A DNA stretch of 64,000 nt, from positions 62,001-126,000 of the forward strand of contig NZ_JAHWZX010000004.1 of the NCBI RefSeq assembly GCF_019351405.1, written 5' to 3'. Under the pieces are notes generated by a model that was not told the DNA's origin, made no database searches, and saw only the letters and a program-made list of their open reading frames with translations. The stretch comes from Stakelama flava (GTDB taxonomy: Bacteria > Pseudomonadota > Alphaproteobacteria > Sphingomonadales > Sphingomonadaceae). The translations under genes were made by a program, and so were the position numbers. Shown one piece after another: positions 1 to 64,000 of this stretch; positions within the stretch are counted from its first letter, which is position 1, and each line of letters starts with the position of its first letter.

Positions 1-938
1 GCCTTCAGCGACCCGCCATTGGCCAGGCGCAGTTCGTGCAGACCGCCTTCTTCCTTTGCGGGGATCAGCTTTTCCGCCGTCTGCAGGTTCATCACGTCGA
101 CTTCATTGTCCTTGACATGCTGTTCCAGCTGCACGGCGAGTTTTGGCCCTTCGGTATAGGGAACGGAGATGAAATTCTCGATGCCCATGGTGTCGAGCAC
201 CTGGCCGCCAAAGCGTTCGGCCGCGACACCCACGCGGATACCCTTGCGCGCGGCATAGACGGCCGATGCAGCACCGGCGGGACCGCCGCCGACGATGAGC
301 ACGTCAAAGGGGTCTTTTTTCGACAGCTTCTCGGCCGCCTTTTCATCGGCGCCGCTATCGAGCTTCGACACGATCTGCTCCAGTTCCATCCGGCCTTGGC
401 CGAACGGTTCGCCGTTCAGATAGACCGACGGCACCGCCATCACCTTGCGGCTTTCGACCTCGTCCTGGAATAGCGCTCCATCAATCGCGGTGTGTTTGAT
501 GTTCGGGTTCAGAACCGCCATCAGGTTCAGCGCCTGAACGACATCGGGGCAGTTCTGGCAGGAAAGCGAAAAATAGGTTTCGAATTCATACGCGCCTTCG
601 ATCCCCTGGATCGTTTCGATCAGGTCGCGGCTTTCTTTCGACGGATGGCCGCCGACCTGAAGCAAGGCGAGGACGAGCGAGGTGAATTCATGGCCCATGG
701 GCAACCCGGCGAACCGAACGCCGATATCGGTTCCGGCGCGCCGGATCAGGAAGCTGGGTGAACGCTTGTCAGTTTCGCGCGCAACTTCAACCTTTTCCGA
801 AAGCGCAGCGATATCGTTCAGAAGCGCTTCCAGCTCGACCGACTTGGCATCGTCGCCCAGGCTGGCAACGAGCTCGATCGGCTGCTGAATCTTCTCGAGA
901 TACGCCTTGAGCTGCTGCTTCATATTGTCGTCGAGCAT
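1..938 (-). CDS. ahpF: Alkyl hydroperoxide reductase subunit F (C-terminus outside window)
   Basis: This flavoprotein disulfide reductase passes electrons from NAD(P)H to AhpC in cytoplasmic peroxide detoxification. About 312 residues are present. The N-terminal tandem thioredoxin-like region carries the CQNC redox pair near residue 127, and the FAD-binding glycine motif GGGPAGAA lies near residue 220. The second redox pair and the NAD(P)H domain lie beyond position 1. The start is the ATG at 936-938 (protein begins [10 protein letters not shown]). The gene follows ahpC on the same strand after a 95-base gap that holds a terminator-like hairpin. The family assignment is secure; only the missing C-terminus cannot be judged. 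Confidence 0.95.
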
Positions 939-960
939 GTGAAGACTCCGTGTGTTTCAG

Positions 961-1001
961 ATACAAAACGGCCCGGGACGGTGGGTTTCCGCCCCGGGCC
1001 G
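961..1001 (-). terminator. Terminator-like hairpin between ahpC and ahpF
   Basis: On the minus strand a perfect 9-bp stem (969-977 with 993-1001, arms CGGCCCGGG/CCCGGGCCG) is followed by TTTTG. It lies downstream of the ahpC stop and upstream of ahpF, so it probably terminates part of the transcripts and keeps ahpF below ahpC. The structure is seen; partial read-through is inferred from the gene order. Confidence 0.75.
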
Positions 1002-1033
1002 CCGTTCAAACCCAAAGGGGGCTTGGGTCGCGC

Positions 1034-1597
1034 TTAAATCTTGCCGACAAGGTCGAGCGAAGGTGCAAGCGTCTTTTCGCCTTCTTCCCATTTCGCGGGG
1101 CAGACTTCGCCGGGATTGTTGCGAATATATTGCGCAGCCTTGATCTTGCGCAGCAGTTCCGTGGCATTGCGGCCGACGCCTTCCGACGTGATTTCAACCA
1201 GCTGGATCACGCCATCGGGATCGATGACAAAGGTGCCGCGATCGGCCAGGCCCTGGCCATCGCGCAGCACGTCGAAGTTGGTCGCGATCGAATGGTTCTG
1301 GTCGCCAAGCATAAAGAAATCGATCTTGCCGATTGCGGGCGAGCTGTCATGCCACGCCTTGTGGCTGAAATGGGTGTCGGTCGAAACCGAGAAAACCTCG
1401 ACGCCCATGTCCTGCAGCTTGGGATAGATGCCGGCCAGATCTTCCAGTTCGGTCGGGCAGACGAACGTAAAATCGGCCGGGTAGAAGAAGAACACGGCCC
1501 ATTTGCCCTTGACGTCGCCATCGCTGACTTCGACGAACTTGCCCTGCTTGTACGCCTGGGTGGTGAATGGTTTCAGCGTGTCGCCGATCTTAGCCAT
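1034..1597 (-). CDS. ahpC: Peroxiredoxin, alkyl hydroperoxide reductase subunit C
   Basis: This is a 187-residue typical 2-Cys peroxiredoxin that reduces H2O2, organic peroxides and peroxynitrite in the cytoplasm. The peroxidatic Cys47 lies in FVCPTE and the resolving Cys166 in GEVCPAKW, both at the standard positions. The start at 1597 is chosen because AGGAG precedes the ATG by 8 bases and the protein begins MAKIGDTL; an upstream in-frame ATG at 1678 would add a non-conserved 27-residue extension and lies upstream of the likely promoter. The length matches the family. It pairs with ahpF downstream. Confidence 0.97.
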
Positions 1598-1649
1598 AAG
1601 TGTTTCTCCTGCTTCGATGAAAGGGGCGAACCCCGTTTGTGCCATGCAG

Positions 1650-1678
1650 CATATAGGGGGCGTTGAAGCGGCTTCCAA
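1650..1678 (-). promoter_or_regulatory. Predicted sigma70-type promoter of ahpCF
   Basis: On the minus strand TTGGAA (1673-1678) is separated by 17 bases from TATATG (1650-1655), about 53 bases before the ahpC start codon. Spacing and elements fit a housekeeping promoter. It was found by eye. Confidence 0.5.
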
Positions 1679-1691
1679 ATGGGAAGCCTCG

Positions 1692-1735
1692 TTTGTACAA
1701 ATCGAAAAACTCGATCAAAACCGCCATGTTGATCG
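1692..1735. promoter_or_regulatory. Two palindromes upstream of the ahpC promoter
   Basis: TTTGTACAAA (1692-1701) is a perfect 10-bp palindrome just upstream of the predicted -35 box. CGATCAA/TTGATCG (1712-1735) is a perfect 7-bp inverted repeat with a 10-base spacer. Their position suits a peroxide-responsive activator, but neither matches a full OxyR consensus, so no regulator is assigned. Confidence 0.3.
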
Positions 1736-1793
1736 ACGTCGCGTATCATGTTGCGAATGCGTGGAAAAAATCCCGCACTTGCGTAAAGGCCCC

Positions 1794-2555
1794 TTACAGC
1801 AACGCCCTGACCAGATTATAGATGCTGGTCAGCGTAAGGATCGTGCCCACCATTAGCAGCAGCGTCTTCGGGGCGAGCCGCCGCGCCAGCAGTGCACCGA
1901 ACGGCGCCGCGATTACCCCGCCCACCAGCAGCCCCGCGGTTGCCAGCGTAAAGGCGGCAAGTCCAAGCTGGGTGAGGAAAGTCGCGGAAATGGTTACGGT
2001 GACGAAAAATTCCGCCGTGTTGACCGTACCTACCGTGGTGCGCGGACTGGCCCCCTGCGCCAGCAGGTTGGACGTGACCACCGGCCCCCATCCGCCGCCG
2101 CCCGCCGCGTCGAGAAAACCGCCGGCCAAGCCCAGCGGCTCGACGATGCGGGGCGCGCGTTCCTGCGGCGGAAAGCGCACCCCGCGATATATCAGGTAAA
2201 CGCCGATCGCGGTCAGATAGGCGAGAATGAAGGGCTTGGCGACCGCGGCATCGATATTGGCCAGAACATATGCGCCCAGTGCGCCGCCGATCATTCCGGG
2301 CACCGCCAGACGTCCGAACAGCCGCCAGTTCACATTGCGTTGAAGCGCATGCGAGATTCCCGAAACCATCGTGGTGAAACTCTCCACCGTATGCACCCCG
2401 GCCGAAGCGGCCGCGGGCGGCACGCCCAGCGAGAGAAGCAGTGTGTTCGATATGACCCCAAATGCCATGCCCAGCGCACCGTCAATGATCTGGGCAAGGA
2501 AACCGACACCGGCAAAGGCTAGGAACGCCTGATAGTCAAACCCGGACACGTCCAT
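1794..2555 (-). CDS. TauE/SafE-family sulfite/anion exporter
   Basis: A 253-residue, strongly hydrophobic integral inner-membrane protein with about eight membrane segments. Glycine-rich repeats typical of TauE/SafE (PF01925) are visible near the N-terminus (IIDGALGMAFG) and in the middle (GGFLDAAGGGGWGP). The family moves sulfite, sulfonates or related anions. The start at 2555 follows AGGAG with an 8-base spacing; an ATG six bases upstream (2561) is possible but too close to the Shine-Dalgarno. The gene is divergent from cysE, which suggests a role in sulfur balance. The substrate cannot be told from sequence. Confidence 0.88.
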   Translation of the reverse strand: MDVSGFDYQAFLAFAGVGFLAQIIDGALGMAFGVISNTLLLSLGVPPAAASAGVHTVESFTTMVSGISHALQRNVNWRLFGRLAVPGMIGGALGAYVLANIDAAVAKPFILAYLTAIGVYLIYRGVRFPPQERAPRIVEPLGLAGGFLDAAGGGGWGPVVTSNLLAQGASPRTTVGTVNTAEFFVTVTISATFLTQLGLAAFTLATAGLLVGGVIAAPFGALLARRLAPKTLLLMVGTILTLTSIYNLVRALL

Positions 2556-2605
2556 CTTCATCACTCCTGCCGCAAATATTGCGGAAACGCGATCAGGGCA
2601 GGATT

Positions 2606-2620
2606 TTGTAATTCCTACAA
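2606..2620. promoter_or_regulatory. Candidate operator in the tauE/cysE divergent region
   Basis: TTGTA-ATTCC-TACAA is a perfect 5-bp inverted repeat with a 5-base spacer, 51 bases upstream of the exporter start and 98 bases upstream of cysE. It could bind a dimeric sulfur-responsive regulator (LysR- or Rrf2-type). Only the symmetry and position support this. Confidence 0.35.
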
Positions 2621-2717
2621 GATAGATAGACTTTAGGGCAGTGATAAACAAATCCCGTGGCGCTGGAATTCGTTGTCCGCGTTCCCTAAATTGGCGCGCT
2701 GGAAAGGGGAGCCGCGC

Positions 2718-3398
2718 ATGGTTCGGCAGTTGATTGCCTATCTCGATTCGATTCGCGAACGCGATCCGGCGCCGCGATCGCGTGCGGAAATCCTGCTATA
2801 TCCCGGCGTATGGTCGCTTTTCTTTCATCGCATTGCGCACCGGTTGTTTCGTGCGCGCCTGTTCTTCCTCGCGCGCGCAGTGAACCATCTGTCGCGCTTC
2901 CTCACTGGAAATGACATTCATCCAGGCGCGACGGTCGGTCGCAACCTGTTCATCGATCACGGCTTTTCGGTGATCGGGGAGACCGCCGAGATTCACGACA
3001 ATGTCACCATCTATCAGCATGTCACATTGGGCGGGACCAGCCCCGACGACGGTATCGGCGGCAAGCGCCATCCCACCATTCGCGATGGTGCGATTTTGGG
3101 ATCGGGCGCTCAGGTGCTCGGTCCGGTGACGGTGGGGCGCGGCGCGCGGATCGGCGCGAACGCAGTGGTTACGCGCGACGTGCCCGAAGGCGCCACCATG
3201 GTCGGTATCCCTGCGCGCCCGACCATGGTGGAAGGCGGTGCGACGAAGCCCGATTTCGTACCCTATGGTACGCCGTGCACCGAAATGTTCGATCCGGCAC
3301 GCCAGCAGGTCGAAATCCTGCGCTGCGAACTGGAGGTGATGCGCAAACGGCTGGACGCTATGCTTGCCGAACAAGAGGACCGCCGCGACCGCGCTTGA
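2718..3398 (+). CDS. cysE: Serine O-acetyltransferase (EpsC/CysE type)
   Basis: This enzyme transfers acetyl from acetyl-CoA to L-serine, the first step of cysteine synthesis. The 226-residue protein has an N-terminal helical region, then left-handed beta-helix hexapeptide repeats (about residues 60-160) containing [20 protein letters not shown] and HVTLGG, and a C-terminal helix. The ATG at 2718 is preceded by GGGGAG at suitable spacing; a TTG at 2673 in the same frame lacks such a site. The stop overlaps the next start (TGATG), so the DUF2794 gene is translationally coupled. Confidence 0.9.
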
Positions 3399-3742
3399 TG
3401 GGTACGGTAACGCCATTTCCCGGCCCGCGGCGGCAGGATGGGCAGGTCGGCTTCGAACGCGCCGAACTGATGCGTATTCTCGATCTGTACGGCCGGATGG
3501 TCGCCGCCGGGCACTGGCGGGACTATGCGATGGATTTCGGGCGGGAAGCGGCAAGTTTCTCGGCCTTTCGCCGGACCGCCGAGCGACCCGAATTCCGTAT
3601 CGAAAAACGCCCGGCGTTGCGCAATCGGCAGGGAATGTGGTCGTTGTTGAACGAAGCGGGGATGGTGCTCAAGCGCGGTCAGGAACTTGGCGCCGTGCTT
3701 GCCCCGGTGGAACGGCGTCTGGTCAAGCTGGTCGGCGAATAA
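3398..3742 (+). CDS. DUF2794 family protein
   Basis: A 114-residue soluble protein of a conserved alphaproteobacterial family of unknown function. The body includes FERAELMRILDLYGRMVAAG, then the conserved RPEFRIEK and a C-terminal LAPVERRLVKLV segment. No signal peptide or membrane segment is seen. The start ATG overlaps the cysE stop by one base, so the two are one operon. A link to cysteine metabolism is suggested only by this coupling. Confidence 0.85.
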   Translation: MGTVTPFPGPRRQDGQVGFERAELMRILDLYGRMVAAGHWRDYAMDFGREAASFSAFRRTAERPEFRIEKRPALRNRQGMWSLLNEAGMVLKRGQELGAVLAPVERRLVKLVGE

Positions 3743-3863
3743 TCAAGACCATCAGCATGGGCAGGAGCCGCATGCACAAGGCAATCATCGCCAGTTGAAA
3801 GCATCTTCGCCTTCACCGTAATTGAGTCCGACCGCCATCGCCCCTGCCGTGCGGTTTCTCCGA

Positions 3864-4772
3864 TCAGACGGCCATATTCTTTTGCAGTGTCGCGAAGATC
3901 GTCTGCGCCTGTTCCGCGCCCGATTGGGGCACGATTTCACCGGTGCGATCGGTGATGCGATCCCAGGCGGCGGCGACGCCGTCAGGGCTGAGTTCTTCGC
4001 CGTTCAGGTGAACGCCGGGGGTCAGCGTGACATAGGACGCCTGGAACACGCCTGCGCCCGCACCGATGATCGCGTTGCTCGGCGCGTCTTCCGAAACCAG
4101 ATAGAGTGCGGCAGGCGCGACCTTTTCCGGGGAGAAGGCGTCGAACGCCGCTTCGGGGAAAATGTCCTCGGTCATGCGTGTCCCCGCCGTCGGCGCGATG
4201 GTGTTGACGCGGATGCCGTATTTCGCGCCTTCCAGATAAAGCGTCTTGGTGAGGCCGGCGAGGCCGAGTTTCGCCGCGCCGTAATTGGCCTGCCCGAAAT
4301 TGCCGAACAGGCCGGTGGAAGAGGCCGTCATCAGGATGCGGCCGTAATTCTGCTCGCGCATGGTTTCCCATACCGCTTTTGTGCAATTGGCCGATCCGTT
4401 GAGGTGCACGTCGACGACGAAGCGAAAATCCTCCGGCGTCATCTTGGCAAAGCTCTTGTCGCGAAGCACGCCGGCATTGTTGATCAGGATATGGACGCCG
4501 CCCCATTTTTCCTTTGCGCGGGCGACCATCTCTTCCATCTGGGCGAAATCCGTTACGCTGCCGCCGTTGGGCATCGCGCTGCCGCCCGTCGCCTCAATCT
4601 CCTCCACCACCTTTGCCGCCGCGTCGGAATGCCCGGTGCCGTCGCGCGAGCCGCCCAGATCGTTGACGACAACCTTTGCGCCCAGCCGGGCGAGGTCGAG
4701 GGCATAGGCACGGCCCAACCCGCCGCCTGCACCGGTTACGATGGCGACGCGATCATCGAAGCGAATGGACAT
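3864..4772 (-). CDS. SDR dehydrogenase, (3R)-hydroxyacyl-CoA dehydrogenase type
   Basis: A 302-residue cytoplasmic NAD(P)-dependent oxidoreductase. The Rossmann motif TGAGGGLG is at residues 13-20, NNAG follows near residue 95, and the catalytic Ser plus YxxxK are in TASSTG and YGAAK. Residues GGSRDGTG after the second strand are typical of the dehydrogenase half of multifunctional enzyme type 2, so the likely substrate is a 3-hydroxyacyl-CoA. The start at 4772 follows GGGAGC. That Shine-Dalgarno lies inside the 3' arm of a terminator-like hairpin, which is unusual. The exact substrate is not known. Confidence 0.88.
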
Positions 4773-4773
4773 T

Positions 4774-4800
4774 AAAAAAGCTCCCGAAACATACGGGAGC
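4774..4800 (-). terminator. Hairpin with T-run directly before the SDR start codon
   Basis: On the minus strand a perfect 7-bp stem (GCTCCCG/CGGGAGC, 4794-4800 with 4780-4786) is followed by six T residues and then, after one base, the ATG of the SDR gene. The 3' arm contains the Shine-Dalgarno. It could terminate incoming transcription, hide the ribosome site, or both. Confidence 0.6.
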
Positions 4801-4825
4801 CGCACTAACCCAGTTTCTAGCCGGG

Positions 4826-4862
4826 TAAAAGAAGGGCGGGCGCAGCGGTCAGGCCGCGCCCG
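4826..4862 (-). terminator. Terminator after the small secreted protein gene
   Basis: On the minus strand CGGGCGC (4856-4862) pairs with GCGCCCG (4837-4843), with further G-C pairs next to the loop, and is followed by a T-rich stretch (TTCTTTTA). It lies 16 bases after the stop at 4878. Confidence 0.55.
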
Positions 4863-4877
4863 TTCCCATGGGCGCGA

Positions 4878-5171
4878 TCAGCCTCCGCGCTGGCGGCACC
4901 CGTCGGTCTGCCCACGTTTGCAGACAGGATATTCCGCCTTTGGAGCAGGGGCGGGATACGCCTGAGACACCGGCGGCGATGCCTTGAAAATCACCTTTTG
5001 CCCCGGCTTGGGCTGAACCGGCATCGGCGGTTGGTCGGGCTGATACCCGCCACGGTGATCACCATTGTTCATTGTGGCGTCCTGCTGCGGATTGCTGCCC
5101 TGCATGTCCTGCGCGTTGGCGAGGGCAGGAGCCCCGATCGCGAGCGCGGCTGTCATCAGAATCAGTTTCAT
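4878..5171 (-). CDS. Small secreted proline-rich protein, function unknown
   Basis: A 97-residue protein with a clear Sec signal peptide (MKLILMTAALAIGAPALANA, cleavage after about residue 20). The mature part is rich in Gln, Pro and Gly and ends in a tail with two cysteines spaced seven residues apart (YPVCKRGQTDGCRQRGG), probably a disulfide loop. The ATG follows GGAGAG at good spacing. It lies downstream of phoB on the same strand but with its own leader. I recall similar YPxC...DxC tails in other sphingomonad secreted proteins, but no function is known to me. Confidence 0.75.
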   Translation of the reverse strand: MKLILMTAALAIGAPALANAQDMQGSNPQQDATMNNGDHRGGYQPDQPPMPVQPKPGQKVIFKASPPVSQAYPAPAPKAEYPVCKRGQTDGCRQRGG

Positions 5172-5263
5172 ACGACTCTCCAGCTGTTCGTAAGCGCCAT
5201 TGGTGCGCTGCGGGGAGAAACGAGCCGGAGCGAGAATCTATCCGTTATTCTTTGCCTGTCGCG

Positions 5264-5956
5264 TTATGTGCCGGAATCGAGGGCATAGCCCGCCGAGCGG
5301 ACGGTGCGGATGATATCGGGCTTTCCGCCTTCGTTGATCGCCTTGCGCAGCCGCCGGATATGCACGTCCACGGTGCGCGATTCGATATCCGAATCATGCC
5401 CCCAGACCGCGTCGAGCAGCCGTTCGCGCGAAAATACCCAGCCAGGATGTTCCAGAAAATGTTTGAGCAGGCGGAATTCGGTGGGGCCGAGCGGCACCAC
5501 TTCGCCGCCGCGCCGCACCTTGTGCCCCACCGTATCCATTTCGACATCGGCATAGGTGAGTTGTTCGCCCGCAAGCGCGGGCCGCACGCGGCGGAGCACC
5601 GCGTTCACACGGGCGATCAATTCGCGCGGGGAAAAAGGTTTGGTGACATAATCGTCCGCGCCGGTTTCAAGGCCTCGAACCCGATCCTCCTCCTCGCCTC
5701 GCGCGGTCAGCATGATGATCGGAACATTCGCGGTTTCGGGCATCCGGCGCAGCCTGCGGCACACCTCAATCCCCGACAGCCCCTCGACCATCCAGTCGAG
5801 CAACACGATGTCGGGGGTCATTTCGCGTGCGAGCAGCAACGCCTCTTCACCATCGACGGTGTGGCGAATCGCGAAATCTTCCCGCCGGAAATGATAGGTC
5901 AGAAGTTCCGCCAGCGCGGCGTCATCCTCGACCAGCAGCATGTCGGCACGGTTCAT
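5264..5956 (-). CDS. phoB: Phosphate regulon response regulator PhoB
   Basis: A 230-residue OmpR-type regulator. The receiver domain (residues 1-120) has the acidic pair Asp11/Asp12, phospho-acceptor Asp54 and the conserved Lys in VTKPF. The winged-helix DNA-binding domain (about 130-227) ends with TVDVHIRRLRKAI and IRTVRSAGYAL. When phosphorylated by PhoR it activates Pho-box promoters. Its start overlaps the phoU stop (ATGA), placing it last in the phosphate operon, with phoR first. Confidence 0.95.
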   Translation of the reverse strand: MNRADMLLVEDDAALAELLTYHFRREDFAIRHTVDGEEALLLAREMTPDIVLLDWMVEGLSGIEVCRRLRRMPETANVPIIMLTARGEEEDRVRGLETGADDYVTKPFSPRELIARVNAVLRRVRPALAGEQLTYADVEMDTVGHKVRRGGEVVPLGPTEFRLLKHFLEHPGWVFSRERLLDAVWGHDSDIESRTVDVHIRRLRKAINEGGKPDIIRTVRSAGYALDSGT

Positions 5957-6654
5957 CCTGCATCCCCGTTCAGTGGCACCGGATCGCCCTGATCGCGATC
6001 CCCCAGATGATCGCCGGTGGCGGCGTAATAGACCATTTCGGCGACATTGGTCGCATGGTCGCCGACGCGTTCCAGATTCTTGGCGATGAACAACAGGTGC
6101 GCCGACTGGCTGATGCTCGTCGGGTTTTCCATCATGAAGGTGACGAGCGTGCGGAAGATCGAATTATAGAAATCGTCGACCGCGCGGTCACGCTCGCACA
6201 CGCGCTGCGCCGCTTCGGGATCGCGCGCGGCGAACGCGTCGAGCACGTCGCGCACCATGTCGGTCGCCATGTGCGCCATGGCGGGGAGCAGCGAAAGCGG
6301 TTCGATATGCCCGTCGCCGCGAATGGCGGGCACGCGCCGCGCGATATTCTTGGCATAATCGCCGATCCGTTCGACCACGCCGGCAATCTTCAGCGCCGCG
6401 ACCACTTCGCGCAGATCGTCGGCCATCGGCGCGCGCAGTGCGATCAGGCGGACGGCAAGCCTTTCGACCTCCGTTTCCAGCCGGTCGATTTCCTTGTCGC
6501 CGTCGATGATCCGCGCGGCCGCTTCCAGATCATGGCGTTTCAACGCCACCATTGATGCCTCGATCGCGGATTCGGCCAGCCCGCCCATCTGCGCGATCAG
6601 GCCGCGAAGTTCGCCGATATCCTCGTCGAATGCCTTTACCGTATGCTCGTTCAT
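5953..6654 (-). CDS. phoU: Phosphate signalling protein PhoU
   Basis: A 233-residue all-helical protein with two PhoU repeats (roughly residues 15-105 and 120-205). It links the Pst transporter to PhoR and damps Pho signalling when phosphate is plentiful. I chose the ATG at 6654 (MNEHTVKAFDEDI), which matches the usual family N-terminus; an ATG four codons upstream (6666) is possible. It begins 17 bases after the pstB stop and overlaps phoB by 4 bases. Confidence 0.94.
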   Translation of the reverse strand: MNEHTVKAFDEDIGELRGLIAQMGGLAESAIEASMVALKRHDLEAAARIIDGDKEIDRLETEVERLAVRLIALRAPMADDLREVVAALKIAGVVERIGDYAKNIARRVPAIRGDGHIEPLSLLPAMAHMATDMVRDVLDAFAARDPEAAQRVCERDRAVDDFYNSIFRTLVTFMMENPTSISQSAHLLFIAKNLERVGDHATNVAEMVYYAATGDHLGDRDQGDPVPLNGDAG

Positions 6655-6671
6655 CGCAGTTTCCATCCGGA

Positions 6672-7496
6672 TCAGCCGTATCGGCCGGTGATATAGTCCT
6701 TGGTGCGCTCTTCGCGCGGATTGGTGAAAATTTCCGACGTTTCGCCATATTCGACCAAATGGCCGAGGTGGAAGAACGCCGTCTTTTGCGATACGCGCGC
6801 TGCCTGCTGCATATTATGCGTGACGATCACGATCGCATATTTACCGCGAAGCGCGTGGATCAGCTCCTCGATCTTCGCCGTTGCGATAGGATCGAGCGCC
6901 GAGCATGGTTCATCCATCAGGATGACTTCGGGATCGACGGCGATCGCGCGCGCGATACACAGCCGCTGCTGCTGACCGCCCGAAAGCGCGGTGCCGCTGT
7001 CGTCGAGCCGGTCCTTCACCTCTTCCCAAAGCCCCGCCCGTTTTAGGGCGCTTTCCACGATGCCGTCCAGATCGCGCTTCGCGGGCGCAAGGCCATGGAT
7101 GCGCGGACCATAGGCGACATTTTCATAGATCGATTTGGGAAAGGGGTTGGGCTTTTGAAACACCATGCCGACCCGCGCGCGAAGCTGAACCACGTCCATG
7201 TCCGGCGAATAAATGTCTTCGCCATCCAGCGTGATGTCGCCCGTCACCCGTGCGATCGGGATCGTGTCGTTCATCCGGTTCAGCGTACGAAGGAAGGTGG
7301 ACTTGCCGCAGCCCGACGGGCCGATAAAGGCGGTTACATTTTCCATATCGACATCGATCGACACGTCCCGGATCGCGTGACTGGTGCCATAGAAGACGTT
7401 CACGTCGCGCGCGGCCATCTTGATATGCGTTTCGCGCTTCGGCGTCGCACGCTCGGTATTGTCGGTGCGAACGGCGGGGGCTTGGGTATCGGTCAT
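6672..7496 (-). CDS. pstB: Phosphate ABC transporter ATP-binding protein PstB
   Basis: A 274-residue cytoplasmic ATPase of the high-affinity phosphate importer. Walker A is GPSGCGKST, the ABC signature is [14 protein letters not shown], Walker B is VILMDEP, followed by the H-loop His in IVTHN. About 26 residues precede the conserved [11 protein letters not shown] start of the domain. The ATG overlaps the pstA stop by one base (TAATG), so translation is coupled. Its end is 17 bases from phoU. Confidence 0.97.
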
Positions 7497-8776
7497 TACC
7501 AGCGGGTCTCGAAACGGTTGCGGAGATAGATGGCGAGGGCGTTCATCGCGAGCAGGAACAGCAACAGCACGATGATCGCGGCTGAGGTTCGTTCGACAAA
7601 GCCGCGGCTGATCTGATCCGACCACAGGAAAATCTGCACGGGCAGCACCGTGGCTGGGTCGGTCAGTCCTTCCGGCGGCTGGGCGATAAAGGCACGCATT
7701 CCGATCATCAGCAGCGGCGCCGTTTCGCCCAGCGCGCGCGCCATGCCGATGATCGTGCCGGTAAGGATGCCGGGCAGGGCGAGCGGCAGGACGTGGTGAA
7801 AGATCACCTGTACCTTGCTTGCGCCGACGCCCAGCGCCGCGTCGCGGATCGAGGGCGGCACCGCCTTGATCGCGTTGCGGCTGGCGATAACGATGACCGG
7901 CATGATCATCAGCGCCAGCGTCAGCCCGCCGACCAGCGAGGCTGATCGCGGCAGGTTCATGAAGCTGAGGAACACGGCAAGGCCAAGCAGCCCGAAGATG
8001 ATCGAGGGCACGGCCGCCAGATTGTTGATCGATACCTCGATCAGGTCGGTCCAGCGGTTTTTACGGGCATATTCTTCAAGATATACTGCCGAAAGCACGC
8101 CGATGGGGAAGGCGATGGCCAGCGTCACCAGCATGGTGAACAGCGATCCCTTCACCGCGCCCCAGATGCCGACATCGGTCGGATCAGTCGAATCGGCGGA
8201 CATCAGGAAGCCGAAATCGAACGAGGAGCCGATCATATCGTGCTGCTTCAGCTTTGCCGCGATCGCCTGCATTTCGGGCTTTCCCGCCCCGTCGAGCGCG
8301 CTTTTCAGGTCCTGTGACACCGGCACGGAGATCGCTGCCTTTCGGTTCAGCAACGATGGATCATCCTTCAGTGCATCGCGAACACCGGTCCAGGCATGCG
8401 GCGAAATCACATCGGGACCGTGCGCACCAAAGGCGGCTGTCGCCGAGCGTTCGACCAGTTCTTCCAAACCCGCACCCGCCAGCGCCAGATCGGCACCCCG
8501 GCTTTCAAGCTGCTGTGGTGTAACGTCGAGTTGTGCCGCCCGAAAATCGATCGGCAGCGTAACTTCGGTGCGCGTAAAGCCGGCAATGCCGTTCGACAGC
8601 ATAGTAATCAGCAAAAAGGCGAGAAAACCGGCCGACAGCACGACCGCGCCCAGCCCGATCAGGCGGAATCGCCGTTCTGCGGCATAGCGACGTCGTATGC
8701 GCCGCTGCATCGCCGTGCCGCGCCAGTCGGTGGGGCGGCGCGGCGCGCCTGCGTCGGGGGCGGGCGGGTTATTCAT
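7496..8776 (-). CDS. pstA: Phosphate ABC transporter permease PstA
   Basis: A 426-residue inner-membrane permease. After a cytoplasmic N-terminus there is one membrane segment, then a long periplasmic stretch (about residues 70-200), and a C-terminal MetI-type permease core with five membrane segments. The EAA-type loop is visible as [20 protein letters not shown]. It is longer than E. coli PstA because of the periplasmic insertion, as in other alphaproteobacteria. Its start overlaps the pstC stop by 8 bases. Confidence 0.95.
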
Positions 8777-10145
8777 AGGCCTCGCGATATTTCTTCACGA
8801 CGCGCAGCGCGACGATGTTGAGCAGGAAAGTGATGACGAACAGCGTCAGCCCCAGCGCGAATGCGGCAAGCGTTTTCGGGCTGTCGAATTCCGCTTCGCC
8901 GGTCAGCAGGTCGACGATCTGCTTGGTGACCGTAGTGGCGCTTTCGAACGGGTTGAGCGTGATCGTCGCCGCGCCGGAGGCCGCCATCACCACGATCATC
9001 GTTTCCCCGATCGCGCGGCTGACGGCGAGCAGAATGCCCGCCACCACGCCGGGAAGCGAGGCGGGCAGCAGCACACGCCGGATGGTTTCCGACGTCGTCG
9101 CGCCCATGGCCAGCGATCCGTCGCGCATCGATGTCGGCACCGCCGCGATCGAATCGTCCGCCATCGAGGATACGAAGGGGATGATCATCACCCCCATCAC
9201 CAGCCCGGCGGCAAGCGCGCTTTCGCTGCTGGCATATTCAAAGCCAAGCATGACGGCGAAATCGCGGATCGCGGGCGCTACGGTCAACGCGGCGAAATAG
9301 CCATAGACGACCGTCGGCACGCCGGCGAGAATCTCAAGAATCGGTTTCATCCATTTGCGCACGCGCGGCGCGGCATATTGGGTGAGGTAGATGGCGCTCA
9401 TCAGCCCGAAGGGGATGGCTACGATCATCGCGATCACCGCGCCGATGAAGAATGTGCCCCAGAACAGTGGAACCGCGCCAAGCGATTTGCCCGGATCGGT
9501 CGAACTGATGACCTGCGGGCTCCAATGCGTGCCGAACAGGAAATCGGTGATCGGCACGACCGAGAAGAACCGCGCCGATTCGATCAGCAGCGAAACGAAA
9601 ATGCCCAGCGTCGTCAGGATCGCGATCAGCGATGCTATCAGCAACACCAGCATGACCGTGCGTTCGACCCGGGTTCGCGCGCGAAACACCGGGCTGACCC
9701 GCGAATAGGCATAGGCGAAACCGGCAAAGGCCAGAAGGACAGTCAGCGCAGTGCCGATCCAGCTATAGCGCGTTTGCGCTTTGCCATAAGCGGGGGCGAG
9801 CACGCGCGCCTCTTCATTGAATGCGCCCGCATCGGGGTTGTTCGCCAGCCTGCGCGCTTCGCCCAGGATCGAATCGCGCTGAAACCCGAATTGCGGCAGC
9901 GTGCTTGCTGCGGGCGTTTCCAGCACGGCCTCGCGCACCAGCGAGGGCGAGATCGCCGACCATGCGGTGAGAAACAGCAAGGCGGGCAGCGCGGTCCACA
10001 GCGCGACATAGGTCGCGTGCTGGCCGGGGCGCGAATGGCTGCGTGTCGCCGAAACGCGGATCAGGCGCCCGGCGCGCGCCCGCGCCGTCAGCCAGCCGAT
10101 CAGGCCGAGGCCGAGAACGAGGAAGAGAAGGGCGAAGGAATTCAC
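8769..10145 (-). CDS. pstC: Phosphate ABC transporter permease PstC
   Basis: A 458-residue permease subunit that pairs with PstA. It has two N-terminal membrane segments separated by a periplasmic loop, then the MetI-type core with the EAA-loop sequence RDGSLAMGATTSETIRRVLLP. The start is a GTG at 10145; no strong Shine-Dalgarno is visible. It lies 76 bases after the pstS stop and overlaps pstA, within the phosphate operon. Confidence 0.95.
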   Translation of the reverse strand: MNSFALLFLVLGLGLIGWLTARARAGRLIRVSATRSHSRPGQHATYVALWTALPALLFLTAWSAISPSLVREAVLETPAASTLPQFGFQRDSILGEARRLANNPDAGAFNEEARVLAPAYGKAQTRYSWIGTALTVLLAFAGFAYAYSRVSPVFRARTRVERTVMLVLLIASLIAILTTLGIFVSLLIESARFFSVVPITDFLFGTHWSPQVISSTDPGKSLGAVPLFWGTFFIGAVIAMIVAIPFGLMSAIYLTQYAAPRVRKWMKPILEILAGVPTVVYGYFAALTVAPAIRDFAVMLGFEYASSESALAAGLVMGVMIIPFVSSMADDSIAAVPTSMRDGSLAMGATTSETIRRVLLPASLPGVVAGILLAVSRAIGETMIVVMAASGAATITLNPFESATTVTKQIVDLLTGEAEFDSPKTLAAFALGLTLFVITFLLNIVALRVVKKYREAYE

Positions 10146-10221
10146 GCTGCGACCGTCATTTCGTTGCGATTTGCAGGCGCGCCGGCGATGGCGCGCCCGT
10201 CATTTTTCAGAACCATGCCGA

Positions 10222-11268
10222 TCAATGCAACTCATCATCAGCAAGCGTTTCGGCGGTGATCGTGGTGCCCTGATCGATAATGCGCTCACTTTGCTGACGA
10301 ATATCGGCCGGGGCGGCGATCATCCCCTTGGCGACCAGTGGCCCGTCCGGGTCCCACATCTGGGTATATTCGTGCAGGAACTGCTTCATGCCGGGAACCG
10401 CGTTCAGATGCTGTTTCTTGACATAGATGAACAGCGGGCGCGCGCCCGGATAGGACCGATCGGCGATATTGGCATAGGTCGGTTCGACGCCGTTGACCGG
10501 CACGCCGTTCAGCCGGTCGCGATTTTCCTCAAGATAGCTGTAGCCGAATATCCCGATCGCATTGGGGCTGACGGTCAGGTTCTGGACGATGATATTGTCG
10601 TTTTCACCCTTGTCGACATAGGCACCGTCTTCGCGGATGCGCTGGCACCGATCCTTGAACGCGTCCTTGTCGCTTTCTTCCAGCTTCGCCGCCTGCGGAT
10701 CGACTTCCTTGCAGCCTTTGGCGAGGATCAGTTCGGCCAGCGCATCGCGCGTGCCGCTGGTAGAGGGTGGGCCGAAAACCTGAATCGGCGTATGCGGAAG
10801 TTTGGGATTAACGTCGTTCCAGAATTTCGCCGTTTGCTGCTTGCCCATCGGATTGGCGGCAAGCGCGCGGTAGATGTCGGCGCGGGTCAGTTCGAGCTTC
10901 GGGCCCTTTTTCGATTCGGCAAAGGCAACGCCGTCCATGCCGACCTGGATTTCCATGATTCCGTCGACGCCGTTCTGGGTACAGGTCTGAAATTCGCCGG
11001 GTGTCATCCGGCGTGAAGCATCCTCGATATCGGGATGCTGAACGCCCACGCCGTTGCAGAACAGCTTCATTCCGCCGCCGGTGCCGGTCGATTCGATCAC
11101 CGGCGTCTTGAGCGACGGATTGGCATTCACCATCGCTTCGGCAACCGCGGTGGAGAAGGGGTAGACGGTCGATGAGCCGACGATCTTCATATAATCGCGC
11201 GACGAATCCTGGCTGCAGCCGGTGACTGCGATCGCCGCCGCGGCGATGACGGTTAACCTGCCGAACAT
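10222..11268 (-). CDS. pstS: Phosphate-binding lipoprotein PstS
   Basis: A 348-residue substrate-binding protein of the Pst importer. The signal peptide ends in a lipobox (AVTGC, Cys about residue 17), so the mature protein is probably lipid-anchored rather than free in the periplasm. Phosphate-binding segments GSSTVYPFS, ESTGTGGG and STSGTRDAL are present. The start is the ATG at 11268 after a purine-rich AGGAAGGG site, which gives a proper signal peptide; an in-frame ATG 11 codons upstream (11301) would not. A Pho-box-like site lies about 100 bases upstream. Confidence 0.95.
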   Translation of the reverse strand: MFGRLTVIAAAAIAVTGCSQDSSRDYMKIVGSSTVYPFSTAVAEAMVNANPSLKTPVIESTGTGGGMKLFCNGVGVQHPDIEDASRRMTPGEFQTCTQNGVDGIMEIQVGMDGVAFAESKKGPKLELTRADIYRALAANPMGKQQTAKFWNDVNPKLPHTPIQVFGPPSTSGTRDALAELILAKGCKEVDPQAAKLEESDKDAFKDRCQRIREDGAYVDKGENDNIIVQNLTVSPNAIGIFGYSYLEENRDRLNGVPVNGVEPTYANIADRSYPGARPLFIYVKKQHLNAVPGMKQFLHEYTQMWDPDGPLVAKGMIAAPADIRQQSERIIDQGTTITAETLADDELH

Positions 11269-11366
11269 TTGCTTTCCCTTCCTGCTACCCGATATCCGCA
11301 CGCCGGTGGCCAGCGGCGATCCGCATGTCCGATAGCGTGTTGTCAGGTCGCCAATGTTCCAATCGG

Positions 11367-11384
11367 GTTACGATACGATGACAG
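11367..11384 (-). promoter_or_regulatory. Pho-box-like site before pstS
   Basis: On the minus strand CTGTCAT, four bases, then TCGTAAC forms an imperfect 11-base-period direct repeat like the PhoB site (CTGTCAT-N4-CTGTCAC). The first half is perfect and the second matches 4 of 7. It lies between the phoR stop (11395) and the pstS start, where a PhoB-driven internal promoter would be expected. Confidence 0.5.
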
Positions 11385-11394
11385 TGGTGTGATC

Positions 11395-12630
11395 TTATGA
11401 TGACACGGGCTGCAAAGGCAGGTGCACGGTGACGGTGGTGCCCTTGCCCGGCGTGCTGGCGATATCCAGCCGTCCGCGATGCCGCTCGACGATATGTTTG
11501 ACGATGGAAAGGCCAAGGCCGGTGCCGCCCATCGCGCGGCTTCGTCCCGAATCGATGCGATAAAATCGCTCGGTCAGGCGGGGAAGCTGATCGGGCGCGA
11601 TGCCTTCGCCCTGATCGGTCACGCGAAGTTCCGCCATGCGGGTGCCGCTGGGGGTGAGGCGGATGGTGACGGGCGTGTCCGAATGTCCGTATTTCAACGC
11701 GTTGCCGATAATGTTGTGCAACAGTTGCGAAAGCTGCGCGCGGTCGCCCTTCACAGGGCGAATATCGGCGATGTCGAGTTTCAGGTGACTCGCGCGATCT
11801 TGTTGCGCCGCGCCGATCTCGGCGCATACTTCGCGGGTGAGCGCGGCAAGATCGACCTCGGCATCGGGTTCGCGATATTTTTCCGCCTCGATTCGCGACA
11901 GGCTCATCAGGTCGTCGACCAGACGCTGCATCCGCACCGCTTCGTTGAACATCACCGTCAGGAAACGCGCGCGAACCGCCGGGTCTTCGCCCGCTTCCTC
12001 ACTCAGCGTTTCGATAAAGCCGATGATCGAGGCGAGCGGCGTTCGCAGTTCGTGGCTTGCATTGGCGACAAAATCGACCCGCATCCGTTCGGCGGCATAG
12101 CTGCCGGTGCGATCGGTCAGATGCACGATGCGCACGCTCCTGCCGACGCGCCGCACGCGCATTTCCCAACGTTGGTCGCGGGTGCCCAGCCCGACCAGAT
12201 GGATCGGCGCGGTATCGTCTTCGCCGTGATCGCGGATCAGCCGTTCAGCGGCTGCCGGGTGACGGATGGCAAGCCGGACATCCTCCCCGACGATGTGACG
12301 ACCGAGCAGCGCATGGGCGGCTTGGTTGGCGCGAACGACGCGGTTGTCGGTTACGATCAGCACCGGCTCCACGGCCGCCTCCAGAATGTCGGCGGCGGCG
12401 ACATCGCTATCGCCGGGGGCGGGCCTTGGCAGTGCGGCTTCGGGGGATACCGGTTCGTCGCTTTCGGAAGCGGCGATCAATACCGCGGCGACCGAACCGA
12501 CGAGCGCGATCAGCACGGCGTTGATATCCGCACCGAGCGCAAGGCCGGCAGACACGCTTATAACGGCGAGCAACAGCGCATAGAGTGTGCGATGTCCGAA
12601 AACGCCTTCCATTGTGCCGCAATAAGGCAT
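11395..12630 (-). CDS. phoR: Phosphate regulon sensor histidine kinase PhoR
   Basis: A 411-residue membrane kinase that phosphorylates PhoB. Two adjacent membrane segments near the N-terminus (about residues 13-53) leave almost no periplasmic domain, as expected for PhoR. A PAS-like region (about 80-175) precedes the HisKA domain with the phospho-His in ASHELRTPL and the HATPase domain with NIIGNALKYG, DQGEGI and GTGLGLSIVKH. Starts at 12630 or 12612 (six codons later) cannot be separated. It heads the phosphate gene cluster. Confidence 0.93.
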   Translation of the reverse strand: MPYCGTMEGVFGHRTLYALLLAVISVSAGLALGADINAVLIALVGSVAAVLIAASESDEPVSPEAALPRPAPGDSDVAAADILEAAVEPVLIVTDNRVVRANQAAHALLGRHIVGEDVRLAIRHPAAAERLIRDHGEDDTAPIHLVGLGTRDQRWEMRVRRVGRSVRIVHLTDRTGSYAAERMRVDFVANASHELRTPLASIIGFIETLSEEAGEDPAVRARFLTVMFNEAVRMQRLVDDLMSLSRIEAEKYREPDAEVDLAALTREVCAEIGAAQQDRASHLKLDIADIRPVKGDRAQLSQLLHNIIGNALKYGHSDTPVTIRLTPSGTRMAELRVTDQGEGIAPDQLPRLTERFYRIDSGRSRAMGGTGLGLSIVKHIVERHRGRLDIASTPGKGTTVTVHLPLQPVSS

Positions 12631-12715
12631 TTTGCGTGAGAAATGGTAGCGGGTTCGATGCGCTTAACGACGTTTAACCGTTGCGAAACCAGCCGCATGG
12701 CAGGATGGTGGGCAA

Positions 12716-13111
12716 ATGACCGACGAACCTTCTTCCGAACCCGGCGAGGTCAGTCGCCGTCGCGCGCTAATGCTGGGTGCGGTCGGTGCCAGTGCGGTAG
12801 TGTCGATCCGCCCTGCACTTGCGCAGACTGCGGCGTCGGTTTCGACGTGCGAAATTCCGGTGCCCGATCCGGCGCGCGCGGGAAGCTATATCGCGGCCGA
12901 TGGCTCGCTGGTTCCGGCCGGAACGCCTGGCGCGTTTGCGCCGCCCGCCGCCCCGTTCAAGGGCGAGGATGTGAAGCGCGCCATGCACGGCGGTCAGCTT
13001 CCCGGCACCGATTACGAAAGCAATCAGGCCTATATGCAATATATCCGGCGGCTTCAGCGCGGGACGAGCGGCTTTACCTGTTTCGCATCGCTGCAAATGC
13101 CGCGCGGCTGA
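12716..13111 (+). CDS. Twin-arginine-signal protein of the HPr-rel-A cassette, function unknown
   Basis: A 131-residue protein with a twin-arginine signal (SRRRALMLG at residues 13-21, hydrophobic core, cleavage near ALAQ-T at residue 37), so it is probably folded in the cytoplasm and then exported. The mature part has two cysteines (STCEIPV and FTCFA near the C-terminus) and a central GGQLPGTDYESNQAYMQYIRRLQ segment. It ends five bases before the PqqD-like gene and shares its direction, so it is the first gene of the cassette. I recognise no domain. Its size and export signal make it a candidate substrate of the neighbouring enzymes; that is inference. Confidence 0.7.
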   Translation: MTDEPSSEPGEVSRRRALMLGAVGASAVVSIRPALAQTAASVSTCEIPVPDPARAGSYIAADGSLVPAGTPGAFAPPAAPFKGEDVKRAMHGGQLPGTDYESNQAYMQYIRRLQRGTSGFTCFASLQMPRG

Positions 13112-13116
13112 TTCGC

Positions 13117-13392
13117 ATGGCCGGGCCGCAATACCTGGCGGAGCCGGCCCGGCGGATCAAATCCGTCCGCCTGGGCGGGATAACCGCGCTGTTCCACCGA
13201 CCCTCGGCGCGGACGCATCTGGTCGGGTCGCCGGTGCCGGAGATACTCGACGCGTTGCAGGAAACCGCGATGGATGCCAACGCACTCCTTACCTTTCTCC
13301 AAGATCGCTATGAGGTCGCGGATGCCGATCCCGCTTCGCTTGCCGCGCGGCTGGCCGAACTTGAAGCGGCGGGGCTTGTCCGCGTCGCATGA
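13117..13392 (+). CDS. PqqD-like peptide chaperone, HPr-rel-A system
   Basis: A 91-residue protein resembling PqqD-family winged-helix proteins, which bind peptide substrates for modifying enzymes. LFHRPSARTHLVG fits the strand region, and the C-terminal part (DANALLTFLQDRYEV, LAARLAELEAAGLV) fits the helix-turn-helix fold. The start at 13117 is the only ATG close after the upstream stop; the open frame runs further upstream, so the N-terminus is not certain. It overlaps the kinase gene by four bases (ATGA). The name comes from my memory of the TIGR family found beside HprK-related kinase A. Confidence 0.7.
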   Translation: MAGPQYLAEPARRIKSVRLGGITALFHRPSARTHLVGSPVPEILDALQETAMDANALLTFLQDRYEVADADPASLAARLAELEAAGLVRVA

Positions 13393-14252
13393 GACATAGC
13401 GTATCGCTGAAAATCGGTCCGGTCGGCTTTCGCATCGGATCGGATTGGCGCGTGCCCATCGCGGCGCTCAAAGACCTGTATCGCGATTATCCCGCGCCCG
13501 ATGATGGTATCGCTGATTTCAACGTCCGGCTGTTCGCCGCACGGTTCTGGCGGCGTTTCATTCGGCCCTCAGTGATGATCGGCGGCGATTACATTATTCC
13601 CGACGCAGCGCCGCTTCCGCTCGAAATGGGGCTGTTGGCGGCGGAGATGGGGATGAACCTGCAAATGGCGCTTGGGCAGCGGCGCTATTTGTTGCTCCAT
13701 GCCTCTGCCGTGGTACGCGACGGGAAAGCGTTGTTGATGTCCGGCGTGTCGGGGGCGGGCAAATCGACGCTCGCGGCGCTGCTGATGGCGCGCGGGTGGC
13801 GGTTGATGGGCGACGAATTCGCGCTGATCGATCCGATGAGCGGGCTGGTTTACGGCTTTCCCCGCCTGATCAGCCTGAAAAACGCGGCCATCGGCTTGAT
13901 GCGAAGCACGCTTCCGCAAGGACGATTCGGCCCGCTGATGAAGGCGACGCCAAAGGGTAATATCCGCCATCTGGTCCCCGACGCGCAAGCTATCGCCGCG
14001 ATGGAAACGCCAGCACGGCCCGCGCTGATCCTTTTTCCGACCTTCGGCCATGCGCCTGCCGAACGTGCGGTGGACGAAGCCGAGGCCTTTGTCCGGCTGA
14101 CCCAGGCATCGACCAATTTCGTCGGACTGGGCCAAGCGGGGTTCGATACGCTTACCCGTCTGGTGCGCGAGGTGCCCGCGCGCGCGATCGACTATCCCGA
14201 CACCGAAAGCGCGCTTCGGCTGGTCGAAGATTTGTGGAGCGCGACGGCATGA
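13389..14252 (+). CDS. HprK-related kinase A (HPr-rel-A system)
   Basis: A 287-residue protein with the C-terminal kinase fold of HPr kinase/phosphorylase. The P-loop GVSGAGKST is at residues 119-127, a conserved HAS motif is at 104-106, and GDEFALID (141-148) fits the Walker-B/metal region. The N-terminal domain of true HprK is replaced by about 100 unrelated residues, so it should not act on HPr in the classical way. Overlaps of four bases on both sides couple it to the PqqD-like and nucleotidyltransferase genes. Substrate unknown; a modified peptide or protein is an inference from the context. Confidence 0.78.
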   Translation: MRHSVSLKIGPVGFRIGSDWRVPIAALKDLYRDYPAPDDGIADFNVRLFAARFWRRFIRPSVMIGGDYIIPDAAPLPLEMGLLAAEMGMNLQMALGQRRYLLLHASAVVRDGKALLMSGVSGAGKSTLAALLMARGWRLMGDEFALIDPMSGLVYGFPRLISLKNAAIGLMRSTLPQGRFGPLMKATPKGNIRHLVPDAQAIAAMETPARPALILFPTFGHAPAERAVDEAEAFVRLTQASTNFVGLGQAGFDTLTRLVREVPARAIDYPDTESALRLVEDLWSATA

Positions 14253-15256
14253 GCGCGCGGCTGGTCGTCGAAACGCTGCGCGAACCGGCACGCTGCGAAC
14301 GCTATGACGCGGCACAATGGAACGCGCTGATCGCGGCGGCGCGCGCGGAGCAGATTATCGGCACGCTCGCCTGCCGGTTGGACGGGCTTTCGTTGCCGGT
14401 TGCCGCGAAGCGCATTCTGGACGACGCGCGTGCCTTGGCCGAGGTGGGGCGAACGCTGGCGCTGTGGGAAGCCGAAGCGGCACGGCGCGCGCTTGCGCCG
14501 CTGGGCGTGCCTGTTTTGCTGCTGAAAGGAACTGCCTTCGTTGCCGCCGGGCTGAAAGCCGGGGTGGGGCGGTCGATCGGTGACCTTGATATTCTGGTGC
14601 CGCGCGGCGCGCTCGACAGCGTGCAGGATGCACTGCTTGCCGCCGGGTGGGAATGGGTAAAGCCCGATCCGTATGACGATGCCTATTATCGCCAATGGAT
14701 GCACGAACTGCCGCCGCTGATCCATCGCGATCGCGACCGGATGATCGATGTTCACCACACGATCCTGCCGCTGACCGCGCGGATCACCCCGGACGCCGAT
14801 GCGATTATCGCGGATAGCGAAGCGCTTCAAAACGGGCTTCGCGTGCCGCAGCCCAATGACCTGCTATGCCATGCCGCGGCGCATCTGTTCGCCGATGGCG
14901 AGATGCTGGGCGGGGTGCGCAACCTGTGGGATATTCACTGCCTGCTGGAAGAGTTGGGCACTGACGGATTGGAAGCACGGGCGCGGCTCCACGGATTGCA
15001 TCACCACGTCATGCGCGCAGTGCGGCTGTCGCACGATCTGTACGGCACCGATATCCCGATCGACTGGCGCGTTCGCGACCCCGCCGACGCACTTTTCAAA
15101 CGGCGGCTTCTCGCGCGCGACGGATGGGGCAGGGTCCGCCCCAAATGGATCGAGCATGTATTTTATCTGCGTGGCCACTGGTTGCGAATGCCGCCGGCAA
15201 TGCTCGCGCGCCATCTATGGACCAAATGGCGAAAGGGCTATCACCCGGTGGGTTGA
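14249..15256 (+). CDS. Nucleotidyltransferase family protein (NTP_transf_5 type)
   Basis: A 335-residue cytoplasmic protein. The signature LLLKGTA (residues 90-96) followed by GVGRSIGDLDILV (105-117) matches the nucleotidyltransferase-fold active site, with metal ligands expected at Asp112 and Asp114. The remainder is helical (LCHAAAHLFADGEM and similar). It is the last gene of the four-gene cassette and overlaps the kinase by four bases. Its end overlaps the convergent gph gene by 16 bases. Members of this family occur beside HprK-related kinases; the acceptor molecule is unknown. Confidence 0.78.
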   Translation: MSARLVVETLREPARCERYDAAQWNALIAAARAEQIIGTLACRLDGLSLPVAAKRILDDARALAEVGRTLALWEAEAARRALAPLGVPVLLLKGTAFVAAGLKAGVGRSIGDLDILVPRGALDSVQDALLAAGWEWVKPDPYDDAYYRQWMHELPPLIHRDRDRMIDVHHTILPLTARITPDADAIIADSEALQNGLRVPQPNDLLCHAAAHLFADGEMLGGVRNLWDIHCLLEELGTDGLEARARLHGLHHHVMRAVRLSHDLYGTDIPIDWRVRDPADALFKRRLLARDGWGRVRPKWIEHVFYLRGHWLRMPPAMLARHLWTKWRKGYHPVG

Positions 15257-15924
15257 TCCAGCCGTTCGAGCGTCGGAAGCAAGTCGGCGTAGGAATCGAT
15301 TACCGCATCGGCGCCCAGTTCCTCGACCGGGCCGGTCACGAATCCGAAACTGACCGCGATTGCCGGAACGCCTGCATTTTGTGCCGCCTGAATATCGTAG
15401 ATTGAGTCGCCGACGAACGCGGTGCGACCGCCCCCGCAACGGCGGATCATTTCGTCGATGGGCGCACGGTGCGGCTTGGCAAAGCTCTTTCCCATCGTGT
15501 CGCCGCCGATCAGGCACGCAAAGGAATCGCGCAGGCCGATTTCGCGCATCAGTTTTTCGGCGAGCGATTCGAACTTGTTGGTCACGATCGCGGTTTTCAC
15601 GCCGCGTTCGTGCAGCGAAGCGATGGCGTCGGGCAATCCGTCAAAGACAACCGAATGATCCGCGATGTGCGCTTCGTAAAAGCCAAGCAGTTCCTTGTGC
15701 AAACGGCGGAATTCCGCCTCGTCGCATCCGCCCGTTTCGTCCAGCGCGAGGCGAAGCATGTTTTTCGCACCGCCACCGATCTTTGACCGGATGTCTTGTA
15801 CCGACAGCGGTTCGCGTCCCGCGAGCACCAGCGCGTGATTGACCGCCGCCGCAAGATCGCCGCTGGTGTCGAGCAGCGTGCCGTCGAGGTCGAAACCGAC
15901 AATGTCGAAGGGAAAATCGCTCAT
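15241..15924 (-). CDS. gph: HAD-family phosphatase, probable phosphoglycolate phosphatase
   Basis: A 227-residue haloacid-dehalogenase-type phosphatase. Motif I is GFDLDGTLLDT (nucleophile Asp12 and acid/base Asp14), motif II is AIVTNK, and motif III/IV is FVGDSIYDIQAAQNAG. A helical cap lies between motifs I and II. The likely reaction is hydrolysis of 2-phosphoglycolate, though HAD substrate range is hard to fix from sequence. The ATG at 15924 directly precedes the conserved domain. It is convergent with the nucleotidyltransferase gene (16-base overlap) and divergent from glmU. Confidence 0.85.
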   Translation of the reverse strand: MSDFPFDIVGFDLDGTLLDTSGDLAAAVNHALVLAGREPLSVQDIRSKIGGGAKNMLRLALDETGGCDEAEFRRLHKELLGFYEAHIADHSVVFDGLPDAIASLHERGVKTAIVTNKFESLAEKLMREIGLRDSFACLIGGDTMGKSFAKPHRAPIDEMIRRCGGGRTAFVGDSIYDIQAAQNAGVPAIAVSFGFVTGPVEELGADAVIDSYADLLPTLERLDQPTG

Positions 15925-16086
15925 GACGGGCGGACATGCCCGCTCGCCTATGGAAAAGGCAAGGCTCACATGGCAGGGCGGGTGCGATGGAAGCGATCGC
16001 CGGTTGCGCGCCTGTCGCAGCACCGCACGCGCTTGGTTAAGGAAAAACAGCACTCCACCGGTTGGATGCGAGCGGGAACTGGACTT

Positions 16087-17442
16087 GTGACGAATTCGAA
16101 AATCGCGGCGATCATCCTTGCGGCGGGCAAAGGCACCCGAATGAAGTCCGACCTGCACAAGGTGCTCCACCCGATTGCGGGCCGCGCGATGCTGTTGCAT
16201 CTGATCGATTCGGTTTCGTCGCTGAACCCTGAAAAGACGGTGGTCGTGGTCGGCGCGGGGCGTGATCAGGTGGAAGATGCCGTAGCGGGAAGCGGCGTGG
16301 AAATCGCGCATCAGGCGGAGCAGCTCGGCACCGGTCATGCCGTCGCGCAGGCACACGAGGCGCTGGGCGATTTCGATGGTGACGTCCTTGTCCTTTACGG
16401 CGACGTGCCGCTGGTGACGGCGCAGACCATGTCGCGGCTAAGCGAGCGGCTGCATCAACCGGATTCGCCTGCGGCGGTTGTGCTCGGCTTCCGCCCCGCC
16501 GATCCGGGCGCTTATGGCCGGGTGATCGTCGAAGCGGGCAGCGACCGCATCGCAAAAATGGTCGAATATAAGGATGCGAGCGAAAGCGAGCGTGCCGAAA
16601 CGCTGTGCAATTCAGGGCTGATGGCAGTGCGCTCGCGCGACCTGTTCGCGCTGCTTGGCCGGATCGGCAACGACAATGCCGCGGGCGAATATTATCTGCC
16701 CGATATCGTCATGCTGGCGGCGAGCGAAGGGCGCGGCTCCGCCGTGATCGAAACCGATGCGAGCGAAGTCGCGGGCGTCAATTCGCGCGCGGAACTGGCG
16801 CAGGTCGAACAGGACTGGCAGCAGCGCCGCCGGGCGCGCGCGATGTCGGAAGGAGCCACGCTGATCGCCCCCGAAACCGTCTGGTTCGCCTATGATACGC
16901 AGCTTGGACGTGATGTCGTTATCGAACCTGATGTGGTATTCGGTCCCGGTGCGATCGTCGCGGACCGCGCCGTCATTCATGCTTTCAGCCATGTCGAAGG
17001 GGCGCAGGTTGGCGAAGGCGCGACTGTAGGGCCGTTCGCACGGCTTCGCCCCGGCGCGGTCATGGAAACGGAGGCGAAGGTAGGCAATTTCGTTGAGATG
17101 AAGAAAGCGGTGCTCGGCAAGGGGGCGAAGGCGAACCACCTGACGTATCTGGGCGATGCGCAGGTGGGCGCAGGCGCGAATATCGGGGCGGGGACGATTA
17201 CCTGCAACTATGACGGGTTCTTCAAATATCGCACCGTTATCGGCGAGGGCGCGTTCGTCGGATCGAACAGCGCGCTGGTTGCGCCGGTCGTCATCGGCGC
17301 TGGCGCGATCGTCGCGGCGGGATCGGTCGTAACCCGTGACGTCGCTGATGATTCGCTTGCACTTGCGCGCGGCAAGCAGGAAGCAAAGCCAGGATGGGCC
17401 GCAAAATTCCGCGCGCTCATGAAGGCCAGGAAGGGCGGTTAG
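16087..17442 (+). CDS. glmU: Bifunctional N-acetylglucosamine-1-P uridylyltransferase / glucosamine-1-P acetyltransferase
   Basis: This enzyme makes UDP-GlcNAc for peptidoglycan and envelope glycans. The 451-residue protein has an N-terminal pyrophosphorylase domain with LAAGKGTRMKSDLHK (residues 9-23) and LYGDVPL, and a C-terminal left-handed beta-helix acetyltransferase with NFVEMKKAVLG and CNYDGFFK. I chose the GTG at 16087 because it gives the usual N-terminus and length; a GCGGGAAC purine tract precedes it. An ATG seven codons upstream (16066) is possible. It is followed 89 bases later by glmS, the enzyme two steps earlier. Confidence 0.95.
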   Translation: MTNSKIAAIILAAGKGTRMKSDLHKVLHPIAGRAMLLHLIDSVSSLNPEKTVVVVGAGRDQVEDAVAGSGVEIAHQAEQLGTGHAVAQAHEALGDFDGDVLVLYGDVPLVTAQTMSRLSERLHQPDSPAAVVLGFRPADPGAYGRVIVEAGSDRIAKMVEYKDASESERAETLCNSGLMAVRSRDLFALLGRIGNDNAAGEYYLPDIVMLAASEGRGSAVIETDASEVAGVNSRAELAQVEQDWQQRRRARAMSEGATLIAPETVWFAYDTQLGRDVVIEPDVVFGPGAIVADRAVIHAFSHVEGAQVGEGATVGPFARLRPGAVMETEAKVGNFVEMKKAVLGKGAKANHLTYLGDAQVGAGANIGAGTITCNYDGFFKYRTVIGEGAFVGSNSALVAPVVIGAGAIVAAGSVVTRDVADDSLALARGKQEAKPGWAAKFRALMKARKGG

Positions 17443-17531
17443 GCAGCGACGGACAATCGCGCCGACTATTTGCGCGGGACCTCTCATCGCCTAGGCACGC
17501 TATCGCAACATTATTGGAGTATTGTGCGTCC

Positions 17532-19355
17532 ATGTGTGGAATTGTCGGAATCATCGGCACCGATCCGGTTTCGGACCGCCTGTTCGAAGGGCTGAAGCGA
17601 CTGGAATATCGCGGCTATGATTCCGCCGGGATCGCCACGATCGTCGATGGCAGGATCGATCGCCGTCGTGCCAAAGGCAAGCTGGCAAACCTTGCCGAGC
17701 GACTGAGGGAAGAACCGCTTCCGGGCACCGTGGGCATCGCGCATACTCGCTGGGCGACGCATGGCGCGCCCACCACCGGAAACGCCCATCCGCACGCAAC
17801 GGATGAGGTCGCGATCGTCCATAACGGCATTATCGAGAATTTCCGCCCGTTGCGCCAGGAACTGGAGGCGCGGGGCCGGACGCTCACCAGCGAAACCGAT
17901 AGCGAGGTCGTCGCGCATCTGGTCAGCGAAGCGATCGAGGCGGGGAAGCATCCGCGTGAGGCGGTGGCGGCGGTGCTTCCCCGGCTGCACGGTGCCTTCG
18001 CCATCGCGATGCTGTTCCCCCGCTATCCGGACCTGATCATCGGCGCCCGGCAGGGCGCGCCGCTGACCGTCGGCTATGGGGAGGGCGAGAATTTCCTCGG
18101 TTCGGACGCGCATGCGCTTGCTTCGCTTACCCAGCGGATCGCATATCTGGACGAAGGCGACTGGGCAGTGGTCGAGCGCGATAGCGTTCAGATATATGAT
18201 CGTGACAATGCGCCGGTCGAACGGCCGATCGTGCATTCCGGCGCTTCGGCGGCACTGGTCGACAAGGGCAATCACCGCCATTTCATGCAAAAGGAGATTT
18301 ACGAACAGCCGATGGTCGTCGCCCAGACGCTGAAATCCTATCTCCGCCCGCTTGAGGAGCAGGTCGCGCTGCCCGACATGGCGTTTGACCTTGCCGGGAT
18401 CGAGCGCGTGGCAATCATCGCATGCGGCACGGCCAGCTATGTCGGGATGATCGGCAAATACTGGATCGAGCAGTTTGCGCGGCTGCCCGTCGAAGTCGAT
18501 GTCGCGTCGGAGTTTCGCTATCGCGACCCGGTCCTGCTCCCCGGCACGCTGGGCATCGTGGTTTCGCAGTCGGGCGAGACGGCCGACACGCTCGCCGCGC
18601 TTCGCCATATGAAGCAGGCGAACGTCACAACGGCGGGGATCATCAACGTACCGACCAGCAGCATGGCGCGCGAGGTCGATCTGCTGCTTCCCACGCATGC
18701 CGGCCCCGAAATCGGCGTTGCTTCGACCAAGGCGTTCACCTGCCAATTGTCGGTGATGGCAGCACTGGCGGTGAACCTCGCCCGCGCGAAGGGCAGACTT
18801 TCCGCCGCTGACGAGGCGGAGATCGTTCGTCACCTGATCGAAGCGCCCGCGGCGCTGAACGAGGCGCTGGCGCATGATGCGGAGATCGAGGCGATGGCGC
18901 ATACCGTCGCCGCGGCGCGCGACGTTCTGTATCTGGGGCGCGGCCCAGATTATCCGCTTGCGCTGGAAGGCGCGCTGAAGCTCAAGGAAATCAGCTATAT
19001 TCACGCCGAAGGCTATGCCAGCGGCGAAATGAAGCACGGGCCGATCGCGTTGATCGACGATAATGTGCCGCTAATCGTGCTGGCGCCGTCGGGGCCGCTT
19101 TTCGATAAAACGGTCAGCAACATGAAAGAAGCGCAGGCGCGTGGCGCGCAGGTGGTGCTAATTTCGGATGCCGACGGAATTGCATCGGCGGGCGAAGACG
19201 CAGTCGCGACGATCGAGATGCCGAGGGTCCATCCGTTGATCGCGCCGCTGGTCTATGCCGTTCCGGTTCAGCTTCTCGCCTATCATGTCGCGGTTGCGAA
19301 AGGCACCGATGTCGATCAGCCGCGCAATCTCGCCAAAAGCGTCACTGTCGAATAG
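17532..19355 (+). CDS. glmS: Glutamine-fructose-6-phosphate aminotransferase (isomerizing)
   Basis: This enzyme converts fructose-6-phosphate and glutamine to glucosamine-6-phosphate. The 607-residue protein begins MCGIVGI, with Cys2 as the nucleophile of the class II glutaminase domain (residues 2-230). Two SIS isomerase domains follow, with VSQSGETADTL and SFTVE-like C-terminal AKSVTVE. The length is standard. No glmS ribozyme is seen in the short 5' region, as expected for this group. Together with glmU it forms an amino-sugar pair. Confidence 0.97.
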   Translation: MCGIVGIIGTDPVSDRLFEGLKRLEYRGYDSAGIATIVDGRIDRRRAKGKLANLAERLREEPLPGTVGIAHTRWATHGAPTTGNAHPHATDEVAIVHNGIIENFRPLRQELEARGRTLTSETDSEVVAHLVSEAIEAGKHPREAVAAVLPRLHGAFAIAMLFPRYPDLIIGARQGAPLTVGYGEGENFLGSDAHALASLTQRIAYLDEGDWAVVERDSVQIYDRDNAPVERPIVHSGASAALVDKGNHRHFMQKEIYEQPMVVAQTLKSYLRPLEEQVALPDMAFDLAGIERVAIIACGTASYVGMIGKYWIEQFARLPVEVDVASEFRYRDPVLLPGTLGIVVSQSGETADTLAALRHMKQANVTTAGIINVPTSSMAREVDLLLPTHAGPEIGVASTKAFTCQLSVMAALAVNLARAKGRLSAADEAEIVRHLIEAPAALNEALAHDAEIEAMAHTVAAARDVLYLGRGPDYPLALEGALKLKEISYIHAEGYASGEMKHGPIALIDDNVPLIVLAPSGPLFDKTVSNMKEAQARGAQVVLISDADGIASAGEDAVATIEMPRVHPLIAPLVYAVPVQLLAYHVAVAKGTDVDQPRNLAKSVTVE

Positions 19356-19417
19356 CGGGAACGCCGGACGGGGATGCGCGGTTGAGCGAGCGATCCTTCC
19401 CATTCGGAGACAGTTTC

Positions 19418-20425
19418 ATGAAAGCAGTTCGTATCGGCAGTCCGGCAAACCTCGACACGCTTCAAATCGTCGATATTCCCGATCCGGGCCAGCCTGGGCC
19501 GGGGGACATCCGGGTGCGTATCCACGCAAGTTCGCTGAACTATCATGATTACGCGGTGGTCACTGGCGCGATACCGGCAAAGCCCGGGCGCATTCCGATG
19601 GCGGATGGTGCCGGCGTGGTCGAAGCGGTAGGCGAGGATGTGGATTCGTTCGTTCCCGGCGATCATGTCGTGTCCACCTTCTTTCCGAAATGGGAGGCCG
19701 GCGGGCCGGTGACCGCCGGTTTTTCCACGACGCCTGGTGACGGTGTCGACGGGTATGCCCGTGAAGTGGCGGTTTGTCCTGCGAGTGGCTTTACCCGCGC
19801 GCCGAGGGCATGGAGTCATGCCGAAGCGGCGACGCTGACAACGGCAGGGCTGACGGCATGGCGCGCGCTGGTTGTTGATGGCGGTATCAAAGCGGGCGAT
19901 ACGGTGTTGACGCTTGGAACCGGCGGGGTTTCGATCTTCGCGGTTCAGATGGCGCAAGCAATGGGCGCACGCGTGATCGCGACATCGTCTTCCGACGCCA
20001 AGCTGGAACGTCTGACCGCAATGGGTGCTGCGCATGTCATCAACTACAAACGGACACCCGACTGGGGGAAGAAGGTCCGCGACCTGACCGATGGGCAGGG
20101 TGTCGATCATATCGTTGAGGTCGGGGGGCCGGGAACCCTGCCGCAATCGATCGAGGCGGTGCGGATTGGCGGGCACATTGCCCTGATCGGCGTACTGACC
20201 GGTCGCGGAGGCGATGTGCCTACCGCCCAGTTCATGTCGAAGCAGGCAAGGCTTCAGGGCATTACCGTTGGCAACCGCCGCCATCAGCAGGAGATGGTTC
20301 GTGGTCTTGAAGCGATGGCATTGCGCCCCGTGATCGATCGCAGTTTCGCGCTGGATCAGATCGCCGATGCATTCCGCCACGAGAAATCAGGCGAGCATTT
20401 CGGGAAGATCGTTCTTGAATTTTGA
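19418..20425 (+). CDS. Zinc-type alcohol dehydrogenase-like / quinone oxidoreductase
   Basis: A 335-residue medium-chain dehydrogenase/reductase, cytoplasmic and NAD(P)-dependent. The GroES-like N-terminal domain contains LNYHDYAVVTG and DGAGVVEAVGEDV. The Rossmann motif is LGTGGVSIFAVQMA near residue 170. The classical zinc ligand pattern is not evident in the N-terminal domain, so it is nearer to quinone oxidoreductases. ATG 19418 follows GGAG with a 9-base spacing. A strong terminator follows at once, so it ends its transcript. Substrate unknown. Confidence 0.85.
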   Translation: MKAVRIGSPANLDTLQIVDIPDPGQPGPGDIRVRIHASSLNYHDYAVVTGAIPAKPGRIPMADGAGVVEAVGEDVDSFVPGDHVVSTFFPKWEAGGPVTAGFSTTPGDGVDGYAREVAVCPASGFTRAPRAWSHAEAATLTTAGLTAWRALVVDGGIKAGDTVLTLGTGGVSIFAVQMAQAMGARVIATSSSDAKLERLTAMGAAHVINYKRTPDWGKKVRDLTDGQGVDHIVEVGGPGTLPQSIEAVRIGGHIALIGVLTGRGGDVPTAQFMSKQARLQGITVGNRRHQQEMVRGLEAMALRPVIDRSFALDQIADAFRHEKSGEHFGKIVLEF

Positions 20426-20434
20426 TCGGATAGG

Positions 20435-20466
20435 GTGGCGGCCATCGCGAACGGCCGCCACTTTTT
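20435..20466 (+). terminator. Rho-independent terminator after the oxidoreductase
   Basis: A perfect 9-bp stem (GTGGCGGCC 20435-20443 with GGCCGCCAC 20453-20461) is followed by TTTTT. It lies ten bases past the stop at 20425 and just before the convergent manA stop at 20472. Confidence 0.9.
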
Positions 20467-20471
20467 CGCGA

Positions 20472-21305
20472 TCAGGAAATATCGGCCAGCGTCTCGCCGC
20501 AATAGGCGACCAGCAGATCGCCATCCGAGCCGACATTGACTGCGGCGCTACCGGTTACCGCTACGCATTGGCCGGCAGTCCATTCGACGGAATCGGCGGT
20601 GCCCGATCCGCTGACCGGCACCAGCCAGGCGGCCTCTCCGTCCGGCAAGGTGATCGTGCGTTCGCATTGCCGCCAGCGTTCAAGCACGAATTTCGGCCCC
20701 TTGGCGAGTAGCGTGCGATCCGGAGCGGGGGATGGCGGAACAGCGAGCGGTACGAAGGGTTGCGCTCGCGATACCGCTACGCCCTCCTCAAGGTGAAGTT
20801 CGCGCGGACGGCCATAATCGTACAGGCGATAGGTGAGGTCGACATTCTGCTGCACCTCGATCAGCGTAATCCCCGCGCCGATCGCATGCACCGTGCCTGC
20901 TTGCGAATAGAAATAATCACCCGGCTTTACCGGTTTCCAGTCGAGAAGGTGTTCGATGGACCCGTCCAGCGCAGCGGTGCGAAGCTGTTCGGCATCAAGC
21001 GGTTCGTTCGTACCGAGCGCGATAGTCGAATCGGGTTCGGCAGCCAGCACCAGCCACGCCTCATCCTTCCCGCGCGGATAGCCTGCGCGCCGCGCATCCG
21101 AATCGTCGGGATGCACCTGAACCGACAATTTTTCGCTGGTAAAAAGATATTTGACGAGCAGTTCGTCGGGAAAACCTTTGGGCGTCTGAAACCAGACTTC
21201 CCCTATCGGATCGTCCTGCGGGTCGGGGTTTTCAAATCCCGGCCAGAGCGCATGCCGCCCCCACGGCTTCGCCACGCGATGGGTTTCAAGCAGAATAGCG
21301 GCCAC
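20472..21305 (-). CDS. manA: Class I mannose-6-phosphate isomerase
   Basis: A 277-residue cupin-type, zinc-dependent isomerase that interconverts mannose-6-phosphate and fructose-6-phosphate, feeding GDP-mannose and exopolysaccharide synthesis. Metal-site segments are visible as LSVQVHPDD, KDEAWLVL and GTVHAIGAGITLIEVQQ. The start is a GTG at 21305 after a strong GGGAGG, which is the only good ribosome site here. The 407-base upstream region carries a promoter-like sequence and a tiny ORF. The protein is shorter than E. coli ManA, as is usual for this bacterial subfamily. Confidence 0.9.
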   Translation of the reverse strand: MAAILLETHRVAKPWGRHALWPGFENPDPQDDPIGEVWFQTPKGFPDELLVKYLFTSEKLSVQVHPDDSDARRAGYPRGKDEAWLVLAAEPDSTIALGTNEPLDAEQLRTAALDGSIEHLLDWKPVKPGDYFYSQAGTVHAIGAGITLIEVQQNVDLTYRLYDYGRPRELHLEEGVAVSRAQPFVPLAVPPSPAPDRTLLAKGPKFVLERWRQCERTITLPDGEAAWLVPVSGSGTADSVEWTAGQCVAVTGSAAVNVGSDGDLLVAYCGETLADIS

Positions 21306-21497
21306 GTAACCTCCCGTTCGACTGCAAGCCGCCTGGTATCAGGCGATTGTCCGGAAAGAGGTGTATTGCCCGTTTAAAAAAGCGCCGTCCAGCGCCCCAC
21401 CGCTGTCGCGTTCTAAAAAGCGCGACGATATACCCTTGGTATGAGATGAGCCGGACGGGCAATCCATACTGGATCGACCATCCGGCCAGATCGAGTC

Positions 21498-21554
21498 TTA
21501 GTACGGACGGATGATATCGCCGCCCAGACCATCTTTGAAAAGAATCGAAAACAT
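21498..21554 (-). CDS. Possible 18-residue leader peptide or microprotein
   Basis: ATG at 21554 follows GGGAGAAG at a 6-base spacing and opens an 18-codon frame (MFSILFKDGLGGDIIRPY) ending in TAA. It lies about 30 bases after a good promoter match and about 190 bases before manA on the same strand. The frame, ribosome site and promoter agree, but coding cannot be proved for so short an ORF. Confidence 0.4.
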   Translation of the reverse strand: MFSILFKDGLGGDIIRPY

Positions 21555-21591
21555 AGACTTCTCCCATACGCGCATCAGGCGCGCACAAATA

Positions 21592-21620
21592 TAGTTAACA
21601 AGAAATTAACGAAGTTTCAA
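21592..21620 (-). promoter_or_regulatory. Predicted sigma70 promoter upstream of manA
   Basis: On the minus strand TTGAAA (21615-21620) is followed after 17 bases by TAACTA (21592-21597). Transcription would start near 21585, so the manA message would have a leader of about 280 bases that includes the tiny ORF at 21498-21554 and the inverted repeat GTCGCG/CGCGAC near 21405-21430. Confidence 0.55.
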
Positions 21621-21658
21621 CCGGACTGCGGCGGGGTTTGGCCAGAGCGGAGGTCAAA

Positions 21659-21709
21659 ATGCTGCCGGACCTTAATATTTTTTTCAGGGGTAGGGCTTAC
21701 GCCGAATGA
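21659..21709 (+). CDS. Possible 16-residue leader peptide before the EAL gene
   Basis: ATG at 21659 follows GGAGG with a 6-base spacing, a near-ideal ribosome site, and opens MLPDLNIFFRGRAYAE before TGA. The stop is three bases from the ATG of the EAL-domain gene at 21713, which has no good ribosome site of its own. Translation may be coupled. Seen: the site and frame. Inferred: coupling. Confidence 0.4.
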   Translation: MLPDLNIFFRGRAYAE

Positions 21710-21712
21710 AGA

Positions 21713-23149
21713 ATGGTTGAGCTACGTGGACATCCCATGCCGAACCGTCGGCTTGCGCTCTCGCCGCGAATTATCCTCGGCGGTGCCTGCACGAATGGCA
21801 TAGTCCGGCAATGTGAGTATAAACGCCATGCGGACATGCCGCTGACCCTGAAATTCGATACGCCTGGTAATGTGTCCGAATCGGAAAATGATGATGATCG
21901 ACCCCTGATCCCCTTCTGGCGCGGGCTTGCGCTTATCGAAATCGAAAATTTTGCGTCGCTTCGGCGCCATTTGGGACGGGAGGGAGCGGCCGAACTGGCA
22001 GACAAGGTAAGCAACCTGCTTCATGCGGAAGTTCCGGACGCGCAGGTCGAAACGGTGGGCCGCCAGCTGGTTGAGGTTTCCTTTACGTGCGAGCGTCCTG
22101 ATGTCGCCGGCGACATACTTCGCGCCATGGAAAAACTCCGCGACGTTCCCGTGTCGATCGGGCGGGAGCGTTACATGGTCAATATGACGATCGGCGCTGC
22201 GCTCGCCCCGTCGTTCGACGATGACGAAGTTCGCCTTTCTGAAGCGGCGGAAGCCGCGCTCGACCAGGCACGCAAGGATCGTCAGACCGTTTTGTTCGAT
22301 CTGTCGCGCGAGGAGCTTAAATTCCATCGACCGGCATTGGTGCGCGAACTCCCGCGAGCAATCGCCGCTGGCGAGCTTTTCATGCAATATCAGCCGAAAA
22401 TCCATTTGCGGCGACAGGACATCGCGAGTGCCGAAGCGCTGGTTCGCTGGCAGCATCCCTCGCGCGGGCTTATCATGCCCGGCGATTTCATTGCCGCTGC
22501 GGAAGAGGCCGGCAGTATCGCCGCATTGTCCTTATGGGGCATAAAGCAGGTGATCGCCGACCAGCGCAGGCTTGCTGCAACGGGGCATGATATCCCGATT
22601 TTCATCAACATATCCGGCGTGTTGTTGGCGGATGCCGATTTTGTTGTCGAAGCGTGTCGGCTGTTGAAGGGCAGCAAGGCCAAGATCGGATTTGAGATTA
22701 CCGAAACGGCAGTTATTCGCGATCCTGCCGTTGCGTTGCGGCATCTTCAGCAATTTGCGGACATCGGTATTCCAGTTGCGATCGACGATTATGGCGCGGG
22801 GCTTTCCTCGCTCGCCTATCTGAAGCAACTGCCTGCATCGGAACTGAAGATCGACAAGATGTTCATCACCCAGCTGACCAGCAGCAATCGCGACCCCCTG
22901 ATCGTGCGATCCACCATCGACCTTGCGCATGCCATGGAAATGGAAGTGACGGCGGAAGGTGTCGAATCCCCCGCAGCGCTCGCGTTGCTCAGCGTAATGG
23001 GATGCGATCTAGTTCAGGGTTATCTGATCAGTCGTCCGCTTAATTTCGACGCTTTTCTGACCTTCGTCGAAAAAGAGGGGCATCGCGCAATGTCTATGCC
23101 GTCAATGCCCGGCATCCAACGTAATGAAGCGTTCTGGAAACGTGCTTGA
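21713..23149 (+). CDS. Cyclic-di-GMP phosphodiesterase, degenerate GGDEF plus EAL
   Basis: Up to 478 residues, with no signal peptide or membrane segment. The first half is a GGDEF-like domain without the GGDEF motif, so it should not make c-di-GMP. The EAL domain is complete: AEALVRWQHP, the Asn in INISG, EITET, IDDYGAG, LKIDKMF, EGVES and QGYL, so hydrolysis of c-di-GMP is expected. The start is uncertain: 21713 (coupled to the tiny ORF), 21737, or MPLTLKF at 21836, nearer the recognisable domain. The 3' end overlaps the next gene by 26 bases, which suggests one signalling operon with the kinase and receiver. Confidence 0.88.
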   Translation: MVELRGHPMPNRRLALSPRIILGGACTNGIVRQCEYKRHADMPLTLKFDTPGNVSESENDDDRPLIPFWRGLALIEIENFASLRRHLGREGAAELADKVSNLLHAEVPDAQVETVGRQLVEVSFTCERPDVAGDILRAMEKLRDVPVSIGRERYMVNMTIGAALAPSFDDDEVRLSEAAEAALDQARKDRQTVLFDLSREELKFHRPALVRELPRAIAAGELFMQYQPKIHLRRQDIASAEALVRWQHPSRGLIMPGDFIAAAEEAGSIAALSLWGIKQVIADQRRLAATGHDIPIFINISGVLLADADFVVEACRLLKGSKAKIGFEITETAVIRDPAVALRHLQQFADIGIPVAIDDYGAGLSSLAYLKQLPASELKIDKMFITQLTSSNRDPLIVRSTIDLAHAMEMEVTAEGVESPAALALLSVMGCDLVQGYLISRPLNFDAFLTFVEKEGHRAMSMPSMPGIQRNEAFWKRA

Positions 23150-25646
23150 TTTAAAAAGATGCCCGGCAAGAAGAAGTTCGCTTGCACGTCGTAAAATAGC
23201 ATCGAAGCTCTATTTTTTCGCCATTTTTAGCGTGTTTTGTTTGGCATTATTTAATCAAGCTTTTGCGGGTCCAAGGCCAGCGCACATTCGGATTCGCATC
23301 CAAAACCTACACGAACTAATGATGGCTAATCCTGAAAAAGCATCCAAGGAGGCAGATAAATTATACAAAGAACTTAAAAAATATCCGTCAGACAAAGAAG
23401 AAATTATTGCTCGAACAAACACCTTGGCAGTAAAGGCTGAGGCCGAGATGCGTTTAGGCCGAGTTAATGTCGCTGATAAGCTAGTTTATGAGGCAATGAA
23501 TATAATAAAAAATTTTGGAGATTTAAAAGTAAAGGGAGATTTGCTTCTAACTAAATCTTCTATTGAATCCTCAAAGGGTTCGCCTGCAAGAGCTTTAATA
23601 GATCTTCATCAAGCTTTTGATATATTCCGGAAAAATAATGATACTAGAGGGCAGTCGGTAGCATTACAAAACATAGCGTTTTTATATTCATCTGCAAATG
23701 ATAATAGTCAAGCTGAAAAATATTATAAACAAGCAAAAGAGATTTACAGTTCAGATGATTTATTAGAACTTTCTCTTCATAATAATTTAGCTAGCGTATT
23801 TCTACAACTGGAAAAATACAAACAATCAGAAAAGGAGTACGAGTTAGCGCTTATTAACGCAAAAAATCTTAGTAATACTCCTCTCCAAGCTCGTATTTTA
23901 GGAAACATAGCGAGAGTTCGTCTTGAAAGTGGTGACGTATCTAGCGCTCAAACCTATCTTAAAAAAGCATTTTCAGAAGCAGAAAAATCTAAAGTTTCAT
24001 TGATACTGCCGCAATTGATGGCTACTCAGGCCAGAGCATATTTTATGCAGAGTCGTTACAAATCTGCTGTAAATATTATAGATAAACTTTATGAAGATGC
24101 TGATTCCGGTGATTTCTACTACGCCCATTACGTTGCCTATCAGGTGTATGACGCGGTGGGGGACAGCGACAAGGCGTTGAAGCATCTGGCCGCCGCGAAG
24201 CGCCTTAATGACGAGGCAACGAAGGTGGCGAGTTCCACCAATGCCGCGCTTGCCGCCGCGCGGTTCGATTTTCAGAATCAGGAACTGAAAATCGCCAAGC
24301 TGAAGGCGGACGAACTGCGGCGCAATGTTGCGTTCGAACGATCGCGCTCGCGGTTTCAGCGGACCTTGTTCGCAAGTATCGGCGGGGCGACGCTGGTCCT
24401 GATCGCGGTGCTGTCGTTCAGCCTGTTCACGATCAGGCGCAGCCGCAACCGCGAACGCGAAACGAACAGCAAGTTGAATGCGAGCAACATAGCGCTTGAA
24501 AAAGCGCTGGCCGCGAAGACCGAATTCCTGGCCACCACCAGCCATGAAATCAGGACGCCGCTGAACGGAATTCTCGGCATGACACAGGTCATGCTTGCCG
24601 ACGCCGCAGTGCAGAACGGCACCCGTGAGCGCATTGGCGTGATCCATGGGGCGGGGGTCACCATGCGCGCGCTGGTCGACGACATTCTCGACGTAGCGAA
24701 GATGGAAACGGGCGATCTGACCATCGAGCGCCGCGCGATGGACCTGCAAGCGACGCTTCGCGAGGTTGCGGCGGTATGGCGCGATCAGGCGCACAGCCGC
24801 GGTCTGGATTTCACGCTGGATATCGACCGTGCGCCGCAATGGATCGAGAGCGATGCTGGCCGTATCCGGCAGATCATCTTCAACCTGCTCGCCAATGCCC
24901 TGAAATTTACCGAACGTGGCGGCATCGGGATCATCGTTGATGCTATGGGCGCAGGTGAAGCCGAGCAGCTCCGCATCACGGTGACCGACACCGGGATCGG
25001 CATTCCAGCCGACCAGCTCGAAGAAATTTTCGACTCGTTCAAACAGGTCGATGGCGGCACCACCCGCAAATTCGGCGGGACGGGTCTTGGCCTTTCGATC
25101 TGCCGCAACCTCGCCATGGCGCTTGATGGCACCATCACGGTCGAGAGCGACCTTGATACGGGATCGAAATTCATCGTCACGCTGCCGCTGGAAAGGGTGG
25201 CACCGCCACGGAACGATAACCGTGAAAAAAAAGAGGGCCCCGAACTACTGGTGCTGGAACGCAATCCGATCGCGCGCGGGGTATGGAAGCGCACGCTTGG
25301 CGAGCATGCCGGAACGTTGAACTTCGCCAGCGATTCGCAGGAAGCGTGCGCGGTTCTGGCCGACGGCGCGGTTTCGCTGGTGTTGCTGGACGAAGGCACG
25401 CTCACGCATGACGAGGGACAAGCATTTGAGATCGTCGGCGAAATCGCCCGGACGGCGCATGGCATCGGCACCCCGGTCGCGGTGATGTGGAAGGCGCCTG
25501 ACGAAGCGGTCCACAGCCGGCTTGTCGAGGCAGGAGCCGACCATATCATCGAAAAGCCGATCACGCGTGCCGCGCTGGTCGGCCGCGTGTTTGGAAGCGG
25601 GGAAGAGCGCGGAATCGCGCAGGCCCTTGTATCGCGCGCGGCATAG
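23124..25646 (+). CDS. TPR-containing hybrid sensor histidine kinase with mosaic base composition
   Basis: An 840-residue kinase. A signal peptide or first membrane segment (about residues 28-48) leads to a predicted periplasmic tetratricopeptide-repeat sensor (about 55-375). A second membrane segment follows (about 412-435), then HisKA with TTSHEIRTPLNG, HATPase with NLLANALKF, DTGIGIP and GTGLGLSICRN, and a C-terminal receiver-like domain (about 705-830). The receiver lacks the usual acidic pair (ERNP instead of DDxx) but keeps LLDE and EKP. Bases from about 23190 to 24115 are strikingly AT-rich while the kinase half is normal, which suggests that the sensor was acquired or exchanged. The start may be ATG 23124 or GTG 23142. 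Confidence 0.88.
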   Translation: MKRSGNVLDLKRCPARRSSLARRKIASKLYFFAIFSVFCLALFNQAFAGPRPAHIRIRIQNLHELMMANPEKASKEADKLYKELKKYPSDKEEIIARTNTLAVKAEAEMRLGRVNVADKLVYEAMNIIKNFGDLKVKGDLLLTKSSIESSKGSPARALIDLHQAFDIFRKNNDTRGQSVALQNIAFLYSSANDNSQAEKYYKQAKEIYSSDDLLELSLHNNLASVFLQLEKYKQSEKEYELALINAKNLSNTPLQARILGNIARVRLESGDVSSAQTYLKKAFSEAEKSKVSLILPQLMATQARAYFMQSRYKSAVNIIDKLYEDADSGDFYYAHYVAYQVYDAVGDSDKALKHLAAAKRLNDEATKVASSTNAALAAARFDFQNQELKIAKLKADELRRNVAFERSRSRFQRTLFASIGGATLVLIAVLSFSLFTIRRSRNRERETNSKLNASNIALEKALAAKTEFLATTSHEIRTPLNGILGMTQVMLADAAVQNGTRERIGVIHGAGVTMRALVDDILDVAKMETGDLTIERRAMDLQATLREVAAVWRDQAHSRGLDFTLDIDRAPQWIESDAGRIRQIIFNLLANALKFTERGGIGIIVDAMGAGEAEQLRITVTDTGIGIPADQLEEIFDSFKQVDGGTTRKFGGTGLGLSICRNLAMALDGTITVESDLDTGSKFIVTLPLERVAPPRNDNREKKEGPELLVLERNPIARGVWKRTLGEHAGTLNFASDSQEACAVLADGAVSLVLLDEGTLTHDEGQAFEIVGEIARTAHGIGTPVAVMWKAPDEAVHSRLVEAGADHIIEKPITRAALVGRVFGSGEERGIAQALVSRAA

Positions 25647-25699
25647 CGCAATAGCGGTGTCGTAATGAACAAACACACAGCCATCGGACCACCAGAACG

Positions 25700-26092
25700 G
25701 TGAACGTACTTTTCATCGAAGACGACCCGATGAACCGCCGGGTAGTGCGCGACATGCTTGACGTCGCAGGCGCACATATGGCCGAGGCGGAACTCGCCGA
25801 TATCGGCCTTGCGAAAATCGATGCGGAGGATTTCGACGTGATCCTGGTCGACCTTCGCATGCCCGGAATGGACGGGTTCGAGGCGATCCGCCATATCCGC
25901 GCGCGCGACGATGCCAAGCGCGATCTGCCGATCATCGTGGTCACGGCCGATACGGCGGTCGATTTGCGCGAACGCTGCCTGAAGGCGGGGGCCGACGAAG
26001 TGTTGTTCAAGCCGGTTGCGATGGACGCGCTGTTCGAAACCATCGGTGCCGTCCTTGCCGAAAAGGGCGGCGAGGACGGCGAGATTCTATAG
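25700..26092 (+). CDS. Stand-alone response-regulator receiver protein
   Basis: A 130-residue single-domain receiver. The acidic pair is IEDDP near the start, the phospho-acceptor is the Asp of VDLRMPGMDG (about residue 52), Thr is in VVTAD, and Lys is in LFKPV. There is no output domain, as in DivK-like and phosphorelay shuttle proteins. The start is a GTG at 25700, 54 bases after the hybrid kinase. Because the kinase's own receiver is degenerate, this protein is the likely phosphoryl acceptor (inference). Confidence 0.88.
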   Translation: MNVLFIEDDPMNRRVVRDMLDVAGAHMAEAELADIGLAKIDAEDFDVILVDLRMPGMDGFEAIRHIRARDDAKRDLPIIVVTADTAVDLRERCLKAGADEVLFKPVAMDALFETIGAVLAEKGGEDGEIL

Positions 26093-26106
26093 GTTCATCC
26101 AGCCGC

Positions 26107-27261
26107 TCAAAGCGCCTTTTCGTAGATCTGATAGACGCGGTTGATCCGGCTTTCGATGGTCTCGGCGATCGCGACCATCCCCTGATTGTCGTCGAGAATC
26201 CACCCGATCTCGCCCCGTTTTGCGCCATAGACGTCGACGGATGCGCGGCGGATATATTCGATCATCATAAAGGCGAGTTGGCTCGCCATTCGGGAAGATT
26301 GCAGCCGCTTCACCACGCCCATCAGCGGCACCCGCATCGTGCGCACCTTCGGCTTGCGAAGCCACCATAGCAGCTTTGCCCAGCCAAAGGGCAGCAGCGA
26401 ACCGTTTAGCGGCTTGATCGCTTCGTTCAGGTCAGGAAGCGTGATCATGAACGCCACCGGTTCGCCGTCCAGTTCGGCGATCATGATAAGGTCCTCGAAA
26501 ACGATCGGCTTCAGCTTCTTCCCGACGTCATCGATTTCCGGCTGGGTAAGCGGGACGAAGCCCCAATTATCGGCCCAGGCGTCGTTCAGGATCGCGAGGA
26601 TGGTCGCGGCCTCCTGATCGAATTTCGATTTGTCGACGCGACGCACGCGGATGCGCTCATTCTTCTCGCCCGATTTGATGATCCGCTGGACGATCGGCGG
26701 CAGTTCCTGGGTGATGTCCAGTTCATAGGTCAGAAGCTGCTTCGCGGGGGTATAGCCCGCCGCCTCGATCCATGCCTGATATTCGGGTCGATGATGCCCC
26801 ATCATCACGGTGGGAGCGTGGTCGTGCCCCTTTATCAACAGCCCCGGCTCTTCCCAGATCGACATGCTGACCGGTCCCAGCGCGCGGTTCATCCCCTTTT
26901 CGCGCAACCATTGTTCGGCACGTTCGATCAGCGCGACGGCACTTTGCGCGTCTTCCGCTTCGAACAGGCCCCAAAAGCCGGTGCCCGAACCAAAGCCCTG
27001 CTCCAGCGGCATGGTGAGCGCCAGCGTGTCGAGATGCGCCGAAATCCGTCCCACGACCTTTCCGCCATGCTCGGCAAGGAACAGCTGCGCCTCGGCATGG
27101 CTGAACCATCCATTCTTGTCGGGGTCGATCGCGCCATAGGCTTCGCCCTTCAACGGCGGCACCCAATTGGGATCGGCGGCATTGATCCGGTAGGTCAGGT
27201 CGATAAACGCCTTGCGATCCGCCTTGGTGGCGACCGGGCGGATGGAAATATCGCTGGTCAC
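26107..27261 (-). CDS. GNAT-type N-acyltransferase (YghO-like), candidate ceramide synthase
   Basis: A 384-residue protein with a GNAT-like fold. The N-terminal half contains FIDLTYRINAADPNWVPP and KVVGRISAHLD, and the C-terminal half has LDGEPVAFMITLPDLNEAI and EIGWILDDNQGM. No signal peptide is seen. It resembles the YghO-like acyltransferases. The bacterial ceramide synthase bCerS known from Caulobacter is also a GNAT-family acyltransferase, and this gene lies a few kilobases from spt, acpR and a cerR-like gene on the same strand, so N-acylation of 3-ketosphinganine is a reasonable proposal but not proved. The start is a GTG at 27261 with a weak ribosome site. Confidence 0.7.
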   Translation of the reverse strand: MTSDISIRPVATKADRKAFIDLTYRINAADPNWVPPLKGEAYGAIDPDKNGWFSHAEAQLFLAEHGGKVVGRISAHLDTLALTMPLEQGFGSGTGFWGLFEAEDAQSAVALIERAEQWLREKGMNRALGPVSMSIWEEPGLLIKGHDHAPTVMMGHHRPEYQAWIEAAGYTPAKQLLTYELDITQELPPIVQRIIKSGEKNERIRVRRVDKSKFDQEAATILAILNDAWADNWGFVPLTQPEIDDVGKKLKPIVFEDLIMIAELDGEPVAFMITLPDLNEAIKPLNGSLLPFGWAKLLWWLRKPKVRTMRVPLMGVVKRLQSSRMASQLAFMMIEYIRRASVDVYGAKRGEIGWILDDNQGMVAIAETIESRINRVYQIYEKAL

Positions 27262-27425
27262 GTTTGCTGATTGCCCTTGCTGTGGTTGATGGCGGCTTCC
27301 GCCCCTTGGCGCGCGCTGTCAAGGCGATGGCGCACCGGTACGGGCGGCGTACATACGCGATTGTGGGGCAAGGCCCGGCGGGTGACCTGTAAATGCCTCT
27401 GTATCGCCACTATCTTTGAATAGCT

Positions 27426-28538
27426 ATGACTGCCATGGAAAGCTCACTTCGTCTTAACGGCGGCGCGCAGGTCGCCCCGCGTCAGGCCGCAACCCGGCCT
27501 TCGACGGTCCGTTCGTCCGACGATCACGCCATGCTGCGCAAGGCGGCGGAGGTGTCGCGTGACATCAATACGCCGCGTGCCGGCATCTACTGGACCGATC
27601 TGATCGCTTCGGCGGGGATCGGCTATGCCGCGCTGTATCTGGCCGCGACGCATTCGCATACGGGATGGGCCATCGTCGCCGGCGTGGTGGCGGTACTGGC
27701 GCTCTATCGTGCGATCAGCTTCATCCATGAACTTACCCATATCAGGTCCAGCCGCCTGCCCGGTTTCCATATCGGCTGGAACCTGCTGGTCGGTATTCCA
27801 ATGCTCACCCCGTCGTTCATGTATGAAGATGTGCACAGCCTGCACCATGCCCGCACGCGCTACGGTACGGTGGAGGACCCCGAATATCTGCCGCTTGCGC
27901 TGATGAAGCCGTGGACGCTGCCTACTTTCGTGCTGGTTTCGGCGCTTGCTCCGATCGGCTTCCTGATCCGCTACGCCATTCTTTCGCCGCTCTCGCTGGT
28001 ATTTCCCGCGCTGCGCAAACAGGTAGTGGAGCGCTATTCCGCGCTTTCGATCAATCCGCAATTCAAACGCCGCCCGCCGGAAGGTGATTTCAGGCGTTGG
28101 TGGAACCGGCTGGAAACCGCTTGCGCGATATGGGCCATCACCCTGGTAGGGCTGGTGGTGACCGGCGTACTGCCGCTGCGCGCGTTTCTGGTGATGCTGG
28201 CGGTCGTGTCGGGCGTTGCCGTCATCAATCAGGTTCGCACGCTGGTCGCGCATCTGTGGGAAAATGAAGGCGAAGCGATGAGCGTGACGGCGCAATATCT
28301 CGATTCGGTCAATGTACCGCCGCCCGCCCTGCTGCCGATGCTATGGGCACCGGTGGGGCTGCGCTATCACGCGTTGCATCACCTGCTGCCCGGGCTGCCC
28401 TATCATTCGCTGGGGGAGGCGCATCGTCGCCTGTCGGCCGCGCTGGAGCCTGAATCGCCCTATCACAAGTCGAGTCATAGCGGGCTGCCGGTGCTTGCCC
28501 GGCGACTGATCGTCAGCAGCCTTCGCGGCGGACAATAA
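27426..28538 (+). CDS. Membrane fatty acid desaturase / hydroxylase
   Basis: A 370-residue integral-membrane di-iron enzyme. Three histidine clusters are present: HELTH (about residue 102), HSLHH (about 138) and HALHH (about 319), with several hydrophobic segments between them. The family introduces a double bond or hydroxyl into acyl chains or sphingoid bases. Its position between the GNAT-type acyltransferase and the lpt/spt genes is compatible with modifying sphingolipid chains, but an ordinary phospholipid desaturase is equally possible. ATGs at 27426 and 27435 are both possible starts. Confidence 0.85.
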   Translation: MTAMESSLRLNGGAQVAPRQAATRPSTVRSSDDHAMLRKAAEVSRDINTPRAGIYWTDLIASAGIGYAALYLAATHSHTGWAIVAGVVAVLALYRAISFIHELTHIRSSRLPGFHIGWNLLVGIPMLTPSFMYEDVHSLHHARTRYGTVEDPEYLPLALMKPWTLPTFVLVSALAPIGFLIRYAILSPLSLVFPALRKQVVERYSALSINPQFKRRPPEGDFRRWWNRLETACAIWAITLVGLVVTGVLPLRAFLVMLAVVSGVAVINQVRTLVAHLWENEGEAMSVTAQYLDSVNVPPPALLPMLWAPVGLRYHALHHLLPGLPYHSLGEAHRRLSAALEPESPYHKSSHSGLPVLARRLIVSSLRGGQ

Positions 28539-28625
28539 GGTAATACTACGCTGTATGGGGCTGAGCCCCAGCGAAGGGCCACGGCAATCGGGCGCTCGCC
28601 TATATCGGTGACTGTCGGCGCGGCG

Positions 28626-28650
28626 GCGCTTCGCTCCTCGCGATGACGAT
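28626..28650. repeat. Possible copy of a dispersed palindromic intergenic repeat
   Basis: GCGCTTCGCTCCTCGCGATG and the following ACGAT resemble the CGTCATTGCGAGGAGCGAAG-type intergenic repeat units common in alphaproteobacteria. Only this one copy is evident in the window, within the 209-base gap 28539-28747, which otherwise shows a small hairpin (GGGGCTGAGCCCC) and no gene. Confidence 0.3.
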
Positions 28651-28747
28651 ACAAGGTGATCCAGGCGCAGAATTTTTCCGACTGAAACAAGTTCTACGCC
28701 AGGAGTGTCGCTGGGCTTTTATGCTAGTCTGGCTCGCATGGCCGGGA

Positions 28748-29845
28748 CTATTCTTCGGTTCGGAACAGCACCGCTTCGCCCACCAGCAGGAACAGCAGGA
28801 ACGGTGCCCACGCGGCGAGGAAGGGCGGATATGCGCCGATATTGCCCATCGCCAGCGCGAAATTGTCCGCCACGAAATAGGCAAAGCCGAGCGCCATGCC
28901 GATCACGGCGCGCACGAACAAGCGGCCCGATCGCGCCAGTCCGAAACCCGCCACCGCGCCGAGCAATGGCATCAGCACGGCCGATAGCGGGCCGGACAAT
29001 TTGTGCCACAATGTGCCGCGCAAATCCTCGGTCGGTCGCCCGGCCTGTTCAAGGTCGTTGATCGCCGTTTTCAATTCGCCGAACGACATGCCGTCGGCGT
29101 TGATATTGCCCAGGGTGAACTGATCGGGGCGGATTTCCTCGCCAAAGCTAACATGATTCAATCGGGTGCGCGTTCGCGACGCGATGTCGAACACGACCGC
29201 GTTGTTCAGAATCCAGCGATCGTCCTGCCGCTCGCCGCTGGGGGCGAAGACGATCTGTTTCAACGACCCGCCATCGCGGCGGAAGACCGTGATTTGCGAC
29301 AGGCGCGTGTCGGCACCGCGGCCTTCCACACCAAGCGCGCGCACCAGATTGTTGCCGTCGCGCACCCACACATTGCTGCGTTCGTCGCGCGATCGCGGCA
29401 CCGGCCCGTAATCGACCTTTTGCCACTGGTCGAGCGTCGCGGAAGCGCGCGACACCACGCGGTCATTGAAAGCGAAAGAGACGATGGCAATACCAAGGCT
29501 CGCAAGGAGCAGCGGCGCAAGCACCTGATGCGCCGAAAGCCCCGAAGATTTCAGCGCGATGATCTCGCTATTCTGGTTGAGCGTCGAAAGCGTGATGATC
29601 GTGCCCAGCAATACCGCATAGGGCAGGAAAGTGGCGATCAGTTGCGGAACGCGCAGCGTGACATAATGCCACACCTGCGCCTGTCCGTTGCCCGGATGCC
29701 CCAGAATAGATGCCGATTCGCTGAGCAGGTCGAGCGTTTGCAGAATGAGCACCAGCCCGGCCAGAATCGCAAAGGTGCGGACCAGGAACAGCCGCGCCAT
29801 ATACAGGCTGACGGTGCGTGAGGGGAACAGGCTGGGCAGCGTCAT
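28748..29845 (-). CDS. lptG: Lpt ABC transporter permease LptG
   Basis: A 365-residue inner-membrane protein of the YjgP/YjgQ family, part of the LptB2FG complex that extracts lipopolysaccharide (or a similar glycolipid) and sends it to LptA. It has three membrane segments at each end (first about residues 20-45) and a central beta-jellyroll periplasmic domain (about 135-270). It overlaps lptF by four bases (ATGA). It is in the same direction as spt, which is notable because many sphingomonads use glycosphingolipids in place of LPS. Confidence 0.92.
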   Translation of the reverse strand: MTLPSLFPSRTVSLYMARLFLVRTFAILAGLVLILQTLDLLSESASILGHPGNGQAQVWHYVTLRVPQLIATFLPYAVLLGTIITLSTLNQNSEIIALKSSGLSAHQVLAPLLLASLGIAIVSFAFNDRVVSRASATLDQWQKVDYGPVPRSRDERSNVWVRDGNNLVRALGVEGRGADTRLSQITVFRRDGGSLKQIVFAPSGERQDDRWILNNAVVFDIASRTRTRLNHVSFGEEIRPDQFTLGNINADGMSFGELKTAINDLEQAGRPTEDLRGTLWHKLSGPLSAVLMPLLGAVAGFGLARSGRLFVRAVIGMALGFAYFVADNFALAMGNIGAYPPFLAAWAPFLLFLLVGEAVLFRTEE

Positions 29846-31035
29846 GCGTCAGCCTTTTTGCGACCTGGCAGCAGGCGGACGAGCATCTTCGCCAGCTTGC
29901 CGAACCATTTTTCCAGCGCGCCGATCGGTTGTCCGCCGGGAACATGCGCCACGACATGATACATCCATCCGACCAGTGCGCTGAACAGCGCGAACGGGCC
30001 CCATAGCGCGAAGAACGGATTCACCCGGCCGAGACTCCCGAAATCCTGCGCATATTCGTTGATCTTGTGATAGGTCACGATCATCACGATCGACAGGAAG
30101 ACGCCCAGCGCCGATGTCGACCGTTTGGGGGGCACGCCCAGCGCGACCGCCAGCATGGGCAGCAGGAATATCGTCATCGCCTCGACCAGCCGGAAATGAA
30201 AATCGGCAAGCGAGGCGCTGCGCATTTCGGCGCTTCGCGCCGGATCATGGCCCACCTGCCACAGCTGGGGCAGGGTGAGTTCGCGATTGTCGTTCCCGCG
30301 CGCGCGGAAATCCCCCATCGCGGGCAGCGGGATCGGAAGATCGTGCTGGGTAAAGGTCAGCACGCGCGGATTGCCGAAATCTGGGGATTTGTTGACCAGC
30401 GTTCCGTTGGTCAGGCGAAAGATGATCGTGTCGGGATCGTCGATGGCAAGAAACTGGCCCTTTTCGGCGGTCACCGTCACCCAGCTTCCATCCTTCTGGA
30501 TCGTATTGACGAAAATGCCCGAAAGGTTCGCGCCATTGTCGCGGCTCTGTTCGATGCGTAGCGTCATCCGGTCGCCGAAACTGGTGAATTCGCCGACCTT
30601 GATCGCTGCGCCCAATGCGCCAGACCGCAGGTCGAAACGAAGCTCTTCATAATTATACCGCGCCCAGGGCTGAACGAAGCCGACAATGCCGAGATTGAGC
30701 AGCGCAAGCGCCAGCGCATAGACATAGGGCATGCGCATCAGGCGACCATAGCCCATGCCCACCGCGCGCAGCACGTCGAGTTCGGACGTAGTGGCGAGTT
30801 TTCGAAAGGCGAGCAGCGTGCCGAGCATCAGCCCGATCGGAATGCCAAGGCCCAGATATTCGGGCATCAGATTGGCCAGCATCTTCCACACGACGTTCAC
30901 CGGGCCGCCTTCGGTCGCGACAAAGTCGAACAGGCGGCGCATCCGGTCGAGCACCAGCAGCATCGCCGCGATGATGAGCGTGGAAAACAGCGGCACCGCG
31001 ATCAGCCGGGCCATGTAACGGTCGATCGACTTCAT
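29842..31035 (-). CDS. lptF: Lpt ABC transporter permease LptF
   Basis: A 397-residue partner of LptG. The N-terminus MKSIDRYMARLIAVPLFSTL and the following DRMRRLFDFV are typical of LptF. Three membrane segments at each end flank a periplasmic jellyroll domain (about residues 130-265). The ATG at 31035 lies 108 bases after the spt stop, so co-transcription with the sphingolipid genes is possible. LptB and the periplasmic Lpt proteins are not in this window. Confidence 0.92.
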   Translation of the reverse strand: MKSIDRYMARLIAVPLFSTLIIAAMLLVLDRMRRLFDFVATEGGPVNVVWKMLANLMPEYLGLGIPIGLMLGTLLAFRKLATTSELDVLRAVGMGYGRLMRMPYVYALALALLNLGIVGFVQPWARYNYEELRFDLRSGALGAAIKVGEFTSFGDRMTLRIEQSRDNGANLSGIFVNTIQKDGSWVTVTAEKGQFLAIDDPDTIIFRLTNGTLVNKSPDFGNPRVLTFTQHDLPIPLPAMGDFRARGNDNRELTLPQLWQVGHDPARSAEMRSASLADFHFRLVEAMTIFLLPMLAVALGVPPKRSTSALGVFLSIVMIVTYHKINEYAQDFGSLGRVNPFFALWGPFALFSALVGWMYHVVAHVPGGQPIGALEKWFGKLAKMLVRLLPGRKKADA

Positions 31036-31143
31036 CGGCGTGTGCGGATGCCCTTCGCGAAAAGCGGCTGAAAGCAGGAATGCCCGCTATAGCCGGGGGC
31101 GGTCGGCGCGTCACCCCTTGTAGAGGCGGCGCGCCGGAGGAGG

Positions 31144-32406
31144 TCAGGAAAGCACGCCGGTCGCCTTGCCAGCCGCCTGGAACATGGCGAGCACCCGATC
31201 GATCTGATCCGCGCTGTGTTCGGCGCACAGAGAGCAGCGCAGCAGATAGGTTCCGGCGGGCGTCGCCGGCGGACGCGCCATGTTTACATACAGGCCGTTG
31301 TCGAGCAGCGCCTGCCACATTGCCACCGCCTGTTCCTGATCGTCGAGCATCACCGCGATGATGGCGCTGTCTGGCTTTTCGGTGCCGAGGCGGAAACCCA
31401 TTTGGGTGAGGCCGCCGTGAAGACGTTTCGCATTTTCCCAAAGATGTTGCCGCTTGTTATGCGCGTGCATAAGCTTGCGGATCGACGCTTCGGCCGTCGC
31501 GACCACGCTGGGCGGCAGCGATGCGGTGAAGATATAAGGGCGGCAGGCGAGGCGGATCGCCTCGAACTTGGGATGGTTCGATACGCAGAAGCCGCCGACC
31601 GTGCCGACCGATTTGGAAAAGGTGCCGACGACGAAATCGACCTGACCTTCCAGTCCCTGATCTTCATACACGCCGCGGCCGTTGGGGCCGAAAAAGCCCA
31701 TCGAATGCGCTTCATCGACCAGCACCATCGCGCCATGCTTTTTGGCGACTGCGACCATTTCCTTCAGCGGTGCGATATCGCCGAGCATCGAATAGACGCC
31801 CTCAAGCACCACCAGCTTGCCCGGCTCCTTTGGCAGGCGGCCGAGCCGCTTGTCGAGATCCTCGACCGAATTGTGGCGGAACCGCACGATCTCCGCATTG
31901 CCCTGCGCGCAGCCATCATAGATCGAGGCATGGCTGTCGGCGTCGAGGATGACATATTCGCCCTTGCCAGCCAGCGTGGAAATCATGCCCAGATTGGCCA
32001 TGTAGCCGGTCGAAAAAACGATCGCGCCGGACATGCCGTAAAAGTCGCGCAGCGCCTGTTCTACCGCCATATGGTCGCGGAACGTGCCGTTGAGCATTCG
32101 GCTGCCATTGGTGCCCGATCCAAACTGGTCGAGCGCGTCCTTGCCCGCCTGAATGACGTCCGGATCGAAGGTCATGCCCATATAGTTGTAGGTGCCGAGC
32201 AGGATCGTGTCCTTGCCAGCAATCACCGCTTCGGTGGGGGACTTTACCTGCTCCATCACGATCGCGAAGGGGTCGGTAACGCCCGAATCGAGCAGCGCCT
32301 GCCGTTCGGCGATCAGCCGATCGAACTTGCTCATCAGATCCGTTTCGGGGGCAACCCGCTCCGGATGTTCCGGCGTCTGGTGCGCGGCTGCGGTGGCTTC
32401 GGTCAT
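31144..32406 (-). CDS. spt: Serine palmitoyltransferase
   Basis: A 420-residue PLP-dependent alpha-oxoamine synthase that condenses serine with palmitoyl-thioester to 3-ketosphinganine, the first committed step of sphingolipid synthesis. Lys265 in GTFSKSVGT is the PLP-binding lysine, His159 in DADSHA stacks on the cofactor, and Asp231/His234 lie in DEAH. Length and numbering match the soluble Sphingomonas enzyme exactly as I recall it. No membrane segment is present. It follows acpR by 110 bases on the same strand; the acyl carrier protein probably supplies the acyl chain. Very confident. Confidence 0.97.
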   Translation of the reverse strand: MTEATAAAHQTPEHPERVAPETDLMSKFDRLIAERQALLDSGVTDPFAIVMEQVKSPTEAVIAGKDTILLGTYNYMGMTFDPDVIQAGKDALDQFGSGTNGSRMLNGTFRDHMAVEQALRDFYGMSGAIVFSTGYMANLGMISTLAGKGEYVILDADSHASIYDGCAQGNAEIVRFRHNSVEDLDKRLGRLPKEPGKLVVLEGVYSMLGDIAPLKEMVAVAKKHGAMVLVDEAHSMGFFGPNGRGVYEDQGLEGQVDFVVGTFSKSVGTVGGFCVSNHPKFEAIRLACRPYIFTASLPPSVVATAEASIRKLMHAHNKRQHLWENAKRLHGGLTQMGFRLGTEKPDSAIIAVMLDDQEQAVAMWQALLDNGLYVNMARPPATPAGTYLLRCSLCAEHSADQIDRVLAMFQAAGKATGVLS

Positions 32407-32516
32407 TGGGTCACATTCCTAAACCGTTCGTGCTGAGCCTGTTTTTGCCCTGCATTCAATTCAACGGCCGGTTAGCATGAAAGGGCTGCCCCTGGACACG
32501 GTCAGGGCAAACGGTT

Positions 32517-32762
32517 TCACTGGTTTTTCAGCTTCTCTACCGCATCAACCAGCTGACCGACATTTTCGATCTCTGCCTGCATGTTCATGGTGATGATGAT
32601 GTCGAATTCATCCTCGATCGCCGCGACGAAATCCATGACCGTCAGGCTGTCCCATTCAAGGTCGCCGGCAAAGGTCGTGCTTTCGGCAAGGGCCACGCCC
32701 TTTTTGTTGAACGGTTCGATCAGGCTTTTGACCTTGTCGAAAACTTGCTGGCGGTCGCTCAT
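32517..32762 (-). CDS. acpR: Sphingolipid-associated acyl carrier protein
   Basis: An 81-residue carrier protein with the phosphopantetheine-attachment serine in WDSLTVMDF (Ser39). It is distinct from a housekeeping AcpP (no DSLD motif and a different helix II). It lies between the cerR-like gene and spt, the same arrangement known from Caulobacter, where an ACP acts with Spt. The start at 32762 is the conserved MSDRQQVFDKV; an in-frame ATG 20 codons upstream (32822) would overlap the cerR-like gene. Role as acyl donor for Spt is established for the family context and inferred here. Confidence 0.88.
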   Translation of the reverse strand: MSDRQQVFDKVKSLIEPFNKKGVALAESTTFAGDLEWDSLTVMDFVAAIEDEFDIIITMNMQAEIENVGQLVDAVEKLKNQ

Positions 32763-32833
32763 GCGTTTTCCTTGCTCGTCTTTCGTGTCGCCAACGTGGT
32801 TGGCAGGCAAATGCGGCGCCATTTCGGCGCGGA

Positions 32834-33739
32834 TTACAACAGGCCCTGCGCCCTATACCATTGCGCCGTCTCGGCAAGCCCCTGCGCGGTCGCAATGTCC
32901 GGTTTCCACAGGTCCGGGGCGGGGCGGTTGGCGGGATTGGCCACCCAGTCGTCGTGGCAGAAATAGGCCGCGCGATCGGGGGTCAGCTTTGCATGGGACC
33001 CGCGCACCAACCGGTCGATCCGTGCCCCTGCCATCAATGTCCAGCGCGGGCAGGAGAGGGCGAGGACGCTCCGTCCCACTGCGGTTCCGATCGCGTGAGC
33101 GAAGCCGCGATGGCTCCACCCATTTGGCACACCGTCATCGGGATCGAGCGTGTCACGTGGGCCTTTTTGCCGGGTCAGCGCCAGCAACAGGCGGGACAGA
33201 TCGCGCACATGGAGCACCGACAGCCGCCCGCCTGGGGGCAGCAGCGCCAGATGGCGTTTCGCTAGCCGGAACAGGTCGAGCATTTCGCTGTCGCCGGGGC
33301 CGTAGATGGCGGGCGGCCGAACGATCGTCCACTCGAGCGGCGATGCGCGAACCAGCGCCTCCGCCTCCGCCTTCGACCAGCCATAATCGGAAAGCGCGGG
33401 TTCACGCGCCGCGAGGGAGGAGACGTGCACGAAGCGGGATACGCCCTGATCCTGCGCAGCTGTGAGAATTGCACGCGTACCCTCTATATTCCCCCGCGCG
33501 AATCCGGCGCGATCCGATGCGTTCACCACGCCCGCGACATGGATGACGGCGTCGGCGCTGGCGACAAGGTCCGCCAGCGATCGGGGTTGATCCAGCGCCC
33601 CGTGCACCCATGCCACGCCCTCGCGCGGCGGCTGGTCTCGCCGGGTGAGCGCGCGTACGCCGTGCCCCTTCGCCAGCGCGATGTCGATCAGGTGCCCGCC
33701 GACGAACCCCGTACCGCCGGTAATGGCGAGCGTAGTCAC
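32834..33739 (-). CDS. cerR: NAD(P)-dependent epimerase/dehydratase, probable ceramide reductase
   Basis: A 301-residue extended-SDR protein. The NAD(P) motif TGGTGFVGG is at the N-terminus, the Ser site is FVHVSSLAA, and the catalytic YxxxK is YGWSK. By analogy with the Caulobacter gene beside acpR and spt, it likely reduces the 3-keto group of the N-acylated or free sphingoid base in the cytoplasm. A GTG at 33739 gives the canonical N-terminus MTLAITGG-like start; no strong ribosome site is visible. It lies 40 bases after proB, all on one strand. Confidence 0.8.
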   Translation of the reverse strand: MTTLAITGGTGFVGGHLIDIALAKGHGVRALTRRDQPPREGVAWVHGALDQPRSLADLVASADAVIHVAGVVNASDRAGFARGNIEGTRAILTAAQDQGVSRFVHVSSLAAREPALSDYGWSKAEAEALVRASPLEWTIVRPPAIYGPGDSEMLDLFRLAKRHLALLPPGGRLSVLHVRDLSRLLLALTRQKGPRDTLDPDDGVPNGWSHRGFAHAIGTAVGRSVLALSCPRWTLMAGARIDRLVRGSHAKLTPDRAAYFCHDDWVANPANRPAPDLWKPDIATAQGLAETAQWYRAQGLL

Positions 33740-33779
33740 GCCGCCGAGGCCGCTGCCCGAACGGGACAATACCCGAAAA

Positions 33780-34904
33780 TCAAAGCACCGCCATATGGCT
33801 GCGGTGCACCAGTGCGGAGCGCGGGGCATAGCCCAAGATGCGCGGAATATCCTCACTGCGCCGGCCGATGATCCGCGCGGCGTCGACATAGTCATATTCG
33901 ACCAGTCCGCGCGCGATCTTGTTATGCTTCGAATCGACGATGGTAACCAGATCGCCGCGCTGGAACTTGCCCTCGATCCGGATCGCGCCGGCGGGGAGCA
34001 GGCTGTTGCCGTTCTGCAATGCCTTCACCGCGCCCTGATCGATAATGACGACGCCTTCATCGGTCAGACCGCCGGCCAGCCACGCCTTGCGCGCGCCGGC
34101 AGTGCCTTCGCCGACGAAGACGCTGCCGCGCCCGGTATCGGCAAATGCCTGAAGCGCGTGATCGGGATGGCCCGATACGATGGCGAGATCGGCGCCCACC
34201 GTGGTGGCGATCCGCGCCGCCTCGATCTTCGAAACCATGCCGCCCGATCCCATGCCGGAAGCCGAACGCGCATCCGCCATTCCTTCGATATCGTCGATGT
34301 TGCGGATGACCGGGATGAACTGCGCATCGTCATGATGGGTCGGGTTCTTGTCGTACAGCCCGTCGACATCGGACAGCAGGATCACGCCGTCGCCATTCGC
34401 CGCCTGCGCCACGCGCGCAGCCAGCCGGTCGTTGTCGCCAAAGCGGATGCGTTCGGTCGCGACCGTATCATTTTCGTTCACGATCGGAATGACGTCGAGC
34501 GATAGCAGGCGCGCCAGCGTCGCCGAGGCGTTCAGATAGCGTCGCCGATCCTCCAGATCGCCCAGCGTGACCAGCACCTGCGCGGCCTGAAGGTCTTTTT
34601 CATCGAGCAATCCGGCCCAGACCTGTGCAAGCGCGATCTGGCCGCGCGCGGCCGATGCCTGCGCATCTTCCAGGCTGTTGCGACCGCCGCCGGGAAGGCC
34701 CAGCCGGCGTGCGCCGATGGCGATCGCGCCGGAACTGACCACTGCGACTTCCTGTCCCTGTTTGCGTCGTTCGGCAATGTCGTGAACCAGGGTCCTCAGC
34801 CATGCCTCGCGCACTTCTCCGTCCTGATCCACGATCAAGGCCGAGCCGACCTTTACGATCAGCCGGGGGCAGCGTTTGGGCGAAAAACGGTCCGCTTCGT
34901 TCAA
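33780..34904 (-). CDS. proB: Glutamate 5-kinase
   Basis: This enzyme phosphorylates glutamate in the first step of proline synthesis. The 374-residue protein has an amino-acid-kinase domain with KVGSALI, VSSGAIAIG, NENDTV, FGDNDRLAA and GMGSGGMVSK, followed by a C-terminal PUA domain (about residues 280-370). The start is a TTG at 34904 preceded by a perfect AGGAGG at a 6-base spacing; no ATG or GTG fits. It follows obgE by 40 bases, a common pairing. Confidence 0.95.
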   Translation of the reverse strand: MNEADRFSPKRCPRLIVKVGSALIVDQDGEVREAWLRTLVHDIAERRKQGQEVAVVSSGAIAIGARRLGLPGGGRNSLEDAQASAARGQIALAQVWAGLLDEKDLQAAQVLVTLGDLEDRRRYLNASATLARLLSLDVIPIVNENDTVATERIRFGDNDRLAARVAQAANGDGVILLSDVDGLYDKNPTHHDDAQFIPVIRNIDDIEGMADARSASGMGSGGMVSKIEAARIATTVGADLAIVSGHPDHALQAFADTGRGSVFVGEGTAGARKAWLAGGLTDEGVVIIDQGAVKALQNGNSLLPAGAIRIEGKFQRGDLVTIVDSKHNKIARGLVEYDYVDAARIIGRRSEDIPRILGYAPRSALVHRSHMAVL

Positions 34905-34944
34905 GCAGGGCCTCCTGTAATTTTATTCAGTACCATTATGCGAT

Positions 34945-35997
<1,053 letters not shown>

Positions 35998-36080
35998 CTA
36001 TCTAGCGATGACCAGCGATTTCGCCAGTGGGGAAGGGAGGAAGCGCACGGTTTCGTTCGTGCCAGATGGGATAATGCCGG

Positions 36081-36674
36081 TCAGACCGGCTCACGACGTT
36101 CGGCGAGCAACGCGGAACAGGCGAGGTCGCGCGCCTTTTCGCGCGGCAGCCCCAGCGCGCGCGCCATCGGCGCTCCCAGCAAGGCATCGCCGAGTGCCAT
36201 CAGGACCAGTTGCAGCGTCTCTTCATGAATCGGGCGTCCCGTGCGCGCCCCTTCGTCGAGTTCGACGCTTAGTTCGTTCACCAGCCGGTGGATCGCTTCA
36301 AGAATGGGATTGAGCGCATCCTGATTGCCCGAAAGTATCATCCAGCTCGCAAGCTGCGCGGCGCCTTCCTTGTCAAAGGCGTCGAAGGTAAGGTCCACCA
36401 CTTCGCGCGGATCCTGATCGGAATCGCGCGCCTTCAGTGCGGCGGCGGCGATTTTAGCGGTGATCGCGTTCGCCATCATCTCGATCAGCGCTTTTTGCAG
36501 CCCCGCGGCCGATCCGAAATGATGAAGCAGGTTCGCATGGGTGCGCCCGATACGGGCTGCGACCGCTTTCAACGTCACCGCCTGCGGCCCGTCTTCGATC
36601 AGCAAGGCACGCGCGGCATCGAGCGCGGCGAGCCGCGATTCTTCCGGGGTGAGGCGTTTGCGAATAATTGACAT
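36081..36674 (-). CDS. TetR-family transcriptional regulator
   Basis: A 197-residue repressor-type protein. The N-terminal helix-turn-helix (about residues 15-60) contains AVTLKAVAARIGRTHANLLHHFGS, and the rest is the helical ligand-binding/dimer domain. The start ATG (36674) overlaps the -35 box of the divergent promoter and has no ribosome site, so the message may be leaderless or start elsewhere. A pseudo-palindrome four bases upstream suggests self-regulation and control of the PF10118 gene. Ligand unknown. Confidence 0.85.
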   Translation of the reverse strand: MSIIRKRLTPEESRLAALDAARALLIEDGPQAVTLKAVAARIGRTHANLLHHFGSAAGLQKALIEMMANAITAKIAAAALKARDSDQDPREVVDLTFDAFDKEGAAQLASWMILSGNQDALNPILEAIHRLVNELSVELDEGARTGRPIHEETLQLVLMALGDALLGAPMARALGLPREKARDLACSALLAERREPV

Positions 36675-36697
36675 TATTGTAAGTAAGGCTATCTACA
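36668..36697 (+). promoter_or_regulatory. Promoter with overlapping TetR-operator candidate
   Basis: TTGACA (36668-36673), 16 bases, then TATCTA (36690-36695) forms a good promoter toward the PF10118 gene at 36741. The pseudo-palindrome TGTAAGTA-N4-TATCTACA (36678-36697, six of eight arm positions paired) covers the spacer and -10 box, the expected place for a repressor site. Confidence 0.55.
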
Positions 36698-36740
36698 TCG
36701 GTGTAAGCACAATGCCGAATTGCCTGTTTGGAGGAAAAAT

Positions 36741-37616
36741 ATGGCGAAGGCAAAAACTCCGACCGATCTGACCATCACCCCGCGCGACCAGCGTTTCGGG
36801 CGTGAAGAGCGCTATCGCCGCTGGTGGGCGAACGGCGATCCCTATGCCAGCGCCTTTTACAACGCATTGTCGGTTACCTTTCCCAAGGGGGAGGGGTTCT
36901 TCATCGATTCGGTTCGCCAGTTTCGCGACGGCGCCTCGCCGCGACTGGCGCGCGAGATAAAGTCCTTCGTGCAGCAGGAAGTGATGCACACCCGCGAACA
37001 TGTCGCGTTCAACCGGCATGTGGTCGATCAAGGCTATGACATCAGCCGACTTGAAAAACGGGTCGATGACGAAATCGCATTGACCAGGGGGCGGCCGCCA
37101 ATCGCGAATCTGGCCGCCACGATGTGTCTTGAACATTTTACCGCGATCATCGCGAATGAACTGATCGCCGATCCCCGGCATCTGGCGGGCGCCGATCAGG
37201 CCGCGGCCGATCTGTGGCGCTGGCACGCGATCGAGGAGATCGAGCATAAGGGCGTTGCCTATGACACTTGGCTGTACGCCACCCGTGACTGGAGCCGGTG
37301 GCGGCGGTGGAAGGTGAAGGCGATCGTGATGCTGATAGTGACAGCGCGATTTTTTCGCGGCCGCGCACAAGGCATGCTTGATCTGCTGGCGCAGGATGGA
37401 ATGACCGGGCCGGGCGTTAAATGGCGGTTGTTCCGCTATGCATTTGTCCGGCCCGGCATGGCGCGCAAGATACTGGGCGCATGGGCGTCATTCTTCCTGC
37501 CGGGCTTTCACCCGTGGAAGCATGACGACCGGCAGCTGATCGCGCTGGTCGACAGCGATTATCAGGATGCGCGCCTGCCACGCTCGCCCGCGGCCGGCCA
37601 GCCGCAGGCGGTGTGA
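36741..37616 (+). CDS. PF10118 metal-dependent hydrolase-like protein
   Basis: A 291-residue, largely helical protein of the predicted metal-dependent hydrolase family PF10118. Conserved ligand-rich segments are QQEVMHTREHVAFNRH (about residue 80), CLEHFTAII (about 127) and WHAIEEIEHKGVAYD (about 160), a pattern like di-iron helical-bundle enzymes. A hydrophobic stretch near residue 195 could bind membrane. The ATG follows GGAGG at good spacing. Transcription probably starts at the operator-overlapped promoter and is repressed by the divergent TetR protein. The substrate is unknown; such pairs often respond to lipophilic compounds. Confidence 0.82.
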   Translation: MAKAKTPTDLTITPRDQRFGREERYRRWWANGDPYASAFYNALSVTFPKGEGFFIDSVRQFRDGASPRLAREIKSFVQQEVMHTREHVAFNRHVVDQGYDISRLEKRVDDEIALTRGRPPIANLAATMCLEHFTAIIANELIADPRHLAGADQAAADLWRWHAIEEIEHKGVAYDTWLYATRDWSRWRRWKVKAIVMLIVTARFFRGRAQGMLDLLAQDGMTGPGVKWRLFRYAFVRPGMARKILGAWASFFLPGFHPWKHDDRQLIALVDSDYQDARLPRSPAAGQPQAV

Positions 37617-37653
37617 TCCGGCGCCGCTACCTTTTTGGGCGCGGAAACGCGCG

Positions 37654-38202
37654 TCAGGCGGCGATACGGGCCGGGGCGGGGGATGACGCGAGCGGAACGG
37701 CATAGCGCATCCTTACCGTCTCCACCGGCTCGCCCCGCGCCATGCACGCCGTGGTCAAACGCTCGCCTGTCGGCCGGAACCCCAGCCGATCGAGCACGCG
37801 TGCGCTGGCGATGTTGTCGACGGCATATCCCGCTTCGATTTCCGGAAGCCGCAACACCTCGCGCGCATGGTCGATCAGGCCGCGCGCCGCTTCCACCGCA
37901 TAGCCGTTCCCGCGCGCTTCGGGGATCAGCCAATAGCCCAGTTCCCACCGGTCGTGTTCATTCGGGCGAAGACCGATGCCGCCAATTATCCGGTCGCCGG
38001 ACATATCGGGAGCGAGGATCAGCAACGCCTCTGTCGGGGCGTGGGGCGCGCCTAAAAACGCTTCGGCATGGCCCAGCGTATAGGGCCAGGGTGCGCGCGA
38101 AAGATTCTTCACCACGCCCCATTGCCCGATGGCGCGCGCCAGTTCGGGGGCATCTTCTATCCAACCGGGGCGCAACGTCAGCCGCCTGGTGCGAACGAAC
38201 AC
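37654..38202 (-). CDS. GNAT acetyltransferase, RimJ/RimL type
   Basis: A 182-residue protein with the GNAT signature: the N-terminal TRRLTLRPGWIEDAP typical of RimJ-like enzymes, then IIGGIGLRP, ELGYWLIPEARGNGYAVEA (acetyl-CoA-binding loop) and NIASARVLDRLGF. It likely acetylates a protein N-terminus or small amine. It is convergent with the PF10118 gene and has no clear operon partner. Target unknown. Confidence 0.85.
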   Translation of the reverse strand: MFVRTRRLTLRPGWIEDAPELARAIGQWGVVKNLSRAPWPYTLGHAEAFLGAPHAPTEALLILAPDMSGDRIIGGIGLRPNEHDRWELGYWLIPEARGNGYAVEAARGLIDHAREVLRLPEIEAGYAVDNIASARVLDRLGFRPTGERLTTACMARGEPVETVRMRYAVPLASSPAPARIAA

Positions 38203-38282
38203 AGCAACTCTCCTCGTCGTTGCGTGCGCCGCATGCCATACAGGGATGACAGACGTGCGACCACGCGGGGGGAGGGAGCAAG

Positions 38283-38318
38283 AAAAAGGGAGCCGGGGTG
38301 ACCCGTCTCCCTTTTTTG
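38283..38318 (-). terminator. Bidirectional terminator after rplU-rpmA
   Basis: AAAAAGGGAG (38283-38292) and CTCCCTTTTT (38307-38316) form a stem that reads as a hairpin plus T-run on either strand. It lies 56 bases beyond the rpmA stop and ends the ribosomal-protein transcript. Confidence 0.85.
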
Positions 38319-38351
38319 CTGGTTCCTGCGTGGAACCCGGGTCACCCTGGT

Positions 38352-38372
38352 GGGTAACCCGGCCGGTTACCC
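38352..38372. repeat. Inverted repeat just downstream of rpmA
   Basis: GGGTAACC (38352-38359) and GGTTACCC (38365-38372) form a perfect 8-bp stem with a 5-base loop, two bases after the rpmA stop. A second, long-range pair (GGGTGACCC near 38296, GGGTCACCC near 38338) spans the terminator. The structures may protect the 3' end of the message. Confidence 0.5.
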
Positions 38373-38373
38373 G

Positions 38374-38643
38374 TTATTCGGCGGCATCCGCCATAATCTG
38401 TACCGACGCGTATTTGCGGCCCAGCTTGCCTTCGCGGAACGCAACGCGTCCGTCAGTAAGCGCAAAAAGGGTATGGTCCTTGCCCATGCCGACATTTTCG
38501 CCCGGATAGAATTTGGTACCGCGCTGGCGCACGATGATGTTTCCGGCGATCACTTCCTGACCACCGAATTTCTTCACGCCAAGGCGACGGCCTGCCGAAT
38601 CGCGGCCGTTACGCGAAGAGCCGCCTGCTTTTTTATGTGCCAT
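38374..38643 (-). CDS. rpmA: 50S ribosomal protein L27
   Basis: An 89-residue protein starting [20 protein letters not shown], the conserved flexible N-terminus that reaches the peptidyl transferase centre, followed by GVKKFGGQ and [10 protein letters not shown]. There is no N-terminal extension of the type cleaved in Firmicutes. It lies 33 bases after rplU in the usual L21-L27 operon. Confidence 0.98.
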
Positions 38644-38676
38644 GTGAGTCTACTCCTCGAATCTTCGCTGAAGGCC

Positions 38677-39042
38677 TTACGCGGCGGCGGTGTCGCCGTC
38701 GGTCGCTTCCGCCTTCTTGGCGGGCGCCTTCTTGGCCTTCTTCTCACCACCGACAGCGGTGATCTTCAGGATCGTGTGCTGCTGACGATGGCCGTTCTTG
38801 CGGCGATAATTGTGCCGGCGGCGCTTCTTGAACACGATCACCTTTTCGGCCTTCGCCTGCGCGATGATCTCGGCAGAAACGGTCAGCCCGTCGGTAGGCT
38901 TAAGATCGCTACCTTCGCCCGCCAGGAGCACGTCGTCCAGCGTAATCGAATCACCTGCTTCGCCGCCGATCTTTTCGACGACGATCTTGTCTCCTGCGGC
39001 AACGCGATATTGCTTGCCGCCCGTGCGCACGACTGCGAACAT
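38677..39042 (-). CDS. rplU: 50S ribosomal protein L21
   Basis: A 121-residue protein with the L21 core [14 protein letters not shown] through [16 protein letters not shown], followed by a Lys/Ala-rich tail ([12 protein letters not shown]) that is longer than in E. coli. The start at 39042 is chosen by homology; an upstream in-frame ATG at 39084 would add 14 non-conserved residues. First gene of the L21-L27 operon. Confidence 0.97.
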
Positions 39043-39107
39043 GGCCCTCTTCACTTCCAAATGCGTGTGTCCGCGTGGAGGCATGCTCGACGCGGAAATG
39101 AAGGCGC

Positions 39108-39136
39108 GGGCTATGCGAAGCCACGCGCCTTGTCAA
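39108..39136 (-). promoter_or_regulatory. Predicted promoter of rplU-rpmA
   Basis: On the minus strand a perfect TTGACA (39131-39136) is followed after 17 bases by TAGCCC (39108-39113), 66 bases before the rplU start codon. The -10 element is weak. Confidence 0.45.
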
Positions 39137-39176
39137 GCTTGGTCAGGGCAAAAAGCCGCCCGGACCCAGGCGTCGT

Positions 39177-39557
39177 TTAGTGGCGATGCTCGCGACGAAG
39201 CGTGTAGCGACCGTCGGCATAGCTGTCGAACAGGCCGGTGATCGCCGGATGGTCCACCGGCTCGTCGCTGTCGTCGCTCATCAGGTTCTGCTGACTGACA
39301 TAGGCGACATAGCTCGAATCGGTGTTTTCGGCGAGGATATGGTAAAAAGGCTGCTCCTTGGACGGGCGCGCATGTTCGGGAATCGAATCATACCATTCCT
39401 CGCTATTGGCGAAGACGGGATCGACATCGAAGATGACGCCGCGAAAATCATACAGGCGGTGGCGAACGACATCGCCCAGATTGAACCGCGCATGCGTGAT
39501 CGCTGGTACGGGAATGCCGGTTTCCAGCGGATTGGATATTGGTTGGCTACGCTCCAT
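39177..39557 (-). CDS. hspQ: Heat shock protein HspQ (YccV-like)
   Basis: A 126-residue protein of the HspQ / hemimethylated-DNA-binding (YccV) family, which acts in proteolysis control during stress. The conserved core is visible: ARFNLGDVVRHRLYDFRGVIFDVDP, then QPFYHILAENTDSSYVAYVSQQNL. An N-terminal segment of about 20 residues precedes the core. The ATG at 39557 is the best start; upstream in-frame codons do not add conserved sequence. Single gene between rplU and tRNA-Ser. Confidence 0.88.
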   Translation of the reverse strand: MERSQPISNPLETGIPVPAITHARFNLGDVVRHRLYDFRGVIFDVDPVFANSEEWYDSIPEHARPSKEQPFYHILAENTDSSYVAYVSQQNLMSDDSDEPVDHPAITGLFDSYADGRYTLRREHRH

Positions 39558-39687
39558 GCCTGCTAATTTAACGCTTTGTACGCGACGTACAAGCTGGTGC
39601 TTGTGTCGTCGCACCGCTTGGGTTAAGGCCCCGCCCTCATCGACCGGTGCAGCGACGCGATCAGGCGTCAATCGGCACGAAATCTGC

Positions 39688-39780
<93 letters not shown>

Positions 39781-39811
39781 GACGGTCTCCCGTGAGCTGC
39801 GGCAGACCGTC
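39781..39811 (+). terminator. Hairpin directly after tRNA-Ser
   Basis: GACGGTCT and AGACCGTC form a perfect 8-bp stem around a 15-base loop, starting three bases after the CCA end. There is no T-run, so it may serve 3' processing or weak termination. Confidence 0.45.
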
Positions 39812-39873
39812 ACCAATTACACAAAAACAAATAATTACAGGTTGTTGGGAAGCGTTTCGATCGCCGGTTCGCA

Positions 39874-40023
39874 ATGGATCGCATCAAGCCGTATCTCGCT
39901 ATTGAGAGCATGATTGTGCGGAGATTGCCGCTTTATGATTTCCGGCTGGATGTGCGCAGACATGATGATGCGCTGATTCGGCAATGGCAAACTGACATTC
40001 GCCGAACGCTTGGGGTTGTTTAG
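39874..40023 (+). CDS. Small orphan ORF (49 residues) inside the tRNA scar
   Basis: ATG 39874 opens a 49-codon frame starting MDRIKPYLAIES and ending in IRRTLGVV before TAG; the frame is open from 39835. The composition is Arg/Leu-rich with no membrane segment. No clear ribosome site is visible. It lies between the two 13-bp repeats and overlaps the convergent oxidoreductase fragment by four bases. It may be the 3' remnant of a larger lost gene. I do not recognise the product. Confidence 0.3.
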   Translation: MDRIKPYLAIESMIVRRLPLYDFRLDVRRHDDALIRQWQTDIRRTLGVV

Positions 40024-40337
40024 CGGAGAGCGTTTACCGTCAGGACGATCTTGCCGCGGATATGACCTTTGGCCGCGCGTTCATGCGCTTTGCGGGCGTC
40101 GGCAAGCGGGAAGGCGTTATCGATCGCCACCCGGATTGTGCCATCGTCAAGCAGCCGCCCAATCGCTTCGAGTTGACCGCCGTTCGCCCGAACCTGAGTC
40201 GTTGACACGGTAATGCCGAGCCGTTCCGCCTCCCCGGCGCACGACACGCCAAGGCCGAAGATCGGGAGGAGCGCGCCACCGCGTTTGATCATGGAAGGAA
40301 CCGGAAGGTTGCCGGGCCACCGATCTGACGGGCCACT
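40020..40337 (-). pseudogene. C-terminal fragment of an MDR/quinone oxidoreductase
   Basis: About 90 residues from 40292 to the stop at 40020 match the C-terminus of NADP-dependent medium-chain oxidoreductases: RGGALLPIFGLG, LLDDGTIRVAIDNAFPLADARKAHERA, GHIRGKIVLTV. Just upstream, in another frame, the minus strand reads QIGGPATF, which fits the preceding conserved VGGP segment, so a one-base frameshift lies near 40295. The N-terminal 200 or more residues are missing. Homology stops next to the 13-bp repeat at 40340, which suggests that a recombination event cut the gene. Confidence 0.65.
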
Positions 40338-40339
40338 GG

Positions 40340-40352
40340 CTCTCCGCCATTT
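40340..40352 (+). repeat. Right copy of the 13-bp tRNA-end repeat (attR-like)
   Basis: CTCTCCGCCATTT is identical to 39768-39780. It lies at the point where homology of the truncated oxidoreductase ends and 150 bases before the chemoreceptor gene. The 150 bases that follow (40353-40502) show no gene. Confidence 0.5.
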
Positions 40353-40502
40353 TCACGCCGCTGCCGCCATGTTGCAGGGAAGCCACAGCGCCGGAGCAAC
40401 CGCGCCCTTTCGTTCGGCGAGGCGTCTTTTTTGCGCTGTCCAGCGAGATCCTTCGGGAAAATTTCCTACAAATTCTTCGAATAATTGCATTCGGAGAGCA
40501 AC

Positions 40503-42443
40503 TTGTCGATTCTAGCCCGGTTGAAGATCAGCCAACGTATTTTCGTGGTCGGAGTGGCGTCGCTGCTCGGCTTGCTCCTTGTCACTGGTTTGGCGATGAT
40601 GGAGCTGAAGCTTTCGTTGCAGCACAGTTTCGAAACACGCACCAAACAGACGCTCGACGTCGCGTACAGCCAGCTCGAACGCTTCCATGCCGAGGAGGCC
40701 GCGGGGAGGATGACAAGGGCGCAGGCGCAAAAGGCGGCGGCGGCGGCGGTGAATTCGCTCCGGTTCGGCAAGCTCGGCTATTTCTTCATGTTCGACAACG
40801 ACATGACGATGGTCGCCCATCCGGTGAAATCAGAACTGGTTGGCACCAATGTGCGGGACAAGACCGACGCCGTCGGCAAGATGCATTATCGCGAAATGCG
40901 CGAGAAGGCCGCCGGCCCGGACGGCGGCGGTTTCGTGCGGTACCAATATCAAATGCCGAATGGCGAGGGCATAAAGGAAAAACTGTCCTATGCTCGGGGG
41001 TTCGCGCCCTGGGGCTGGGTGATCGCGACGGGCGTGCTCAATGACGAAATCGAGGCGGCGCTTTGGCACGACGCAGGAAATCTGGCGAAGATGGTTCTCT
41101 TTGTCATACTGCTTATCGGCGGTGTCATCTGGATGATCGGCCGGTCGATCACGCTGCCGTTGCGCAGTCTGACCGAACGGATGCGCAGCCTGGCCGGCGG
41201 CAATGTCACCGACGCCATTCCCGGCATAGAGCGCAAGGACGAACTGGGCGACATGGCGGGTGCGCTTCAGGTGTTTCGCGAACAGGCGGTCGCCAAGGAA
41301 GAAGCGCAGGCCGCCAAGGCGAAGGGTGATGCCGAGCAACAGATGATCGTGGCGCTGGTTTCCGACAAGCTGGAACGGCTGTCGGATGGCGATTTGACCA
41401 GCAAGATCGATGAGGATGTGCCCGGTTCCTATGCCGCGCTGAAGCGCAACTTCAACACCGCCATCGCCAATCTGAGCGAATTGATCGGCGCGCTTGCCGA
41501 TGCGTCGCACGGGATCGAGACGGGGGCGACGGAGATCGCGGCGGCTTCGGACGATCTTGCCCGCCGGACCGAAAGCAATGCGGCAAGCCTGGAACAGACA
41601 TCGGCTGCGCTGTCGCAGATGAACGACCGGCTGAAATCCAGCGCGCAATCCGCGGATCGCACGGTCGATTGCACGCAATCGGCGATCGCCATGGTCGATA
41701 CCGGCCGATCGACCGCCGAACAGGCCACCGGGGCGATGGATCGCGTCGGCGAAAGCGCCCGCGGCATTGATGATGTGATCGAGGGGCTGGACAAGATCGC
41801 GTTCCAGACCCGCGTGCTCGCCATGAACGCCGCTGTGGAGGCGGGTCGCGCGGGCGAGGCGGGGCGCGGTTTCGCGGTCGTCGCCGATCTTGTCTCCGCG
41901 CTCGCCATGCGGGCGGAGGAGGAAGCGCATCGCGCGCGCGAACAGCTTACCGCCACCCAGTCCGATATCGGCATCGCGGTCGACGCGGTGCGCAGCGTCG
42001 ATACCGCGCTCGCCAACATCACTGGAAGCGTGCAGCAGGTTCACGAGTTTGTGGAGAGCATGGCCACCGACAACCGGGCGCAGGTCGTGACGATCGGAGA
42101 GATTGCGAGCGCCATGAACACCATGGACCAGTCGACGCAGCAAAATGCGGCGATGGTCGAGCAGACGTCGGCGGCGGCCCGCAATCTTGCCGGCGAAGTC
42201 CGCACACTGACTCGCCAGTCGTCGCGCTTCACGGTGGAGCAACGCGAAGGCTCGGCAAGGCGGATTCCCGCCATGGCCGCGCCATCGGAGCGGGGGGCGA
42301 AGACCGCAGCGTCGCCAAAAGCGGCGACCCGGACCGAAGCGGTCAAGCCGAAGCCCGCCATGCCGCCGCGCAATGTTCAGCCTGTAGCGGCCGCCGCGAT
42401 GTCCGCAGCGGGAGGCGCGGAGGACGACTGGGCGAGTTTCTGA
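40503..42443 (+). CDS. Methyl-accepting chemotaxis protein with single-Cache sensor
   Basis: A 646-residue transmembrane chemoreceptor. Membrane segment 1 (about residues 13-34), a periplasmic sCache_2-type domain (about 40-180, with FFMFDNDMTMVAHP and APWGWVIATGV), membrane segment 2 (about 195-215), HAMP, a second HAMP-like unit (LSDGDLTSKID), and the MCP signalling domain with IAFQTRVLAMNAAVEAGRAG and EAGRGFAVVADLV at the hairpin tip. A Pro/Ala-rich linker leads to a C-terminal DDWASF tail, possibly a methyltransferase tether. The TTG at 40503 is preceded by GGAGAG at good spacing; an in-frame TTG at 40485 is less likely. Ligand unknown. Confidence 0.9.
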   Translation: MSILARLKISQRIFVVGVASLLGLLLVTGLAMMELKLSLQHSFETRTKQTLDVAYSQLERFHAEEAAGRMTRAQAQKAAAAAVNSLRFGKLGYFFMFDNDMTMVAHPVKSELVGTNVRDKTDAVGKMHYREMREKAAGPDGGGFVRYQYQMPNGEGIKEKLSYARGFAPWGWVIATGVLNDEIEAALWHDAGNLAKMVLFVILLIGGVIWMIGRSITLPLRSLTERMRSLAGGNVTDAIPGIERKDELGDMAGALQVFREQAVAKEEAQAAKAKGDAEQQMIVALVSDKLERLSDGDLTSKIDEDVPGSYAALKRNFNTAIANLSELIGALADASHGIETGATEIAAASDDLARRTESNAASLEQTSAALSQMNDRLKSSAQSADRTVDCTQSAIAMVDTGRSTAEQATGAMDRVGESARGIDDVIEGLDKIAFQTRVLAMNAAVEAGRAGEAGRGFAVVADLVSALAMRAEEEAHRAREQLTATQSDIGIAVDAVRSVDTALANITGSVQQVHEFVESMATDNRAQVVTIGEIASAMNTMDQSTQQNAAMVEQTSAAARNLAGEVRTLTRQSSRFTVEQREGSARRIPAMAAPSERGAKTAASPKAATRTEAVKPKPAMPPRNVQPVAAAAMSAAGGAEDDWASF

Positions 42444-42449
42444 CTTCCG

Positions 42450-42475
42450 GGCCGCGCCGGCGTGCCGACGCGGCC
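42450..42475 (+). terminator. Hairpin after the chemoreceptor gene
   Basis: GGCCGCG (42450-42456) and CGCGGCC (42469-42475) form a perfect 7-bp stem six bases after the stop. No T-run follows, so factor-independent termination would be weak. Confidence 0.4.
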
Positions 42476-42588
42476 GTACTTACGATCAACAACGAAGCGA
42501 GGACGTCGCGCGGGGGCGAATGCGGCGTACGGGGCGGGCGGAATATGCGTCAAAGCTCTTCGCGAACAGGGACGGAAAGCAACGAAAA

Positions 42589-44172
42589 ATGATCAGCTTT
42601 ATCGCTAAACGGGGCCACGGCATTTCGCTGATCGCGATTGCCGCGGCGTGCCCGCTCTTCGCACACGGCGCACATGCCCAGAGCGCCGAGCCGGACCTTG
42701 AAACGCCTTCCGAGATGATGGTGAACGGCCCGGTGCAGCAGGCGCCGCCGCCGGAAGTGCAGGTTCCGCCGAGCGAAGCCGCGCAGCCGCAAGCTGTCGC
42801 CAATCCGGCGATCCGGGCCTATCCCGCGCATGCCGACGGCCATGGCGTAAAGATCGGCGGGTATAATAAATCGCGCTGGGCCGAGGACTGGCGCCAAATG
42901 GCCGATCCGGCCAAGCGCGACGATCCGATCGACCGGCTGAAATTCCTGCCGCTCGACGATTCGGGCGATATCTATGTGACATTGTCCGGCGAAGCGCGCT
43001 TTCGCACGAATTATACCGGCAATCCGGGCCTTATCGATGGCGATCATGAACGCGAGGACCAGTTGCGGCTGGTTGCTGGCGCGGACGTACATCTGGGCAC
43101 GTATGTCCGATTTTACGGCGAACTGGCGCATGCCGGGACCGGCGGGCATAATATCGGCACCCCGTCGGCGAAACTGCAAAACGATTTGATCGTGCAGCAG
43201 GCTTTTGGCGAGGTCAGCGCGATTGTCGATTCGACCGCCATCGGCGTGCGGTACGGACGGCAGGAATTCACCGACGGATCGCCATTGCTGCTTTCGCAAA
43301 AGGACGACAGCCCGATCCGCACCGTGCTCAACGGCTTTCGCGGCTGGGCGATGAGCAGCCGCCTTCGCTTCACCCTGTTCGATTTCGAATATACCGCTTT
43401 CGGCCGCGAAGGACTGAGCGACGACAAATCGGATGACAGTACGCGCTTTTCGGGCGTGACGATGGGGATCGTCCTGCCCTCGGTGGCGAAGGGCGAAGTG
43501 TTCCTCGATCCGTTTTTCTGGCGCGAACGCCATGATGCGGTGAGTTGGGGCGGGGTTAGCGAGCGAGAGGAGCGGCTCTATTACGGCGCGCGGCTGTGGG
43601 GCGATATCGGGCGGTGGACGATCGACTGGACGGTGGACCATCAGGGCGGAAGTTTCGGAAACCGCGATATCGATGCCTGGAACCTGTTCATCGCCCAAAC
43701 CTATGGGCTGAGCGACAGCGGCTGGAAGCCCGAACTGGGCATACATTTCGATTATGGCAGCGGCGGCGGCAGCTATGACGGGGGCGCGCTGAAGGTGGCG
43801 AGCACACCGGTGGGGGGTAGTTCCTCGTACAGCTATCAGGGGCTGCTGACCATCAGCAACCTGTTTCAGGTCGCGCCGAACATCACCGTGACGCCTGTAC
43901 GCGATGTGAAGACGACGTTCGAATATATTCGCGCCTGGCGGGCGGATGAAAACGACGCGGTATATCGTTCGAACAGCCGTCCCTATGCCGGTACGGAGCT
44001 GCTGGATGGAAAGGATATCGGGCAATCCTTCCGCATCCAGGCGGCGTGGAAGATCACGCAGCGGCTGTCGGTCACGGGGCGGTATGAATATTTCGACACG
44101 GGCAAATTGCTGACCAGGCTGGGCTATACCGATTCGCACTATCTCGCCGCCTGGACGAGCTTTCGCTTTTAG
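42589..44172 (+). CDS. AlgE-like outer-membrane porin (alginate export family)
   Basis: A 527-residue outer-membrane beta-barrel. A Sec signal peptide (residues 1-31, ending AHGAHAQ) is followed by a Pro/Gln/Val-rich linker (about 50-75) and a barrel of the Alginate_exp family (PF13372): the conserved GEARFRTNY start, alternating amphipathic strands such as TYVRFYGELAHAG, and a C-terminal Phe (TSFRF) used for outer-membrane assembly. In non-alginate producers this family probably lets anionic or sugar substrates pass. It lies before the glucanase genes but an operator-like site between them suggests separate transcription. Confidence 0.83.
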   Translation: MISFIAKRGHGISLIAIAAACPLFAHGAHAQSAEPDLETPSEMMVNGPVQQAPPPEVQVPPSEAAQPQAVANPAIRAYPAHADGHGVKIGGYNKSRWAEDWRQMADPAKRDDPIDRLKFLPLDDSGDIYVTLSGEARFRTNYTGNPGLIDGDHEREDQLRLVAGADVHLGTYVRFYGELAHAGTGGHNIGTPSAKLQNDLIVQQAFGEVSAIVDSTAIGVRYGRQEFTDGSPLLLSQKDDSPIRTVLNGFRGWAMSSRLRFTLFDFEYTAFGREGLSDDKSDDSTRFSGVTMGIVLPSVAKGEVFLDPFFWRERHDAVSWGGVSEREERLYYGARLWGDIGRWTIDWTVDHQGGSFGNRDIDAWNLFIAQTYGLSDSGWKPELGIHFDYGSGGGSYDGGALKVASTPVGGSSSYSYQGLLTISNLFQVAPNITVTPVRDVKTTFEYIRAWRADENDAVYRSNSRPYAGTELLDGKDIGQSFRIQAAWKITQRLSVTGRYEYFDTGKLLTRLGYTDSHYLAAWTSFRF

Positions 44173-44253
44173 GCCGCCAAATCCCGAAGGGGGGAGTTGC
44201 GTAAGGCGGTCCCGCACATAGCCGGCGGGACTTGCGCCAGACCCCGTCATGCG

Positions 44254-44267
44254 TGAGAACGTTCCCA
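44254..44267. promoter_or_regulatory. LacI-type operator before the GH55-like gene
   Basis: TGAGAACGTTCCCA is a near-perfect palindrome (12 of 14 positions symmetric) with the central CG and TG/CA ends of LacI-family sites. It lies 20 bases before the ATG at 44287. A related site is at 50457-50470. The LacI regulator at 57019 is the probable ligand-responsive binder. Confidence 0.6.
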
Positions 44268-44286
44268 AAATGGACGGGAGCGGATC

Positions 44287-46077
44287 ATGCGGTATCGGTC
44301 GGGAATGCGGACCAACAGGCGAAGCGTGCTGGCGGGGCTGGCCTCGGCGAGCGGGATCGCCGCGTTGCCGAAAGGTGCGCGCGCCCGCCCGGCGGGGCTT
44401 TCGCAACCGGACCTTGGACCGAACGTCATCATCCTGACGCCCGATATGCCGACGCAATCCGCGCAGGCCCGGCTGGACGGGATTTTCGCACGGCAGGAAC
44501 GTTCGCACTTCAGCGATGATCGCTATGCGGTGCTTTTAATGCCGGGCGAGCACGCACTCGACATCAATGTCGGATTTTTCACCCAGGTCGCCGGGGTGGG
44601 CCGGATGCCGGGGGATGTCGTCGTTCGTGGGCATGTCCATGCGGAGGCGGACTGGAATGACGGGGTGGCGCTGGTCAATTTCTGGCGTTCGGCGGAAAAT
44701 ATGGCGGTGCGCCCGCCCGACGGGGCAGATCGCTGGGCCGTATCGCAGGCAGCGCCCTATCGCCGGATGGATATCGCGGGCGATTTGTTTCTGGACGATG
44801 GCGGCTGGTCGAGCGGCGGTTTTATTGCGGACAGCGTGATCTCCGGCACGGTCCGTTCGGGCACGCAGCAGCAATGGTTTACCCGCAACAGCACCATTGG
44901 CGGCTGGGACGGATCGAACTGGAACATGATGTTCATGGGCGTCGAAGGGGCGCCACCGACCATGTTTCCCGACCCGCCCTATACCACGATCGAAGATGTT
45001 CCCGTGGTACGCGACAAACCGTTTCTGCAGGTTACGCCATCCGGTGTGTGGCAGGTACTCAAACCGGCGCTGCGTCGAAACGCGCGCGGGCCGGGCTGGG
45101 CAAACGGCAGCCAGGCCGGCGAAGCGATCGCGCTTGATGATTTTCTGATTGCGACGCCAGACATGCCCGCCGGCCGGATCAACGCCGCGCTTGCGTCCGG
45201 AAAGCACCTGCTGCTCACGCCCGGTATCTATCGCCTTACCGAGCCCCTGGAGGTGGTGCGCCCCGGAACGGTCGTGCTTGGCCTTGGCCTTGCCACGTTA
45301 CTGGCGGAAGGCGGGACGGTGGCGATGCGTATCGCCGATGTTTCCGGTGTCGTGATCGCAGGGTTGTTGTTCGACGCCGGACCGCAGGTTTCGCCGCTTC
45401 TGCTGCAGGTGGGCCCGCCGGGCGCGAGTGCCGACAATCGTGACGATCCGATTTCGCTGTCCGACATCTTCGTGCGGGTGGGCGGTGCGCGCAACGGCCG
45501 GGTCGAAACCGCGGTGGAGGTAAACAGCAACCACGTCATCGGCGACCATTTGTGGATATGGCGCGCCGATCACGGCGACCGGGCAGGCGGGCGCGAGCAT
45601 GTCGGCTGGGATGAGAATACCGCCAATCAGGGACTGATCGTAAACGGTGACGATGTGGTGCTGAGCGGCCTGTTCGTCGAGCATTTCCAGAAATACCAGA
45701 CGCTGTGGAACGGCGAGCGCGGGCGGACCTATTTCTATCAGAACGAACTGCCCTATGATCCGCCCTCGCAGGCGGATTACATGGCGGACGGGCGGCGCGG
45801 CTATGCCGCGTACAAGGTTGCGGATCATGTCGACCATCACCTTGCGGTCGGCATGGGTATCTATGCCAATTTCACCGCCGATCCTTCGATCGTGCTGGAA
45901 AGCGCGATACAGGCACCGGAAAAGCCCGATGTGCGGTTTCGCAGCGTCACCACCATTTCGCTGGGCGGTGGGAAAGGCACGATCGCGCATATCGTAAATG
46001 ACAGCGGCGAGGCGGCGAAGAAGGGGGCGGTGCGCCAGACCCTGAACGAATATCCGCCCCGGGGAGCGATGAAATGA
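44287..46077 (+). CDS. Exported beta-helix protein, GH55-like exo-beta-1,3-glucanase
   Basis: A 596-residue protein with a Tat-type signal (NRRSVLAGLASASG, residues 10-23, cleavage near residue 37). The body is strand-rich, with paired beta-helix units (VVIAGLLFDAG, DVVLSGLFVEHF) and a C-terminal conserved segment YQTLWNGERGRTYFYQNELP. Size and this segment recall bacterial GH55 exo-beta-1,3-glucanases, many of which carry misleading coagulation-factor or adenylyl-cyclase names; a conserved Glu in QNELP may be the acid catalyst. ATG 44287 follows GGGAG. It overlaps the GH16 gene by four bases, so both should act on one beta-glucan. GH55 membership is from memory and needs a profile search. 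Confidence 0.6.
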   Translation: MRYRSGMRTNRRSVLAGLASASGIAALPKGARARPAGLSQPDLGPNVIILTPDMPTQSAQARLDGIFARQERSHFSDDRYAVLLMPGEHALDINVGFFTQVAGVGRMPGDVVVRGHVHAEADWNDGVALVNFWRSAENMAVRPPDGADRWAVSQAAPYRRMDIAGDLFLDDGGWSSGGFIADSVISGTVRSGTQQQWFTRNSTIGGWDGSNWNMMFMGVEGAPPTMFPDPPYTTIEDVPVVRDKPFLQVTPSGVWQVLKPALRRNARGPGWANGSQAGEAIALDDFLIATPDMPAGRINAALASGKHLLLTPGIYRLTEPLEVVRPGTVVLGLGLATLLAEGGTVAMRIADVSGVVIAGLLFDAGPQVSPLLLQVGPPGASADNRDDPISLSDIFVRVGGARNGRVETAVEVNSNHVIGDHLWIWRADHGDRAGGREHVGWDENTANQGLIVNGDDVVLSGLFVEHFQKYQTLWNGERGRTYFYQNELPYDPPSQADYMADGRRGYAAYKVADHVDHHLAVGMGIYANFTADPSIVLESAIQAPEKPDVRFRSVTTISLGGGKGTIAHIVNDSGEAAKKGAVRQTLNEYPPRGAMK

Positions 46078-46895
46078 TACTCGCGCTGTCGCTGATGCTG
46101 GCACAGACGCTCGGCGCGTCCAACTATGCCGTCGATGCGCCGATGGCAGTGCCGGTCGCGGCGCCGAGTTTTGCCGACGAATTCAACGGCGATGCCATCG
46201 ATGATGCGACCTGGCGGTATGACACCGAACGCAATGCGGCGGGCTGGTATAATCACGAACGCCAATATTATGCGAAGGAGCGCCCCGAAAACGCGCGGAT
46301 CGAGGACGGCGCGCTGGTGATCGAGGCGCGGCGCGAAACGCTGTCGAAGGACCAGCACCCCGATTGGGGCGGGCAGCAATACACCTCGGCGCGGTTGGTC
46401 AGTCGCGCAGGCTATGGCCACGGTTTCTATGAAATCCGTGCCCGGCTCTCCTGCGCACGCGGGACCTGGCCCGCCATCTGGATGCTGCCGCCCGATGGCA
46501 TCTGGCCCGATGCGGGGGAGATCGACATTATGGAAATGGTCGGATGGGACGCGAATGTTGTGCACGCAACGCTGCATTCGGGCCTGTTCAATCACCGGCT
46601 GGGCACGCAACGCGGCGCGCAGATCGAAATTCCCGACGCCTGCACCGAATTCCATCGCTATCAACTCGATTGGACAAGGCATGCGATCACGATCGGCGTC
46701 GACGATCGCGCCTATATGCGGGTCGCCAATGATCGGCCGGGCGGGAAGGGGGCGTGGCCCTTCACCCGGCCCTATCACCTGATCCTGAATCTGGCCGTCG
46801 GCGGCGATTGGGGCGGGAAGGAAGGCGTCGATGACGATGCCTTCCCCCAGCGGATGGCGATCGATTATGTCCGCTATTGGAAAAGCGGCGACTAA
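46074..46895 (+). CDS. GH16 endo-beta-1,3(4)-glucanase (laminarinase type)
   Basis: A 273-residue exported enzyme with a short hydrophobic N-terminus. The catalytic signature GEIDIMEMVG carries the nucleophile and acid Glu residues of GH16 (ExDxxE with the extra residue of laminarinases). GFYEIRARLSCARGTWPAIWMLP and LILNLAVGGDWGG are further GH16 marks. It would cut internal beta-1,3 bonds of laminarin-like glucans in the periplasm or at the surface. Its start overlaps the GH55-like gene (ATGA), and its stop overlaps the convergent MFS stop. Confidence 0.92.
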   Translation: MILALSLMLAQTLGASNYAVDAPMAVPVAAPSFADEFNGDAIDDATWRYDTERNAAGWYNHERQYYAKERPENARIEDGALVIEARRETLSKDQHPDWGGQQYTSARLVSRAGYGHGFYEIRARLSCARGTWPAIWMLPPDGIWPDAGEIDIMEMVGWDANVVHATLHSGLFNHRLGTQRGAQIEIPDACTEFHRYQLDWTRHAITIGVDDRAYMRVANDRPGGKGAWPFTRPYHLILNLAVGGDWGGKEGVDDDAFPQRMAIDYVRYWKSGD

Positions 46896-48103
46896 CGCCG
46901 GCCGCGCACCGCGAGGATCAGCATTCCGCCGATGCCGTTTAGCAGCGCCAGCGCAAGCAATGCCGTCGAAAAATTGCCCGGGGTCGCGAGCTGCCAGGTA
47001 AGCAATGGCCCCAACAGCGCGGGCAGGGTGTTGGTCAGATTCAACAGCCCCAGATCGCGCCCGCGATGGTTCGGATTGGGCAGCAATTGCATGGCAAAGG
47101 CAGAATGCAGCGCCATGAACGCCTGCGATCCCGCCGAGTAGAAGAAAAAGGCAAGCGCGCTGATCCGCGGATCGTTTGACAGTGCCATCACCACCAGTCC
47201 GGCGACCGCACCCGCCGCCGTGGCGAGCAGGAACGGCTTTCGCCGACGCAACTGGTCGGAAATCCGTCCGATCAGCAGCGCGATCGGGACCGGAACCAGA
47301 AAGGCGACGGTCAAAACATGCCCCACCCGTGCGGCAAGCTGATCCACCGCGGCGTCGGACACGGTTTCAAAATAATAGAAAAGATAGGTCGAGAGGACAT
47401 TCGCGGCGACCTGCATCAGGATGCGCGCCGCCCATGCTATGGCAAGGTCGCGCCGCAACATCGCCGCTTCACCCGGCACCGGCGGCGGAGCATCAAGCAT
47501 GCGCGGTCGCGTCGCCAGCAGCGGCACGGTGGCAAGGCCGATGGCAAGCACGACCAGTCCCAGCCTGCCGTCCTCGCCCAGGCCCGCCACGCCCACCAGC
47601 CGCGCCGAAGCCGCCGCCGCCAGCGGGAAGCTGAGCGCGAGCAGACCGCCGGTCAGCCCCTTTTGCGAATCGGGAATCTCGTCCGCCATGATCGCGATCA
47701 GCGGAGCGAGCAACATGTTCACCGCGATCTGCACCGCGACGACAGCCAGAATCAGCGCAAGCGGTTCGCTGGCTTCTGCAACGGCAAGGAAGGACAGGGC
47801 GATCGCCGCGATACCGCCCAGCACCCAGCGCCGCCGTCCGCCGCCCCTGCGCACCGAAATATCGCTCAGCCAGCCGAAAAATATGTTCGAAACGCTGGAG
47901 GCTATGCCGCCCGTCACCATGCAGGCGGTGAACAGACCAAGCCGCGCCTCTCCCGCCATCGCCTCGACCTTCATCGGTAAGAGCAGCGACAGCAGCGGCA
48001 GATATCCCAGTACGCCGCCCAGATGGGCGAGCGCGAACAGCAGCAGGAAGCCGACGGACCTGCGTCCGCCCGGCGCCGGCGTCGCCGACGCGGTTACTGT
48101 CAC
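46892..48103 (-). CDS. MFS sugar transporter (GPH/SLC45-like)
   Basis: A 403-residue inner-membrane protein with about twelve hydrophobic segments in two halves. Loop motifs FGWLSDISVRRGGGRRRW after segment 2 and LIGRISDQLRRRKPF in the second half fit the major facilitator superfamily, sugar-cation subgroup. It probably imports glucose or short gluco-oligosaccharides released by the GH3 and GH16 enzymes. The start is a GTG at 48103 after GGAGGAAG. It lies 25 bases after the GH3 gene on the same strand, so the two form one operon. Confidence 0.87.
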   Translation of the reverse strand: MTVTASATPAPGGRRSVGFLLLFALAHLGGVLGYLPLLSLLLPMKVEAMAGEARLGLFTACMVTGGIASSVSNIFFGWLSDISVRRGGGRRRWVLGGIAAIALSFLAVAEASEPLALILAVVAVQIAVNMLLAPLIAIMADEIPDSQKGLTGGLLALSFPLAAAASARLVGVAGLGEDGRLGLVVLAIGLATVPLLATRPRMLDAPPPVPGEAAMLRRDLAIAWAARILMQVAANVLSTYLFYYFETVSDAAVDQLAARVGHVLTVAFLVPVPIALLIGRISDQLRRRKPFLLATAAGAVAGLVVMALSNDPRISALAFFFYSAGSQAFMALHSAFAMQLLPNPNHRGRDLGLLNLTNTLPALLGPLLTWQLATPGNFSTALLALALLNGIGGMLILAVRGRR

Positions 48104-48128
48104 CGCTTCCTCCCCGATATATCTCTTG

Positions 48129-50372
48129 TCAGGGCTTCATCGTAGCGGCCTGCAGCGTCGCGGTGAAGACCCGGCTGCGATCGGTCGCATCGGTGGCGAG
48201 CGCAACCTTGTATTTGCCGCCCTGGATGCGCCAACCGGGAAGCGCGGTATCGTAATCGGCGACGATGCGCGGCGCTGCGCTAAGCGTCACATGGCGCGTT
48301 TCGCCTGGCCGCAATTCGATCCGCTGGAATCCGGCAAGGCGCATGGGATGGTCCGATCCCTCGCGCGTCACATACATTTGTGGGACGGCCGCCCCGGCGC
48401 GCTTTCCGGTGTTCACGACGTCGAATGAGAGGGTGAGCGTTTTACCGCCGGACAGCGTCGCGTTGCGATAGGCGAAGCTGGTATAGGTGAGGCCATGCCC
48501 GAAGGGGAAAAGCGGCGTCTCTCCCTGCTTTTCATACCAGCGATAGCCGACATCCGCGCCTTCGACATAATCGATAGGAAAACTTTGCAGCTGATATTGG
48601 GAAGCGTTGGCGGGGTTCGACGCCGCCTGCGCTTCAAGGCTGTTGAGCTTGTCGAGACCCACCGGCTCCGGGCGCGGTGCCTGCGACGCGGCGGCGGGGA
48701 AGGTGATCGGCAACCGGCCCGAGGGATTGACCTTGCCCGTCAGGATATTTGCGATCGCCTGCCCGCCGCGCTGGCCGGGATACCATGCCTCGACGATGGC
48801 GGGCACTTGATCGCGCCAGGGCATCAATACCGGCCCGCCGGTTTCCAACACGGCAATCGTTTTGGGCTGGGCGGCGGCGACTGCGGAAATCAGCGCGTCC
48901 TGATGATAGGGCAGCGACAGGTCGGGAGCATCCTGCGCCTCGGTCGTCCATTGCACCGCGAACACGATCGCGACATCCGCTTCGCTTGCCGCCTTTTTCG
49001 CGCCTTCGACATCGCGCTGATCGACAAAGGTGATCTGGGCATTCGGCATCGCCTTGCGCAGCGCTTTCAGCGGCGAGGAGGCGTGGTAGGTGATCCGCGC
49101 GAAGGAGGACGCCGCCCCCGATCCCAGCGGAATTTCGATCGGCGCGCCGCCGACCGAGCGGACCTGGCTCGATCCGCCGCCCGAAAGGACTCCGCGATCG
49201 GCATGGCCGCCGATGACCGCGATTTTGCGCACCCCGGAAAGCGGCAGCAGGTCGCCATCGTTTTTCAGCAGAACGATACCCGCTTCGGCGGCGCGCTGCG
49301 CCACCCTGGCATGGGCGGCATAATCGATTTTCTGCGCGGTTTTCGGCGCGGGCGTATCATAGGCGCCGGTTTCGATCAGCCCGGTCAGGTAGCGCGCGAC
49401 CATGTCGTCGAGCCGCGCCTGCGAAACCTTGCCATCGGCAAGCGCCTGTTCGAGCGGCGCGCCGAAAAAAATCTGCTTGTCGAGTTCCTGTCCTGATTCC
49501 TGGTCAAGTCCTGCATTGGCGGCCTTAACCGTTGAATGCACCGCGCCCCAGTCGCTCATCACCCAGCCGCGATAGCCCCAGTCTTTTTTCAGGACATCGG
49601 TCAGCAAATGCTTGTTGGCGCAGGCATAATCGCCATTGACCTTGTTATAGGCGCACATCACCGACCCCGGATTGCCCTTTTCAATCGCAATCTGGAAGGC
49701 GAGCAGATCGCTCATGCGCAGCGCCGCTTCATCGATCCGCGCATCGGCGACCATTCGCCCGGTTTCCTGCGAATTGATCGCGAAATGCTTCACCGTCGAA
49801 ACGATATTGTTCGACTGTATCCCGGCGATATGCGCCCCGGCCATTTCCCCGGCGAGCAGCGGGTCTTCGCCGAGATATTCGAAATTGCGGCCGTTCCACG
49901 GATCGCGGGTCAGGTTCACGCCGCCGCCCAGCAGCACGTTGAAGCGTTTGGCGCGTGCTTCGGCGCCGATCATCGCGCCGCCCTGATGGGCGATTTCCGG
50001 ATCGAACGACGATGCGGTGGCAAGACTGGAGGGAAGCGCGGTGGCGACGTCGCCCTTGCGCTGTTCAACCTGATTGGCAACGCCCAGCGATGCGTCGCTT
50101 TCACGCACCAGCGGCACGCCCAGGCGGGGAATGCCGTCGATATGCCCCGCCGAGGGGATCAGCTCATGTTCGCTTTTGCCTGCCGCCATGGGCGGAAACA
50201 GGCCATGGACCAGCGCGATTTTTTCATCGCGTGTCATCTTTGCCACGATCGCATCAGCCCGCTCGCGCGAGGCATTCCCATCGTCGGACGGTTGTTGCGC
50301 GTGTAATGCGCCGGCGCCGGAAACCGCGATAACCCACGTCGCCGCATATGCCAGTCCCATCGATCTTGCCAT
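48129..50372 (-). CDS. GH3 beta-glucosidase
   Basis: A 747-residue exported enzyme. The signal peptide ends near ALHAQ (residue 26). The GH3 N-terminal barrel includes GVNLTRDPWNGRNFEYLGEDP, KHFAINSQE and the nucleophile Asp in VMSDWGAVH. The alpha/beta sandwich and C-terminal fibronectin-type domain follow (HGLTYTSFAYRNA). It would release glucose from gluco-oligosaccharides in the periplasm. ATG 50372 is preceded by AAGGGG and gives a proper signal peptide. It leads a GH3-MFS operon divergent from the TonB receptor, with an operator-like site between. Confidence 0.93.
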   Translation of the reverse strand: MARSMGLAYAATWVIAVSGAGALHAQQPSDDGNASRERADAIVAKMTRDEKIALVHGLFPPMAAGKSEHELIPSAGHIDGIPRLGVPLVRESDASLGVANQVEQRKGDVATALPSSLATASSFDPEIAHQGGAMIGAEARAKRFNVLLGGGVNLTRDPWNGRNFEYLGEDPLLAGEMAGAHIAGIQSNNIVSTVKHFAINSQETGRMVADARIDEAALRMSDLLAFQIAIEKGNPGSVMCAYNKVNGDYACANKHLLTDVLKKDWGYRGWVMSDWGAVHSTVKAANAGLDQESGQELDKQIFFGAPLEQALADGKVSQARLDDMVARYLTGLIETGAYDTPAPKTAQKIDYAAHARVAQRAAEAGIVLLKNDGDLLPLSGVRKIAVIGGHADRGVLSGGGSSQVRSVGGAPIEIPLGSGAASSFARITYHASSPLKALRKAMPNAQITFVDQRDVEGAKKAASEADVAIVFAVQWTTEAQDAPDLSLPYHQDALISAVAAAQPKTIAVLETGGPVLMPWRDQVPAIVEAWYPGQRGGQAIANILTGKVNPSGRLPITFPAAASQAPRPEPVGLDKLNSLEAQAASNPANASQYQLQSFPIDYVEGADVGYRWYEKQGETPLFPFGHGLTYTSFAYRNATLSGGKTLTLSFDVVNTGKRAGAAVPQMYVTREGSDHPMRLAGFQRIELRPGETRHVTLSAAPRIVADYDTALPGWRIQGGKYKVALATDATDRSRVFTATLQAATMKP

Positions 50373-50456
50373 GTCCAGACCCCTTGCTCCGATCCCGAAA
50401 TTGCCCGGCTGATACCGGTGATGGCGATTACTTGACAGCGCGAATGAAACTGCGCA

Positions 50457-50470
50457 AGTGAACGTTATCA
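50457..50470. promoter_or_regulatory. LacI-type operator between GH3 and the TonB receptor
   Basis: Read on the minus strand, TGATAACGTTCACT shares 11 of 14 bases with the site at 44254 and keeps the central AACGTT. It overlaps a TTGATA -35-like box facing the GH3 gene and lies 48 bases before the TonB-receptor start, so one repressor could control both directions. Confidence 0.5.
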
Positions 50471-50517
50471 ATTTTGAGATGCGGAATGTACCGCACCATA
50501 TTTTTGGGGAGGACGAT

Positions 50518-53500
50518 ATGCGTAGCTTTCATGCGCGCGCTTTTTCGCGTTTGGTTGTCGGGGCGTCCACGCTGGCGATCGCGGCGGTGCCGCTTGCCGC
50601 GCACGCGCAGGATGTGCCCGCATCCTCAACCATGGGTCAGCCCGGCGATTCCGAAATTCAGAACGGCGACGATCAGGCCGATACCGATACGACGGTGACG
50701 ACGCAGCCGGTACAGGCGTCGGGCGCGATGCAACCGGCCGATGCGGCCGAGGATATCGTCGTAACCGGTATCCGCGCCAGCCTTCGCAATTCGATGAATA
50801 TCAAGCGCGAATCGCAGGGCGTGGTCGATGCGATTTCGGCCGAGGATATCGGCAAGTTTCCCGACACGAACCTGGCCGAATCGCTTCAGCGCATCACCGG
50901 CGTTTCGATCGATCGCAATAACGGCGAAGGATCTCTCGTGACCGTTCGCGGCTTTGGTCCCGAATTCAACCTCGTACTGCTCAACGGGCGGCAGATGCCG
51001 ACGTCGAGCATCGGCGACGGTTTCGGCGCGCCATCATCGCGGTCATTCGATTTCGCCAATCTCGCGTCGGAAGGGGTGAAGGCGCTCGAAGTCTATAAAT
51101 CGGGCCGCGCGACGGTGGAAACCGGAGGTATCGGTTCGACGATCAACATTCTGACCCCGCGTCCATTCGACAAGCCGGGCCTTCGCGGCAGTTTCGCGGC
51201 AAAGGGCATCCTTGACACCTCGCGCAACGGCAAGGACCCGGTTACCCCCGAAATTTCCGGTATCATCAGCGATACCTTTGCCGATGATCGCATCGGCGTG
51301 CTGCTGGTCGGTAACTATTCGCGGCGCAAGGCAAGCACCAATTCGGCGAATATCAGCGAATGGCGTGACGGCTATCTCGGCTCGGAGAACAACTGGGGTT
51401 CGCTGCCCACGCCCACTACGTTGGATGGTGACGGCAACGTCGTGCCGGATCCGCGCTACGACAACATCACCAACCGGCCCGGTCCGGACGATGTCTATCA
51501 GGTGCCGCAGGGCGCTTCGTATAATCTGAACGATATCGATCGCGAGCGGATCAACGGGCAGGCGGTGTTGCAATTCAAGCCCATCGACAGCCTGACCGCG
51601 ACGATCGACTACACCTATTCGCGCTACGAACTGGAAACGCATAACAGCAATGTCGGCATTTATTACAACCATGCCGATACCAGCAGCGCCTGGGGTGACG
51701 GGCCGATCGCCGACCCGATCTTCTATTCGGAGCATTTCCCGGAAGAGGATGGCAAGGACCTTGCCTATTCGGGCTCGCTGACAAAGGTAAAGAATGAAAA
51801 CAAGTCGCTGGGCGGCAACCTGCAATGGGAAGCGCCGGGCGGCGTGACGATCACGCTCGACGCGCATCATTCGACCGCAACGTCGAAACCAGGCAGCAAA
51901 TACGGCAACAGCCAGTCTGTCGCTACCGCGATATTCGGTGTTGAAGATCAGTCGATCAATTTCGAAAACGACTTTCCGGTCATCTCTGCCTCTTTCTATC
52001 CGGGCATCGATCCGCTCGACGCGTCGCAGATTCACGCAACCGGCAATGTGTTCCGTAATTCTTATTTCCGCGACCGGATCAACCAAGTGCAGTTGTCGGG
52101 CCATTACGACCATCAGGGCGATTTCCTGGACAGTATCGACTGGGGCGTATCCTATGTCGATAACAAGGTCCGCTCGGCCTATGGCTATATCCAGAACGAT
52201 ACCTGGGGTGGCCTTGGCGGCGAAAACGGGAATGAGTTGATCCCCGACGATATTTTCACGCTGGAAAGCATCGCCGACAAGTTCCCCGGGCTGGATGGCG
52301 TCGGGACGGATGGGATGATCAGCCAATTCTATTCATTCGATTTCGGCCGACTGGTGCCGCTCCTGGACGACCAGTTCGGGATTTGCGGCGGCGACAATAA
52401 TTGCCTTTCTCCCTACACCACCGACCGCCGCATTCGTGAAAAGACGCTGGCACCGTTCGTTCAGGTGGCGACAAGCTTCGATGTGGTCGATCGGCCGGCG
52501 CATCTGATCGCTGGCGTGCGGTATGAAGAAACGACGATTGATTCCGCTGCGCTGGTCCCGACTCCGGCCGGCACCCAATGGGTTTCGGCGAATGAATTCA
52601 ACGTGGTGTTTTCGGACGACAGTGAATTTACGCGGTTCAAGGGCAGCTATCACAACTGGTTGCCCGCAATCGACTTCGACATCGAACCGATACGCAACGT
52701 GAAACTGCGTGCATCGTACAGCCATACTATTACGCGTGCGAGTTATGCCGACCTGCAAGGCGGCCGGACGATCGATCAGCTTTTCCGCATCGCCAACGGC
52801 ACGGGCAGTCAGGGCAATCCGGGACTGTTGCCGTATAAATCAAAGAATATCGATCTTTCCGCCGAATGGTATTACGGCCCGTCGAGCTACATCTCGGTCG
52901 GGTATTTCCATAAGGATGTATCGAACTTCGTCGGAAGCGATCGGATCAATACCACGGCTTTCGGCCTGACCAATCCGGGGCAGGGGCCGCGTGCCGACGC
53001 CGCGCGCGCCGCGCTTGGATCGACGGCGACCTCAACGCAGATACGCGAATATATCGCGACCAACTATCCCGATACGGTCAGCTATAACGATAATGGCGAC
53101 CTGCTCATTGCGGGCCTGCCCGAGGACGATCCGCTCAATTTCCAGATTTCTCAGCCGGTAAACAGCGATCAGACTGCGGCGCTGAATGGTTGGGAATTCG
53201 CGATCCAGCATAGCTTCTGGGAAACCGGCTTCGGCGTGATCCTGAACTACACGATCGTCAACGGCGACGCGAAATATGACAACACCCAGCCGGCAAGCGT
53301 TACCCAGTTCGCGTTGACGGGGCTCAGCGATAGTGCGAACGCAGTTGTCTTCTACGACAAGGGGCCGTTGCAGGCGCGTGTCGCATATAACTGGCGCGAC
53401 GAATTCCTGCAGTCGACGGGGCCGAATCCGGCCTATATCGAACCCTATGGTCAGGTCGATGCCAGCGCGAGCTATGAATTCCTGCCGGGCATTACCGTCT

Positions 53501-53622
53501 TTGGTGAGGCGATAAATCTGACCGGGGAAAGCCGACGCGGCCATACCCGTTCGGATGCTTATGTCACGTTCATCTCGCCCGGCTATGCGCGCTATTCGGC
53601 AGGCGTGCGCTACGCCTTCTGA
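50518..53622 (+). CDS. TonB-dependent receptor for carbohydrate uptake
   Basis: A 1034-residue outer-membrane receptor. A signal peptide (ending AAHAQ) precedes an acidic linker and the TonB-box region EDIVVTGIRAS. The plug domain contains NLAESLQRITGVSIDR and VTVRGFGPEFNLVLLNGR, and the barrel ends in YSAGVRYAF with the terminal Phe. It is of the large sphingomonad/Caulobacter type used for oligosaccharides rather than siderophores. ATG 50518 follows GGGGAGGA. Setting next to GH3, GH16 and GH55-like enzymes points to beta-glucan oligosaccharides; the ligand is an inference. Confidence 0.92.
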   Translation: MRSFHARAFSRLVVGASTLAIAAVPLAAHAQDVPASSTMGQPGDSEIQNGDDQADTDTTVTTQPVQASGAMQPADAAEDIVVTGIRASLRNSMNIKRESQGVVDAISAEDIGKFPDTNLAESLQRITGVSIDRNNGEGSLVTVRGFGPEFNLVLLNGRQMPTSSIGDGFGAPSSRSFDFANLASEGVKALEVYKSGRATVETGGIGSTINILTPRPFDKPGLRGSFAAKGILDTSRNGKDPVTPEISGIISDTFADDRIGVLLVGNYSRRKASTNSANISEWRDGYLGSENNWGSLPTPTTLDGDGNVVPDPRYDNITNRPGPDDVYQVPQGASYNLNDIDRERINGQAVLQFKPIDSLTATIDYTYSRYELETHNSNVGIYYNHADTSSAWGDGPIADPIFYSEHFPEEDGKDLAYSGSLTKVKNENKSLGGNLQWEAPGGVTITLDAHHSTATSKPGSKYGNSQSVATAIFGVEDQSINFENDFPVISASFYPGIDPLDASQIHATGNVFRNSYFRDRINQVQLSGHYDHQGDFLDSIDWGVSYVDNKVRSAYGYIQNDTWGGLGGENGNELIPDDIFTLESIADKFPGLDGVGTDGMISQFYSFDFGRLVPLLDDQFGICGGDNNCLSPYTTDRRIREKTLAPFVQVATSFDVVDRPAHLIAGVRYEETTIDSAALVPTPAGTQWVSANEFNVVFSDDSEFTRFKGSYHNWLPAIDFDIEPIRNVKLRASYSHTITRASYADLQGGRTIDQLFRIANGTGSQGNPGLLPYKSKNIDLSAEWYYGPSSYISVGYFHKDVSNFVGSDRINTTAFGLTNPGQGPRADAARAALGSTATSTQIREYIATNYPDTVSYNDNGDLLIAGLPEDDPLNFQISQPVNSDQTAALNGWEFAIQHSFWETGFGVILNYTIVNGDAKYDNTQPASVTQFALTGLSDSANAVVFYDKGPLQARVAYNWRDEFLQSTGPNPAYIEPYGQVDASASYEFLPGITVFGEAINLTGESRRGHTRSDAYVTFISPGYARYSAGVRYAF

Positions 53623-53653
53623 TCGGTCGGCAAAGGGGGCGACCGACAGTGGG

Positions 53654-53684
53654 AAGGGCATCCTCGATCCGGGGATGCCCTTTA
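53654..53684 (+). terminator. Terminator after the TonB receptor
   Basis: AAGGGCATCC (53654-53663) and GGATGCCCTT (53673-53682) form a perfect 10-bp stem 31 bases past the stop, with a short T-run. A second hairpin (CGGTCG/CGACCG) lies between. The following SapC gene therefore needs read-through or its own promoter. Confidence 0.75.
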
Positions 53685-53770
53685 CCGCTTGAGGCGCGTG
53701 CCGGATCGAACGCCTTGACGCAGGCTGAGCCGGCGGGTTTACTTTTCGAAAGGTTCAGCAAACGTCTTCA

Positions 53771-54490
53771 ATGTCCGATCACCAACCACTCACTGCGCAA
53801 TCGCACCGCGCGCTAACCCTCCACCACGCGCGCGGCGCCGAATATGGCGATGCCGTGATGTGCTGCGTCACGGTGCCGGACGAATTTCGCAGGGTGCAGA
53901 ACGAATATCCCATCCTGTTCCGCCTGAATACGCAGCGCGACAGCTTCGCCGCGATGGCGTTGTTCGGGTTTGAAGATGGCGAGAACCTGTTTCTGGACGG
54001 CGATCGCTGGAACGCGCGATACCGTCCGCTGGCGATGGATATCCAGCCTTTCCTGATCGGACGTCCGGCACCGGATTCCGATGAACGGCAGGTGCATATC
54101 GACATGACCAGCCCACGCATCTCGCCCGACGCGGACGGGATCGCGGTTTTCGATGACGCCGGTCAGCCGACGCCATATCTGGAGCGGGCGATCGAGCAAC
54201 TGGGGCAGCTTGATACCGGCTATGCGCGGGTGGGCGATTTCATCGCCGCGCTTCGCCGCTACGACCTGCTTGAACCGCTCGCGGTGGAAATCCCGCTTGC
54301 CGACGGTTCGGTCAACCGGCTGGTGGGTTTCCACACCATCAATGAGGACCGGGTGAGGGCGCTCGACGCGGCAGCACTTGGCGATCTGCATGCGGCAGGG
54401 CATTTGATGCCGATCTTCATGGCAATCGCGTCGATGTCCAATTTCGATGACCTGATCCGGCGCAAGAACCATCGGCTTGGCTATGGCTGA
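53771..54490 (+). CDS. SapC family protein
   Basis: A 239-residue protein of the SapC family (PF07277). Conserved segments are HHARGAEYGDAVMCCVTVPDEF, the central YPILFRLN and MALFGFEDGENLFL, and the C-terminal PIFMAIASMSNFDDLIRRKN. No signal peptide is seen, so it is probably cytoplasmic. In proteobacteria this gene often stands next to sugar-specific TonB receptors together with a cupin protein and a tryptophan-halogenase-like protein, as here; its biochemical role is not known. It overlaps the next gene by eight bases. Confidence 0.87.
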   Translation: MSDHQPLTAQSHRALTLHHARGAEYGDAVMCCVTVPDEFRRVQNEYPILFRLNTQRDSFAAMALFGFEDGENLFLDGDRWNARYRPLAMDIQPFLIGRPAPDSDERQVHIDMTSPRISPDADGIAVFDDAGQPTPYLERAIEQLGQLDTGYARVGDFIAALRRYDLLEPLAVEIPLADGSVNRLVGFHTINEDRVRALDAAALGDLHAAGHLMPIFMAIASMSNFDDLIRRKNHRLGYG

Positions 54491-55514
54491 GGTCGATCCG
54501 GGCATCTTCGCGGCGATGAAGCCGGTGGAGGAGCGCTGTGTCGCCGATGCGGGCGAACTGGACGCCGCGCTGCGTGAAGCGGACCGTCCTTTCCTTGTCC
54601 GCGGGCTGGTTGCCGACTGGCCGCTGGTCGCCGCTGCCCGCTGCTCGTCCGGCGAAGCCAGGGCCTATCTGCTCGATCATGCGCGCGACATGGATTTTAC
54701 CGTTTCGGCGGGGCCTCCGGGCGCCGATGGCCGGATGTTCTATGACGAAGCGATGGGGATGAATTTCCGCACGCTGCGCGCACGCCTTCCCGAAATTTTC
54801 GCTCGGATGGAAGCCGGCGAGGGGCGGCCCGACGCCCATCCGCTCTATATCGCTTCCACCGACATCCACCGGTTCTTCGACCGCCTTGCCGAAGATAACC
54901 CGATCGATCTTTCGGGGCGAACGACGCTGGACGGCATCTGGATCGGCACCGCCACCCGGATTGCGGCGCATAACGACTTTCCCGATAACCTCGCCTGCGT
55001 CGCGGCGGGGCGGCGGCGCTTCACGCTGTTTCCGCCAGACCAGTTTCGCAACCTGTATCTGGGGCCGATCGACAATACGCCCGCCGGTCGCGCGATCAGC
55101 ATGGTCGATTTTCATGCGCCCGATTTCGAACGCTTCCCGAAATTCCGCGAAGCGCTCGATCATGCGCTGGTGGCGGAGATGGAACCGGGCGATGCGCTGC
55201 ATATTCCTTCCATGTGGTGGCATCATGTCGAGGGGCTGTCGCCGTTCAACATCCTCGTCAATTTCTGGTGGCGCGATACCCCGCGCTGGCTGGGGCAGCC
55301 GCAGAACGCGCTAAACCTGGCACTGATGGCGATCCGGGACCTGCCAAGGCACGAAAAGGAGCATTGGCGCGACCTGTTCGACCATTATGTCTTTCGCAAC
55401 CGCGATGCGGATTTTGCGCATATCCCCGAACATGCGCGCAGCGTCCTTGCGCCGCTGACCCCCGAAAGCGCCGAGCATATTCGCGGCTTTCTGTTACGGC
55501 AGCTCAACCAGTGA
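54483..55514 (+). CDS. Cupin-like (JmjC-type) Fe(II)/2-oxoglutarate oxygenase
   Basis: A 343-residue protein of the cupin_8 family. The iron-binding HxD is in AHNDFPDN (about residue 160) and the distal His in ALHIPSMWWHHVEG (about 240), with RRRFTLFPPDQF between, as in JmjC-type hydroxylases of the FIH group. Such enzymes hydroxylate proteins or amino acids. ATG 54483 lies inside the 3' end of the SapC gene, and the stop overlaps the halogenase GTG, so all three are translationally coupled. Target unknown. Confidence 0.85.
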   Translation: MAEVDPGIFAAMKPVEERCVADAGELDAALREADRPFLVRGLVADWPLVAAARCSSGEARAYLLDHARDMDFTVSAGPPGADGRMFYDEAMGMNFRTLRARLPEIFARMEAGEGRPDAHPLYIASTDIHRFFDRLAEDNPIDLSGRTTLDGIWIGTATRIAAHNDFPDNLACVAAGRRRFTLFPPDQFRNLYLGPIDNTPAGRAISMVDFHAPDFERFPKFREALDHALVAEMEPGDALHIPSMWWHHVEGLSPFNILVNFWWRDTPRWLGQPQNALNLALMAIRDLPRHEKEHWRDLFDHYVFRNRDADFAHIPEHARSVLAPLTPESAEHIRGFLLRQLNQ

Positions 55515-57010
55515 ATCCTGCACAGCGGATCGTTGTCGCGGGCGGCGGCACTGCTGGCTGGATGGCCGCGGCCGCGATTGCGCATACCATGGGCGAAACG
55601 GTCGAACTGACGCTGGTCGAATCGGATGCGATCGGCACCGTCGGGGTGGGGGAATCGACTATCCCGCCGCTCGCCACCTTCAACCGCGTGATCGGGGTGA
55701 AGGAAGCCGATTTCATGCGCGCGACCAGCGCGACGTTCAAGCTGGGCATCTGGTTCGAAGGATGGCGCACCGGCGAACCGAACGACCGTTATTTCCATTC
55801 GTTCGGTCTGACGGGCCGCGACCACTGGTCGGCGGGGTTCCAGCATTTCTGGCTGCACGGACGCGAAAAGGGGCACGGCGAACCCTATGACGATTATTGC
55901 CTGGAACTGATGGCCGCGCGGGCGGGGAAGTTCGCGCATCTGCCCGACAACCGCATGAATTATGCGTACCAGCTCGACGCGACAGCCTATGGCCGATTCC
56001 TTCGCGGGCTGGCGGAAAAGAACGGCGCGCGCCGGATCGAGGGCAAGATCGCCAAGGTCCAACTGGACGGCGAAAGCGGCGACATCGCCGCGCTGATGCT
56101 GGAATCGGGCGAGCGGATCGAAGGCGATCTGTTCCTCGACTGCACCGGCTTTCGCGCGCTGTTGATCGAACAAGCGCTGCATGCCGGTTTCGACGACTGG
56201 ACCCACTGGCTGCCCTGCGACGCCGCGATCGCCATCCAGACCGACAGCGTCCACGCCGCGCCGCCCTATACCCGCGCGATGGCGCACGATGCGGGGTGGC
56301 AATGGCGCATCCCGCTGCAACACCGCACCGGCAACGGGCTGGTCTATTGCAGCCGCTATCTGTCGCGCGACGATGCGCTGGAGCGTATTCGGGGCAATAT
56401 TGAGGGCGCTGCGATCACCGAACCCAATTTCCTGCGCTTCACCACCGGAGCGCGGCGGCGGCAATGGTATCGCAACTGCATCGCCATCGGCCTGTCGGGC
56501 GGATTCATGGAACCGCTCGAATCGACCAGTATCCACTTGATCCAGCGCGCGGTGCTACGCCTGATCCGGATGATGCCCGCCGGAAGGGTCAGCGAGCGCG
56601 ACATCGCCGAATTCAACGACCAGCAGCGTATCGACATGGAGCAGATACGCGATTTCCTGATCCTGCATTACAAGGCCACCGATCGCAGCGACAGCGCATT
56701 CTGGCGGCACTGCGCGGCGATGGAAATTCCGGAGACACTTGCGCACAAGATCGACCTGTTCCGCGAAACGGGCCGCGTGTTCCGCCGCAACGAGGAACTG
56801 TTCGCGGAGAATAGCTGGGTACAGGTGATGATGGGTCAGGGAATCGTTCCGCAGCATTATCACCCGATCGCGGCGAAACTGGGCGATGCCGAACTCGATC
56901 GCCTGTTGTCGGGCCTTCGCGAAAACGTGTCGCGCACCGTCGGCTCACTGCCCGCGCATGCGGAATATGTGGCCCGCTATTGCGCGGCAAAAACCCCGGA
57001 CGCGGTCTGA
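55511..57010 (+). CDS. Flavin-dependent tryptophan-halogenase-like protein
   Basis: A 499-residue flavoprotein. The FAD motif GGGTAGW is at residues 11-17, the conserved Lys of the halogenase active site is Lys77 in TFKLGI, and the WxWxIP signature (GWQWRIP) that excludes monooxygenase chemistry is at about residue 255. Sequence features are those of an active halogenase, yet the gene sits in a sugar-utilisation locus and not in an antibiotic cluster. The GTG at 55511 overlaps the upstream stop (GTGA). Substrate unknown; NADH:flavin reductase is not encoded nearby. Confidence 0.88.
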   Translation: MNPAQRIVVAGGGTAGWMAAAAIAHTMGETVELTLVESDAIGTVGVGESTIPPLATFNRVIGVKEADFMRATSATFKLGIWFEGWRTGEPNDRYFHSFGLTGRDHWSAGFQHFWLHGREKGHGEPYDDYCLELMAARAGKFAHLPDNRMNYAYQLDATAYGRFLRGLAEKNGARRIEGKIAKVQLDGESGDIAALMLESGERIEGDLFLDCTGFRALLIEQALHAGFDDWTHWLPCDAAIAIQTDSVHAAPPYTRAMAHDAGWQWRIPLQHRTGNGLVYCSRYLSRDDALERIRGNIEGAAITEPNFLRFTTGARRRQWYRNCIAIGLSGGFMEPLESTSIHLIQRAVLRLIRMMPAGRVSERDIAEFNDQQRIDMEQIRDFLILHYKATDRSDSAFWRHCAAMEIPETLAHKIDLFRETGRVFRRNEELFAENSWVQVMMGQGIVPQHYHPIAAKLGDAELDRLLSGLRENVSRTVGSLPAHAEYVARYCAAKTPDAV

Positions 57011-57018
57011 CCAGGGGG

Positions 57019-58074
57019 ATGGCGCGTCGCAAACAGTCCGTCACGATAAAGCATGTTGCCGCCGATGCAGGGGTGTCGCTGCAGACGGTGAGCCGGGTCA
57101 TTAACAAAGAACCCAATGTCCGCCCCGTGATGCGCGAACGGGTGCAGGCATCGATCGAAAAACTTGGCTATGTCCCTTCGATCGCGGCGCAGCGGATGAG
57201 CGGATCGCGTTCCTATCTGATCATGGCGCTGAACGATCGCGAACGCACCATTGCCGACTGGCGCAAGCGAGAGGGCACCGATTGGGTCGATCAGATGCTG
57301 CTGGGCGGGATGCTGAAATGCGCCGAACATGGTTATCGCCTGATCGTGGAGCTGATCGACACGCATAGCGACCATATCGAGCGCGAATTGCTAGGCGCGA
57401 TCGCGGCGCTGCAACCCGATGGCGTGATCCTGACCCCGCCGCATTCGCAAAATCAGCGAGTCATCGAATTGCTGCGCAAGCACCAGATCAGCGTCGCGCG
57501 GATCGGGTCGCTGGACGGCGGGCCGGGGCTGCGCTTCACGATGGATGACGAGCGCGCCGCCCGGCTGGCCAGCGAACATCTGCTGCAACTGGGGCATCGG
57601 CGTATCGGCTTTATCGCCGGTTCGCCCGAATATGAACTGAGCGCCTGGCGCATAGACGGCTGGCGCGCCGCGATGCGGGCGGCGGGGTGCGCCGATGCCG
57701 GGCTGTGCGAAGAAAGCGATTTCAGCTTTGAATCCGGCCGCCGTGCGGCACGGGCATTGCTGGGCGGGAGACAGCCCACCACCGCGATCATCGCCAGCAA
57801 CGACCAGACCGCGCTCGCCGTGATGGACGTGGCGCGCGAAATGGAGCTGTCGATCCCCGATGATCTGTCGCTGGTCAGTTTCGACGATACGCCGCTGGTT
57901 CGCTTCGGTGACCCCGCGCTGACCGCGATCGCACAGCCGATTGCCGAAGTGACCGCTCAGGCGGTGGCGGCGATCATCGAGGATCGCAAGACGCAGAGCG
58001 AACTTGACCGTACGGTCGTGGTTCCGGCGGGTCTGATCCCTCGCCAATCAACCGCGCCGCCCCGCAACGGCTGA
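57019..58074 (+). CDS. LacI-family transcriptional regulator
   Basis: A 351-residue repressor. The helix-turn-helix (residues 8-33: VTIKHVAADAGVSLQTVSRVIN) and hinge helix (PSIAAQRMSG) precede a periplasmic-binding-protein-like sugar domain ending in SLVSFDDTPLVRF. The start ATG at 57019 is preceded closely by AGGGGG. It follows the halogenase gene by eight bases. It likely senses a gluco-oligosaccharide and binds the related palindromes at 44254 and 50457. Confidence 0.9.
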   Translation: MARRKQSVTIKHVAADAGVSLQTVSRVINKEPNVRPVMRERVQASIEKLGYVPSIAAQRMSGSRSYLIMALNDRERTIADWRKREGTDWVDQMLLGGMLKCAEHGYRLIVELIDTHSDHIERELLGAIAALQPDGVILTPPHSQNQRVIELLRKHQISVARIGSLDGGPGLRFTMDDERAARLASEHLLQLGHRRIGFIAGSPEYELSAWRIDGWRAAMRAAGCADAGLCEESDFSFESGRRAARALLGGRQPTTAIIASNDQTALAVMDVAREMELSIPDDLSLVSFDDTPLVRFGDPALTAIAQPIAEVTAQAVAAIIEDRKTQSELDRTVVVPAGLIPRQSTAPPRNG

Positions 58075-58083
58075 TTCTCATGC

Positions 58084-59613
58084 TCAATCCATCGTGGGCA
58101 GGGCAATGCCGATCGCGGCTTCAAGGGCGCCATCGCGGACAAGATCGACGGCCCTGACCATGTCGGGGTGGAAATGCCGGTCTTCGTCCAGCGAAGGGAC
58201 GGCCGCGCGCACGACTGAACGCACCGCTTCGAGCATCGCCGATGACGCCAGCGGCGCGTGAAAATCACACCCCTGCGCGGCGGCAAGCAGTTCGATCCCG
58301 ATTACGGCGTGCAGATTGTCGGTCATCCGGCCCAGCCGGCGTGCGCCATGCGCCGCCATCGAAACATGATCTTCCTGATTGGCCGAAGTGGGGATTGAAT
58401 CGACGCTTGCCGGATGCGCAAGCTGCTTGTTTTCCGATACCAGCGCGGCCGCGGTCACCTGCGGAATCATGAAACCGGAATTCAGGCCTGGCCGAGGCGT
58501 CAGAAAAGCGGGAAGGTTGGATAGCGCCGGATCGACCAGCATCGCCACGCGCCGTTCAGCGATCGAGCCGATTTCGCACACCGCCATCGCGATCATGTCG
58601 GCGGCAAAGGCGACCGGTTCGGCATGGAAGTTGCCGCCTGAAAGCGCTTCGCCACTATCAGCGAAGATCAGCGGATTGTCCGACACACCATTGGCTTCGA
58701 TGGCGAGCATGGCCGCGGCATTCTTCAGCACGTCGAACGCAGCGCCCATTACCTGCGGCTGACAGCGAAGGCAGTACGGGTCCTGCACGCGTGGGTCATC
58801 GACCCGATGGCTGGCGCGGATCGCCGACCCCGCCATCAGCGTGCGTAGCGTATCGGCAACAGCGATCTGGCCCGGATGCGGGCGAAGCGCATGGATTCGC
58901 GGATCAAAGGGCGCGTCGGTGCCCTTTGCCGCTTCGGTCGACAGCGCGCCGGTGATCAGCGCCGCGCGGAAGCCCGTTTCCGCTTCGAACAATCCGGCAA
59001 GCGCGTGGGCAGTCGAAAACTGCGTACCGTTGAGCAAGGCGAGCCCTTCTTTGGGGCCAAGTTCTAGCGGAGCCAGTCCCGCAGACTTCAGCGCTTCGTC
59101 AGCGGGTTTGACTTCGCCATCATCTTCGATTTCACCGACCCCGATCATGGCCGCCGCCATATGTGCAAGCGGTGCCAGATCGCCGCTCGCCCCCACCGAC
59201 CCCTGCGCCGGAATCACAGGCAACAGGTTTCGGGTCAGCATGGTTTCGATCATATCGACGGTTTCCGGGCGCACGCCCGACGCTCCCTGAGCGAGACTGG
59301 CGAGTTTCAGCGCGAGCATCAGCCGTACGATCGCGCGCGGCGTGGCATCGCCGATTCCTGCCGCGTGGCTCAACACGATATTGCGCTGAAGCGTCGTCAG
59401 TTCTTCGTTTGCGATGCGAACGCTCGCCAGTTTTCCGAACCCGGTGTTAATGCCGTAGACCGGTTCGCCGCGTTCCAGAATGCGGGCCACCGCCTCTGCA
59501 CCCTGTGCCACGCGTTCCCGGCATCCGTCCGCCAGTTCGGGTACGGCGCCGCGATAGATTGCGTGCCAGTCCCGTAAGGGAACTGCGCCGGGAGAAAGCG
59601 ATATCGGGGACAT
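58084..59613 (-). CDS. hutH: Histidine ammonia-lyase
   Basis: A 509-residue cytoplasmic enzyme that deaminates L-histidine to urocanate. The Ala-Ser-Gly triad that forms the MIO prosthetic group is in [12 protein letters not shown] (about residue 146-148). [12 protein letters not shown] near the N-terminus supplies the catalytic Tyr, and [15 protein letters not shown] lies near the C-terminus. It is divergent from hutC and convergent with the LacI gene. The other hut genes (hutU, hutI, hutG/F) are not in this window. Confidence 0.96.
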
Positions 59614-59683
59614 GATGAACCTGTGTGGACGGGGGTTTGGTATCTGCGGGACAAATGCCTTGGTAGGGCTTGCCCGATATTAT

Positions 59684-59695
59684 TTGTCTAGTCAT
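59684..59695. promoter_or_regulatory. HutC operator candidate
   Basis: TTGTCTAGTCAT is an imperfect palindrome that matches 7 of 8 positions of the GntR/HutC core GTMTAKAC. It lies in the hutH-hutC divergent gap, 71 bases from hutH and about 90 from hutC, as expected for a urocanate-responsive repressor site. Confidence 0.45.
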
Positions 59696-59787
59696 AATGA
59701 CAGGTGCATCGCTTGTGCAAGTCCTGTGTCGCTGGAAATGGAGGCGCAGATAGTCGCGCCCGAAAAGCCGAGGAAAATGAACCGGAT

Positions 59788-60477
59788 ATGAGTGACGTTC
59801 TGACCCTCGACCAGCAAATCCGTGCCGATATCGAAGAGCGTATTCGCTCCGGCGAATGGCCGCCGGGATTTCGCATTCCGTTCGAACATGAATTGGTAAG
59901 AAGTTACAATTGTTCGCGAGCAACGGTCAGCAAGGCGATGGAAAAGCTGGCCAATTCCGGCTTGATCGAACGCAGGCGGCGCGCCGGCTCCTTTGTCGCA
60001 CGACCGCACATCGAATCGGCGATTCTTGAGGTTCCAGACCTTGCCGAAATCGTCGCGCGGCGCGGCGACGTCTATCACTGGCAGCTTGAACGTCGGCGCG
60101 AGATGCGCGGCGCGGGTGATCTGGCCGGGCCGGTGCTGTATGTGACGGGGGTGCATTACAGCGGCCGGGAGCCGCTTGCGCTTGAGAACCGGACCTTGTC
60201 GCTGACCGCCGTCCCAGAAGCGGCGGAGCAGGATTTCGGGGAAATCGCACCGGGAAGCTGGCTGCTCAACCGTATTCCCTGGACCGACGCCCGACATCGT
60301 ATCCGCGCGGTGGAAGCAAGCGCTGAGGACGCCGCGCGATTGCTTATCGCGCCGATGAGCGCGTGTCTGTCGATCGATCGCACGACCTGGCGCGCGGGCG
60401 AAGCGGTGACACAGGTGCGCCATCTGTTTCCAGGATCGCGCTATGATCTGGTGGCCGAATTCGAATCGGCAAGCTGA
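59788..60477 (+). CDS. hutC: Histidine utilisation repressor, GntR/HutC family
   Basis: A 229-residue regulator. The GntR winged helix (about residues 5-75) contains FEHELVRSYNCSRATVSKAMEKLANSGLIERRRRAGSFV-type sequence (helix-turn-helix at ELVRSYNCSRATVSKAM). The C-terminal UTRA domain (about 95-225) binds the inducer, normally urocanate. The start at 59788 gives the conserved MSDVLTLDQQI; an in-frame ATG 28 codons upstream (59704) adds unrelated sequence. Divergent position beside hutH supports the assignment. Confidence 0.9.
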   Translation: MSDVLTLDQQIRADIEERIRSGEWPPGFRIPFEHELVRSYNCSRATVSKAMEKLANSGLIERRRRAGSFVARPHIESAILEVPDLAEIVARRGDVYHWQLERRREMRGAGDLAGPVLYVTGVHYSGREPLALENRTLSLTAVPEAAEQDFGEIAPGSWLLNRIPWTDARHRIRAVEASAEDAARLLIAPMSACLSIDRTTWRAGEAVTQVRHLFPGSRYDLVAEFESAS

Positions 60478-60549
60478 TGCGATCGGAACTCACCGCGCGC
60501 CGGGGGACTTGATGCGCAACAGCAAATCCGAAACCGTCAGAGGAGCCGA

Positions 60550-63500
60550 ATGAGCGATACCGATCAGCGCTGGAATTTCTGGATCGACCGGGGTGGTACC
60601 TTTACCGATGTCATCGCGCGTTCGCCGAAGGGCGAGGTCACGGTCGACAAGCTGTTGTCGGAAAATCCGGAACAGTATGACGATGCCGCCGTGGCGGCGA
60701 TCCGGCGAATTACCGGGGTGGAGACGGACGCTTTGCCTCCGCTCGACGTTCGGATCGGCACGACGATCGCGACCAACGCGCTGCTCGAACGCAAGGGGCA
60801 GCCGGTATTGCTGGCCATTACGCGCGGCTTTCGCGATGCGCTGACCATCGGTACGCAAGACCGGCCCGATATTTTTGCGAGGGCAATCCGGCGACCCGAC
60901 CCGCTTCATGCCGATGTGGTCGAGATTGACGAGCGGGTGGCGCCCGATGGCGAGGTGCTGACGTCGCTGGACGAGGACGCGGCGCGAAAGGCGCTGAGCG
61001 CGGCGTATGATCGCGGGTTGCGCGCCGTCGCGATCGTGTTGATGCACGGATATATTCACAGCGCGCATGAGCAGGCGCTGGCGGAAATTGCGCGGAATAT
61101 CGGCTTTACGCAGATTTCGGTCAGTCATGAGGTCGGCGCGCTGATCAAGCTGATCGGGCGCGGCGACACCAGCGTGGTTGATGCGTATCTGTCGCCGGTG
61201 TTGCGCAACTATGTCGAGACGCTGGAAAATGCGCTGGGCGAAGGTGCGCAGCCGCTGTTCATGCAATCGAACGGCGGGCTGACGCTGGGCCGCGCCTTTC
61301 GCGGGAAGGACGCAATCCTTTCCGGCCCGGCGGGCGGGATCGTGGGTATGGCGCAAACCGCGAAGCGTGCCGGGTTCGACAGGGTGATCGGCTTCGACAT
61401 GGGCGGCACGTCGACCGATGTCTCGCTATATGCCGGTCATTATGAGCGCGACAATGAAACCATGGTGGCGGGGGCGCGTATTCGCGCGCCGATGCTGCGT
61501 ATTCATACGGTCGCGGCGGGCGGTGGGTCAGTTTGCGGTTTCGATGGCGGGCGATTGCTGGTCGGGCCGGAATCGGCAGGCGCGGTGCCGGGGCCCGCTG
61601 CCTATCGTCGCGGCGGGCCGTTGACCATAACCGACTGCAATATCGCGCTGGGCAAGGTGCAGGCCGATTTCTTTCCCGCCCTGTTCGGGAAAGACGGCGA
61701 CCAGCCGCTTGATGCCGACGCATCGCGCGAGCGCCTGACCGAACTTGCCGATGCGGTTGGTGATGCAGGCGGCACGGCGCAATCGCCGGAGGAAATCGCC
61801 GAAGGACTTCTTACGATCGCGGTTGCCGATATGGCTAATGCGATCAAGGCGATTTCGATCGCGCGTGGACATGATGTCAGCCGCTTCGTGCTTGCCTGTT
61901 TCGGCGGGGCGGGTGGGCAGCATGCCTGTTTGGTCGCCGATGCGCTGGGGATCGACCGGGTGCTGATCCACCCGCTGGCGGGCGTATTGTCGGCCTATGG
62001 CATGGGGCTTGCCGATCGGCGCGAGCTTCGCGAACGCACGTTGTCGCTGCCGCTTGAGGACGCGCGAATGACTGCGCTGCGCGACGACGCCGATGCGTTG
62101 CAGGGCGAGGCCGTGGATGCGCTTGCCGCGCAGGGCGTGGCGCGCGAAACGATCGAAACGAACTGCATCGCGATGGTGCGCACGCACGGCACCGAAAGCA
62201 ACTTTGCTATTCCGCTGGGTAATCTGGACGATATGCGCGCCGCCTTTGCCGCCGCGTTCCGGCAGCGCTTCGGCTATGCCGACACCGGTGCACTGGTCGT
62301 CGACATGCTGCGTGCCGAGGCGGTGGCGAAAACCGGGCGGGCGGATGAACGCATCACCGCCGCCGCCGAACAGACCGCCGGTCCCGCCGCCATCACCCGA
62401 ACCTTCATGGCGGGCGAATGGCGCGAAACCCCGGTTCATCGCCGCGAGGAACTGGCCGAGGGCGCGCATATCGGCGGCCCTGCACTAATCATCGATGCGG
62501 TGTCGACCACGGTAATCGAGCCGGGCTGGGGCGCCGCCGTCGATGGCGACGGCGCGCTGGTCCTGAAGCGGGAGGAAGCGCGCGGCCGCGCCGAAATGGG
62601 CACGCAGCGCGACCCCGTCAGGCTGGAAATATTTTCGGGCCTGTTCATGGCGATTGCCGAGGAAATGGGCGCAGCGCTTCGTCACTCGGCATCATCGGTC
62701 AATATCCGCGAGCGGCTGGATTTTTCCTGCGCGCTGTTCGATGCCCAGGGCAATCTGATCGCCAACGCGCCGCACATTCCGGTGCATCTGGGATCGATGG
62801 GCGAAAGCATCCGCAGCGTGCTTGCCCGGCGCGGAACGGACGGGCGCGGCATTCGCGAAGGCGATGTCTACGCGCTGAACGCACCCTATGACGGCGGTAC
62901 GCACCTTCCCGATATCACGGTTATCCGTCCGGTATTCGCCGGTGGCGGCGATGTGCCCGATTATTTCGTCGCGGCACGCGGGCATCATGCCGATGTCGGC
63001 GGCATCTCGCCCGGATCGATGCCGCCGAACAGCGTGACGATCGAGGAAGAGGGCATCATCTTCGACAATGTTCTGCTGGTCGATGAAGGGCGTTTTCGTG
63101 AGGCGGAGGTGCGCGAGTTGCTAGCCTCCGGTCGCTGGCCCGCGCGCAATATCGATCAGAATATCGCCGATCTAGCCGCGCAGGTCGCGGCATGTGAGCG
63201 CGGTGCATCCGCGCTTTGCGGGATTGCAGACCAATATGGCGCGGATGTCGTCACCGCCTATATGGCGCATGTGCAGGACTATGCCGCTGAAGCGGTACAG
63301 CGCCTGATACCCCGTCTGTCGGGCGGCGAGTTCGCTTATGAAATGGACAGCGGCGCGGTAGTGAAGGCGCGCATCGACATCGATGCAGATAAAGGTGCGA
63401 TGACGGTCGATTTCACAGGCACCAGCGCGCAGCAGCCCGACAATTTCAACGCCCCGCTGGCCGTAACGCGTGCGGCCGTGCTCTACGCCATCCGCACGTT

Positions 63501-64000
63501 GATCGACGACCCCATTCCCCTGAACGACGGGTGCATGCGCGGCGTTTCGGTGGTGGTGCCCAACGAATCGATGCTTAATCCCGAATATCCCGCCGCGGTC
63601 GTCGCCGGGAATGTCGAGGTGAGCCAGGTTGTCACCGACACGATTTTCGGGGCGCTCGGCGCGATGGCGGGCGCGCAGGGGACGATGAACAATCTCACCT
63701 TTGGCGATGCGACGCACCAATATTACGAAACCATTGCGGGCGGATCGGGGGCGGGGCCGGATTTCGACGGTGCCGATGTCGTGCAGACGCATATGACCAA
63801 CAGCCGCCTGACCGATCCCGAAATACTGGAAACGCGATTTCCCGTTCTGGTGGAAGAATTCGCCATTCGTAGCGGATCGGGCGGGGCAGGGCGGCATCGT
63901 GGCGGTGACGGGGCGGTCCGTCGCCTGCGGTTTCGCGAACCGATGCAGCTCTCGATTCTGTCGAACCACCGCCGGGTGCCGCCGTTCGGACTGGCAGGCG
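60550..64000 (+). CDS. 5-oxoprolinase (HyuA/HyuB fusion; 3' end outside window)
   Basis: An ATP-dependent enzyme that opens 5-oxoproline (pyroglutamate) to glutamate. At least 1150 residues are present. The HyuA half begins with [14 protein letters not shown] (nucleotide-binding) and has [14 protein letters not shown] at about 285. The HyuB half starts near residue 690 with [20 protein letters not shown] and includes [13 protein letters not shown]-like [12 protein letters not shown] and RGHHADVGG. Fusion of both halves is typical of true oxoprolinases. ATG 60550 follows AGGAG. It is 72 bases after hutC and may be in the same operon, which links two routes to glutamate. Confidence 0.92.

Follow-up and report, generated by a model that had tools for sequence, protein, structure and literature searches.

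A cassette of HprK-like kinase, PqqD-like adaptor and nucleotidyltransferase with a Tat-type protein as its candidate substrate in Stakelama flava

The HPr-rel-A system of NCBIfam (TIGR04352 and TIGR04353) has a name without a function, and neither family name mentions a Tat precursor or a PF14907 partner. A stretch of 64,000 nt from Stakelama flava contig NZ_JAHWZX010000004.1 (GCF_019351405.1), here called the window and the source of all coordinates below, encodes both families together with such a partner and a small protein bearing an RR signal, which raises the question of what these enzymes act on. We consider it most likely that they place a phosphate-based tag on the Tat-type protein before its export, a chemistry whose known examples come mostly from certain lasso peptides and a single related family of peptides.

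Layout and coding status of the operon

The first-pass annotation described a small exported protein followed by three genes and listed the HprK-related kinase A and its PqqD partner as a recognised but functionally unexplained set, and on both counts our analysis agrees with it. The open reading frames, their order and their spacings were confirmed: five bases separate the Tat-type frame from the PqqD-like gene, and four-base ATGA overlaps join the PqqD-like gene to the kinase gene (13389-13392) and the kinase gene to the nucleotidyltransferase gene (14249-14252). All three enzyme or adaptor products exceed the cut-off of their family profile, the PqqD-like protein with 59.3 bits for TIGR04353 (cut-off 35), the kinase with 235.4 bits for TIGR04352 (cut-off 200) and the nucleotidyltransferase with 158 bits for PF14907 (cut-off 31.2). 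The features are as follows.

12716..13111, + strand: small Tat-type protein, 131 aa, type T1; proposed precursor and substrate, from its invariant RR signal and kinase co-occurrence; without family match
12716..12823, + strand: RR signal region, residues 1-36, ending in RPALA (predicted cleavage point); proposed Tat signal and leader, from a conserved RR pattern unlike ordinary Tat signals
13070..13093, + strand: C-terminal motif G-F-T-C-F-A-S-L, residues 119-126, from conservation in aligned precursors
13088-13090, + strand: Ser125, proposed phosphorylation site, from the invariant C-x-x-S
13117..13392, + strand: PqqD-like adaptor (PqqD_rel_X, TIGR04353), proposed RRE for the precursor leader, from profile match and lasso B1 homology
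13389..14252, + strand: HprK-like kinase (HprK_rel_A, TIGR04352), P-loop at 13743-13769, from profile match and invariant motifs
14249..15256, + strand: nucleotidyltransferase-fold enzyme (NTP_transf_5, PF14907), D-x-D at 14582-14590 and third Asp at 14747-14749, from profile match and invariant Asp

Across 11 pairwise comparisons with Sphingomonadaceae orthologues, dN ranged from 0.16 to 0.55 against a dS of 0.78-1.9 (0.16-0.29 versus 0.89-1.5 in the three comparisons for the Tat-type gene), and all four genes thus look protein-coding and under purifying selection, including the PqqD-like frame, whose coding conservation had been left to check. A promoter and terminator scan returned one promoter-like site versus 0.8 from shuffles and four terminator-like sites versus 2.7, with none of either kind in the gap upstream of the Tat-type gene. 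The cassette is flanked by PhoR/PstSC-like genes, by Gph, GlmU and GlmS, and by a quinone oxidoreductase-like gene.

Conservation of the gene set and co-occurrence with the Tat-type protein

We then surveyed gene neighbourhoods at 101 loci chosen by kinase similarity alone (100 distinct, L049 being identical to L059). The nucleotidyltransferase gene was adjacent and on the same strand in 98 loci, fused to the kinase in L040; a PqqD-like gene lay upstream of the kinase in 94 and was undetected in seven; and a Tat-type protein was present in 94 (T1 in 34, T2 in 51, T3 in nine). Among 398 Pseudomonadota genomes, the kinase passed its cut-off in 61, PqqD_rel_X in 52 and both in 49, and in 44 of its 53 places PqqD_rel_X immediately preceded the kinase, so that the two occur mostly together and the earlier suggestion of a coupled cassette holds. 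The set occurs far more often than chance would allow. Relatives elsewhere in the Pseudomonadota frequently adjoin XrtA/PEP-CTERM polysaccharide genes; a PEP_CTERM search of the S. flava genome gave no match, from a test of no informative power. An asparagine-synthase family gene lay beside three of 63 other loci; the single case checked proved to be an amidotransferase of the XrtA type.

The Tat-type protein (E<=1e-6) tracks the kinase closely in 149 Sphingomonadaceae genomes, with both present in 41, the kinase only in four, the Tat-type protein only in none and neither in 104 (Fisher 1.7e-32, a statistic that ignores relatedness). In each of the four kinase-only genomes, the place next to the kinase is taken by an RR precursor that is divergent or broken or, where the contig ends, by the C-terminal piece of one. 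At least six genomes retain the Tat-type gene without linkage to the kinase: it is 163 kb away in G214, 279 kb away in G507, on contig 3 with an adjacent PqqD-like gene while the kinase is on contig 7 in G268, and unlinked also in the three Sphingopyxis-group genomes behind L071-L073. A profile of the T2 type produced 23 matches in the 398 genomes; the 20 in genomes with the kinase reach the N-terminal part, and the other three are confined to the mature domain, at model position 76 and beyond. Further kinase and nucleotidyltransferase loci encode mini precursors of 61-139 aa with an RR leader (8 of 13, judged by eye). The first-pass annotation had listed the Tat-type protein as a neighbour and stated that no known product was present; its co-occurrence with the kinase and its retention when unlinked instead make it the best candidate substrate.

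The separability of an adaptor-Tat pair from a kinase-nucleotidyltransferase pair in G268 would also fit another arrangement, in which the PqqD-like protein serves as a proof-reading chaperone for Tat, keeping hold of the RR signal until folding is complete, the Tat-type protein is its client and the two enzymes act on some other target, as would the seven loci that keep the enzymes without a detectable PqqD-like gene. We regard this as unlikely given that the Tat-type protein (E<=1e-6) never occurs without the kinase in the 149 genomes, that the adaptor matches B1 proteins of lasso clusters, and that the cassette encodes no other conserved candidate target.

Adaptor, leader, C-terminal motif and enzymes

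By profile comparison, the PqqD-like protein is homologous to lasso-cluster B1 proteins (hhalign probability 96.4, E 1.2e-9), and the lasso RRE TfuB1 (6jx3) was among its PDB matches (E 0.0019), where two designed proteins scored higher; PF05402 did not match it at E<=1. We propose that this adaptor is an RRE that binds the precursor leader. The Tat-type protein itself has no NCBIfam or Pfam family match at E<=1. It carries an RR signal with a hydrophobic stretch, as in Tat substrates, but is not among the 16 matches of TIGR01409 in its own genome.

The RR and the pattern following it were present in every extracted leader (34 T1, 50 T2 and nine T3). A proline in the middle of the hydrophobic stretch was found in 39 of 69 cassette leaders versus 0 of 36 ordinary Tat signals, suggesting, in a post hoc test on related sequences, that cassette leaders differ from ordinary Tat signals. 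This test left out L128 (no RR in frame), the duplicate L059 and three T1 rows not fitting the extraction pattern, and its controls exclude the misframed L185 and those nine of 46 control loci that yielded no leader. None of the 30 core T1 leaders has the proline, and the 29 of 30 among them that carry the second motif are a partly circular count because rows were chosen by a pattern favouring that motif. The window leader belongs with this group: it lacks both the proline, having a serine at the position where many relatives carry it, and the [Y/W]xxP motif. A profile of T2 and T3 leaders missed the window protein in the S. flava genome and gave two weak matches to other proteins there (E 0.08 and 7.4). 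The apparent link between its leader and those of the other types rests on alignment through deep family members and on the match of the T2 profile to the G268 Tat-type protein, at positions 8-55 only (E 5.3e-5).

At the other end of the precursor, G119, C122 and S125 are invariant in 41 aligned sequences, and the motif [ST]C[FWYLIV]xS[LIFV] occurs, again in a post hoc test on related sequences, in 33 of 33 T1, eight of nine T3 and one of 51 T2 precursors. T2 precursors have other conserved serines, and because they lack the C-x-x-S tail, one common site is not established. We rejected a common C-terminal serine of the kind seen in lasso peptides; the window protein ends in ...ASLQMPRG. Structure prediction gives a folded mature domain (block means mostly 78-94 over residues 41 to 130, pTM 0.60), and a fold search of the PDB with this model found no match better than E 5.8.

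Both enzymes retain intact catalytic motifs. The P-loop, His104 and Asp142-Glu143 are invariant in 19 relatives of the kinase, and its profile matches lasso-cluster kinases with E 9.7e-24, indicating homology to lasso-cluster K proteins. In the nucleotidyltransferase, D112, D114 and D167 are invariant in 15 relatives; its predicted model (pLDDT 91.6) is nearest to the solved folds of MenT1 and ANT(2'')-Ia, and its profile found nothing convincing among PDB sequences. The kinase has a weak PADLOC match to mads_8 (19.8 bits), the only match from that search, and a weak match to TIGR04249 (ScmC; 22.2 bits, cut-off 125), the HprK-like kinase family of the SynChlorMet cassette. That cassette is a radical SAM peptide cassette with a PqqD homologue; radical SAM genes were not seen at the cassette here.

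Comparison with known systems and a proposed pathway

The closest described systems are the pseudomycoidin and paeninodin lasso peptides and LPP, the linear polyphosphorylated peptides of Bacillota (PMC13381572). Pseudomycoidin/paeninodin-type clusters (K, N, B1) likewise combine an RRE, a serine kinase and a nucleotidyltransferase-family enzyme; their kinases phosphorylate a C-terminal serine, and PsmN adds one or two hexoses to the phosphate on that serine (PMC8498205 and PMC9266682, in the portions available). They differ in having a cyclase, a B2 protease, a C-terminal serine and a short threaded peptide. That adaptor and kinase are homologous to proteins of lasso clusters, and that such clusters are present in this genus as well, could mean that a lasso-type or other peptide is cut from the Tat-type protein and that the exported domain is a mere carrier, but no macrolactam cyclase or B2 protease lies beside the window cassette and the prediction for the mature domain is a folded one, making such a product improbable.

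LPP loci, according to the available passages of PMC13381572, also share a discrete RRE, an HprK-like kinase and an uncharacterised NTP transferase (those passages do not state whether LppN belongs to PF14907), a precursor of 35-200 aa with a conserved N-terminal leader and a variable remainder, and frequently adjoining polysaccharide genes. There, LppK phosphorylates one serine of LppA. LPP loci additionally carry a SipW-like signal peptidase and an MsbA-like transporter, neither of which is present in the flanks of the window cassette, and their leader motif YxxPxVLxHQxIxFETxxS is absent from the window Tat-type protein. Only the mini precursors of L167-L169 have a short YxxPx[I] match, in an RR leader whose Y-V-P-P-A-I agrees with the RRE motif [Y/W]xxPx[L/V/I/F/A] as published (PMC13381572). 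The systems considered here are distinguished by the RR signal, by protein-sized precursors predicted to be folded and by their occurrence in Pseudomonadota.

A role of the kinase as an HPr kinase/phosphorylase regulating carbon or phosphate metabolism, with the Tat-type protein a bystander, would draw on its HprK-like P-loop region and the adjoining PhoR and Pst genes, but is highly improbable given its 19.9 bits for TIGR00679 (cut-off 240), an Hpr_kinase_C score below cut-off, its co-occurrence with the Tat-type protein, and an HprK-like gene nearer the true one elsewhere in the genome, beside RapZ (77.5 bits for TIGR00679, L142).

We therefore favour, with a probability of about 0.68, the reading of this operon as a RiPP-like tailoring system in which a Tat-type precursor is bound by the adaptor, phosphorylated, extended and exported, in line with the first-pass idea of a peptide or protein modification. 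The PqqD-like protein would bind the RR signal region, which would double as its leader, and present the precursor to the enzymes. The kinase would then phosphorylate a serine, for which Ser125 in the C-terminal C-x-x-S is the likeliest choice in the window protein, and the NTP_transf_5 enzyme would add a nucleotidyl, sugar or sugar-phosphate group to the phosphate; this last step is the least certain because, in the available account of LPP, deleting lppN produced no visible effect (PMC13381572). Modification would precede export, and the finished protein would leave folded via Tat with its signal removed, so that a dedicated transporter or leader peptidase would not be needed.

The first-pass annotation had put the combination forward as a candidate for an undescribed pathway. 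The combination of kinase, nucleotidyltransferase and PqqD-like protein is in fact known from lasso and LPP systems (PMC8498205 and PMC13381572, as far as available), and it is the Tat-exported, protein-sized version that is undescribed in the literature searched. For families previously named without a function, and for which we found no function, product or substrate in the literature, the proposed chemistry would add a substrate, a leader logic and a testable site, and the link to a Tat-exported precursor opens an orphan system to testing. The same link suggests that a signal for Tat can at the same time serve as a RiPP leader, and lasso/LPP-type phosphate chemistry would be carried over from peptides to folded exported proteins, with a potential reach indicated by the 61 of 398 sampled Pseudomonadota genomes noted above. 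More speculatively, a phosphodiester-linked nucleotidyl or glycosyl tag might be made on the C-x-x-S tail in the cytoplasm, with the RR region serving first the RRE and then Tat, and might after export tether the protein to envelope polysaccharide or direct it. If this tentative sorting-tag reading is true, it would amount to a novel way for bacteria to modify and attach proteins, alongside anchoring by exosortase and as lipoproteins.

Composition and conservation of the cassette

The first-pass annotation had described a four-gene cassette and named two of its families. Its coordinates, gene order and couplings were all correct when checked on open reading frames, and both named families (TIGR04353, TIGR04352) were matched above cut-off by profile.

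12716-13111 (+), Tat-type protein, with no family match in NCBIfam or Pfam
13117-13392 (+), PqqD-like adaptor (PqqD_rel_X, TIGR04353)
13389-14252 (+), HprK-like kinase (HprK_rel_A, TIGR04352)
14249-15256 (+), nucleotidyltransferase (NTP_transf_5, PF14907, above cut-off by profile search)

A short form of HprK is found in alphaproteobacteria. In eleven pairwise comparisons with Sphingomonadaceae orthologues, each of the four genes had a dN lower than its dS. The kinase P-loop, His104 and Asp142-Glu143 are invariant among 19 relatives, as are D112, D114 and D167 of the nucleotidyltransferase among 15, and the nucleotidyltransferase model (pLDDT 91.6) finds its closest solved folds in MenT1 (E 3.7e-4) and ANT(2'')-Ia (E 8.7e-4); FKRP is a weak match (E 0.30). 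Judged by these motifs and this model, the catalytic machinery of both enzymes appears intact.

Among 398 Pseudomonadota genomes, the kinase was above cut-off in 61, PqqD_rel_X in 52 and both in 49, with PqqD_rel_X directly upstream of the kinase at 44 of 53 places. We selected 101 loci on the kinase alone: the window, 20 of the 61 kinase-positive genomes and the best 80 loci listed in a collection scan (L049 and L059 denote one place, which leaves 100 distinct loci). In 98/101 a nucleotidyltransferase gene adjoins the kinase on its strand; this count includes L040, where the two form a single frame of 706 residues, and such a natural fusion speaks for the enzymes acting jointly. The nucleotidyltransferase lies nearby on the opposite strand in L088 and was not found in L039 or in L119, which is at a contig end. 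The PqqD-like gene is upstream in 94/101 and undetected in L039, L041, L042, L043, L044, L105 and L125, with a small reading frame of ~90 codons in its place in L041 and L042. A Tat-type protein is likewise encoded within 94/101 loci, with L050 assigned weakly (E 0.0028). In four Sphingobium loci its gene stands ~1.6 kb 5' of the adaptor, and in L086 and L103 it lies downstream. It was not found in L039, L043, L071, L072, L073, L107 (at a contig end) or L132, where a putative transposase-like frame, identified by eye, stands upstream.

Across 149 Sphingomonadaceae genomes, a Tat match at E<=1e-6 accompanied the kinase in 41; four genomes had the kinase alone, none the Tat match alone and 104 neither of the two (Fisher 1.7e-32, ignoring relatedness). 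At E<=1e-3 both occurred in 44 (Tat only 6, kinase only 1, neither 98; Fisher 5.1e-30, again ignoring relatedness), the six Tat-only matches ranging from E 1.2e-5 to 6.3e-4. In the four kinase-only genomes the precursor beside the kinase is divergent (G401, G485), frame-broken (G403) or contig-cut (G473). The Tat match lies <=2.5 kb from 41 of 45 Sphingomonadaceae kinases. Genomes G214, G507 and G268 retain the gene far from the kinase, in G268 beside a PqqD-like gene on another contig. The genomes of L071-L073 encode the Tat protein at other sites (E 9e-55 or better), where the surrounding 3.4 kb contain no gene of the cassette.

Flanking genes

The cassette is flanked by Gph, GlmU and GlmS on one side and on the other by the following genes, whose PhoR and PstS matches are below cut-offs:

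8769-12630 (-), PhoR/PstSC-like genes, oriented divergently to the Tat gene with a short gap in between

This arrangement is retained in many Sphingomonadaceae loci (PhoR-like 33/38, GlmU 27/38), and given the PhoR-like gene, the cassette might be under phosphate control, a possibility that merits attention. A minority of the 63 non-Sphingomonadaceae loci have XrtA/PEP-CTERM relatives nearby (export protein 11, PrsR-like 8, PrsK 5, amidotransferase 3, FemAB 2; names assigned from one representative per gene group); capsular polysaccharide genes likewise adjoin the LPP peptide clusters of Bacillota, as reported in PMC13381572. A putative serine protease-like gene (GNSGGP motif, named by eye) lies near 19/63 of these loci, immediately 3' of the nucleotidyltransferase in L035, and might process the cassette product.

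Precursor types and their leaders

The 94 Tat-type precursors fall into T1 (n=34; short, Sphingomonadaceae), T2 (n=51; with C..PSG..SGN.S and C.G.SPGYWK) and T3 (n=9), which share the RR signal and differ in the mature part; L096, L103 and L118 each carry two T2 precursors. In the mature part, S41, C45, G119, C122 and S125 are the residues that never vary among 41 aligned T1 proteins. A C-terminal [ST]C[FWYLIV]xS[LIFV] occurs in 33/33 T1, 8/9 T3 and 1/51 T2, and by eye in 11/11 deep precursors with a readable end (L153, L155-L162, L165, L166); the deep Sphingomonadaceae precursors combine a similar leader, a weakly conserved middle and an invariant end. For the window's Tat-type protein, the mature domain is predicted to be folded (pLDDT averages 74.5 across the whole model and drops in the signal region), and the model had no match in a PDB fold search.

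Outside Sphingomonadaceae, matches to the T2 profile turned up in 23 of 398 genomes, and 20 of these also have the kinase; at most 8 candidates were scored per genome, so absences are weak. The remaining three matches cover the mature domain only, from position 76. This SPGYWK-type domain stands without the leader part in longer proteins (G171:C31:744-1103, G284:C2:94585-94842, G342:C23:21698-21970), in genomes with no kinase above cut-off.

As controls for the leaders we used 36 ordinary Tat signals of the same genomes (TIGR01409 or PF10518 matches, weak ones included); the patterns compared were chosen post hoc. A mid-hydrophobic Pro occurs in 39/69 T2, T3 and deep T1 leaders versus 0/36 controls, and phi-phi-[TS]-phi in 58/69 versus 4/36; the Pro is absent from all 30 core T1 leaders, the window's own included. 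Of 13 further kinase and nucleotidyltransferase loci lacking a cyclase match, eight have a small RR-leader frame nearby by eye (on the other strand in L144 and L173). Very small ones beside the two enzymes are:

L146, 6943-7155 (-), RR-leader frame
L147, 5518-5727 (+), RR-leader frame
L148, 5097-5282 (+), RR-leader frame
L167, 1232-1513 and 1723-2010 (+), two RR-leader frames
L168, 1442-1816 (+), RR-leader frame
L169, 1557-1976 (+), RR-leader frame

Some are Cys-rich, and one locus has two copies. The RRE motif [Y/W]xxPx[L/V/I/F/A], published in PMC13381572, is matched in the leaders of the four mini precursors of L167-L169 (Y-V-P-P-A-I). The mini frames are possibly a sister class of precursors.

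Kinship with lasso machinery and a proposed mechanism

Lasso-like clusters (kinase, PqqD, asparagine-synthase-like gene) are present in the window's genus; PF05402 picks up two PqqD proteins of these clusters, and Hpr_kinase_C one of their kinases, above cut-off. One genome of the genus, G223, has at least four (L133, L134, L135, L136) besides its HPr-rel-A cassette, each pairing an HprK-like kinase with an asparagine-synthase-like gene. In profile comparisons, the adaptor matched lasso-like PqqD proteins with E 1.2e-9 (probability 96.4; at 2/8 loci in the set, L137 and L138, no cyclase-like gene was seen), and the kinase matched lasso-like kinases with E 9.7e-24 across 212 columns (probability 99.6; none seen at 1/8, L137). 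In the PDB, the adaptor profile matched the lasso RRE TfuB1 (E 0.0019), ranked below two designed proteins.

In the literature searched, with subscription papers and preprints outside its scope, none of the names HPr-rel-A, HprK-related kinase A, TIGR04352 or TIGR04353 occurs, and no description was found of these enzymes acting alongside a precursor exported through Tat. LppK adds phosphates to Ser3 of LppA, the NTP transferase of that system being inactive in the test host (PMC13381572), and a lasso peptide is phosphorylated, then hexosylated, by PsmK/PsmN (PMC8498205, PMC9266682). What the data show is confined to the gene level; from the LppK and PsmK/PsmN precedents we propose a mechanism in which the adaptor, as an RRE, would bind the RR leader, the kinase would phosphorylate a Ser of the precursor (in the window's protein perhaps Ser125, at a little under even odds), the nucleotidyltransferase would then lengthen the phosphate group, and Tat would export the folded product. 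In T2 precursors the modification site must lie elsewhere than in T1.
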